This document shows, in pieces, positions 1 through 36,861 of a stretch of DNA of 36,861 bases (position 1 is the first letter of the stretch; each line of letters opens with the position of its first letter). The position numbers and the translations under genes were made by a program. The notes below the pieces were generated by a model, which was given only the letters and a program-made list of their open reading frames with translations, did not search any database and had not been told where the DNA came from. The stretch comes from a virus. The DNA is taken from positions 1-36,861 of IMG/VR virus record IMGVR_UViG_3300020084_000041; one strand, written 5' to 3'.

Positions 1-1510
1 TATTAGGATCGCTGGCAGTTTTCTTGGAGGTTAGCTTTGATTTCATGCCTTTCATGCGAGCACAGAATGATGCTCTACGAGGATTACCTACTTTCTTTGA
101 AGGTGCTTTAAGATCACTTCCAGGATTCTCTCTCTCATAAGACTTTCTACCCTTTTCATTCAATCCACCTTTTTTATTTTTACCTTCCCTACGAGTCCAA
201 GCAGCACCTTCACCAATAACACCAATGTTTAAAAGATAATTCTTACGACGCTTTTCTGGAGTATCAAGCGTGGTATTCTCTTGAATATCCTCACCATCCA
301 TTTCATAATGAGCTACTTGAGTCTCAGAATTTTTTTTAGCTAATGGAAGTTGTGGGCCAGTTCTCTTTAAAAATTCTTTTTTCTCATTAGGATTGTCAGT
401 TCTTGAACCTTTATTATAAAGTTTTTGTGTTTTTTGTGCGTTTTTATGCCCCTCTGGATCAATCGGAGGTAACATTTGCTCATTTGCTACAATGTACCCA
501 GAGTTTGCACTGGTAACACATGGATAATGTGCAAGAACTTTTCCACCAGGATATACTTTTTGAACAGCATCGTTTACTTCTTGTTCAGTTGGTTGTGTTG
601 CTGTTGGAAAATAAATTTTTAATGTATACGTCTTTGCCATAAAACTAATCATAATTGTATACATTTGACCACGAGATTGAATTATTTTAACTGCTTCAGA
701 AACATCTTCATCACTTTGCATATATTCTGCTGCAGTGTCAATAAAATCTGCTGCTCTTGTAATTTTTGATTGAACCCAGGCAGGAATTTGTTGATCACCT
801 TTTTTAATTGATTTTCTAAGCATTGCTACTGCCCTTTCAATTTGATCAAACTCAACTCTTGCCATATACCCTTCTTCGTCTTTGATTTTTCCAGATGCAA
901 TTTCTTTATGATCCTCTGGGAAAAATTCCTCTGATTTATTACCCCAATTTTTAGCACCAGCTTTACGACACTTAACAAGTGCTCCTGATGCATATGCACT
1001 GGGCCAAACACTATATCTAGCTTTTACTTTATTGTAACAGGCATCTTTCTTGCCGCTACCTTTTCCCTTTACATCAGATTCTTCATTCATTTTTTTAATC
1101 CTTCCTTGACAGTGTGCTCTTTGAGAAAATCCTTTAGGGTTATCACAATCTATTGATTTCTTATATTTATTTGACCAATCTTCTTTCACTGATTTTTTCT
1201 TTTTCTTTTTAGGTTTATCTGTGGAAACATAAGTGGGTTTTGCTGCACCAGTCTTAGATTGTTGTCCAGGATCTGCTGCCTTCTTTCTTCTTGCGGCAGA
1301 TAGTCTTTCTGCCTTTGTCATACTTGCTCTCTTTGCAGAAGAAACGCACTTAGGAGTTCCTTCTCCTGGTTCATCACTCGCACATGTGCCACCTGTTACG
1401 ACATTAACCCAACCACCTTTACCATCCTTTGATTTAGATTTGCCAAACCAATCACGGAGACTTTCCTCATTCATTTCTTTTGTTTTTTCTTTTTTTAATT
1501 GCTCTTGCAT
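1..1510 (-). CDS. Cys/Lys-rich multidomain phage protein (DUF5872/DUF6321-like), 3' end cut by window edge
   Basis: The frame is open for 503 codons from ATG at 1510 to the left edge with no stop, so the C-terminus is missing. I chose this ATG because it lies 4 bp after the gp16 stop and has AGAGGA about 11 bp upstream; an internal ATG at 1474 (start MNEESLRDW) is the alternative. Seen in order: an N-terminal DWFGKS...GGWVNVVTGG segment with two Cys (residues about 13-100, DUF5872-like); small Cys modules with IDC/AHC and DACYNKV...VKCRKAGAKNWG; a helical stretch with IPAWVQSKITRAADFI; a segment starting MAKTYTLKIYF that looks like a separate domain; and a C-terminal part with KNYLLNIGVIGEGAAWTR...FCARMKGM (DUF6321-like). 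Such modules recur in T4-like cyanophages, but their function is unknown to me. The domain names are from memory. The protein is very basic, so nucleic-acid contact is possible. It sits where the large terminase usually follows. Confidence 0.8.
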   Translation of the reverse strand, partial: MQEQLKKEKTKEMNEESLRDWFGKSKSKDGKGGWVNVVTGGTCASDEPGEGTPKCVSSAKRASMTKAERLSAARRKKAADPGQQSKTGAAKPTYVSTDKPKKKKKKSVKEDWSNKYKKSIDCDNPKGFSQRAHCQGRIKKMNEESDVKGKGSGKKDACYNKVKARYSVWPSAYASGALVKCRKAGAKNWGNKSEEFFPEDHKEIASGKIKDEEGYMARVEFDQIERAVAMLRKSIKKGDQQIPAWVQSKITRAADFIDTAAEYMQSDEDVSEAVKIIQSRGQMYTIMISFMAKTYTLKIYFPTATQPTEQEVNDAVQKVYPGGKVLAHYPCVTSANSGYIVANEQMLPPIDPEGHKNAQKTQKLYNKGSRTDNPNEKKEFLKRTGPQLPLAKKNSETQVAHYEMDGEDIQENTTLDTPEKRRKNYLLNIGVIGEGAAWTRREGKNKKGGLNEKGRKSYERENPGSDLKAPSKKVGNPRRASFCARMKGMKSKLTSKKTASDPN

Positions 1511-1514
1511 GGAC

Positions 1515-1931
1515 TTATTTTTCCTCTTTATTATTTAGAATTCCTTGCTTTATAAGTTTAGATAGTTCAGCTGTAGATCCAACAAACAAAGAGTTATTTA
1601 CTGTAGTTGCACCAGAATACTTAGAATCAAGATCTTTCATTTTCTTTTGAAGATCTATTAGTTTATCAGTCACATCAGCAACGTTTTTAATTAATTGACC
1701 AGCAACTTCATAAGCTCTTGGATGATCTGTACTATTAGCAACGTCTAATGCATCATTAACTGCTTGTTGTCCTTTTTCAATTAGAGAATATAATTGACCT
1801 CTTGTATATTCATAATCTTTAACAGTGTCTTGCGATGAACTTTTTTCTGGTACAATATCAGAAACTATTTCAGTTTTTGTAATTGAAGTTTCTACATTTA
1901 AAACTTCTCCTAAGGTATCAAAAGTATCCAT
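1515..1931 (-). CDS. gp16: Small terminase subunit gp16
   Basis: The product is 138 residues, slightly shorter than T4 gp16 (164). In T4, gp16 forms a ring that recognises DNA and stimulates the gp17 motor during headful packaging. The sequence is mostly helical and charged: a variable N-terminus, then a helix-rich core (about residues 40-105) with the heptad-like run VTDKLIDLQKKMKDLDSK, then a polar tail ending in LIKQGILNNKEEK. The call rests on this composition, the size and the position directly after gp13-gp14-gp15, which is the T4 order. The start has GAGG 5-6 bp upstream and lies 7 bp after the gp15 stop, so it belongs to the same transcription unit. The next gene starts 4 bp downstream and is not gp17. 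Confidence 0.8.
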   Translation of the reverse strand: MDTFDTLGEVLNVETSITKTEIVSDIVPEKSSSQDTVKDYEYTRGQLYSLIEKGQQAVNDALDVANSTDHPRAYEVAGQLIKNVADVTDKLIDLQKKMKDLDSKYSGATTVNNSLFVGSTAELSKLIKQGILNNKEEK

Positions 1932-1938
1932 GACTACC

Positions 1939-2793
1939 TCACAACTCTAAATCAACACCCTGGGATGGGCTATAAGTTTTAAAGTCTGTAAAATCTTCTA
2001 AGCCTTCATTGAATCCAAAATCATCTCCAGGAATAATTAAAGGGTCATCGCCAGCATTGATTAGCCCATCATCATTATAATCTTGTAATGCTTTTGGTGT
2101 TGCTGTATATCTAATTTCACGCTTGGCATTTTGCCTATCAACACTTGTAAAATAATCAACTTGAACTTTCTTAATTAAGCCATCACTACTTTCAGCAATT
2201 GGGCCAAAGAGGTGGGTCTTCATGGTAAAATTAAAAGTATGAATGATAATTCTGGTAGCATCAAAATTACTTTTATCGTAATTATCAGTCCAACTAATAC
2301 CATCTAAGACTACTGGAGTATCTTTATTTTCTCCAATTGAGTCAATCAAATCAATCGTAACATTAAATGCTGGTTGAAAGAACGGTAAAATTTGTTCCAT
2401 AACTTGAAGTGCATCATCATTTAGTTTTGTCATCAAAAATAATTGCATCTTTAAATTGTAAGGTACAGGCATATAAACTTTTCTGACCTTACTAGTATCA
2501 TCTACTGCTTTAAATGATTGTGTTATACTTGATTTTCTTGATGAATCATATTCAATGCCAGTAAACTCAAATGACATTCTAGGTAAAGTTAAATTACCTT
2601 TCTTTGTCAAATCTGGTTGTTGTTGAATTCTTGCAAGAAATTTTTGAATTGGTGCATATGCAAGAGGAACTTTTAGCATGGAAGCCTGAGCCCCATTTTC
2701 ATCCTTGTGACGAATTTCAATATTATTGAAAAGAGTTCCAAACGCAATAATATTACGTCTTATAATTTCGTGATAAAAGTAAGTTCCTAACAT
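1939..2793 (-). CDS. gp15: Tail sheath terminator/stabiliser gp15
   Basis: The product is 284 residues, against 272 in T4. gp15 caps the tail tube and sheath at the head-proximal end and provides the surface for head joining. The N-terminus MLGTYFYHEIIRRNIIAFGTLFNNI is typical of the family in marine T4-like phages. It is followed by a domain with VYMPVPYNLKMQLFLMTK (residues about 106-123) and by the ILPFFQPAFNVTIDLID region, also family-like. The C-terminal 50 residues are acidic and variable. The start overlaps the gp14 stop by one base (TAATG), which suggests translational coupling. gp16 follows after 7 bp. Confidence 0.92.
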   Translation of the reverse strand: MLGTYFYHEIIRRNIIAFGTLFNNIEIRHKDENGAQASMLKVPLAYAPIQKFLARIQQQPDLTKKGNLTLPRMSFEFTGIEYDSSRKSSITQSFKAVDDTSKVRKVYMPVPYNLKMQLFLMTKLNDDALQVMEQILPFFQPAFNVTIDLIDSIGENKDTPVVLDGISWTDNYDKSNFDATRIIIHTFNFTMKTHLFGPIAESSDGLIKKVQVDYFTSVDRQNAKREIRYTATPKALQDYNDDGLINAGDDPLIIPGDDFGFNEGLEDFTDFKTYSPSQGVDLEL

Positions 2794-4193
2794 TAGTAAT
2801 TACCAAATGGATTTGATTCTGAGAAATCTAATATATCTAGTGCTGCCTCTTCAATTTCCTCATTCTGTTTATATTGATCAGACTCGCCATAGTAATTTAT
2901 ACTAGAAAGTTTATAACTTCCTGTAACTCCGATTCCTGGATTAGTAATTGTAGTTGCACTACCAACAATATACTCACCAATTTTAAATCTTCCGCTTGCT
3001 CTGTATACTTTTAATTCACCAGTATCATAATTCCATTCTTTAACAACTGCCGTAGTGCCAGACACTGATCCTGTAACAGTTTCATTAAGTGCATAATTTC
3101 CTGTAGATATACCAGGGGCTTCAAATATTATCGTTGGAGCCACCGTATAACCACTTCCAGCGTTAGTTACATAAACTGCGGCAACTGTTCCACCAAACCC
3201 AATAACTGCCTCTGCAGTCGCTGTAGTGCCTGCTCCAGGAGGTATTGAAATGCTTATGATAGGTGGAGACGAATAGAATGATCCATATGTGGTCAATCCA
3301 ATAATTCCAATTGCACCAGAAGAAATTCCAGCTGTTGCAATAGCACCAGCACCACCTCCACCAATAAAGCTTACTGTAGGTGCCGTAGTATATCCTCCCC
3401 CAGGATTGACTAGTACAACACGATCAACGGCATACTTACCTGGAGATCCAGGATATGAAGTCATGATTGCAACAGCAGTTGCGTTTTTGCCTCCAACAGG
3501 TGCAGAAGAAATTGCAACAGTTGGGGCTGCTGTATAGTTGTTACCATCATTAACAAGATATATCTTACTTACAACACCATTTGCAATACTAGTTGCAGCT
3601 CCAGCAGTTGAACCATTACCAACTAAAGATAGTAATGTATTATAACCAAAGTTTACAAAATTATCATCAATATTTTCTATATCAGTATCAATTAACTCAT
3701 TCTCAAACATGAATGGCTCACAACTTAATTCATACGTGTAAAGTTTGTTTAATTGATAAAAATCAACTTCATGCTCAACAAATTTAATTTCATAAATTGT
3801 ATCATTGAGCGGAAAATATATTAAATCACCTTCTTTTGGACGTGCAGCTAAAACATAGTCATCAATATTATCTTCCATAATTGGAGCTATAAAATCTTCA
3901 AATTTTTCTCTAGAAATAATAAGTTTTAAAGTATCAGTAACTTGAATTCCAAATTTTCCAAGAACATCTCCTCCGCCACCAAATCCAGTATAATTGTTTA
4001 GATATGCTTCTATCAAAAAATTATCAGTAAATTTATTGAGAACATTCTCTTTAATAACCGTGTGTGTTCTAATAAATTCTCTTGGCAAATAATAAACATC
4101 AATTCCATACATCCTCAACTGCTCGTTGATAATATCTTGAACGAGTCGTTGTTCTGCAAAATTGCCGTGCGTAAAGAATTGATTGGTTGCCAT
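2793..4193 (-). CDS. gp14: Neck protein gp14 with a large beta-repeat insertion
   Basis: gp14 acts with gp13 in the neck, sealing the packaged head and docking the tail. Residues about 1-195 (MATNQFFTHGNFAEQRLVQDII onward, with YGIDVYYLPRE) and the last 30 residues (ending DILDFSESNPFGNY) look like normal gp14. Total length is 466 against 256 in T4. The excess is an insertion from about residue 200 to 430, rich in Gly, Ala, Thr and Val, with repeats of the form (N/G)xGYTxAPTV. It also holds a GNYALNETVTGSVSGTTAVV module often seen in marine phage structural proteins. The gene starts 1 bp after the gp13 stop and overlaps gp15 by one base. The identification is firm; the role of the insertion is unknown, but decoration of the neck surface is plausible. 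Confidence 0.92.
   Translation of the reverse strand: MATNQFFTHGNFAEQRLVQDIINEQLRMYGIDVYYLPREFIRTHTVIKENVLNKFTDNFLIEAYLNNYTGFGGGGDVLGKFGIQVTDTLKLIISREKFEDFIAPIMEDNIDDYVLAARPKEGDLIYFPLNDTIYEIKFVEHEVDFYQLNKLYTYELSCEPFMFENELIDTDIENIDDNFVNFGYNTLLSLVGNGSTAGAATSIANGVVSKIYLVNDGNNYTAAPTVAISSAPVGGKNATAVAIMTSYPGSPGKYAVDRVVLVNPGGGYTTAPTVSFIGGGGAGAIATAGISSGAIGIIGLTTYGSFYSSPPIISISIPPGAGTTATAEAVIGFGGTVAAVYVTNAGSGYTVAPTIIFEAPGISTGNYALNETVTGSVSGTTAVVKEWNYDTGELKVYRASGRFKIGEYIVGSATTITNPGIGVTGSYKLSSINYYGESDQYKQNEEIEEAALDILDFSESNPFGNY
3110..3600 (-). repeat. Four degenerate GxGY beta repeats inside gp14
   Basis: Four units of about 40-50 residues can be aligned by eye: LVNDGNNYTAAPTVAIS, LVNPGGGYTTAPTVSF, LTTYGSFYSSPPIISIS and VTNAGSGYTVAPTIIF. 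Each is followed by a Gly/Ala-rich stretch such as ATAVAI or TATAEAVI. The repeats are protein-level, not exact DNA repeats. The same unit occurs in the gp7-like, gp8 and DUF4815 proteins of this window. Confidence 0.8.
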
Positions 4194-4194
4194 A

Positions 4195-4998
4195 TTATCC
4201 TATCATGTCTAAAGGGGGTAATTCGTATTCCGAACTCATTCTAGTTTTAATATCAGCAATCTCATTAATAGCATCTTCATAAAGCTGTCTACCATTTAAT
4301 TCAACTCCACCAGGAAGTTTGACACCATTAAATTTAATGAGATTTTGTCCCCATTGTTTTTTAATTGTTGCGGTAAGATATTGCTTTAGCCAAGAATCAT
4401 TCCAAATTTTTGGAAAGTCTGCAGGATCTAAAATTCTATAACAATCAATGATAACATAACTGTTTACTGGAACACTTGACCAGTTCATATCAATGTAAAG
4501 TCTATTCTGTCTCTTAGTATATCTTATCTTCTTTTGAGGACTAACCAACCATTGAATAGTTTCTAGATATTCTTTAACCATTGCATAATTTAATAGTTCA
4601 ATGGATGTAAAGTTATAAACATCATTTAAGAAAATTTGATATGCAATATTGAACATTCCACTAGAAAATGTGCTATCATCAAATCTAAAAATACCCTCAA
4701 TACCAATAATACTATCAGGTATTTCGATGTAGTTTTTAGATTCTAGATAATTAAATGTTGTTACTCCGACAGTTTTACTGGTAGTTTCGTTAGCCTTTGC
4801 TCTATTAATATCTTCCTGAGTAATTTTGTACTTTAAGTACATCTTTTCGACGCCATCAAAATGACGTTCGTTGAAGTATTGTAAGGCATCATCGACAAGA
4901 TCATCTATTTGATCGTCATCGACATTAATTTCTAACACTGGATATCCCAATCTTCTTAAAGAATAATCAATAAGTTCTTGTCTACTTGAGGGCTTCAT
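4195..4998 (-). CDS. gp13: Neck protein gp13
   Basis: The product is 267 residues, somewhat shorter than T4 gp13 (309). With gp14 it forms the neck ring that closes the filled head and accepts the tail. The N-terminus MKPSSRQELIDYSLRRLGYP, followed by INVDDDQIDDLVDDALQYFNERHFDG, is a very recognisable signature of gp13 in marine T4-like phages. The middle contains the aromatic-rich segment YLETIQWLVSPQKKIRYTKRQNRLYIDMNW, and the C-terminus ends in RMSSEYELPPLDMIG. The ATG overlaps the stop of the upstream 58-codon ORF (ATGA), so the two are probably translationally coupled. gp14 follows after 1 bp. Confidence 0.92.
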   Translation of the reverse strand: MKPSSRQELIDYSLRRLGYPVLEINVDDDQIDDLVDDALQYFNERHFDGVEKMYLKYKITQEDINRAKANETTSKTVGVTTFNYLESKNYIEIPDSIIGIEGIFRFDDSTFSSGMFNIAYQIFLNDVYNFTSIELLNYAMVKEYLETIQWLVSPQKKIRYTKRQNRLYIDMNWSSVPVNSYVIIDCYRILDPADFPKIWNDSWLKQYLTATIKKQWGQNLIKFNGVKLPGGVELNGRQLYEDAINEIADIKTRMSSEYELPPLDMIG

Positions 4999-5171
4999 TG
5001 GTTTTTACCGTTTAATTCTTGTTGTAATTCATTCTTAATTTCAACAAGGTCATGATATTCTTTTAATAATGTTTGATACTTTGCTTCTAAAAATGCGTTA
5101 TCTTTATGAAGAATGGCAATCTTTTGTACAAATGCATTTACCAATAAATTAACATCAACTTCAGCTTCCAT
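4995..5171 (-). CDS. Small coiled-coil protein (58 aa), unknown function
   Basis: A 58-codon ORF fits exactly between its neighbours: its ATG overlaps the upstream stop (TGATG) and its TGA overlaps the gp13 start (ATGA). A strong Shine-Dalgarno-like GGAGGA lies 8 bp before the ATG, inside the end of the upstream gene. The product starts MEAEVDVNLLVNAFVQKIA and continues as a charged helix with LLKEYHDLVEIKNELQQEL, which looks like a short coiled coil. I do not recognise a family. Packing between structural genes suggests a small virion or assembly protein, but that is inference. Confidence 0.75.
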   Translation of the reverse strand: MEAEVDVNLLVNAFVQKIAILHKDNAFLEAKYQTLLKEYHDLVEIKNELQQELNGKNQ

Positions 5172-6505
5172 CAATAAGATCCTCCATCTAAGGTATCAGT
5201 CCATACAGGAACATTTGTTCCCAATTGTGTTGTAAGTATATAGTTAGATGTGCTAATACCAGTTCCAGGAGAACCAGTATTATTTAAAAAACCATCCGAA
5301 TCAAAATAAGTAATTCCATATTGATCAACATCTGCTGGCTGATAGTAAATACCTTTGATATCTAGAAAACCTTTTTCACCAGTAACAACACCATTTGTAA
5401 CTGTGGCGTCTGGAATATATACCCACTTTTTAGTTGAATCTGCAAAACCAAAATAACCTTTTTTATTTGCTGTTAAACCAATACCAATTGAAGAATTATT
5501 ATAATTAAAAGAAATACCTCTATCAGTATTAGTATCATATGCATGAGTTATGACCATTTCAGTGCTAGATGAAATGCCAGCAGTTGTAACTCCAGCTATT
5601 GAAATTGTTTTGTTGATTGTGTTATAATTGACAATAGTTCTATCAGCATTAGAAACTGGTAAACCATTCACATTACTAACTAAATCTCCAGTATTAATTC
5701 CAACAACTGAATCTAGTGTTATAACTGTTGAACCAATAGCCACATTACCTTTAACTGTTCTTAAACTTGTAGGTTCTCCGAGATTAAAAATAATCTCATT
5801 GGTGTTCATTGTACTGGAGTTAACAATAGATGATTCACCATCAACTTGTAAATTACCCTTGATGATAACTGTACCACCACCATCTAATCCACCAGGATTA
5901 GGATCAATATATAAAACATCACCATATCCAGGTTTGGTTGAGATAATATTGGAAGAAATTCCTACTCCACCAATAACAGCTCCAGCAACAAAAGTACTCA
6001 TACCAATGACCTGAGCATTACCATTAACAGTAATTCTTGTTCTTACTGTCTGAACACCAACATCAAAAGAATCAATTTCACGGTTTTGATTTACAATTAA
6101 TGCTGAGTTTGCAGTTAAAATTCCAGGTTCATGATCTAAAATACTTACATAATACTCACCACCAACTTGTACAGTATTACCAGTGTTATCACCAATGAAT
6201 AATCTTCCACCAACATTACCAGCAGTCCCTACTCCAAGATTTACTCCAAGTTCACCATACTGTAATGATGGTGTAACTGAAGAACTTGTTGCTCTTTTAA
6301 TTTTAATTTTTGGATTAATTTGCCCATCAACCTCATTAGTTACAACCCATTTTCCAGTTGTGGAATTGTAACGTAATAGTGAATTATTGATTGCTCCACT
6401 AGTATCTAAACCATCTAATGAATTAAATGTTGTATAATTTCCTAAGCTACCTACAACCTTAATTGCACCCTGATCGGCTACTCTGACTCTGATTTGTGAT
6501 GTCAT
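5171..6505 (-). CDS. Fibre-like virion structural protein
   Basis: The product is 444 residues of beta-rich sequence low in Cys. Residues about 80-120 contain LQYGELGVNLGVG followed by GGRLFIGDNTGNTVQVGG. This GELA(N)...RLFIGD pattern is common in tail-fibre and tail-tip proteins of many phages, where it marks a fibre shaft or collar segment. Later parts have AVIGGVGISSN, a KGNLQVDG segment typical of fibre proteins, and a KKGYFGFADSTKKWVYIPDA segment also seen in marine phage structural proteins. The start overlaps the stop of the Ig-like gene by 4 bases, so both are probably co-translated. A tail or baseplate-fibre role is likely; receptor binding is not shown. Confidence 0.7.
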   Translation of the reverse strand: MTSQIRVRVADQGAIKVVGSLGNYTTFNSLDGLDTSGAINNSLLRYNSTTGKWVVTNEVDGQINPKIKIKRATSSSVTPSLQYGELGVNLGVGTAGNVGGRLFIGDNTGNTVQVGGEYYVSILDHEPGILTANSALIVNQNREIDSFDVGVQTVRTRITVNGNAQVIGMSTFVAGAVIGGVGISSNIISTKPGYGDVLYIDPNPGGLDGGGTVIIKGNLQVDGESSIVNSSTMNTNEIIFNLGEPTSLRTVKGNVAIGSTVITLDSVVGINTGDLVSNVNGLPVSNADRTIVNYNTINKTISIAGVTTAGISSSTEMVITHAYDTNTDRGISFNYNNSSIGIGLTANKKGYFGFADSTKKWVYIPDATVTNGVVTGEKGFLDIKGIYYQPADVDQYGITYFDSDGFLNNTGSPGTGISTSNYILTTQLGTNVPVWTDTLDGGSY

Positions 6506-6840
6506 GACGTTGTAACTCCTGCCGTTACAGTTGCTGTACCTTCAACAACTCTAGTCTTAACACCAGCCGCATCAGTTAGTAAAACATCATAAACATACTT
6601 TCCAGGTTTAATCGTAGATGATATCGTAGATGCTAATGATATTTTAACTTCACCCAACGTTGGATTGGGAAAAGAAACACCAAAACCAACTTTAGTTTTA
6701 CTTACTGGATGTTTCTTGATGTGCGAAATACCAGTATAACCTGTCAAGTTAACGGGAGTATTATTAGTATTTTCTAACAAAAACGAATTCTGAAAATCAG
6801 CTCCTTGAGGAATAACAATGTTTACTACTCTGACTGACAT
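6502..6840 (-). CDS. Ig-like/BppU-N-like small structural protein
   Basis: The product is 112 residues and all-beta in appearance. It begins MSVRVVNIVIPQGADFQNSF and continues with PVNLTGYTGISHIKKHP, LGEVKISL and KPGKYVYDVLL, then GTATVTAGVT at the end. The order 'G-D/A-x-F ... V-N/D-L-T-G ... G-x-Y-x-Y-D-V ... G-x-x-x-V-x-x-x-V-T' is seen in N-terminal domains of baseplate upper proteins and in small phage structural proteins. It is preceded by an exact late promoter box at 6868-6875, 28 bp before the ATG. An ATG at 6846 is in another frame and was not used. It is probably a virion accessory or adaptor protein working with the fibre-like gene that overlaps it. Confidence 0.7.
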   Translation of the reverse strand: MSVRVVNIVIPQGADFQNSFLLENTNNTPVNLTGYTGISHIKKHPVSKTKVGFGVSFPNPTLGEVKISLASTISSTIKPGKYVYDVLLTDAAGVKTRVVEGTATVTAGVTTS

Positions 6841-6867
6841 ATTCCATAACTATTAGGATCCTTTATG

Positions 6868-6875
6868 TATTTATA
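6868..6875 (-). promoter_or_regulatory. T4-type late promoter (exact TATAAATA)
   Basis: The minus strand reads TATAAATA, the T4 late -10 consensus used by the gp55/gp33/gp45 system. It sits 28 bp upstream of the Ig-like gene start and overlaps the end of the 67-codon ORF. It would give the fibre/neck group its own late transcripts. Confidence 0.75.
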
Positions 6876-7074
6876 ACTTTTGAAGAAGTTGCATCATTAA
6901 ATCTTTCAATTCAGCCACATCACTCTTAAGAGTTTCAATTTCATCACGTTCCTGCAACTTTCTATTTCTTGCATCCAAATAGTTTTGATATGCATCTCTA
7001 TCAGTGTTTATAATAGCGGTTGAATTTGGATCTCTATAGAGATTCGATTCACCATCAACTCTAATTAATTCCAT
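6871..7074 (-). CDS. Small coiled-coil protein (67 aa), marine T4-like family
   Basis: The product is 67 residues. The first half, MELIRVDGESNLYRDPNST followed by a TDRDAYQNYLDAR segment, is followed by a C-terminal heptad helix with EIETLKSDVAELKDLMMQLL. This arrangement (short N-terminal hairpin, YxNY segment, coiled coil) matches a small protein often found among the structural genes of marine T4-like phages; its function is unknown to me. It starts 1 bp after the stop of the DUF4815 gene, so it is read from the same transcript. The coiled coil suggests a trimeric or dimeric adaptor. Confidence 0.75.
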   Translation of the reverse strand: MELIRVDGESNLYRDPNSTAIINTDRDAYQNYLDARNRKLQERDEIETLKSDVAELKDLMMQLLQKL

Positions 7075-7075
7075 A

Positions 7076-10000
7076 CTATGCTAACGCAATTACCGAAAGA
7101 TCTGCAATCAATGGTGGTTCTGCTTGATTTGTTCCAGACATAATAATTTTAATCATAAATCCAGTGAAAGGTGACAGATTATCAACAGAGAATTTATAAT
7201 CAGAAGCTGAAGTATCATTATTTTCTGAAGTTACATTCTTGTCTGGTGTGCCATCTTCGTTTCCAGCAAATCCAGGGAATAGAATATATGGTTGAGATGC
7301 ATCGGGCGAATCAGGTCTAAACAACTTATACAAAGCTCTAATTTGTGCAGATTCCTGTCTTTGAGCAGCAAATCTTAAATCAAGAGAAGTTGCTGGATTT
7401 TCTAATTTAACTTTGTTGCTTACATAAACAGCAGCATGAGGATCTCCAACTGGTGCATTTATACGATTATCAGTGATGAAATCTGTAACTGGAGCATCTA
7501 ATCTATTTGTAGTCAAGATCATAGCAACTCTGTCCAAGTCAATAATAGGACTTACACTTGGGTTTTCAGTTTGTAGAATAATTTCTGTCCATAAGGATTT
7601 ATTCTTTGGTAAATTTGTCAGATATGTAGTTTCATTGATTTGAGAAGCAACCATTCTTGGCTCGGTAAAGTGATTCATTTGATTTAGATTCATTTGTTGG
7701 AATCCTTGATCAATGAACGAAACCTCATTGCCAGATACACTAGTGGCTGTGATTGTTCTAACTCTACATGAAACTTTAGTTTGTGGTGGAGTTTTATGCT
7801 CAATATTTGGAGTTAGAGTTTCAAATTGAATATTTTGTGTTGCAGTTGCATCCACACCACCAACATCTGAACTCTTAGTAAATCTTAAAATTGGGAATCC
7901 ATTTGCAACTGATCCATCTCGTACAACTCCGCTACCAGTTGAAGTAGTATCAATCTTTAAATAATAGTGATCAATGCCATTTTGTAGAAGTGGATTTGCC
8001 TCGGAGAAATTGTGAGTTTTATTAATTCTTCTTAGAGATACACCATTTAATTCATATTTGTAAACTTTATCACCAATATCATGACCGCTGATGAGAGATG
8101 AATCTATACCTCTAGCAATACCAGTTAAAGTTGGTGGAGATGCTGCAGCATCAACACCAGTGTAAGAAATAATTTCACTATCAATTCTTACATAACCTGG
8201 ATTTGCTGCCGATACCGCAACATTTTCAAAACTGGTAAATATTCCAACAGATGTAACTTTAATCGGAGTTGTTGCGGTAGAGCTATAATTTTCTTGAGTA
8301 ACTTCTGCAGGATTTATATCAGGTTGAACATTTGAAATGATAACTTTGTTAGATCTAGAGTGCATTGCATGTCCTCTATGATCAACTTTAAAATGCAATC
8401 CATCAACTGCAGGATCTAAAGTAACGCTGATAGGAATTGGTTTTGTACCAGAATATGAGAATGCCGCAGTTGATCCAGAACTAATATATACAACTTCATT
8501 AGATAGATCAAATTGACCTTGAACATCACTTAGTTCTAATGTATTAAACGCTGAAACAATGCCAACATTGAATTTTGTATTCTCATTTAATTGACCAAAT
8601 TGTGCTGTAACTATATCACCAACTGAGTATCCACTTCCACCATTTGTAATCGTAAATGTATCAAGATTGCCATTATTTACTGTCATAATACCAACAGCAC
8701 CTGTTCCAATACCAGTAACTGATATAATGGGAACATTAGAATAAGTAAAGCTTCCTACTGAAGGTGTTAAACCAGATCCAACATTATTAGTAGTCATCGC
8801 AGCAGCATTATTGATTGCAATAGCACCCTTTGTAGAAACAAGTTTACCCGTAGCATTTAAATTATTCATCTGAGTAATTGTTACGCCAGGTGAAATTACT
8901 GCTGAAATGTTATTACCAAGTTTAATTACAGAATCTCTAGAAATAGTTTTAATTGGATCCTTCTTTAGTGTTACAATTTGTTTGTTTCCAATATCCAGAA
9001 CTGGATTATAAGTTGCAAAAACACCACCATCAGTTGAAAATTGAGCTATATTTAATTTAAATTTAAGATCTTCTAATTGACTAGGATCCCATGTTTCACC
9101 ATTTTGTGACTTAAAGAATGAACCTAAGTATGGCTGTTGAGAAACAATAATTTGCTGAGCCTCTGGTTTATTTTTAGTTGATACATCAACTTCACTCATT
9201 CTAGAAATCCATACCTGATAGTCACTGGAATCAGTTTGAAGAACAATAGCATATTCAGTATTTGCAGTCAAAAATAGTGGTGCTGGTAGAATAAATTTCG
9301 TAGGAATGGATGCGTCTGCTGAAACTGTTATATCTTTGGGAAGTAGGGTTGCTTCTCCAAATGGTAAGATTTTTGAAGTTGGAGACCCTGCAATACACGT
9401 TCTGATTTGACAAGCAACTGGTAAAGAAGCTGAATCTTTCTTTTGGAAGTATACTTCAATCGAAGTAACAAATATTCCAGATTCTTCAGTTGGTGGAACT
9501 TTAAACGTTTGTGCAATTGGGTCGCCGTATCCACATTTCGTAGGCTTAATAGATTTGGAGAATTTGAGAGCAGCAGCCGCCTCTTTCTGCTTCTTCTTTA
9601 GTTCATTGCTGAGTACTTTGGCGTTCTTTTTGTCTTGAGCTTGTTTTTTCTTAATATCCTCTACTGCTGCTTTTGCTGCGGCAGCTGTTGCAGCAGCTGC
9701 TTGATCTAGAGCAGTTACTTTTGCAACAGTTGCATCGTAATTACCTGCATTTAATGGGATAATTTGTCCATCTTTAGTCTTAATATAATCTACATTATTT
9801 TTATCTCTAGTTTTACTATATTCTTTAACTTCAATAATTTTTCCATTATCTACTGTTTTAGTTTGTGGAGCAATCGGGATATTTTCATAATAAGGAATTC
9901 TTGTTGTAAGCGTGGTCTCTTGAACATTATCTTGAGTGCCAGCTGCAGTGAAGTTTGCCTCTACCTGGCTAATAACTTCTCCAGGAACGGGTTCATTATC

Positions 10001-13000
10001 TTCATCCGAAGTTAATTGGAATGTCTTAGTGCCCGATGTAAATTTAGGATTATTGTTTACATTACCATCAGGAATGTAGAACGATCCAATTAAGGTTCCA
10101 GCTTCGTCTGAAATTAATCTAAGATCTTTAATTGTTGCCTGAGCACCACTGGTTTTCCCAATCAACTTCATTCCTTTAGTTAAATATCCACTATATTTTG
10201 AATCTTTTTGGTTATTTAAACTATCAGTATCAACGTTTAATAGTGTTGAAGTTGATGAGTAATTAGAAGGCATACCCAGCTTCAAGTCGTATGGGTTCTT
10301 TTCATAAAATTCTATTGTTCCGCCAGGTTTATCGTACTTATGTGCTGATGATTGAAGTTGAAAACGAATCTTTTTACCATTATTTCCAGAAGTCCCTTGA
10401 TCACCAATATTAAAACCTTGACTTTCAACATCTTCACCAGCACTAAATGTACCAGATACCATCTCAATTTCAATTAATTTAGGGAAACAAAACTCGGTAA
10501 CATTAATTTTATTAAAGAATGCATAATATTGTGTGCTTGGTTTTACACGTTGAGCTTTGAATTCAATGTTTCTTGCTCTCATGTAAGGAATGATTTCCCG
10601 ACTTACAACTCTAGAGCCTAAGTTTTGAGTTTCAGACTTTTCATTAACTTTAAATTGTACTCCCTTTCTTTCAAATTTTGATGTACTTTGATAAGTTAAT
10701 TCATATTCTTCTTCCCAAACTGCAACATTTTTAAATAAAGGTTTACCAGTTGCCTTTGCAGATGCATCAGTGGCAGGCTTATTTACTTTTTTAGTCTTGG
10801 TTTTTCCTTTCTTATTTTTAGTAGTTTCGGTTACTTGATAGTTAGTAACTACTGAAAGTGTCTCAGCTTGTTTGCTAACTAACTTAGTGTCAACTAATTC
10901 TTTACCTGTCCAAATTTCTTCCCAAGAACCCCAATCAACTTCGGTAAGACCTGTATTAGGATTGATGCCTTTTTCGGCATTCATCGCATCATACAATGCT
11001 GAGGATGTTAAGTTTTTAGCATCAAGTTGTTTTGTATCAATCCAAGTATCAGATTCTGGAGTGAGTGATAAAGTTCCACTCCACTTTACAATACTAAATG
11101 GATTTACATTTTCAATACGAGTTGCAAATTTTTGTTCAATTAGTAGTTTTTCAGTATAATCAAGGGTGATTAAACTACCACTCTTTTTAATATTAACTCC
11201 ATCATCAGTTACATTGGTTGCATAGTCAAGATCAAAGCATGTAGTATAATGCGATGGTCTCAAAATACCGTTAGTTGCATCAATACTCGCTTTGAAATCT
11301 GGATGTGCAATACTATGTGAGTCATGATTTTCAAAATTATCAACAAAGAAACCACTCTTAAATCTATCTAATCCAGTCTTTGCATCTTTGATATTTAAAT
11401 TTTTTGTATTTGATTCTAAGAAACTTAAACTGGTAACTTGTTCAACATTAGAAAGTCTCTGCTCAAGACGTTCAATGTCTTTCATTGTGTATCTCTTATG
11501 TTGTACAGGAGATACATATACTTCCTTAGCATCATAAACATAAGCAGGCATTGAAATAACAGCAATATCCAAAGCAGGAGATGCTAAAATTGGTTTTTGA
11601 GGACTTTCTGATGGAGAGCCTTGAGAAATTTCAAAAGAACCATTTTTATTTAAGAATAGAACATCAATTCTACCTAAGTAATATGAATATCCTAGTAGTA
11701 TTTGAGAGGCATTTAAAATTGGATTTGTAACACTTGCCCCTGTAGTAGAGAATACTCTTGAATTAAATTCAAATGGTGATTTTGTTGCTGTTGCTGGATC
11801 ATATGTTGTTACTCTAGGTCTAATATCAATAGCATCTGTTGCTCTTAAAGATCCGTAAATATATGGAATAGAATTGGAGTATAATGCAGGATCAAAACTT
11901 GAGAATGATGTAAAGTCTCCAGTATCTCCAGCTGGTGTTGAATAATAATCAAAAACTACTGTTACTCTTTTAGCTGGTGGTTGCTGACCTTCTTTTAAAA
12001 TAATTTTTGCATAATCAACATATTCAGATCGAGAACCATTATCAAAAACATACTTATCAGAAATATCTTTTGAAAATTGATTAATAGTATTAATATTTGC
12101 ACTAATATCTGAATTAATAAAATCTAAAGTTTCGCCTTTGGTAAATACACCAGCATTAATATATGCAAATGTTAATGTTGTTGATGTTGATGAAATTAAT
12201 TTAGCTTTTGCTTTTGAGGTCATGCCATTAAAAACTTGACCAGGGAGAAGAGTTGTTAGATCCCCTACAATATTATTAACTATAACTGTTGGAAGTACTG
12301 GATCATTTTCATCATATGATTCATAAATGTCTAAAACATTTAAAACATCTCCTTGATACAGACAAATTTCTTTGTCTTGTACTCGTGTTCCATAAATTGA
12401 GCTATATGTCAATCCATCATTTAGAGTATTTCCACCAGTTCCTGAACCAATTTGAGTTGATCTATTAAAGGTTACTGTTGCTGCTTTAACAAGATTTTTC
12501 TTCTTAACTGTCAGATTAATTTTATTAAGAGTTGCAATTAATTTTGCATTAGAACTAGTATTTTTTGATAGTTGAGTAATAGTTATAGTTTTTCCGCCGT
12601 TTGATACAATAACACTACCAGCCGTTAAGGGCTCGATTATACCATCAGTGTATGATAACTGATACTCATTAATATTAAATGGCTTGAAAAATAAATTTGG
12701 ATCACTTTCTACAACAGTGAACGAAGAACTACTTACGTTAGCAATATAAGTTTTTCTAATTTCAAGTGATGAGTTTGTTAAATCAAGTGCGCTTATATCT
12801 GTTGTTGGTAAAGATTCAAATAAATCTCTATCTTCACTATTGACTAAATCTGGTTGAAGAACTTTTAGATCATTTACAGTTATAGCAGCCGCTGGTAAAG
12901 TTCCATCATAAACTCCTGTTACGCTACTAATGCCAACGACAGTAAACGTCTTTAAGTTTGTGGCAACAGCAGATACTTTATTGTAACTTGGATATGGATT

Positions 13001-14830
13001 TCCTGACTTGGTATATGAAATAATATCACCAATTTTAGGTGGAATTGTAGATGCTGTAGTGATACCTACAGTAACAACACCGCCTGCAGTAATGCTATAT
13101 TGTGTAGCAGCAGGTCCAAGAGATTTTACTTTATTAAGAACTAAATCCGCAGTAAATACTTGTGAAGTGCTTGCATCAACAGATCGGATTGATTTTACAT
13201 CTGAAAAATCAAAATCTCTTACAGAATATACTGTTGGCGACGAACTGATTCCATTGACAGATACTGATTCCCCAATTAAAAATTTACCTCTTGTACCATA
13301 TAAAGTTAAATCACTAGATACACCAACATTAGAATATAAATATCCACTTGCTCCACTATTTTTACCCTTAATAAATGCAGGTGCATTAAGTGTTATTTTA
13401 CTACTAAGTGTAACTGATGTAAAGGTTTCAATGTCAAACAAAGCACATTCAAATTTTGTTTGATCATCAACATATTTTGAATCTGGAGTGTAGATATCAT
13501 ACAAACGTGCAACACCAATTTGAGTTCCTGGTAAAGTTGACGGAGCACTATTGTCTATTCTAGAATTTGAAAGTTGAATTACATCAGTTGTAGTAATTCC
13601 AACTCTAGGAGTGCCAAATAAATTATCAATTTGCGTTCTAGCAGCAGCTCCAAACGAAAGACTATAATTACTGACAGCTCTTGAAGTTCTTGGCTTATCA
13701 ATATCTATCAAAGTTGTTGAAAGTTTTTCAATGTCATAACCTAGAACGTATGCCTTTCCTGCCGAAATTTCAACGGTCAGTGCAGCTTCAGATGGTTCTA
13801 ATCCACTTGGAGTAGTTTGATTGTCAAAGTACACTCCATTATTACCTAAGCCATCGTTTAGATTTTCTTTTACAGATACTGAAAAAGGTTTAACCGTGTA
13901 ATTTCCAGATTCATCATAAGTTCTTTTTGCCAACGCATCTTGCAATGCGGTATCATTTGCTTTTGATGGAGTAAATGATTGTAGATCTCCATCAACAACA
14001 CGCATTAATTCAATGAAGTTTTCATCGTTTAAATTATCAAGATCTTTTTTAATAAAAGTAGTAGATATTTTAAGTCTATCTGCTCCTGGTGCAGCATAGT
14101 TTGAAAATCCCTGAGCATTATCATTTAATGTATCATCATCGTATGAAGTTACAATATCTTCTTCAATCAGTAAACCTACTCTAGCATTTGCAAATGAAGA
14201 ATATTGGTCAAGGATTACTTTTTGTGATAATACTTTTACAAAATGACCTCTTAAAAAATATACCCCGTCGTTAATTCCCGCAATCGAAGCTTTACCTACA
14301 GGATCTTCTGCAGTAACATTTGCAAATGGAGAATTTGCTTTTAATACACCGCCAGTATAAGTTACATCTTCAGCAACTAATAAAGTTTCTCCTGGTGAAA
14401 ATTTCTTAGTATTAAAATCTGTTGTGCTTGAGTTTGCGTATTTAAAGTATAATGTATTTTTTCCTGCAGTTGATTCTGCATTAGTGATAGCTAACTCAAT
14501 TTTTGCTTGAAGCCCCGAGGTTTGTCCTACAACATTAATACCAATCAAATTATTAACATAACTACTAACTTCAACACCAAAATAAATTGGATCTAGTAAA
14601 ACATAATCTACTCTGTTATCATATGAAGTTTGACCTGGAATTACCTTTGCACCTTCTTTAAAAAAGTGTTGACCAAATCTATCAATCTGATTTTGTAAAA
14701 TTGATTGAAGAGTTGTTAATTCTCTAGCCTGTATTGGAGTTCCAGGCTTAAATAGTACTCGCTTATAGTTCTTGTCCTCACTAAAATCATCAAAGTATGG
14801 GCTTACATTTAAGTTAGTATTCTGTGGCAT
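7076..14830 (-). CDS. Giant baseplate/tail structural protein with DUF4815
   Basis: The product is 2584 residues. The N-terminus (residues about 1-400) has YFDDFSEDKNYKRVLFKPG, LQARELTTLQ-type sequence and GADRLKISTTFIKKDLDN, then RTYDESGNYTVKPF. These match DUF4815, a domain common in baseplate or fibre-anchoring proteins of marine myoviruses. Further along are a coiled coil near residues 1113-1130 (ERLEQRLSNVEQ), a Lys-rich patch near 1340 (NKKGKTKTKKVNK), a long Ala/Lys helix at about 1700-1762, a beta domain beginning GDPIAQTFKVPPTEESG, a GxGY repeat (GGSGYSVGDIV) near 2070 and an IDSEIISYTG...ARG...H module near 2210-2260. It starts 1 bp after the gp8 stop. By position it may replace T4 gp9/gp10-type functions; that is inference. 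Confidence 0.8.
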   Translation of the reverse strand: MPQNTNLNVSPYFDDFSEDKNYKRVLFKPGTPIQARELTTLQSILQNQIDRFGQHFFKEGAKVIPGQTSYDNRVDYVLLDPIYFGVEVSSYVNNLIGINVVGQTSGLQAKIELAITNAESTAGKNTLYFKYANSSTTDFNTKKFSPGETLLVAEDVTYTGGVLKANSPFANVTAEDPVGKASIAGINDGVYFLRGHFVKVLSQKVILDQYSSFANARVGLLIEEDIVTSYDDDTLNDNAQGFSNYAAPGADRLKISTTFIKKDLDNLNDENFIELMRVVDGDLQSFTPSKANDTALQDALAKRTYDESGNYTVKPFSVSVKENLNDGLGNNGVYFDNQTTPSGLEPSEAALTVEISAGKAYVLGYDIEKLSTTLIDIDKPRTSRAVSNYSLSFGAAARTQIDNLFGTPRVGITTTDVIQLSNSRIDNSAPSTLPGTQIGVARLYDIYTPDSKYVDDQTKFECALFDIETFTSVTLSSKITLNAPAFIKGKNSGASGYLYSNVGVSSDLTLYGTRGKFLIGESVSVNGISSSPTVYSVRDFDFSDVKSIRSVDASTSQVFTADLVLNKVKSLGPAATQYSITAGGVVTVGITTASTIPPKIGDIISYTKSGNPYPSYNKVSAVATNLKTFTVVGISSVTGVYDGTLPAAAITVNDLKVLQPDLVNSEDRDLFESLPTTDISALDLTNSSLEIRKTYIANVSSSSFTVVESDPNLFFKPFNINEYQLSYTDGIIEPLTAGSVIVSNGGKTITITQLSKNTSSNAKLIATLNKINLTVKKKNLVKAATVTFNRSTQIGSGTGGNTLNDGLTYSSIYGTRVQDKEICLYQGDVLNVLDIYESYDENDPVLPTVIVNNIVGDLTTLLPGQVFNGMTSKAKAKLISSTSTTLTFAYINAGVFTKGETLDFINSDISANINTINQFSKDISDKYVFDNGSRSEYVDYAKIILKEGQQPPAKRVTVVFDYYSTPAGDTGDFTSFSSFDPALYSNSIPYIYGSLRATDAIDIRPRVTTYDPATATKSPFEFNSRVFSTTGASVTNPILNASQILLGYSYYLGRIDVLFLNKNGSFEISQGSPSESPQKPILASPALDIAVISMPAYVYDAKEVYVSPVQHKRYTMKDIERLEQRLSNVEQVTSLSFLESNTKNLNIKDAKTGLDRFKSGFFVDNFENHDSHSIAHPDFKASIDATNGILRPSHYTTCFDLDYATNVTDDGVNIKKSGSLITLDYTEKLLIEQKFATRIENVNPFSIVKWSGTLSLTPESDTWIDTKQLDAKNLTSSALYDAMNAEKGINPNTGLTEVDWGSWEEIWTGKELVDTKLVSKQAETLSVVTNYQVTETTKNKKGKTKTKKVNKPATDASAKATGKPLFKNVAVWEEEYELTYQSTSKFERKGVQFKVNEKSETQNLGSRVVSREIIPYMRARNIEFKAQRVKPSTQYYAFFNKINVTEFCFPKLIEIEMVSGTFSAGEDVESQGFNIGDQGTSGNNGKKIRFQLQSSAHKYDKPGGTIEFYEKNPYDLKLGMPSNYSSTSTLLNVDTDSLNNQKDSKYSGYLTKGMKLIGKTSGAQATIKDLRLISDEAGTLIGSFYIPDGNVNNNPKFTSGTKTFQLTSDEDNEPVPGEVISQVEANFTAAGTQDNVQETTLTTRIPYYENIPIAPQTKTVDNGKIIEVKEYSKTRDKNNVDYIKTKDGQIIPLNAGNYDATVAKVTALDQAAAATAAAAKAAVEDIKKKQAQDKKNAKVLSNELKKKQKEAAAALKFSKSIKPTKCGYGDPIAQTFKVPPTEESGIFVTSIEVYFQKKDSASLPVACQIRTCIAGSPTSKILPFGEATLLPKDITVSADASIPTKFILPAPLFLTANTEYAIVLQTDSSDYQVWISRMSEVDVSTKNKPEAQQIIVSQQPYLGSFFKSQNGETWDPSQLEDLKFKLNIAQFSTDGGVFATYNPVLDIGNKQIVTLKKDPIKTISRDSVIKLGNNISAVISPGVTITQMNNLNATGKLVSTKGAIAINNAAAMTTNNVGSGLTPSVGSFTYSNVPIISVTGIGTGAVGIMTVNNGNLDTFTITNGGSGYSVGDIVTAQFGQLNENTKFNVGIVSAFNTLELSDVQGQFDLSNEVVYISSGSTAAFSYSGTKPIPISVTLDPAVDGLHFKVDHRGHAMHSRSNKVIISNVQPDINPAEVTQENYSSTATTPIKVTSVGIFTSFENVAVSAANPGYVRIDSEIISYTGVDAAASPPTLTGIARGIDSSLISGHDIGDKVYKYELNGVSLRRINKTHNFSEANPLLQNGIDHYYLKIDTTSTGSGVVRDGSVANGFPILRFTKSSDVGGVDATATQNIQFETLTPNIEHKTPPQTKVSCRVRTITATSVSGNEVSFIDQGFQQMNLNQMNHFTEPRMVASQINETTYLTNLPKNKSLWTEIILQTENPSVSPIIDLDRVAMILTTNRLDAPVTDFITDNRINAPVGDPHAAVYVSNKVKLENPATSLDLRFAAQRQESAQIRALYKLFRPDSPDASQPYILFPGFAGNEDGTPDKNVTSENNDTSASDYKFSVDNLSPFTGFMIKIIMSGTNQAEPPLIADLSVIALA

Positions 14831-14831
14831 C

Positions 14832-16463
14832 TTAGAACTCTAGAATAATTTTAACGTCTTCTTTTTGATTTGGGGAGCGAATAATTGCAGCTCTGTTATC
14901 TATATAGATAATTTCCCCAGAGTATTTTTCATTCTCAGGAGTTGCACATCCCTTGATGTAATTTTGCCCCAACTTCACAGTTCTTGTATTTACTCCAGAA
15001 CCAATAGTAGTTTTATTTACTGGAACCGCACTAGTTCCAAAAGTAGTGTCAATAACTAAATTACTTCCAACAGTAGCTCCTTGAATTACAGTTGTTCCGC
15101 CAACACCAATTTCTGAGGTGAATCTTGATAATTTAAATCCAACTGATGTGGAAGCTAAGCCTACTGGCTGATAATACTTGAGAACACCTGTAGTGTTATC
15201 CCAGGAAGCAACGATTCCAATCGCTGTAGATCCAATTCCAATAGTTTGAGTAACTACAGTATCTACATCATATTCAACTCCATCGATACTTGCTCCAGTA
15301 GAACTTACAAGTTTTAACGCATATAATGAACTATACTCTGACGCTGTTAGTAGTTGGCTGGTGCTACCACTCAAAGTTGGATTTTTAATAATACCAACTC
15401 TTGCAAAATCATTGCCAACAATTGTATCTGGGTTATTAGCATCTACTTCATACCGAGAATAAATTAATACTTTGTTGGCACCTAGTTCAGTGTAAACATC
15501 TGCTCCATGACCTCCTGGAGGAGGCATGATGACGCTAAATTGTGCTACTGATGTTGATGCTACTCCAACACCGTTAAGACCTTGAATTGGAGCACCATTG
15601 GAAGACCCAGGTGCTCCTGGATAAAATTGAATAGTTCCGTAAGTGTACCCTCTACCACCATTAGTAACTGCAATATCTGAAACCTTTCCTGAAGAATCAA
15701 TCGTAACTGTAGCTTTTCCATTAATACCATCACCTAAAATAGGGACATTTTTGATTGATGTACTAATAGGTTGATAACCATCACCACGATTTTCAATAAT
15801 TACAACTTGTACTTTACCATCTACTGCGTTGTTTTTAATTTCCTCACTTTCACCAGTACCCCAATTTTCGGGAACTGGAATATATTCAGTGGAATCAAAT
15901 TTAATAATATCTCTTGGATTGATTGTATATAAGTATTTCCAAACATAACCATCACCAGAAGTACCAGCAGCTCTTGGTTCTAAATCTGTAAATAAAGGCT
16001 CATCAATTGATGGCGAACCAATTGGATTTTCTGGATTTGTTCCATTATTTAAACAGATATAAACTCTATAATCTTGGTTTACGACATAATAATTGGCATC
16101 GTACAAATTATTAGAACTTGTAATAGGTGAGGGATTATAAACATTATAATCATGACGATGCATTTCATAAGTAGTTCCAGGACTCCATTCAACTTTTCTA
16201 ATGACTCTTCTTAAATCCGAAGGATTAATTTTTTTCAATGAAATCATTGTATCGTGAGCATCATTCAATGCCTTAAACATATCCTGCGGTGATGGAGGAT
16301 TATCATTCCAATCCGTTGTACCAGTACCAGTCATGGTATCATAGGGATTAGGAACACCAATAAAAGTATAATATGAATAGTTGGTGGAACCAATGCCAGT
16401 AAAAGTATTCATGAATGATTGAGCATTCAAAATTCTAAACTGGTCAGAAATTATCGCTGCCAT
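14832..16463 (-). CDS. gp8: Baseplate wedge protein gp8
   Basis: The product is 543 residues, against 334 in T4. gp8 is a dimeric beta protein of the baseplate wedge that joins gp7 and gp10 complexes in T4. The N-terminal 200 residues are family-like: ISDQFRILNAQSFMNTF, then YYTFIGVPNPYD, then the DMFKALNDAHDTMISLKKI helix and the VEWSPGTTYEMHRHDYN and YVWKYLYTINPRDI segments. The C-terminal half is enlarged by Gly/Thr/Ser-rich beta sequence including NRGDGYQPIS and NGGRGYTYGTIQFYPG, the same GxGY unit found in gp14 and the gp7-like protein. A late-promoter variant lies 21 bp upstream. The C-terminus ends with SGEIIYIDNRAAIIRSPNQ. Confidence 0.9.
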   Translation of the reverse strand: MAAIISDQFRILNAQSFMNTFTGIGSTNYSYYTFIGVPNPYDTMTGTGTTDWNDNPPSPQDMFKALNDAHDTMISLKKINPSDLRRVIRKVEWSPGTTYEMHRHDYNVYNPSPITSSNNLYDANYYVVNQDYRVYICLNNGTNPENPIGSPSIDEPLFTDLEPRAAGTSGDGYVWKYLYTINPRDIIKFDSTEYIPVPENWGTGESEEIKNNAVDGKVQVVIIENRGDGYQPISTSIKNVPILGDGINGKATVTIDSSGKVSDIAVTNGGRGYTYGTIQFYPGAPGSSNGAPIQGLNGVGVASTSVAQFSVIMPPPGGHGADVYTELGANKVLIYSRYEVDANNPDTIVGNDFARVGIIKNPTLSGSTSQLLTASEYSSLYALKLVSSTGASIDGVEYDVDTVVTQTIGIGSTAIGIVASWDNTTGVLKYYQPVGLASTSVGFKLSRFTSEIGVGGTTVIQGATVGSNLVIDTTFGTSAVPVNKTTIGSGVNTRTVKLGQNYIKGCATPENEKYSGEIIYIDNRAAIIRSPNQKEDVKIILEF

Positions 16464-16483
16464 ATTTGTTATAGTTTTTTATC

Positions 16484-16491
16484 TATTTAGT
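16484..16491 (-). promoter_or_regulatory. Late-promoter-like variant (ACTAAATA) before gp8
   Basis: The minus strand reads ACTAAATA, two mismatches from TATAAATA, at 21 bp from the gp8 ATG. The exact box before gp25 lies at the same distance (21 bp). It overlaps the stop codon of the gp7-like gene. Strength is unknown. Confidence 0.4.
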
Positions 16492-19400
16492 AGTTAACTT
16501 TAAGAGGAACTGTTCTAAAGGCAAGAGGTGCAGTAGAAACACCTATGAGACCATTATTATTTAACGTAAACACAACTGGGGATGTACGAGAGTTATAATC
16601 ATAAATTTTACCCCAACTATATTTTGCACAAGTAAAACCAGCAGTTGTGCCAATTCCAGTAATAGATTGAACGTTGCTGTATACTGTAACAATCCCAGAA
16701 AGGCTACTTACAACATTATCTGCTCTGTAAACATTATCAATAAATGTTGTTCCTATTCCAAGAACTCCAAATCCTTCAGATCCATCTAGTGTAGTTACTC
16801 CACTACCAACAATACTATTGTTAACGATAAAGTAATCACCAGTAGCAATTCCACTCTTTGTAATATTTCCATAATTTGCCTGATTTAATACTGAATCACT
16901 ATCAAATTGGAATATAATCATAGGAGATGTAGTTGAAACACCAGCTGCACTTGTAGTAATTCCAACAATATTGCCATAATCTCCTGCAATTTTAATATTA
17001 TCAAACCTTTCATAATAAGTTGTTGGTGGTGATACAAGAACAACAACTGGTGTATTACTATCATAACCAAATCCAGGATCTGTCACGGTAATACTAGTTA
17101 CTATTCCAGCACCAGAAATATTTGATGTTACTGTTGCCTTAACAACTTCAGATTCTGTAACGGCATACTGTGAAGATTGACCAACACCAATTACATTGAA
17201 TAATTCGGTGCCTAATCTATAAATATCCATCCCAGAATTGGTTGTTCTGATCCAATCACTACCATTTATGGAAACTAAGGTTAATTGTGATGACCCCGTA
17301 ATAATATATACGCTGTTTTTGTAAGTTACATCATGTAATGCATATGCCGAAAACTCTGGTTCTGATACATTAGACCATGTTCCACCACCATCAGTTGATT
17401 TTAAAATTGTGCCATTATCGCCAACGGCAATGTGGCAGTTATTTAAATATTTAACTGAACGTAATTTATTAGAAGTTCCAGATGTTTGATTTGTCCAAAC
17501 ATAACCATCTGAAGTTCTTACAATAGCACCATTGTCACCAACAGCAACAAAGTTATCTAATCCAAATGCAACAGAATTTAAAGTATTAGTTCCTGCAGTT
17601 CTCACAACCCAAGAAGTTGTAATTCCAGTTGGAGCTTCTGAAACTAAAGCTGTTCCTCCTGCGCCAACAGCAACAAACTTGTTAAATCCATAATCAACTC
17701 CATTAATATCACCACTGAAAGTTGCTGGGGGGAAATCAAAAGGAATAATACCACCAACAAAAACTCTTGATAAGAAAATTGTATTATATGTCCATGAGAG
17801 ACCTGTTGTTGAGGTTAAAATTGTTGTCCCACTACCAACAAGAACCCAGTTATTGTTTCCATATGCAACTGATTTAAGATCATTTGTAATTCCTAAAGAT
17901 TGTGAAGTCCAATTAACAAAATTAACGCTAGTAGAAAGTTTACCAGCATCGCCACATGCTACATACCGACCATTACCAAAATCGAAATTTCTAAATGTGG
18001 CTACACCAACTTCAATATCATCATTTACCCAAGTTTTACCATACTGAGGAATTAGATCCACAACAGTTGAAACTGTAACTTCTGGTGATGATGCATAACC
18101 AAATCCAGGATTAGTAATAATGTAATTAGTTACAGTCCCAGCAGTTGAGACTGTAGCAGTAATTTTTGCAGTTTCTGTATCTTTTTCATTAAAAAGTATC
18201 ACAGAATTTCTATTTTCTAATAAATCATCTAATTGCGAAAAATGTGGGAATGCATTTTCAACATAAATTTCAGTATCTGTTGTTTTGACATTTTTAATTA
18301 TTCTTGATGTTGGTATGAATTTACCCTCTAAAATTGATCTTGCTTTTGAAATATAAACATTGTCAATAACTAAATCAGATTTTTGTTTATCAAGTGTTAA
18401 TGTCCTAAAGAAATTTGGATCACTACTAATTCCAACATCAATATAATTTGTGGTCTTAACTTCACTGATGGTATTAAAATTAGTTACAACCCTCTGCAAT
18501 TGTTCTACATACGGAGTTTGTCTTAGCAATCTAAGAGAATCTCCCACCTTTACTTCTGGGGATACATTAACATCGGCTACATCAGAAACGGATCCTTTAT
18601 AGAAGAAAATTAAGCACTCACTATCTGTTGGAGGTGCCTCTGTAAATGTAATCCTGTCCCCACTAACTAAAGTGTAAGCTTGATTTGGCTGTTGAACAAC
18701 ACCATTAAGTATGATGATTAAATTATTTGTTGGATCAATGCCAGATCCAGGGAGAGCGTTTATTGTATATCTTTCAGTAATTAAATCTGTTTTAGTTAAT
18801 AAGAATGTTTTTGATCTGCCATTGAATTGTGACGAAATATCATCTAATAAAGTTAAGTTTCCAAAGTGCCAACCACTGAAAACATCATTAATTCTATCAA
18901 CAACTGTTAATGTAAATGCACTTGTAGCAATTCCAACTTGAGTAGGAATATTTGAGATTGTAAGTATATCATTTACCTTATATCCCAAACCACGGTTAGC
19001 AAATTCAAATTGTGTTACAGAGCCACCGCTACCAACAATAATATTGACTTTAGCACCAGTTCCAGAACCACCGAGTAATGGTAGATTTGAATATGCAGTA
19101 GGAATACCAACATAAACATTAGGTGGAAGAGTTGAAGCATATCCAGTGCCACCTGATATAATACTAAATCCTGTAATAATGCCAACAGAAGTTCCAGTTC
19201 CAACTAATGCTATAATTGATGCTCCCGAGCCAACCTGGCTATTTAAGTTAACTTCAACATTACTTCTATAACCAGAACCAGAACTTGTTAATACTAAAGA
19301 CTGAATTGTTCCAGATCCAGAAACAACTGGTATTGCATACGCTGCAACTAAAGGTTGATAGCCACTACCAAAACCAACTAAAACATTATTAATTATACCA

Positions 19401-22400
19401 CCTTTAGGCAAATCAAGATAACTTGTTCCAGTAAACGATATTGAACCACCAATACCGATTGCAGCTCTTTCAGTTATATTATAATCTATTACAGGCTTTT
19501 GTAAAATATTGTTTATTGTAATAATACCATAATTAGGACCTAAAATATTATTCCCAATATCTGTAATGATTCCTGTTACATCCTTACCATAAGACTTTAA
19601 TTCATATTCTGATGAAGAACCATCGAAAGAATTGCCAATATTATCAAACACATAATTTGTATCATATGATAATCTATAGAATACTCTACCAGAAAAATTA
19701 GATCTTGTTGAAACTCCAACTGGACCAACTTCCCCATAAGGTGCCGTTGTAAAGTATATTACACCGTTGTTAACATTATAATCTCCAGTTAAAACAGTTA
19801 CTCCAGCTCCTATAGTATGTGAAGTAGATATAGTTCCCATATATCCACGTTGTACAGACAATACATTAGTTGAACCAAATCCAACTGCATTAATTTTCAT
19901 CAATTCATCATCAACACGTAAAATATTAGCTGGTGTAATTGATGTAATTCCTGTTAAAGAGACTATGGTTGCACCTAATCCGACCGAACTAGTTAATGAA
20001 TAATATAAATTCTCCCTAGCAATTGGTTTTTGAATTATATTATCAATAGTAATTAAACATCTTGTATTTGCGCTATCATATGGTGGATAGAATGTGTGAG
20101 TTATACCAGCTCCAACACCGAAACCGCTTCCAATATCTCTAAATTTAAAATAATTACCTTCTGGAACTGCATCAGTTTTTAATCCAACAACTTTAATTCT
20201 ATTATCATCAACTTTGTAAATGAATACTCTTGATGGCATAAAATTAGTTGTTGCCCCACCAATTACTCTATTTGTTGATTCAATTGCAATCGGAGTGCCT
20301 CCAGCACCAGGATCATAAATTATTTCCTCACCCGTATTGAATCTATGATTTGGTAAGTTAATAATACTTTGTCCAACTCCACATGCAGTTTGTGCAGTAA
20401 AACTAACTGACAGTAATCTTTTGTTATTTCTATTCAATCTAAACGAAGTCAATCCAACAATCGTCCCACCTTTAGAAACATTAGAAACTGTTACGTCAGG
20501 AGCAGCTGTTGTACCTATTCCAATAATAGAAGTGACAATTCCAACATAAGAATTAATTGCAGCTAATGTATTCGCACAACAATTGGCATTGTATGATGGA
20601 CTACAATCAGTATCAACCGATACAGTATAATTGTATGATTGTGAAATTGTAAATGGTGTTGATTGATATGATGTTGATATTGCAACATTATTAATTACAT
20701 ATTGAGAAAGATTTATAATATATCTAAATCCACCTATAGTTTCTTGACTTTCCCCATCAACAAAACTTGTACCACCAACACCAGTCCAATAAGACAGTCC
20801 AGCGGCAACACTCTTTTCATTACCACCATATTTTAGATCATAAGCAACCGCATCAACAATATAACCTACATCTCTCTCACATACTTCACTATCAAAATCT
20901 AAATTGCTTAAAATTCCAGGATATGTATTTGTGATAAAACCAACAACTTCAGATTGAATAAACTCTCTATTTAAAAGTAATAAATTTGCGCCATCTGCAT
21001 TTATATTATCTAATTCTAGAAGACTAGTACCATTAAATTCGTCACTAATATCGTCTACAATCTGAACACGGTTGGTTTTACAAATGCTATAGTCAAATAA
21101 CTTTTTACTTAATAACCCAACATCTTTTGATATACCTTTATTAGTAGTAACCTCAAAAGATTTATCAAAATATTGCTTAGTATTAAATGATGATTCACTT
21201 AAAATATTAATTAAAGTATCTGAGGTATCTATTGTAGATGGCATTAAATTGAAACTTCTACCAATACCTAAGGAGGGCTTTGAATTCACAACTACATCAC
21301 CAAAAACAGCCATACCAGATGGATGTGCTAAAGCTTCTACATCATTAATCCAAGTATTCTTTTGAATTAAGCTATTAATTGCATAGGAAAAACTTTGATA
21401 GTAATTACTATCTTGAATTCTTTGATCTGTATCGTTTACAAAACCAGTTCTTGTTCTCCAACCGTTTTCTTTTACACGTTCACCCGCACAATTGAAATGT
21501 GCATCAGAATAATCAATTTCATCTACAACTGCTTTTGAATTTGTTTTTGAACCAACAAGAGAATTTCCAATTCCAATATTGAAACTATTACCTACAATTT
21601 TGAGTAAGTCTTTTTGAGAATTCCAACCGTCTTTATATACTTTAAATAAACTTCCATTTGAAAAGATAGTTTCATTTTCAATAAAATCAGTTTTTTCTAG
21701 TGTGGCAGTAAATTTAGCCAAATCATCATACTTAATAACTCTACCAACGCTATTAGTTGAATCATAATAACCACCAGTACTTCCTAAACCAACAATAGAA
21801 TAAGTTACTGTTTCTGCTCCAGGAGTAGTATCAATAGATGTAACATCAAAATATGCATAGTTATAGTCACTTGAATTATATCCACCAGCACCCGATAATG
21901 CTTCGGTGAGTTCAATTCCTTCAACAAAAACTTTATCTCCAACTTCAAATGGGAAGTCAATGAAACTTCCATTATCAGAATTAATTGATAGTGTATTGAC
22001 TAATCCATCAGATACTGCACTCTTAACTGTTAACCCATTTGAGTTATTAATAGGTATGATAGTTGGTGGAACTAATGATAAGCCAGTTTTATTAATAGTT
22101 ACCTTAGCATTTTGAATACTACCACCTTCAAGTTTAGAGTCAAACTCAATTTCAGGATGTTCAATACAAATAAGTTTTGGCTCAACTAAGTAATTTTTAC
22201 CACTATCTAAAATGACAACATCTTTTAATTGATAATTATTTCTTAATTTTAGAACAAATGGAATATCTGCTTTTGGTTTTAGTGATGGATCTGTTGGGAA
22301 ATTATATCCAGAATTTATAATATTTAAATTTTTAATTTTTCCAATGTTATCAGATAACAGTTTTAACTCTGCTTCTGTTCCTCCCACAGAGGTTAAACTT

Positions 22401-25400
22401 GAAATTTCTGGAAGTGCCAAATAACCAGTTCCAGTGAATCCAATTGATACCTCTCTAATACCGCCAGTGGCGGTTAAAGAATCTGTATAATATCTAAAAG
22501 TAGTAACTCCAGAGTTTGTATATTGAGAAAGTTCTGGTTTGGTCAATAAATCAACGTTAATAGTCGTCGATCCTACAGAAGTTATATTATAAATTCCATT
22601 ATATTTTGATACTTCTACTACAATTTGAGAATATGCATCAACATCAGTGTCAACATTATATGCATATGCATTTGAAGTGATTGTACTTAGTCCTACTGGT
22701 CTTAGTTTGTAATAGAATACATCAGGTACATTGGTATCAAGTTTTAAATTAACCTTTGTAGTTGCACTACCATCGCCAGGAGTTCCAGTTCTAGTAATGT
22801 TCTTTAAGTTAATTTTATTAGTAAAACTATCATCAAGGTAGAAATCCAAGACTAAAGAATTTAAACTTGCATCGCCAATATTAAATGATAATGTATTACC
22901 TAATAATCCTTTAATTGGTGGATTAATTGGTGATAGTGTATGCGATGCTCCACCAACGGAAGTAAAAACAATACCAGAATAATACGGATTTTTAGCATCA
23001 TATAAGTATTCTACTAACTGGATCTTATCCTTATCAACTTTAACAACAAAATACTCCTCACCATTAATTAATGGTGCAACAGGATTTGCAGAATTGTAAA
23101 CTACTTTGCTGCCTGTTTTAAAGGTATTATCATATATTGTTATAGTATTATTCGTGGTTGATACCTGTGTTGAACCAAACCCAACTGGATTGATCAAAAT
23201 ACGAGCACTTGTATTATCAAACTTAACTGTTATATTTTCAGTTTGATTTGGTAGTAAATCTATGATTATACTATCGTTATGCTTTAAATTATGCTCATCA
23301 AATGTAGTAATTACGGCTTCGTTTAGAGAAATTTGACCAATTGGGTTTTGATAAGTAGTTTTTAATTCATGTGCTAATCCATTTGCTTGACTGCTGTATG
23401 GGAAATATAATCTACCAAGAGCAGATGTAATTCCAGCTAATGTTGTAGAAACGCCAATGAAATCCTGAGTGTCAACAATTACATATACATTACTTCCAGA
23501 TTGTAAAGTAAATTCACTTGTTAATGCGATATCTGGTGAACATGTTAATCCAATTCCATTAACTGCTGTATATTTTACTTGCTCTCCATTTATAAACCCA
23601 TGATTAGGAATATATAAAGATCCAGGTGGAATATTTAATTTTTTGATTTGTTTGATAACACTTGTAGTTGCAACTCCAACGTTAACAACTGCAGTACTAT
23701 CGTAGTTTACTAAAATTGAATCTGGGAAACTTTGTGCTACAAATCCAGGTGAAATATTTAAATTAAGAATATTTTGAGTTTCTATTAAATCTCCAATTTT
23801 AAAGGGATTGCTATAAAATTCAATTTTAGTATATGACCCCTGACCAGTCTGAACTCCAATTGGTGTTGCAGTAATTCCAAATCCAATTTGAATTGAAGTT
23901 GTAGTGCTACCGTAACCAACATCTAGTTGAGGATTAAAAAATGTAGAGCGATTTAATTTTGTATTTGCAGAATCTGTAGTTACTCCAATCAAATTTAAAG
24001 AAATAGGGACTGAAAATACTTTTCCTTTAAGAGTAACTTCAGAGGTTGCAGTATGTGCTACAGAAACGGAAGAGTTAAATCCTCTCAAAACTTTATATCC
24101 AGTATTTAACCGATTGGAACCTAATACCAATAACTGCTCAACTCCAATTCCAATAATATCTCCAGGAACTATATTTTTGGTATATGGAGACTCTGTTAAA
24201 ACTACTTCTGTTGCTATGCCAGTAGCTGCTGTTGTCCCTATTGCAGTCCTTACTTTAGAGTAGAATGTACTGACACCAGCTTTGTACTTCCCTTCTATAA
24301 ATTTATATGAAGCTGTGTTAATTCCAGAAATTGTAATTGTTTGTAAATCTAACAATGCATGTGGTGATGTAAAGATGCCAATTACATTTTTTTCTTGCTG
24401 AATAAATTCAATATTTGAATATGTTGTAGTTACATTAGTAATATTGCTTATTGCAATTCCAACCAAAGATGTAACTTTTGCATCTAGACCACGACCATTT
24501 GTTCCCCTATTATCAAATTCAAGTCTATCATTTATTTTATAAGATGATCCCTGTTTTATAACATTAACAAAATCAACTCCAGACTTTTGAACACCCCTTA
24601 CTAAAACTTTAGCATCATCACCATACCTTAAATCAATACCATTATAAACTGAGTATTCACGATTAATTTTATATGGAGAAGTATTTCTAGTGAGATTTTC
24701 AGACTCAATTATGTTATAATCTTGAGTATTTGTGGAATTTAAGTTGAAGTCGTCAACTTCATATGCATAATCATTTAAAACATATGGATAGTTTGTAGTT
24801 GTTGCAAAATACGCATAAGTGCCGTTTGGAAAATCTGGTGTTATGCAATATCTACCGTTATTTTCATCAAGATCACCATTAGCAGTATATACATAATCTT
24901 CTATGAAAAATCCTGGTGGATATGATGGTCTTTCACCCAAAGGAATTAATTCATATCCACTTACTAAGGCTTTAATTCCTGTGAGTGTTGATGCATTTGA
25001 TGAACCATAAGGTCCATAAATTGGATTACCATCATATGCCCATCCAACTATCGGAGAATGTTCAATGCTTGGGGTTTCATTTAAATTAGCATCTAAATTA
25101 TCTTCAAGTAAATATCTAAGTTGTTTTGGAACAATTGGACTTACTAACTGAGCTGAAATATTAGACTTGTTTAGTGCTCCAATGTAAATAGAATTTGAAG
25201 GATTTGTAGGATCATTTATGATAGATTCATATCTTTTGTAGTAATTTATATGCCACACTTGAACGTTGGCATCAAAAAATGCGTTTTTCCCTCTTGATAC
25301 TACAGTTAATATAGTGTTTTGTTTTTTATAATTTTTTCCAGAGTCTATAACTTCAACATTTATAATTTTACCTTCGCTTATAATAGGTTTAAGGGAAGCA

Positions 25401-28400
25401 AATGCACCATCTCCAGTTACCACAATATCTGGAACAGATGTGTAGCCACTGCCACCGTTTAAAATATAAACCTCAGATATTCCACCATTGATTACAATTG
25501 GTTGTAATACGGCGTCTTTTCCACTACTTAATAAAACATTCGGCTTTCTATTAAAATTAATTATCTCAGGAGTTCCATATTCAGTACCACCACTCTTTAA
25601 AAATATATTTGTGACAGAACTAGTAAATACGGGAACTGCAAGTGCTTGAGAGTTTTCAAATGTACCACCAATTGAAGCAAGGTTTCCACTAACATCCACC
25701 GAATTCGGAGTTCCTAATATTTCTAACTGAATTGGAGGAGTATAGAAAGTATGCTCACCTGTCCCAAAACCTGCCACTTTAACATATTTGTTTTGATCAT
25801 AGTTCACAGATGATAATGTCGTGCCGATTCCAGCAGATGCAAGCCTAAATTTATCGTTATCTAATTTAATAATATAATATGCTTGAGATGTATTTAATCC
25901 AGCAATGGTAGAGCCAGTTGTATTATAATAGATTAATTCTTTTTCTGCAAAATTATGACTCTTTGCGTAAATGAAATTTTCTTGTGTATTAATGCCAACA
26001 AGTGCTAGAGGTATATTTTGAGGTTGATTTGGTGGATATGATTGTGGTTCAACTATGACCTTTTTATTTACATATCCACTTCCAGGATTAGTTACTTCAA
26101 TTCTATCAACAATATTTCTAGTTTTTGTTGATATAAAACTATTATTTCCTTTACTAAGCTGAGTTATGTTAATAGTGTTTATACCAGCCAAAGCATTTTC
26201 TTCGGTTGTGGTTAACTTTATAGTGCTATCATTAACTTTGATAACATAATATTTTGAAAGATCTATTAAATATGCTTTTGTATCCGATTCTCCAGCCGCA
26301 GGTGCTCCATCGGTGCCAATTCCTATACCAGTATTGGTATAAGATCTATAGATAACTTCCTCACCAGTTTTAAAGTTATGATATGTGCTAAAACCAATTT
26401 GATCTGATGTTGTATTAATACCAGAAGAATTAGCTGCAAAATCAATTGTAGTAAAAATTGATTTCATTACTGCTTCTGCAGTAGCTCCACTACCGTTACC
26501 ACCAGTTATTTTAATTGTAGGTGTAGTTAAGTAATCATATCCAGAATTTAATAATAATGCTCCAGATAGTGACCCCTCAAGATGAACAAATGCAGAAGCT
26601 CCAACTCCAACACTATCTTCAATAATAACATTGGGTGGATTAATTAAATCATATTCTTCACCACCAGCAGTTACATCAATTGAAGTTAATTTACCATAGA
26701 AAACCTTGTCATCACTCTTTGGATATAATACTTCAGTGCCATTCAGCAGAATTCCCACAGAAAATGGTAAAGGAGATTGTTGAATACTAAAATTACTTTT
26801 CTTAATCTTTGGATCTATTGGAATTCTTTTAATTAATTTTTGATCTAAAATATTTCTTTGTGCTAAAGAATATAAAATTACTGCATTAGTAATAGCATTT
26901 ACTGCACCTGATGGCGTAAATGTAATATAACTATCTTGATAAATTTTAGCTCTATTATAAGCTAATTTTATTTGAGTATTACTAACTTTTTTTACATAGT
27001 ATGCACCAGTATTAATTCCAACATTAGCACCAGAATAACTATAATAAACTTTATCTCCAGTTTGTAAATTATGATTTACTGTTACATTAAAACTATTTTT
27101 TGTTGTAATAATTTCTGTTTCTACTGATCCAATACCAAAATATAATGTTCCAGTGTTAGTTGGTATTGAATATGATGGTAAACTTGTTGATGTTACATAA
27201 ACAGAATCTTTAGCTGGATTTACATAAGTATTTTGAATATCAGCTAAGTACTTATATTGACCTGCTGGTGATATATGAATATTTCTATAGAGCTTATAAT
27301 CTAAATTAGAATTTAATGTACCAGAAACAAATTGTAACGCAAATGAGGTTGGCGAATAAATTTGAATAACAGTTCCTGATACGGGTGGATTGAACGAATT
27401 ATCATAATCATCTACATCATAGAGTGTTATTGAGTCCCCTAATTTAAATCCATGAGGCACCTTAGTATTGATTGTTGCAGGTGATGATGTTTGCGTAATA
27501 CCATTAGGCTTATCAACAACTTTTATTTCATAAGTATTATTTTGAAACCAATTATTAAATCTATTATTGTATAATTCAAGATTAATCTCCACATCCTCAC
27601 CTAAATTTTTAAACCCAATCTCATCTCCAACCTTTAGGTATTTTGATTTTTCTAAAAGATCGGAATAATTTGATAATATAGAAGTAATTCTCATATATAC
27701 TGGTTTGTTTTTATCACCATCTTCATATGAATATGCAAAACTATTTGCATAAACATTTACAAATTTATCAATTGATGCTGAAATAACACAGTTAAAAAAT
27801 TGGTTATCATTTTTACCATTATATGTAACATATTCACCATTAATATATAATTCTCCAACATTGGGAAATCCAACTGTAGAATCGACAAAAATCGTATTTT
27901 CTTCTACACCAGCACCAATCGTAGTTCTAGTAACAGGACATGCAACAAATTTTCCAAGTTTTGTATCATTACTTAATTGAATTTCATGATATACTTGTTC
28001 TCCAAGATTAATTAAAGATGATAAGTATACATTTCCGTATGCGTAGGGAGTATCTTGAATAATTGGTTGTCCATTAATTTTATCAATATCGCCGTAAATA
28101 ACTTCAACAATTAAATTATCACTTACGCTCCACTGAGCTACAGATGGTTTTAATAAGTATTCTGATGGAGTTACTAACTTTACATTAGGATCACCATATA
28201 GTACTTTAAATAGAATTTTATAAGACTCTAATGTACCTTTGGTCTCATAAAAATCTTTAGCTTGCTTTAAGAATAACTTCTTATCAACATTTTCATTTAA
28301 TGCTTTGTCTTGGAATCCTGGTAAGAATTGTGACTTGATATTCTTCCATAATTCAACATAAATTAAACTACTGATATTTTTTACTAATGTACCACTTACA

Positions 28401-28840
28401 TGAGCTTCAGCAGTGGTTGATGAGAATACTAGAGACCCTGGTTGTGTTTGGCTTTGATATGAATCAATCCCACTAAATCCACGAACACACCCATAAAAAT
28501 GGGTAGCATCTTTACTAGTGTATGTAATAATCTCATTATCAATTTTTAATAAGCCATACTTGTTGGGCCAAGATTTAGTTGTTGTTACAGTAATAACATC
28601 ATCATAATAAGTGATATCTTCTTCTAATGTTGTTGAGTATGCTGTAAACTGAGTAGAATCAAAATTTTCAACATTTACATAACGATCAATATTTTCTGCT
28701 AACTCTGTAATTTGATTTTGTGAAATATAATATTGTGTTAGAAACTGACTAAATAAAGAGTTTTCCTCAGAAAAACTATTTGGCAATTGACTACCAATTA
28801 TCTGAGAAATTTCGATTCTTTGAAGATCTTTATCTAACAT
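16487..28840 (-). CDS. gp7: Giant gp7-like baseplate wedge protein with YHYH and beta-propeller regions
   Basis: The product is 4117 residues, about four times T4 gp7 (1032), and takes one third of the window. It sits exactly between gp6 and gp8, the T4 gene-7 position. The N-terminus (SQIIGSQLPNSFSEE followed by FLTQYYISQNQ and a region near KDFYETKGTLESYKILFKVLYG) looks like the wedge-assembly part. Seen after that: IDNEIITYT...RGFSG modules (residues 93-130, about 1555-1600 and 2968-3005); many GxGY repeats; a YHYH-like domain at about 1255-1350 (WAYDGNPIYGPYG, DENNGRYCITPDFPNGTYAYF); a segment with SEVCERDVGYIVDAVAYDL near 2645; and BNR/Ycf48-like repeats at about 3600-3870. It has short repetitive IGIGTT motifs throughout. 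No frameshift or internal stop interrupts it. In T4, gp7 initiates wedge assembly; the added domains probably project outward. Confidence 0.85.
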   Translation of the reverse strand: MLDKDLQRIEISQIIGSQLPNSFSEENSLFSQFLTQYYISQNQITELAENIDRYVNVENFDSTQFTAYSTTLEEDITYYDDVITVTTTKSWPNKYGLLKIDNEIITYTSKDATHFYGCVRGFSGIDSYQSQTQPGSLVFSSTTAEAHVSGTLVKNISSLIYVELWKNIKSQFLPGFQDKALNENVDKKLFLKQAKDFYETKGTLESYKILFKVLYGDPNVKLVTPSEYLLKPSVAQWSVSDNLIVEVIYGDIDKINGQPIIQDTPYAYGNVYLSSLINLGEQVYHEIQLSNDTKLGKFVACPVTRTTIGAGVEENTIFVDSTVGFPNVGELYINGEYVTYNGKNDNQFFNCVISASIDKFVNVYANSFAYSYEDGDKNKPVYMRITSILSNYSDLLEKSKYLKVGDEIGFKNLGEDVEINLELYNNRFNNWFQNNTYEIKVVDKPNGITQTSSPATINTKVPHGFKLGDSITLYDVDDYDNSFNPPVSGTVIQIYSPTSFALQFVSGTLNSNLDYKLYRNIHISPAGQYKYLADIQNTYVNPAKDSVYVTSTSLPSYSIPTNTGTLYFGIGSVETEIITTKNSFNVTVNHNLQTGDKVYYSYSGANVGINTGAYYVKKVSNTQIKLAYNRAKIYQDSYITFTPSGAVNAITNAVILYSLAQRNILDQKLIKRIPIDPKIKKSNFSIQQSPLPFSVGILLNGTEVLYPKSDDKVFYGKLTSIDVTAGGEEYDLINPPNVIIEDSVGVGASAFVHLEGSLSGALLLNSGYDYLTTPTIKITGGNGSGATAEAVMKSIFTTIDFAANSSGINTTSDQIGFSTYHNFKTGEEVIYRSYTNTGIGIGTDGAPAAGESDTKAYLIDLSKYYVIKVNDSTIKLTTTEENALAGINTINITQLSKGNNSFISTKTRNIVDRIEVTNPGSGYVNKKVIVEPQSYPPNQPQNIPLALVGINTQENFIYAKSHNFAEKELIYYNTTGSTIAGLNTSQAYYIIKLDNDKFRLASAGIGTTLSSVNYDQNKYVKVAGFGTGEHTFYTPPIQLEILGTPNSVDVSGNLASIGGTFENSQALAVPVFTSSVTNIFLKSGGTEYGTPEIINFNRKPNVLLSSGKDAVLQPIVINGGISEVYILNGGSGYTSVPDIVVTGDGAFASLKPIISEGKIINVEVIDSGKNYKKQNTILTVVSRGKNAFFDANVQVWHINYYKRYESIINDPTNPSNSIYIGALNKSNISAQLVSPIVPKQLRYLLEDNLDANLNETPSIEHSPIVGWAYDGNPIYGPYGSSNASTLTGIKALVSGYELIPLGERPSYPPGFFIEDYVYTANGDLDENNGRYCITPDFPNGTYAYFATTTNYPYVLNDYAYEVDDFNLNSTNTQDYNIIESENLTRNTSPYKINREYSVYNGIDLRYGDDAKVLVRGVQKSGVDFVNVIKQGSSYKINDRLEFDNRGTNGRGLDAKVTSLVGIAISNITNVTTTYSNIEFIQQEKNVIGIFTSPHALLDLQTITISGINTASYKFIEGKYKAGVSTFYSKVRTAIGTTAATGIATEVVLTESPYTKNIVPGDIIGIGVEQLLVLGSNRLNTGYKVLRGFNSSVSVAHTATSEVTLKGKVFSVPISLNLIGVTTDSANTKLNRSTFFNPQLDVGYGSTTTSIQIGFGITATPIGVQTGQGSYTKIEFYSNPFKIGDLIETQNILNLNISPGFVAQSFPDSILVNYDSTAVVNVGVATTSVIKQIKKLNIPPGSLYIPNHGFINGEQVKYTAVNGIGLTCSPDIALTSEFTLQSGSNVYVIVDTQDFIGVSTTLAGITSALGRLYFPYSSQANGLAHELKTTYQNPIGQISLNEAVITTFDEHNLKHNDSIIIDLLPNQTENITVKFDNTSARILINPVGFGSTQVSTTNNTITIYDNTFKTGSKVVYNSANPVAPLINGEEYFVVKVDKDKIQLVEYLYDAKNPYYSGIVFTSVGGASHTLSPINPPIKGLLGNTLSFNIGDASLNSLVLDFYLDDSFTNKINLKNITRTGTPGDGSATTKVNLKLDTNVPDVFYYKLRPVGLSTITSNAYAYNVDTDVDAYSQIVVEVSKYNGIYNITSVGSTTINVDLLTKPELSQYTNSGVTTFRYYTDSLTATGGIREVSIGFTGTGYLALPEISSLTSVGGTEAELKLLSDNIGKIKNLNIINSGYNFPTDPSLKPKADIPFVLKLRNNYQLKDVVILDSGKNYLVEPKLICIEHPEIEFDSKLEGGSIQNAKVTINKTGLSLVPPTIIPINNSNGLTVKSAVSDGLVNTLSINSDNGSFIDFPFEVGDKVFVEGIELTEALSGAGGYNSSDYNYAYFDVTSIDTTPGAETVTYSIVGLGSTGGYYDSTNSVGRVIKYDDLAKFTATLEKTDFIENETIFSNGSLFKVYKDGWNSQKDLLKIVGNSFNIGIGNSLVGSKTNSKAVVDEIDYSDAHFNCAGERVKENGWRTRTGFVNDTDQRIQDSNYYQSFSYAINSLIQKNTWINDVEALAHPSGMAVFGDVVVNSKPSLGIGRSFNLMPSTIDTSDTLINILSESSFNTKQYFDKSFEVTTNKGISKDVGLLSKKLFDYSICKTNRVQIVDDISDEFNGTSLLELDNINADGANLLLLNREFIQSEVVGFITNTYPGILSNLDFDSEVCERDVGYIVDAVAYDLKYGGNEKSVAAGLSYWTGVGGTSFVDGESQETIGGFRYIINLSQYVINNVAISTSYQSTPFTISQSYNYTVSVDTDCSPSYNANCCANTLAAINSYVGIVTSIIGIGTTAAPDVTVSNVSKGGTIVGLTSFRLNRNNKRLLSVSFTAQTACGVGQSIINLPNHRFNTGEEIIYDPGAGGTPIAIESTNRVIGGATTNFMPSRVFIYKVDDNRIKVVGLKTDAVPEGNYFKFRDIGSGFGVGAGITHTFYPPYDSANTRCLITIDNIIQKPIARENLYYSLTSSVGLGATIVSLTGITSITPANILRVDDELMKINAVGFGSTNVLSVQRGYMGTISTSHTIGAGVTVLTGDYNVNNGVIYFTTAPYGEVGPVGVSTRSNFSGRVFYRLSYDTNYVFDNIGNSFDGSSSEYELKSYGKDVTGIITDIGNNILGPNYGIITINNILQKPVIDYNITERAAIGIGGSISFTGTSYLDLPKGGIINNVLVGFGSGYQPLVAAYAIPVVSGSGTIQSLVLTSSGSGYRSNVEVNLNSQVGSGASIIALVGTGTSVGIITGFSIISGGTGYASTLPPNVYVGIPTAYSNLPLLGGSGTGAKVNIIVGSGGSVTQFEFANRGLGYKVNDILTISNIPTQVGIATSAFTLTVVDRINDVFSGWHFGNLTLLDDISSQFNGRSKTFLLTKTDLITERYTINALPGSGIDPTNNLIIILNGVVQQPNQAYTLVSGDRITFTEAPPTDSECLIFFYKGSVSDVADVNVSPEVKVGDSLRLLRQTPYVEQLQRVVTNFNTISEVKTTNYIDVGISSDPNFFRTLTLDKQKSDLVIDNVYISKARSILEGKFIPTSRIIKNVKTTDTEIYVENAFPHFSQLDDLLENRNSVILFNEKDTETAKITATVSTAGTVTNYIITNPGFGYASSPEVTVSTVVDLIPQYGKTWVNDDIEVGVATFRNFDFGNGRYVACGDAGKLSTSVNFVNWTSQSLGITNDLKSVAYGNNNWVLVGSGTTILTSTTGLSWTYNTIFLSRVFVGGIIPFDFPPATFSGDINGVDYGFNKFVAVGAGGTALVSEAPTGITTSWVVRTAGTNTLNSVAFGLDNFVAVGDNGAIVRTSDGYVWTNQTSGTSNKLRSVKYLNNCHIAVGDNGTILKSTDGGGTWSNVSEPEFSAYALHDVTYKNSVYIITGSSQLTLVSINGSDWIRTTNSGMDIYRLGTELFNVIGVGQSSQYAVTESEVVKATVTSNISGAGIVTSITVTDPGFGYDSNTPVVVLVSPPTTYYERFDNIKIAGDYGNIVGITTSAAGVSTTSPMIIFQFDSDSVLNQANYGNITKSGIATGDYFIVNNSIVGSGVTTLDGSEGFGVLGIGTTFIDNVYRADNVVSSLSGIVTVYSNVQSITGIGTTAGFTCAKYSWGKIYDYNSRTSPVVFTLNNNGLIGVSTAPLAFRTVPLKVNY

Positions 28841-28845
28841 TCTAA

Positions 28846-30735
28846 TTACCTAGTATAGTTTCCGTTTAAGTAGCTGGAGGTTGATACGAATTTAGTTCCT
28901 GATGCATTTATATCAGCATTTAACGTGTCATTTAATAGTGTGAAGTTACTGCTAGAAATATTTAACCTCAAATATAAATCTTTTAATCCAATTACATCAT
29001 TTGACTCAGGTATTGCTTGAACTTCAATAATTCCATCTTCGTATAGTGTAGAAGTAATATTTACTGTGTTAAGCAATATTTCACCTTTAGCGTAATTTAC
29101 AATTCCTGCATTGCTATTTACAATCACTGGATTTTTTTCAGCATCAAGTTTAAAGAAAACAACCTTACCAGTAGTTTTACTGCCAGTATCGGGAACGTCA
29201 GATAGGTATAGATCACCTTCAACGCCAGAAATTTTAAACTTGGTGGATTTAATTGAATATCCGCCTGGTTTAACATGGAAGGCATTACCAAAGCATAATT
29301 CATACTGAGCATTTTGATTTAATGCTGCATTCAAATCACGTCTCATTTTAACTTTTGTAATGTTTGATGTAATTGCACCATCAACATCATCAATTAAACC
29401 AACAACCTTACTATATTTAACTCGACCACCAAAACCATTAGCCTCTGATGCACTGGCATAAGCAGTCAAACATTCAATTATATTTGTCTTTAGATCTTCT
29501 TCAGAAGTTGTTTTTGCCTGATCATAATATATGGTTGAATCTAATTCAACATACAAGTACTTCATATCCAGAATAACTGTTTCAACACCAGCTACTGAAT
29601 ACTTTTTAAGTTTAAATGCAATATCATCCTTTGTGAATTGTGAAAGCGTATTTGCACCTTTTGGTTTAATAACGATAAACACTTTACCGTACTGAGGTGG
29701 GGTAAGCTCTTCTCCACCATAAGCAATTACTGCTTCAGCATTTGGGTAAATATCTGGTACAATTGATTCATAATCTTGTGAAGAAACAGCTCTATTTCTA
29801 GCTGCATATCTTCTAGGAGCAAAATATTTGATTGATGTGATTGGTTCAATATCAGATCCATCACGAGATGGGCTAACAACTGTAAGAGCAGCAGTTAAAC
29901 TAGTCAGCTCAGTTCCAATATCATCAGTTATAACACCATTGAAATTAACTGTTTTAACTCCATTTCCTATTGCACCATTTGTTACAACGTAGGAAGCTTC
30001 AATTAAATTGCCGTTGTTTAATTTCTTACTGATAATTCCGTCACCAAAGAGAAGTTCATAGCGTTCATCAGACACTTCTTGAATCAAATACTTATTGGCT
30101 GTAGTAGAAAGTCCTACAATTGAACTAACTTGAGTATAGACATCATAAGCCTCACTTTCAGATGTTGGATGTACTTTAACTCTTAGAGTGGTTGTATCTA
30201 CATTTTGATTATCAATTACATATCTTTCGTATTCATCAGATGTATCAACTTCAAACGATGATAAAGCGTAACTACCTTCATAAAGAATTATGTTTTTAAA
30301 TGATGCAAGATCATTTGTAACTGTCGTAGTAATATTTTCTGGAAGTACAAATGTGTATGAAGCATTATTAGCTGTAGCTGTTGCAACGATTCCCGCCTTA
30401 AGAACAATCGATGAGGTTGATGATCCAGCTGGTAGAATTACGTTAAGTGTAGCTATGAGTCTTGCGGCTCTTGCTGATCTTGGGACATATCCAATATTTC
30501 TTGCCAATGCAACTACATTGTCACGAATTAATGCACTATCAAGGAAAACTTCATTTACAACTGCGTTCGTATTATATGCAGTAATATAAGTATTATAGGC
30601 TAAAATATCAATCAGGATTGAAAAGTTAGATCCTTCATAGTCATAATCAGTAAAATTACTATTCGCACGAAGATAATCCTTAATAGATGTTTTTATCTGA
30701 TCAAAATCTAAATTTGTGACTTGTAGTTGAGACAT
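28846..30735 (-). CDS. gp6: Baseplate wedge protein gp6
   Basis: The product is 629 residues, close to T4 gp6 (660). gp6 dimers form the continuous inner ring of the baseplate that triggers sheath contraction. The N-terminus is diagnostic: LDFDQIKTSIKDYLRANSNFTDYDYEGSN... and ILAYNTYITAYNTNAVVNE, followed by LARNIGYVPRSARAA. The central part has SRDGSDIEPITSIKYFAPRRYAARNRAVSSQDYE in pieces typical of the Baseplate_J-like family (residues about 290-330). The C-terminal part is a beta region with SIKSTKFKISGVEGDLYLSD. It starts 2 bp after the gp25 stop and is followed after 5 bp by the gp7-like gene. Confidence 0.93.
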   Translation of the reverse strand: MSQLQVTNLDFDQIKTSIKDYLRANSNFTDYDYEGSNFSILIDILAYNTYITAYNTNAVVNEVFLDSALIRDNVVALARNIGYVPRSARAARLIATLNVILPAGSSTSSIVLKAGIVATATANNASYTFVLPENITTTVTNDLASFKNIILYEGSYALSSFEVDTSDEYERYVIDNQNVDTTTLRVKVHPTSESEAYDVYTQVSSIVGLSTTANKYLIQEVSDERYELLFGDGIISKKLNNGNLIEASYVVTNGAIGNGVKTVNFNGVITDDIGTELTSLTAALTVVSPSRDGSDIEPITSIKYFAPRRYAARNRAVSSQDYESIVPDIYPNAEAVIAYGGEELTPPQYGKVFIVIKPKGANTLSQFTKDDIAFKLKKYSVAGVETVILDMKYLYVELDSTIYYDQAKTTSEEDLKTNIIECLTAYASASEANGFGGRVKYSKVVGLIDDVDGAITSNITKVKMRRDLNAALNQNAQYELCFGNAFHVKPGGYSIKSTKFKISGVEGDLYLSDVPDTGSKTTGKVVFFKLDAEKNPVIVNSNAGIVNYAKGEILLNTVNITSTLYEDGIIEVQAIPESNDVIGLKDLYLRLNISSSNFTLLNDTLNADINASGTKFVSTSSYLNGNYTR

Positions 30736-30737
30736 TA

Positions 30738-31145
30738 TTATACTCTAGTTGATTTGAGAATTACATTAACAACTTGATTTACTGGTTCAATACCTATAAT
30801 ATTGTATTCAATAATAATTTCTAATTCATAACTATCATCAAATACATTCACAAATATATCGGTTACTAAAATTCTTGGCTCATAATTTCTCAATACTTGG
30901 TTGATTTCATTCTGAAGAGCAAAGGATATTTCAGTTGTAGTTAATTCAAAAATGCTATTTTCAACATTAGTGCCCAGGGATGGCTGAAAAAAACGCTCAC
31001 CGATTGTGGTTCTAACTAAGTTAACAACCGAATTTTTAATTGCATCTTCATTAAAAATGGCAATGATATCATTTGTGATGGGGTGTTTTTTAAAAGATAA
31101 ACTAAAATCTTTAAACCCCCTTGATATTTTAGGTTTGATAGCCAT
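30738..31145 (-). CDS. gp25: Baseplate wedge protein gp25 (GPW/gp25 family)
   Basis: The product is 135 residues, matching T4 gp25 (132). gp25 binds gp6 in the wedge core and is thought to nucleate the sheath at the baseplate. The pattern FKDFSLSFKKHPITNDI followed by NEDAIKNSVVNLVRTTIGER and FFQPSLGTNVENSIFE is the family hallmark: P-G/D-T-x-G-E-R-F-F-x-P-x-x-G. The C-terminal half carries the I-x-x-V-L-R-x-Y-E-P-R-I strand-helix region (QVLRNYEPRILVTDIFV). It is the first gene after an exact late promoter at 31166-31173 and leads the baseplate block. Confidence 0.95.
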   Translation of the reverse strand: MAIKPKISRGFKDFSLSFKKHPITNDIIAIFNEDAIKNSVVNLVRTTIGERFFQPSLGTNVENSIFELTTTEISFALQNEINQVLRNYEPRILVTDIFVNVFDDSYELEIIIEYNIIGIEPVNQVVNVILKSTRV

Positions 31146-31165
31146 TTAACACGTAGTTTTAGGAT

Positions 31166-31173
31166 TATTTATA
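31166..31173 (-). promoter_or_regulatory. T4-type late promoter (exact TATAAATA) before gp25
   Basis: The minus strand reads TATAAATA, 21 bp upstream of the gp25 ATG and just after the stop of the 60-codon ORF. It is well placed to drive the baseplate block gp25-gp6-gp7-like late in infection. Confidence 0.8.
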
Positions 31174-31177
31174 GTGA

Positions 31178-31360
31178 TTAATGCCACCTTTCTACATAAT
31201 CATCAAATCCGCCCTTACCACCACAGGGTCTAGAATATCTATTCTCTGGAGGATCGTTCAACTTGTCATTTTTGATTGGAACATAGTCAGTAATTAGGCG
31301 TGTTGTGCCCCATTGTTCCTTCATGTAATTAACATCACGGTCTACTTGATACTTTGCCAT
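31178..31360 (-). CDS. Small conserved hypothetical (60 aa)
   Basis: The product is 60 residues and starts MAKYQVDRDVNYMKEQWGTT, then LITDYVPIKND and a Pro/Gly/Cys segment ending DDYVERWH. GGAG lies 7 bp before the ATG, which supports translation. I do not recognise the family. It is the last gene of the small-gene group before the gp25 late promoter, 44 bp after the 152-codon ORF. Confidence 0.7.
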   Translation of the reverse strand: MAKYQVDRDVNYMKEQWGTTRLITDYVPIKNDKLNDPPENRYSRPCGGKGGFDDYVERWH

Positions 31361-31404
31361 CTGTTTTCTCCTAAAAAGGTTAAACAGAACTTTTTACGGG
31401 GTTG

Positions 31405-31863
31405 CTATCCCGATTTTTTTACAATTTTATAGTCATTACCGAGGATTTCTTGCAAATATGCATCATCCCAGTGATCATAATACTCAGTTTGGGCTAATTT
31501 TTCTCTAAATTTCTTTAATTTTTCCTTTGGTTGAGCCAAAATGAGGTTATAAAGCCCATTATTGGTCTGAATACCGCCAATATAGTTGCTGTAAGAGCCA
31601 CAATCCTTGAAAAAATCCCAAGTTCTATAGATTTTATTGTATATATCTACCCATTGATTGATGTCATTGAGCTGTAAATTATCCTCAACAATAAAAATGA
31701 CAACATCAACCCCATCAATAGGCTCAATGTCGTCAATATTACACTCTATGATCTTAAATTTTGCAGTGGAAGCGAAGGGACAGATAGCAAAACCAGATAA
31801 TTCAGGTCTTACCTTAGATACTTCTTTGATCCAGTTCCTTACATGTACTTCCTTTTGATTCAT
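31405..31863 (-). CDS. Hypothetical protein (152 aa) with FAICPFA motif
   Basis: The product is 152 residues. Near the N-terminus (residues about 8-31) is VRNWIKEVSKVRPELSGFAICPFA; a Trp-helix followed by xxICPFA resembles the opening of DUF1415-type proteins, but I cannot confirm this. The rest has VDVVIFIVED (a buried strand), then acidic and aromatic segments with YRTWDFFKDCG, and a Lys-rich end KPKEKLKKFREK-type. It looks like a compact soluble alpha/beta protein. Its ATG overlaps the stop of the 46-codon ORF (ATGA), suggesting coupled translation. Function unknown. Confidence 0.75.
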   Translation of the reverse strand: MNQKEVHVRNWIKEVSKVRPELSGFAICPFASTAKFKIIECNIDDIEPIDGVDVVIFIVEDNLQLNDINQWVDIYNKIYRTWDFFKDCGSYSNYIGGIQTNNGLYNLILAQPKEKLKKFREKLAQTEYYDHWDDAYLQEILGNDYKIVKKSG

Positions 31864-32000
31864 CCTTGCCCTCTGTAACGCTTTCTAGCAGCATTACGAG
31901 AAGATGCAGCATACTTTGTATGCTTACCAGCCCCTTGACGTGATTTCTTGGGCTTTGATTCAATAATAACTTTGTTAGTCAGTGAAGGACGCTTAGCCAT
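31860..32000 (-). CDS. Tiny very basic protein (46 aa)
   Basis: A 46-codon ORF with a strong AGGAGA 6 bp before its ATG. The product starts MAKRPSLTNKVIIESKPKKS and ends with SSRNAARKRYRGQG; it has many Lys and Arg and few acidic residues. Its start overlaps the end of the 68-codon ORF by 8 bases, and its TGA overlaps the next ATG. I recall similar basic peptides in marine T4-like phages but know no function. Nucleic-acid binding is possible from charge alone. Confidence 0.75.
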   Translation of the reverse strand: MAKRPSLTNKVIIESKPKKSRQGAGKHTKYAASSRNAARKRYRGQG

Positions 32001-32199
32001 CTTGTTCTCCTATAATTTTAACTTCAATGTCTTTTGGATCAGGTTCGCCGTTGACATAAAACTCTTCGGCAAGATACATTAGGTTGTCACCCATTTCCTC
32101 ATAGGACAAGCCTTCTATGTAAAGTTCATCCTTAATATAGATGGCAAATTTACTATCGAAGGCTGTCAGAACCTCATTAGATAACTCGGGTTTTTTCAT
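31993..32199 (-). CDS. Small acidic hypothetical (68 aa)
   Basis: The product is 68 residues, starts MKKPELSNEVLTAFDSKFAI and is acidic overall (EEMGDNLMYLAEEFYVNGE and DPKDIEVKIIGEQ). The start overlaps the end of the glycosyltransferase-like gene by 23 bases; AGGA lies only a few bases before the ATG. It overlaps the next tiny gene by 8 bases. The chain of overlaps suggests one co-translated unit. I do not recognise it. Confidence 0.65.
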   Translation of the reverse strand: MKKPELSNEVLTAFDSKFAIYIKDELYIEGLSYEEMGDNLMYLAEEFYVNGEPDPKDIEVKIIGEQDG

Positions 32200-32923
32200 G
32201 TCCTACACGAATAATGGGGTTACACCAGATTTCAAATCCAGCTTTTTTAGCATCAAGACAGAATGAAACGTCTTCGCCACACATATCTTGAACTTCACCA
32301 GATTCAAAAACCTGCATTTGAGGAGCAAACCAAGGATAGGTCAGGTTTTCAAACACACCCTTCTTAATCAAAACCCAACCGAAGCCAGTATAGTCAACGG
32401 TAAAGGGCTTCTTACGCTTGCCCATGGATTCCACAGTCTCATGATTCATCACACCACGGTTCTTACGGAACTCTTCCTCAGAGAGCCAGTGAGCAACGGA
32501 GGTCGTATGACCATCCTCAGTAGCATACCAACCAGCAGCGATGTCCTTGTCCATTGTTACCAGACGAAGCAGACCTTCGGTGTTGAAAACAATGTCGTTA
32601 TCGATCCAGAGTTGATAATCGTATTGCAGCTTACCATCCCAGGGGACTTGCTTAGGGCCGCGAAGAACATTGGCACCAAGACACTTGCATCGGGCAAAGT
32701 TAACCATGGACGAGTAATCTTGTGAAATTTGAATACTTACGCCAATCTGCACAAGATCAAAGCAGAGTTGAACGAAGTTTTTTAAAAATGTATATGAACA
32801 ACCACGACCAGGAAGACAGAACACAAGAGTTTTGCCATTAAGCATTGCTTTTGCTTGCTCAATATCAAAATCATCTTGAGGCTTTTCAGGCTCAGTTGCT
32901 TTTACAGAAAATCCTTTTGCCAT
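32177..32923 (-). CDS. Glycosyltransferase-like protein (GT-A type, GT2-like)
   Basis: The product is 248 residues. It looks like a GT-A fold: a strand KTLVFCLPGRGCSYTFLKN (residues 31-49), a region with QISQDYSSMVNFARCKCL (66-82), and LWIDNDIVF with the DxD-type DND at 108-110. Further on are the acceptor-side segments GWYATEDGH, DYTGFGWVLIKKGVF and GEDVSFCLDAKKAGF (216-230), then a C-terminal RVGH (H242). DxD binds nucleotide-sugar and a divalent metal in this class, and GED/His close the site. Transfer to a virion protein, DNA or a cell-surface sugar cannot be told apart. The gene is visibly richer in GC than the baseplate genes (one 60-base line at 32641 is 55%, against 28% at 20701), which may indicate separate origin. 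A sigma70-like promoter lies just upstream. Confidence 0.75.
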   Translation of the reverse strand: MAKGFSVKATEPEKPQDDFDIEQAKAMLNGKTLVFCLPGRGCSYTFLKNFVQLCFDLVQIGVSIQISQDYSSMVNFARCKCLGANVLRGPKQVPWDGKLQYDYQLWIDNDIVFNTEGLLRLVTMDKDIAAGWYATEDGHTTSVAHWLSEEEFRKNRGVMNHETVESMGKRKKPFTVDYTGFGWVLIKKGVFENLTYPWFAPQMQVFESGEVQDMCGEDVSFCLDAKKAGFEIWCNPIIRVGHEKTRVI

Positions 32924-32946
32924 AATGATTCAAAGGGGACTAATGA

Positions 32947-32976
32947 ATTCTAACACAGGTATTTAGTTCCTGTCAA
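32947..32976 (-). promoter_or_regulatory. Sigma70-like promoter
   Basis: On the minus strand, TTGACA (32976-32971) is a perfect -35 box and TAGAAT (32952-32947) matches the -10 in five of six bases, with an 18-bp spacer. Start of transcription would fall about 15-20 bp before the glycosyltransferase-like ATG. This suggests early expression by the host polymerase, unlike the late genes nearby. Confidence 0.65.
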
Positions 32977-32986
32977 GAAGGGTAAA

Positions 32987-32994
32987 TATAAATA
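32987..32994 (+). promoter_or_regulatory. T4-type late promoter (exact TATAAATA), plus strand
   Basis: TATAAATA on the plus strand begins 27 bp before ATG at 33014. It is the only late promoter found for the single rightward gene and supports late, virion-related expression. Confidence 0.75.
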
Positions 32995-33013
32995 ATTAAA
33001 AACTAGTAATTAC

Positions 33014-35287
33014 ATGAAGGATCTTACGGAAGCCTATAAAGAAATTTATCAGCTTGATGAAGTTAAATTTGCAAATGTTGGTGCTCTAGCATCAAATGTG
33101 ATGAGAATGCCAGGTGGTGCTACTCCTCCTAAGAAGGATGAACCAGTTGCTAAAGATACGCCTGCGCCCACTCCAGCAGCCGCTACAACGCCTGCTCCTT
33201 CAGCAATGGATCAGTGGGCAAAGGCAAATCCAAAGCTTGCTGCAGCGGCTGCTGAGAGGGCTCGTACTCGTGGTACAAGTGAGACTGATAATCCTCTCAT
33301 GAAGGATATGAGAGCTAATCTTCCAGCACCTGCAAAGGCACAGGATCCAAACTTCCAGAGCATTATGAAGTCTGGTAAGTACGGTGATCAGGGGTATCAG
33401 AGTTTAACGCAGAATCCTAATGTAAGAGCAACAGCGCCTGTCACATCACAGAACGGAAAAGCAGCACAACCCAAAGTAGCCGCATCAGCACTTCAGCAAG
33501 TCATGGCAGCAAGCCAAGCCGCAGCAGCCTCAATTAATAATGATCCAAGAGCACAAGCCTTTGATACCTCCAAGTATGGTTTCTCAGGTAAAACAACTCC
33601 AATCACACCTAGAAAGCCTCTACTTCGCACACCACTCAGAAACTCCTATGATTACGGACAGATGGACTCACAACAACTCACATCGCTTCTGAATGCTTAT
33701 AGTGAAATGTATCAAGATAATATTGAACCAGAAGGTGAACAACTTGATGAATTTTTAGGAAGAGCAATTGATGCAGCTGCTGCAAAAGTTGGGCCTGTTA
33801 TTGATAGAGGAGTCAATGCTGTATTTGGGAAACCAAAACCAAGACCAATATCATCATCTCCAACCCCAGCAACAAGACCTGTTGCACCTACACCTGCTGC
33901 CACTGCAAAACCACAACCAACTCAACAACAAGGAAATTATGGAAATGTTGGATCACTTGGAAATTTTGGTGGAAATTTAAAATATGTTGTAGATAGAGCA
34001 AAAGAAAGAAATCAAATGCTGAATCAATCTTACCAACCAGAAGGTGAACAACTTGATGAGTTTTTGTTTGGACCATCAAAAGTAACTCCAAAGGGCGGAC
34101 AATTGTCAGGTTCAAAAGCGCCTGTAGAAGTTGATAAAAAATATACTGCACAAAAACAAGGACAACTTGTAAATGTGCAGTATGATAAGGGAGGAAATAG
34201 AAAAGTAACTCCTATGTCTCCTGCTGAGAGAGGAGCTGCTGCTCTAAAACTTAGACTAAGTGGTGGTGGAGCATCTAGTCCATCAATGAATCAATATCAA
34301 ACTCAATCATTTGAACCAGAAGGTGAACAGATTGATGAGAAGTGCTGGGATGGTTATACGAAAAAAGGAATGAAGACAATGTTTGGAAAAAGATATCCAA
34401 ACTGTGTGAAGAAAAAAGCAGTAACTTCTGAGGAGGTTGAGGCTTATGATATTATTCTTGATCATATTCTCTCAGAAGGACTCGCAACAAGTGTAGAGAA
34501 TGCTGAGAAAATTATGAGCGTGATGAGTGATACCTGGATGCAGGGTATTCTTGAGGACTGGAGGGTAGGTTTGAAAATTCCCCTTGGAAGAAGCAGCAGT
34601 GGTCTTCAGGGGCCTATAGGTGTTTATGGTGGATACTCAACCCCTATTGGATCTAGTGGTACTCAAGCAGCAGTAAATGCTAATCTGGAGTATGGTGATA
34701 TTCTTAAGGCAAGAACTCCAGAAACTGCTGTAGATCAAGGACTTACAAATTTGCAGACTGGAGCACCAATTCCTAAATCAGATGTAAGAAAAGGTTTTAC
34801 AGGAGGTCTGGATGCTAAGATTTCGGGATCTCTTGGATCTGGTCAGCAGCCTGCACCAAAACCAGTAACTAAACCAGCACCAAAACCAAAACCAGAAGAC
34901 CCCAAACCAGCAACAGCAACAACTCCAGCAGCAGCACCAGCACCAGCACCAGTACCTCCGCCACAAGATGATGGCAGAAGAGTTGGATTACCTGATGATG
35001 GGCGAACTACTACATTCACACCTCAAGGTAATGATCAACTACTACATTCACACCTCAAGGTAATGATCAGGAACGTCAAGTTCGTGGTATTACAAATGCT
35101 GCTAATGGAACTGGTGATCGACAAACTGGAATGGGAGTTATCGGTCCTCAGAGTTTTGTTAGAAATAATCCCGTTATGCCTGGATACTAAACGAAATCAC
35201 GCAGGTTTGACACTCTTGCTTGGGAGATACTTCTTCTTAAACTCGTCAAAGCCTTCTGGGGGTGCTGAGGGCTTTGGTTGTGGTTGA
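33014..35287 (+). CDS. Repeat-containing prohead/core polyprotein-like gene, 3' end frameshifted
   Basis: As read, the product is 757 residues. It begins MKDLTEAYKEIYQLDEV, with L-T-E and L-D-E that fit the T4 prohead protease consensus (L/I)xE. The octapeptide PEGEQ(L/I)DE recurs, ending at residues 246, 349 and 442. Then come a Cys/Lys module (KCWDGYTKKGMKTMFGKRY, about 443-461) and a helical module with YDIILDHILSEGLATSV (L-S-E at 486-488) that I recall from other marine T4-like phage proteins. The linkers are rich in Ala, Pro, Gln and Lys, and PAPKP repeats lie near 615-660. After residue about 675 the sequence changes to an unlikely hydrophobic tail, because a 32-bp tandem duplication (35006-35069) shifts the frame. 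Without one copy the frame ends at 35190 with a 714-residue product whose tail reads QERQVRGITNAANGTGDR and ends NNPVMPGY. It is probably a head-core or internal protein precursor. Confidence 0.7.
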   Translation: MKDLTEAYKEIYQLDEVKFANVGALASNVMRMPGGATPPKKDEPVAKDTPAPTPAAATTPAPSAMDQWAKANPKLAAAAAERARTRGTSETDNPLMKDMRANLPAPAKAQDPNFQSIMKSGKYGDQGYQSLTQNPNVRATAPVTSQNGKAAQPKVAASALQQVMAASQAAAASINNDPRAQAFDTSKYGFSGKTTPITPRKPLLRTPLRNSYDYGQMDSQQLTSLLNAYSEMYQDNIEPEGEQLDEFLGRAIDAAAAKVGPVIDRGVNAVFGKPKPRPISSSPTPATRPVAPTPAATAKPQPTQQQGNYGNVGSLGNFGGNLKYVVDRAKERNQMLNQSYQPEGEQLDEFLFGPSKVTPKGGQLSGSKAPVEVDKKYTAQKQGQLVNVQYDKGGNRKVTPMSPAERGAAALKLRLSGGGASSPSMNQYQTQSFEPEGEQIDEKCWDGYTKKGMKTMFGKRYPNCVKKKAVTSEEVEAYDIILDHILSEGLATSVENAEKIMSVMSDTWMQGILEDWRVGLKIPLGRSSSGLQGPIGVYGGYSTPIGSSGTQAAVNANLEYGDILKARTPETAVDQGLTNLQTGAPIPKSDVRKGFTGGLDAKISGSLGSGQQPAPKPVTKPAPKPKPEDPKPATATTPAAAPAPAPVPPPQDDGRRVGLPDDGRTTTFTPQGNDQLLHSHLKVMIRNVKFVVLQMLLMELVIDKLEWELSVLRVLLEIIPLCLDTKRNHAGLTLLLGRYFFLNSSKPSGGAEGFGCG
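33725..34339 (+). repeat. Three copies of PEGEQ(L/I)DE coding repeat
   Basis: The copies lie at 33725-33751, 34037-34060 and 34313-34339. Each is preceded by a Tyr/Gln-rich segment (AYSEMYQDNI, NQSYQ, YQTQSF) and followed by a new domain. The DNA of the copies is nearly identical around the core, so the repeat is visible at base level. The first copy resembles the protein's own N-terminus (AYKEIYQ...LDE). Confidence 0.8.
35006..35069 (+). repeat. Exact 32-bp tandem duplication causing a frameshift
   Basis: Two perfect adjacent copies (35006-35037 and 35038-35069) start ACTACTACAT and end GTAATGATCA. The unit is not a multiple of three, so the second copy shifts the reading frame. Removing one restores a frame that ends at TAA 35188-35190, 6 bp before the convergent gene's stop. 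Confidence 0.95.
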
Positions 35288-35346
35288 GGCTTATAAGGCT
35301 GATAAGGAGATCCGCCTGACTCCATAAAGGATTGAAAGGTTTTCAT
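35197..35346 (-). CDS. Small Pro-rich protein (49 aa) with capsid-targeting-like N-terminus
   Basis: The ATG overlaps the stop of the upstream ART-like gene (TAATG), and the TGA lies 6 bp from the corrected end of the convergent gene. The product begins MKTFQSFMESGGSPYQPYKP, continues with Pro/Gln/Lys and an EGFDEFKKKYL helix, and ends SVKPA. The first residues parallel the ART-like protein (MKTYSQFLDEA) and T4 internal protein starts (MKTYQEFIAE). The P3 residue before E would be F instead of L/I, so cleavage is uncertain. Function unknown; a packaged peptide is plausible. Confidence 0.65.
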   Translation of the reverse strand: MKTFQSFMESGGSPYQPYKPQPQPKPSAPPEGFDEFKKKYLPSKSVKPA

Positions 35347-36050
35347 TAGTCTGCTAAACGTGTATTGGCAATTCCATAACCAGGAGTTCCACCAACTTGA
35401 TAACGTCCTGTAGTTCCTGATGGTGATCCAACATTACCTAAAGAACTACTCATTCCTCTGGTAGATCTAATTTCTCTTCTAATCACAGATCTATTTTGAG
35501 GTTTTTTCATTGCAGTGGAAACTCTTTGTCGCAATTCTTGTTTTTGAGTACCTTGGAAGGTTATGGCACTTTGAGGTTTATCAGTAATATCATAACGATT
35601 TGCTCCTTTTGGAGACATTTGCACTATATTAAATGTATTTCCTCCTTTTTGTGCCGTCCATTCTCCACGTTGATCTCTTTGTGCTTTAACTTTATTGTAT
35701 GTACTTGTCGGTAATCTAAATGTACGCACCGCAGGACTTTCGCCTCTTTGAGATGCTCTTTGATTTGCATACATCTGAGCAGCAGGTCTTTGTGGCGTTG
35801 TATAAACTCCAGATCCTGTCATTTGGCGAGTGACATTTATATTAGTTCTCCATCCAGATCTAGAAATTTGTTGTGATGCTGGTTGAGTTGTGCCATGGTA
35901 GAGGCGAGTAAATGATGCTGATCTTGGGGCAGTACCAGTTCTTCTTGAAACTTGCTGTTTCAATGCTTGATTACGAAAGGCAGATCGTGCTGCTGCTTTA
36001 ATTACAGATGTTGCTAATGCTTCATCAAGAAACTGTGAGTAGGTTTTCAT
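35346..36050 (-). CDS. Putative ADP-ribosyltransferase-like protein with capsid-targeting N-terminus
   Basis: The product is 234 residues. The N-terminus MKTYSQFLDE|A matches the capsid-targeting peptide of T4 internal proteins (IPI/IPIII start MKTYQEFIAE), with L-D-E as a (L/I)xE prohead protease site. Residues about 48-115 look like a DT/PARP-type ART fold: RLYHGT (H52), then an ISRSGW segment, then GSGVYTTP (Y83) with AAQMYANQ behind it, then AVRTFRLP. These correspond to motifs 1 and 2 of the H-Y-E class; the third catalytic residue is not clear (Q166 in AITFQG is a candidate). The C-terminal 70 residues are basic and Gly/Ser-rich. Such enzymes move ADP-ribose from NAD+ to a protein, nucleic acid or small molecule; the target here is unknown. 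It starts 1 bp after the upstream stop and overlaps the 49-codon gene. It could instead be an inactive ART-fold protein. Confidence 0.6.
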   Translation of the reverse strand: MKTYSQFLDEALATSVIKAAARSAFRNQALKQQVSRRTGTAPRSASFTRLYHGTTQPASQQISRSGWRTNINVTRQMTGSGVYTTPQRPAAQMYANQRASQRGESPAVRTFRLPTSTYNKVKAQRDQRGEWTAQKGGNTFNIVQMSPKGANRYDITDKPQSAITFQGTQKQELRQRVSTAMKKPQNRSVIRREIRSTRGMSSSLGNVGSPSGTTGRYQVGGTPGYGIANTRLAD

Positions 36051-36051
36051 T

Positions 36052-36861
36052 TTACTTCTTAGGTTTGTTTAAGGCAGAATATGCAGCAATACCTGCACCT
36101 ACAAGACCTGCAGCAAGACCAGCACGACCGCCTCTGATATTAATTTTGGGTAGCTTAGGTACTGTGAGAGCTGGGGCTTTTGGTAGTGATGGTGACTGTA
36201 CTCTTGGAGTTGTTTGTAGTGCCTGAGTGGCTTGTCTTAAAGAAGGTCTAGAAGGTTTTGCTGGAGCAATCGTTCTTCTGTCCCCAAATCCTCTCTCCTT
36301 TGCTGCCCAGTATCCTGCAGGTTTGTGAGGTGGTCTGGTAACTTTGTCTAATTCTCGTCTATTGTATACCCACTCTGGATCTAAGTTACCTGAGAGTGGA
36401 GTAATACGCTGAGCACCCCTTGCGGCTTGTCTTGATGATGGTGGACGATTCACAGCAGCATACTGTCTTCCCTGCATTCCAGTTTTTCCAAAACCTGCAA
36501 CCTTTGAGTATAACTTAGAGCGAGTATTTCTCTCACTCGTATCATTACTAATTGGAAAATTAGTTAAAACAACATTACTTGGAATACGTGGAGCAACCTG
36601 ATTCTTCCACATATCTGCAACACTTCTTACAATTGATCGAGCTTCTCCAGGATTATGCTTTTTCTTGCCTGACAAATTATACCACTCAACATCATAAACA
36701 GGTTTTCTACCTGGGGCAATTTGATCCTTCTGACGAATTTTCATTTCAAGATCATTCTTCGTATCACGCACTCTCATGCCATAATCTGTATCTGTTTCTA
36801 TATCATAACGACCACTCTTATCAGGTCTTGAATCAAAATATGGATTATCAGCACCACGACT
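36052..36861 (-). CDS. Basic hypothetical protein, 5' end beyond window
   Basis: The first ATG in the window (36777) is probably not the start: the same frame is open without a stop for 28 more codons to the right edge, encoding a natural-looking SRGADNPYFDSRPDKSGRYD followed by IETDTDYG. At least 269 residues are therefore visible. The visible part includes PVYDVEWYNLSGKKKHNPGEA, then SIVRSVADMWKNQVAP and NTRSKLYSKVAGFGKTGMQG, a Pro/Arg/Gln-rich linker, and a C-terminal Gly/Ala-rich segment RAGLAAGLVGAGIAAYSALN with a KPKK end, like a glycine zipper or short membrane segment. The R-S-K-L-Y...GFG piece recalls the end of GNAT acetyltransferases, but this is weak. It is the first visible gene of the presumed packaged-protein cluster. 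Confidence 0.65.
   Translation of the reverse strand, partial: SRGADNPYFDSRPDKSGRYDIETDTDYGMRVRDTKNDLEMKIRQKDQIAPGRKPVYDVEWYNLSGKKKHNPGEARSIVRSVADMWKNQVAPRIPSNVVLTNFPISNDTSERNTRSKLYSKVAGFGKTGMQGRQYAAVNRPPSSRQAARGAQRITPLSGNLDPEWVYNRRELDKVTRPPHKPAGYWAAKERGFGDRRTIAPAKPSRPSLRQATQALQTTPRVQSPSLPKAPALTVPKLPKINIRGGRAGLAAGLVGAGIAAYSALNKPKK

Follow-up and report, generated by a model that had tools for sequence, protein, structure and literature searches.

Extracts of the published accounts (PMC9026906, PMC9958956, PMC10052503) describe the processing of head proteins by gp21, the cargo that carries a CTS and the cutting of core proteins at several sites. According to the extract of PMC9026906, T4 gp21 follows the cleavage rule L/I-X-E, the T4 internal proteins (IPs) lose an N-terminal propeptide, and Alt also loses a C-terminal one. 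In the open-licence literature, we found no description of tandem cassette polyproteins of cyanophages. The window studied here (the whole stretch of DNA analysed, a virus record of 36,861 bases) is DNA of a T4-like cyanophage. It encodes a protein that, judged by its sequence, is a member of a modular "cassette" protein class of cyanophages and probably yields several small pieces by cleavage during head maturation. The features of its gene are listed below.

33014-35190, plus strand: gene for the cassette protein (714 aa in contig L002); frame broken in the window by a 32-bp duplication
33014-33061, plus strand: N-terminal signal MKDLTEAYKEIYQLDE; 14.6 bits with an HMM of N-termini; predicted cut after E16
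33206-33424, plus strand: module MDQWAKANPKLAAAA...SLTQNPN, residues 65-137, common to many environmental viral contigs
33662-33715, plus strand: weak internal copy resembling the N-terminal signal, MDSQQLTSLLNAYSEMYQ, residues 217-234; 1.2 bits
33728-33751, plus strand: separator 1, PEGEQLDE, residues 239-246; predicted cut after E246
34037-34060, plus strand: separator 2, PEGEQLDE, residues 342-349; predicted cut after E349
34316-34339, plus strand: separator 3, PEGEQIDE, residues 435-442; predicted cut after E442, in the register of the statistics given below
34340-34417, plus strand: CW module KCWDGYTKKGMKTMFGKRYPNCVKKK, residues 443-468, following separator 3
34445-34555, plus strand: YDII module, residues 478-514, with E488 inside and a terminal predicted cut (after E514)
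34556-35190, plus strand: C-terminal region; similar stretch in phage DSL-LC03, read by eye
35005-35068, plus strand: exact tandem duplication of 32 bp, frame-shifting (35005-35036 copied at 35037-35068)

The open reading frame starts at 33014 and extends to 35287 in the window only because of the 32-bp duplication. A contig that is 99.96% identical to the window (L002) is without it, and the product there has 714 aa and a C-terminal end NNPVMPGY, with a stop equivalent to window position 35190, the gene end already given by a sequence-only reading of this DNA. The duplication may be genuine or may result from misassembly. The same reading had labelled the gene a prohead gene, a name that database searches did not bear out: the 714-aa protein matched no Pfam family at E 0.1 and, among PHROGs, only families of unknown function. 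The nearest named relative of the phage is Synechococcus phage DSL-LC03 (Kyanoviridae), with DNA 76% identical over 53% of a 24.9-kb query. Its syntenic protein (WJZ47956, 577 aa, 40% identical in the alignment) retains the N-terminal signal and E16; the cut sites predicted for it are E16, E258, E364, and E403. Stretches similar to the C-terminal region are found in DSL-LC03 both at the syntenic site and in another gene, which has a CTS of its own (MKTYTEFISE/C).

The motif PEGEQ(L/I)DE occurs three times, as had been noticed from the sequence, with spacings of 103 and 93 residues (the EGE matches begin at residues 240, 343, and 436), and each copy does end in (L/I)xE. Among the open frames of at least 60 aa in the window, the cassette ORF alone matched the motif pattern. 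We define hxE as [LIVMF]-x-E, which is close to the T4 rule. The 714-residue protein contains seven such triplets: E6 and E16 within the N-terminal signal, E246, E349, and E442 at the three separators, E488, and E514. This total is what composition predicts (shuffle mean of 6.1), and it is the placement of the triplets, not their number, that is unusual. (L/I)-x-E, the mark of substrates of gp21-type proteases, stands at module boundaries of the window protein. E488 had been listed as a cut site; we did not count it as a likely one because it is inside the conserved YDII module (YDIILDHILSEG), with no preceding hxE signal. The triplet at E514 (GILE/DWRVG) was absent from that list. Cuts after E16, E246, E349, E442, and E514 would give post-signal pieces of 230, 103, 93, 72, and 200 aa, with predicted pI values of 9.2, 9.7, 9.3, 5.8, and 9.6, respectively, the predicted piece 443-514 not being basic.

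Searches with the window ORF (tblastn) matched 28 phage records, all of cyanophages, and most matches were short and centred on the block EGEQIDE-KCWDGY..PNCVKK. A 92-aa query at E up to 10 gave 369 records, mostly cyanophages, with many weak matches. Proteins from eight cyanophage records include strings of the same modules in differing order, for which we coined the names CW, DACY, WF, SIDC, and AAWT. The AAWT module is the start of Pfam DUF6321, a family for which we found no paper in the open-licence literature; DUF6321 and DUF5661 were the only Pfam families above the cut-off in ten scanned proteins. The module cores are basic (mean net charge of +5.7 to +13.9), and the 15 residues preceding them are slightly acidic (-0.4 to -2.4). 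A second cassette protein of the window (positions 2-1510, minus strand), with WF, SIDC, and DACY modules and DUF6321, adjoins the small terminase gene. In an 885-aa frame of another locus (L106), an independent cassette protein carries three YEPEGExhxE separators, each before another sequence.

To place hxE relative to the modules, we collected 327 and later 506 loci and took the 20 residues upstream of each module, dropping repeated or >50% identical 20-mers and contexts with fewer than 20 upstream residues; modules at most 14 residues from the first Met were counted apart. In these non-redundant contexts, hxE occupied one fixed register before the CW (70/79), WF (32/59), AAWT (19/33), and SIDC (14/17) modules, against 0.7 to 2.8% at each of the other registers. 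In a WF subtype with an SGD insertion, it lay further upstream (12/19). One of the queries contained EQIDEKCW, and matches that included upstream residues served to pick the phage records; without the loci from either source, the CW count was 64/71. For CW loci fetched solely by patterns inside the module, it was 42/44, and 24/26 after filtering at 35% identity, a filter that gave 39/48 when applied to all CW loci. With strict L/I at P3, the counts fell to 8/59 for WF, 10/33 for AAWT, and 2/17 for SIDC, P3 being mainly V or M before WF and SIDC. DACY had no single hxE register (29% at each of two offsets), and hxE was found anywhere in its 20 upstream residues in 87% of cases versus 45% when shuffled. 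In a boundary test of 169 cassette proteins made without hand-picked modules, hxE lay at most four residues from 41% of alignment-block starts and from 34% of block ends, versus 17% of random positions.

Other candidate signatures were not upheld. The YDII module as an hxE-bounded unit had the signal in only 2/12 contexts; hxE density is no discriminator of the family (19.9 per 1,000 aa in cassette proteins versus 18.2 in other ORFs); and aromatic residues before predicted cut sites reached at most 16% at any position in 135 contexts.

The fixed register could reflect the structure of linkers or modules, such as the end of a helix, in a protein that is whole in the virion and has no protease sites. 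The same triplet, however, precedes four unrelated modules, and it agrees with the L-x-E site of the capsid protein. Moreover, it is mostly missing where a SIDC module opens the protein, being absent in 16/18 distinct forms (usually M-GWSxKYKKSIDC) against its presence in 14/17 internal contexts, and of the two exceptions, one is a complete CTS (MKTYKEFKEE-WSNK). For DPCW-type CW modules, hxE was found within nine residues upstream in 4/4 viral contexts and in 0/9 non-redundant contexts of genome contigs, the latter mostly small Bacteroidota frames. The structural reading draws on the WF modules, which mostly retain hxE at protein starts (MINE-EGLRDWF), so that it could there belong to the module; hxE also occurs within modules (GGLNEK in DUF6321, ILSEG in the window protein), and the triplet alone is therefore insufficient to define a cut. 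We consider this explanation unlikely; the sequence evidence supports putative cleavage at the separators. Genome contigs of Pontibacter species (L492, L494, L496, L499-L501, and L505) have short frames of 60 to 101 codons between stops that consist mainly of the CW module (DPCWKGYEQVGMK..VPNCVPE).

DSL-LC03 encodes a Peptidase_S77 homologue of gp21 (E 3.2e-36), a separate gp22-type scaffold, and gp23; no gp21 gene was seen in the 36.9-kb window. In gp23, the major capsid protein, L-x-E stood at the expected site in 9/9 cyanophages (in locus L507, it was missed by the search pattern and read directly), and by analogy with T4 it is presumably the cut site. T4-like CTS starts (MK[STN][FY]xxF-h-x-E) occur commonly among the fetched loci, and seven proteins that start CTS-like have a cassette module in their first 45 residues. 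A cytidylyltransferase-like (NMNAT-like) protein of P-TIM68 begins MKSFTSFFTE/A, and NMNAT was detected in S-SCSM1 virions, in which mass spectrometry identified 45 virion proteins (extract of PMC9602691). Beside the cassette gene, at 35346-36050 on the minus strand, the window encodes a protein with a T4-like capsid-targeting start (MKTYSQFLDE/A), a candidate for Alt-like cargo; its ADP-ribosyltransferase match is weak (DUF3990, E 5e-4; PARP, E 0.033; both below the Pfam cut-off). In small proteins of five other loci (L144, L231, L178, L207, and L275), the CTS precedes a sequence that duplicates the mature N-arm (PTNxxGxxGY...GPVAGxD) of the major capsid protein. A gene annotated "head maturation protease" in Haloarcula sinaiiensis tailed virus 1 overlaps, at NC_021471.1 8859-8948, a CW-like stretch (weak, E 3).

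The cassette protein might also be a scaffold-like core protein that is shredded by gp21 and leaves the head like T4 gp22/gp67, its fragments having no later job. This seems distinctly unlikely, since phages keep and exchange the conserved, cysteine-bearing basic modules and the annotation of a relative in S-SCSM1 reads "virion protein." The gp22-type family PF25623 was not matched (no Pfam family at E 0.1), and gp22 is a separate protein in DSL-LC03. What speaks for it is T4 itself, where cutting turns the core proteins into several fragments, most of which do not stay in the head (extract of PMC9026906).

The sequence-only reading had taken the repeats for capsid-targeting peptides; in this version, every copy would import a domain of its own and would then be removed by cleavage. 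The resemblance of the N-terminal AYKEIYQLDE to the internal AYSEMYQ...LDE, both retained in DSL-LC03, is real but uneven: an HMM built from 17 other N-termini, with the window and DSL-LC03 excluded, scored the N-terminus at 14.6 bits, the internal copy at 1.2 bits, and the equivalent internal segment in DSL-LC03 at 6.5 bits. The N-terminal class EAYxx[VI]Y is nearly always at protein starts (45 N-terminal hits versus 1 internal at 8 bits or more, the training sequences of the model included). The N-terminal CTS peptide of T4 has the form MK[TS][FY]xxF-h-x-E, to which the window protein does not conform, its start (MKDLTEAYKEIYQLDE) belonging to another class. Internal T4-CTS-like strings numbered 6 in 49 cassette proteins, within the range of shuffled sequences (mean of 3.6, maximum of 7). 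PEGExxDE-type separators recur before 19 distinct downstream contexts, and conservation of the repeat count, proposed as a check, failed: the syntenic gene of DSL-LC03 has two copies (EPEGEQIEE and EPEGELVEA) versus three. Because the internal copy is weak and CTS strings are not enriched, targeting peptides are the weak half of that idea and protease sites the strong half, the latter upheld by site-like (L/I)xE ends before modules and their family-wide placement with controls. We hold repeated targeting to be very unlikely. The internal look-alike is possibly a fused former N-terminus; for a fusion of two genes at M217 there was no more than a hint, the best alignment to the N-terminus of another protein having only E 1.4. 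Less probable still is a founder effect, by which separator and module would move as one DNA block and the motif be inherited rather than selected: an 84-bp stretch that begins in the separator and enters the CW module shares 89% identity with S-SRM01, and P2 is D in 35/79 CW contexts, but upstream 20-mers entered the count only at <50% identity, E persists at P1 (73/79) while P2 varies and P3 varies among L, I, V, F, and M, and other modules show the same feature.

On balance, we favour a virion-internal string of modules that would be cut at its separators by a gp21-type protease. The N-terminal signal would take the protein into the prohead core, where the activated prohead protease would cut after hydrophobic-x-E at the separator ends, that is, after E16, E246, E349, E442, and probably E514. 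Several mostly basic fragments would be released and would stay with the DNA or be ejected. PEGEQ(L/I)DE would then be a portable separator bearing the cut site, not a repeated targeting peptide. We infer the head location of the window protein, its cutting, and the fate of its fragments from these comparisons. Whether cyanophages have true capsid polyproteins, in which interchangeable small basic modules with protease-site separators allow one gene to yield several DNA-condensing or injected proteins, is a more tentative proposal, to which we give a little less than an even chance. If the cuts occur, many "hypothetical" cyanophage genes could be read as coding for precursors from which internal head proteins arise, their mature ends being predictable; the T4 internal-protein idea, with a single propeptide in each protein, would be extended to interchangeable cassettes; and a simple rule would identify the cargo that these phages bring into cyanobacteria.

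Among known systems, the polyvalent proteins of phages and plasmids are also multidomain and probably delivered, and their processing has been proposed; in the extract of PMC5512222, they have enzymatic domains and zincin-like peptidases, whereas the 714-aa protein has no Pfam domain at E 0.1. Head proteins of SPN3US and phiKZ resemble the predicted substrate in having several prohead-protease cuts per protein. The cuts reported in the extract of PMC10052503, however, trim N-terminal propeptides at 13 of 14 sites, the remaining one being the C-terminal propeptide of the protease itself, and that extract mentions no tandem modules. T4 gp22/gp67 share the several L/I-x-E cuts in one chain that are predicted here, but their fragments mostly leave the head (extract of PMC9026906), while the cassette modules show conservation as well as shuffling, and the annotation of one relative is "virion protein." With T4 IPI-III and Alt, which have a CTS and are processed by gp21, the window protein would share the nature of a virion-internal cargo and an N-terminal propeptide ending in hydrophobic-x-E; it differs from them in its several predicted sites between many modules and in an N-terminus of another class.

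Follow-up and report, generated by a model that had tools for sequence, protein, structure and literature searches.

The locus examined here raises the question of whether a small gene close to the end of a viral contig encodes an ADP-ribosyltransferase (ART) that is carried in the phage head and injected with the genome. The contig (IMG/VR record IMGVR_UViG_3300020084_000041) was analysed over all of its 36,861 nucleotides, and is called the window below; loci on other viral contigs carry L numbers. An earlier note, made from the letters of the window, had proposed that the protein couples a targeting peptide like those of the T4 internal proteins (IPs) to an ART core of the H-Y type.

Layout of the gene and its neighbours

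The ORF was confirmed, together with all of the motifs quoted for it in the earlier note: MKTYSQFLDE at the start, RLYHGT at residues 49-54, GSGVYTTP at 79-86 and AAQMYA at 90-95. The features assigned to it are as follows.

35346..36050 (-): complete ORF, 234 aa, ATG start; putative capsid-targeting sequence (CTS), linker, H-Y ART core and basic C-terminal tail
36021..36050 (-): residues 1-10, MKTYSQFLDE, putative CTS similar to T4 IPII/IPIII (MKTYQEFIAE)
36018..36023 (-): predicted gp21-type cleavage site Glu10/Ala11, from the L-x-E rule
35913..36020 (-): residues 11-46, basic linker, poorly conserved in the family alignment
35580..35912 (-): residues 47-157, predicted ART core (Pfam DUF3990/PARP/ART-PolyVal, AF2, PDB fold matches, hhalign)
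35895..35897 (-): His52 of the Y-H-G-T motif, strand 1, predicted NAD+-binding His; codon checked
35802..35804 (-): Tyr83 of the G-x-G-V-Y motif, strand 2, invariant in the family
35769..35771 (-): Tyr94, predicted second (nicotinamide-stacking) Tyr, invariant in 7 family members
35619..35630 (-): segment Asn141-Gln144 within FNIVQM, where strand order in the model and comparison with the phage PARP L094 place the third catalytic residue
35349..35555 (-): residues 166-234, basic C-terminal tail; L010 retains the tail with a different centre
36052..36861 (-): upstream gene, truncated at its 5' side where the contig stops; 45% identity over 118 aa to L009:5662-6333

The protein is strongly basic, residues 11-234 having a net charge of +28 and a pI of 11.8. 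A single base separates its start from the stop codon of ORF 36052-36861 upstream (TAAAATG), and because of this spacing the two genes are probably co-translated. The upstream protein has a pI of 10.6, and has family members in L009 that lie in tandem and begin MKTF(Q/S)(Q/E)FL. Scanning the window for Rfam families and tRNAs gave no matches.

Several features of the surroundings can be recorded here. In L009 (4931-8804, + strand), four tandem paralogues of the ORF 36052-36861 family are followed by a short CTS-like gene and a payload-swapped relative. In the window, ORF 33014-35287 (+) encodes a long low-complexity protein with repeated 'xxPEGEQ(L/I)DE' blocks, each with an L/I-x-E site of the kind cut by gp21, and in phage S-PRM1 a protein with the same block adjoins the CTS gene. 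A perfect 32-bp tandem duplication at 35005-35069 shifts the frame near the end of this ORF relative to the near-identical L001 contig (714 aa), and is either a real variant or an assembly error.

The proposed targeting sequence and its genomic setting

In the T4 record (NC_000866), IPII and IPIII begin MKTYQEFIAEA and IPI begins MKTFKEF. The first 10 residues of IPIII suffice for packaging, with positions 4 and 7 acting in targeting and positions 8 and 10 in cleavage (PMC9026906). The N-terminus of ORF 35346-36050, MKTYSQFLDEA, shares 7 of its 11 residues with IPIII, and its functional positions (Y4, F7, L8 and E10) are those of a T4-type 10-residue CTS. Positions 4, 7, 8 and 10 are aromatic, Phe, hydrophobic and Glu, respectively, in all seven ART-bearing family members.

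The pattern K[TS][FY]..F[LIVMF].E was then counted in 719 distinct cyanophage ORFs of at least 70 aa. It directly follows the start Met in 55 of them, although these are not 55 independent events because many are relatives of the CTS-RlpA family described below. After an internal Met it was found in 5 of 2,464 cases, all 5 being true starts of longer-called ORFs, and after any non-Met residue in none of 132,250. The pattern in its DNA form was also run, as a positive control, across the whole of T4, where it returned IPII, IPIII and the small hypothetical gene 61.1; the reversed pattern gave zero matches in T4. By these pattern counts, the CTS of ORF 35346-36050 is more than a chance resemblance, and the proposal of a T4-IP-like targeting peptide is upheld, both by the match at the functional positions and by the confinement of the pattern to gene starts. 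Gene 61.1 itself (NC_000866 18966-19130), which starts MKTFKEFIKE, is the sole non-IP match in T4 and possibly encodes an unrecognised packaged protein.

Both the CTS and the ART core are kept in seven family members, the one in the window included, even though the L134 member has diverged to 32-35% identity outside the invariant motifs. The gene lies between uvsY and uvsW in L002, L003, L086 and L136, with gp23 also upstream in L086 and L136. In L005 and L134 it is on contigs carrying psbA, and L135 is the same gene as in L134 on another contig. The presence of psbA on two contigs places the family in cyanophages. No members were found in bacterial or archaeal genomes, or in cultured phages. 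By gp6 (72% identity), the window is closest among cultured phages to Synechococcus phage DSL-LC03, which came from Dishui Lake in China; this gives no support to the label of marine phage used in the earlier note. The counterpart neighbourhood in DSL-LC03, beside a glycosyltransferase gene, holds a different CTS gene, starting MKTYTEFISE. CTS-bearing proteins of DSL-LC03 are encoded at 83765-84538 and 118339-118659. Since the window is a fragment that includes neither gp21 nor gp22, the delivery machinery is seen only in a relative, a gp21 homologue being annotated in DSL-LC03.

In L005 and L135, a late-promoter match (TATAAATA/AATAAATA; expected 0.06 times per 160 bases) precedes the start codon by 32-40 bases, which speaks for late expression and so for the packaged reading. 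None was found in the five loci where the ART gene closely follows another gene, which include the window. This lack of a recognisable late promoter of its own would suit an ordinary, unpackaged ART, expressed early or late in host takeover or in superinfection exclusion like T4 ModA/ModB, whose likeness to a CTS arose by chance or descent. We regard this as distinctly improbable, in that the CTS is present in 7/7 members, is common to unrelated payloads and is restricted to gene starts, the ART core is found behind two different CTS scaffolds, and head genes are among the neighbours in relatives. Delivery of the ORF 35346-36050 protein through the head, as judged from its tag and setting, is by comparison highly probable.

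A mixed profile search, run without a positive control, found no ART-core relative in DSL-LC03 or S-PRM1. The cultured Synechococcus phage S-PRM1 does encode a CTS-bearing protein that starts MKTYNQFVLEA (AXN58543.1; MH629685.1 8736-9362; L228:5737-6363). A 208-aa S-PRM1 protein, probably the same one as the length is equal, is viral match 4 of the ART model in Foldseek. The motifs of AXN58543.1 look R-S-like (VYRG, FSTT); as a relative it was set aside, with an hhalign probability of 0.2% and nothing in Pfam, and is kept as a lead only.

The predicted ADP-ribosyltransferase core

Across the seven family members, the Pfam PARP model matches all seven (E 1e-3 to 0.12), DUF3990 matches six (E 4e-4 to 1e-3; L135 has no DUF3990 match) and ART-PolyVal matches some. 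For PARP (PF00644) the window protein scores 14.1 bits and the best of the family 18.9, below the curated cut-off of 26.7; for DUF3990 (PF13151) it scores 20.2 bits and the other members 19.3-20.5, below the cut-off of 32.2. Eight shuffles of the window protein gave no ART-clan Pfam model, though one chance match to a non-ART model reached E 0.003. The Alt model is absent from the Pfam matches of the window protein, which has H-Y motifs instead of the R-S-E active site of T4 Alt. Searches of PDB sequences with the window protein gave no match. As each single Pfam E-value is below the curated cut-off, the case for an ART is built on the agreement between models, the profile link to phage PARPs and the fold.

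The profile link comes from scanning the DNA of viral contigs for the pattern YHGT...GxG[IV]Y, which identified about 80 other phage ORFs. Among these, the best matches to the family profile are a portal-PARP fusion in L062 (37 bits) and a MuF-PARP fusion in L065 (30 bits). The former (L062:98-2251, + strand) joins a portal protein to a PARP catalytic domain, which at 38.3 bits is above the Pfam cut-off for PF00644. Alignment of the family with five phage PARP-type proteins by hhalign gave a probability of 97% and E 1e-10 over 52 columns.

An AF2 model of the full-length protein from four sequences was discarded (pLDDT 43) and a model of the ART domain alone, from 17 alignment rows, was used instead (pLDDT 81, pTM 0.69). 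The split β-sheet ART core is present in this model, with fold comparison Z-scores below 8 and with ART rows in part of the alignment. Among the best 50 PDB entries listed after VIA re-alignment, all 50 belong to the ART superfamily, with Z from 7.8 to 6.0, and they include diphtheria toxin, Tpt1/KptA, exotoxin A, tankyrase, PARP1, cholera toxin and the Rhs toxin TreX. The Foldseek rows for the domain model are also ARTs, with a best E of 0.037. It should be noted that 10 of the 17 alignment rows come from phage proteins already known as ART-like and span the N-terminal half of the domain, so that the prediction is tilted towards an ART answer and is to this extent circular, and that Z stays below 8. 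Structure prediction and Foldseek comparison were among the checks proposed in the earlier note, and the core on which its claim depended is present in the model.

Could the H-Y motif be a coincidence, and the protein a small, basic component of the head structure? The Pfam scores below the cut-offs and the empty PDB sequence search are what such a protein would give. Set against them, three ART models agree over the family and none appears in shuffles, the hhalign probability is 97, and the fold comparison lists only ARTs. A non-ART protein is thus close to refuted, and a real ART fold is very probable.

The earlier claim of an H-Y-type core holds for the fold and for the His52/Tyr83/Tyr94 signature, and needs amending at the third residue of H-Y-E, where Asn or Gln probably takes the place of Glu. 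The strand-1 His (H52, in YHGT) and the strand-2 Tyr (Y83, in GSGVY) are those of the H-Y-[EDQ] clade, and both are invariant in 7/7 family members and in 17/17 alignment rows; Tyr94 is invariant in 7/7 members. Tyr83 and Tyr94 are 11 residues apart, the same spacing as between the two tyrosines of PARP1 (Y896 and Y907). An H-Y-Y-E tetrad has been described (PMC7955679). The third catalytic position, which in the H-Y-[EDQ] clade is Glu, Asp or Gln, is likely to be held in the window protein by Asn141 or Gln144, neither of them acidic; L135 has Lys and Leu, respectively, at these two sites. This placement follows from alignment of the segment N-I-V-Q-M-S-P of the window protein with E-I-V-V-Y-D-P of the phage PARP L094, and also from strand order in the model. 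The region (FNIVQM, 140-145) is kept in 6/7 family members and replaced in L135.

The lack of Glu in this position, and the further change in L135, are compatible with a packaged protein of ART fold that is catalytically dead, a basic DNA-bound protein that would bind NAD+, ADP-ribose or a host protein, for example as a shield against an ADP-ribose-based host defence. Its very basic character would also fit, since it is shared with the T4 internal proteins, not all of which are enzymes. Nevertheless, 7/7 members, in spite of the divergence of L134, retain His52, Tyr83 and Tyr94 together with the G-T and G-x-G around them, and active human mono-PARPs also have no Glu in the third position (PMC7955679). 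A dead enzyme is rather unlikely, and catalytic activity of the protein is somewhat more probable than not. Given Asn or Gln rather than Glu, transfer of a single ADP-ribose is likelier than chain growth, and mono-ADP-ribosylation is plausible because the active human mono-PARPs share this absence.

Taking tag and core together, it is probable that a T4-like cyanophage (Kyanoviridae) packages the product of ORF 35346-36050 in its head and injects it as an effector. By homology to the T4 IPs, residues 1-10 would bind the scaffold core of the prohead and so bring the protein into the forming head, where the prohead protease gp21 would cleave after Glu10 and leave a strongly basic protein among the packaged DNA. 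The cleaved protein would then be ejected together with the genome. In the host, the predicted PARP-like core would bind NAD+ through His52, Tyr83 and Tyr94, and may mono-ADP-ribosylate at least one host molecule as infection begins, the part played by T4 Alt with an R-S-E ART.

Exchange of cargo and relation to known systems

The gap between uvsY and uvsW was compared in 37 loci where both genes are visible. Of these, 19 have no gene in the gap, 11 have a CTS-like gene (counting L164 and L218, whose tags deviate at position 10 or 8) and 7 a GIY-YIG nuclease. The CTS-like genes carry the ART core, another domain (L010) or one of several unrelated proteins (L162, L198, L199, L164, L218). L010 and L002 have 92% DNA identity through codon 12 and 97% from the 3' part on, with no detectable similarity between, and the equivalent of the C-terminal tail in L002 and L003 is common to L010, which has another payload. 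In L135, the ART core is flanked by the two ends of another protein, a CTS-bearing N-terminus and a glycine-rich C-terminus, and in L005 that protein is without ART. The cargo proteins have a pI of about 10-12, while six of the seven other window proteins tested have a pI of 4.4-5.7 and the seventh (33014-35287) has 9.1. With its constant CTS and 3' part and its swapped payload, the arrangement looks like an address tag for interchangeable and highly basic cargo, the cargo here being a mono-ART-like enzyme. In the related phages, recombination in the shared flanks, the CTS codons and the 3' end would swap the payload while the tag stays. One tag with many interchangeable payloads would be a larger pattern than the earlier note had in view.

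The closest parallel is with T4 IPI, IPII and IPIII, which have an N-terminal CTS (M-K-T-[YF]-x-x-F-[ILM]-x-E in IPII/IPIII), basic cargo, and a constant tag with a variable payload (PMC3012670, PMC9026906); no enzyme domain is known here for the T4 IPs, whereas the window cargo has a predicted ART core, is from a cyanophage and occupies other gene positions. T4 Alt is a head-packaged ART with a short cleaved propeptide that is injected with the DNA (PMC9026906, PMC9503650), as we infer for the window protein; it differs in being of the R-S-E class, while the window protein is of the H-Y class with a domain of about 110-150 residues and an IP-type CTS. The head-packaged or polyvalent phage ARTs (portal-, MuF-, N4-type and ART-PolyVal) share the H-Y clade and include the nearest profile relatives, L062 and L065. 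These ARTs are parts of structural or very large proteins, unlike the window ART, which is small and single-domain with a detachable CTS. PARP and DUF3990 (PF00644, PF13151) have the same YHGT, GxG[IV]Y and second Tyr 11 residues on; the window protein is below the cut-offs of both, and has neither the third-position Glu nor a PARP regulatory domain.

Packaging of ARTs in phage heads has been stated as a general theme, with the H-Y clade among the commonest viral ARTs (PMC9503650), and CTS-addressed cargo with a variable payload is known in T-even phages (PMC3012670). The earlier suggestion that an ART class other than that of Alt in the head might be new is therefore too broad, head-packaged myophage ARTs of the H-Y clade having already been described (PMC9503650); what is new is the CTS-addressed, single-domain form and the cargo slot. 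A literature search found no paper that joins CTS cargo with head ARTs, or that deals with CTS cargo in cyanophages, which is weak evidence as most subscription journals and bioRxiv were outside its coverage.

Little is known of how the T4-like cyanophages, major killers of Synechococcus and Prochlorococcus, gain control of the host in the first minutes, and many proteins of their virions lack an assignment (PMC3037559). A readable address tag would make the injected proteins a question of sequence, to be approached by a CTS scan, a cargo list and testing. The present case offers one enzyme class (a PARP-like ART), a testable cleavage site, and natural control pairs in which the tag is constant and the payload varies, and it would carry the T4 principle of tag plus cargo, known from coliphages, over to phages that are only distantly related and matter ecologically. 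We put forward tentatively, as quite possible, that uncultured T4-like cyanophages have an open-ended injection system driven by recombination. A tag of 10-12 codons would be present at a few slots (uvsY-uvsW, gp23-gp19, near psbA, and beside the glycosyltransferase gene) and unrelated payloads would be swapped behind it, including the PARP-like ART, an RlpA-like double-psi barrel, proteins with weak HNH/endonuclease VII-like matches and unknown domains; the PARP-like one would reprogram the cyanobacterium by ADP-ribosylation in the first minutes.

Two further loci are of interest. L136:8275-8670 (+), between gp23 and gp19, encodes a CTS with an RlpA-like double-psi barrel (PF03330, E 3e-10), and has at least 103 relatives in viral contigs, 80 of these loci being L141-L220; the CTS part lies outside the RlpA matches listed for the phage collection. 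L119:2980-8977 (-) contains about nine small genes, most of which start like MNFKQFIxE, MKFKQFI or MKLKQFLSE and have very different payloads, one being an apparently truncated H-Y ART and one a papain-like neighbour. From its gene starts, this run looks like a large cluster of CTS cargo in another phage lineage.
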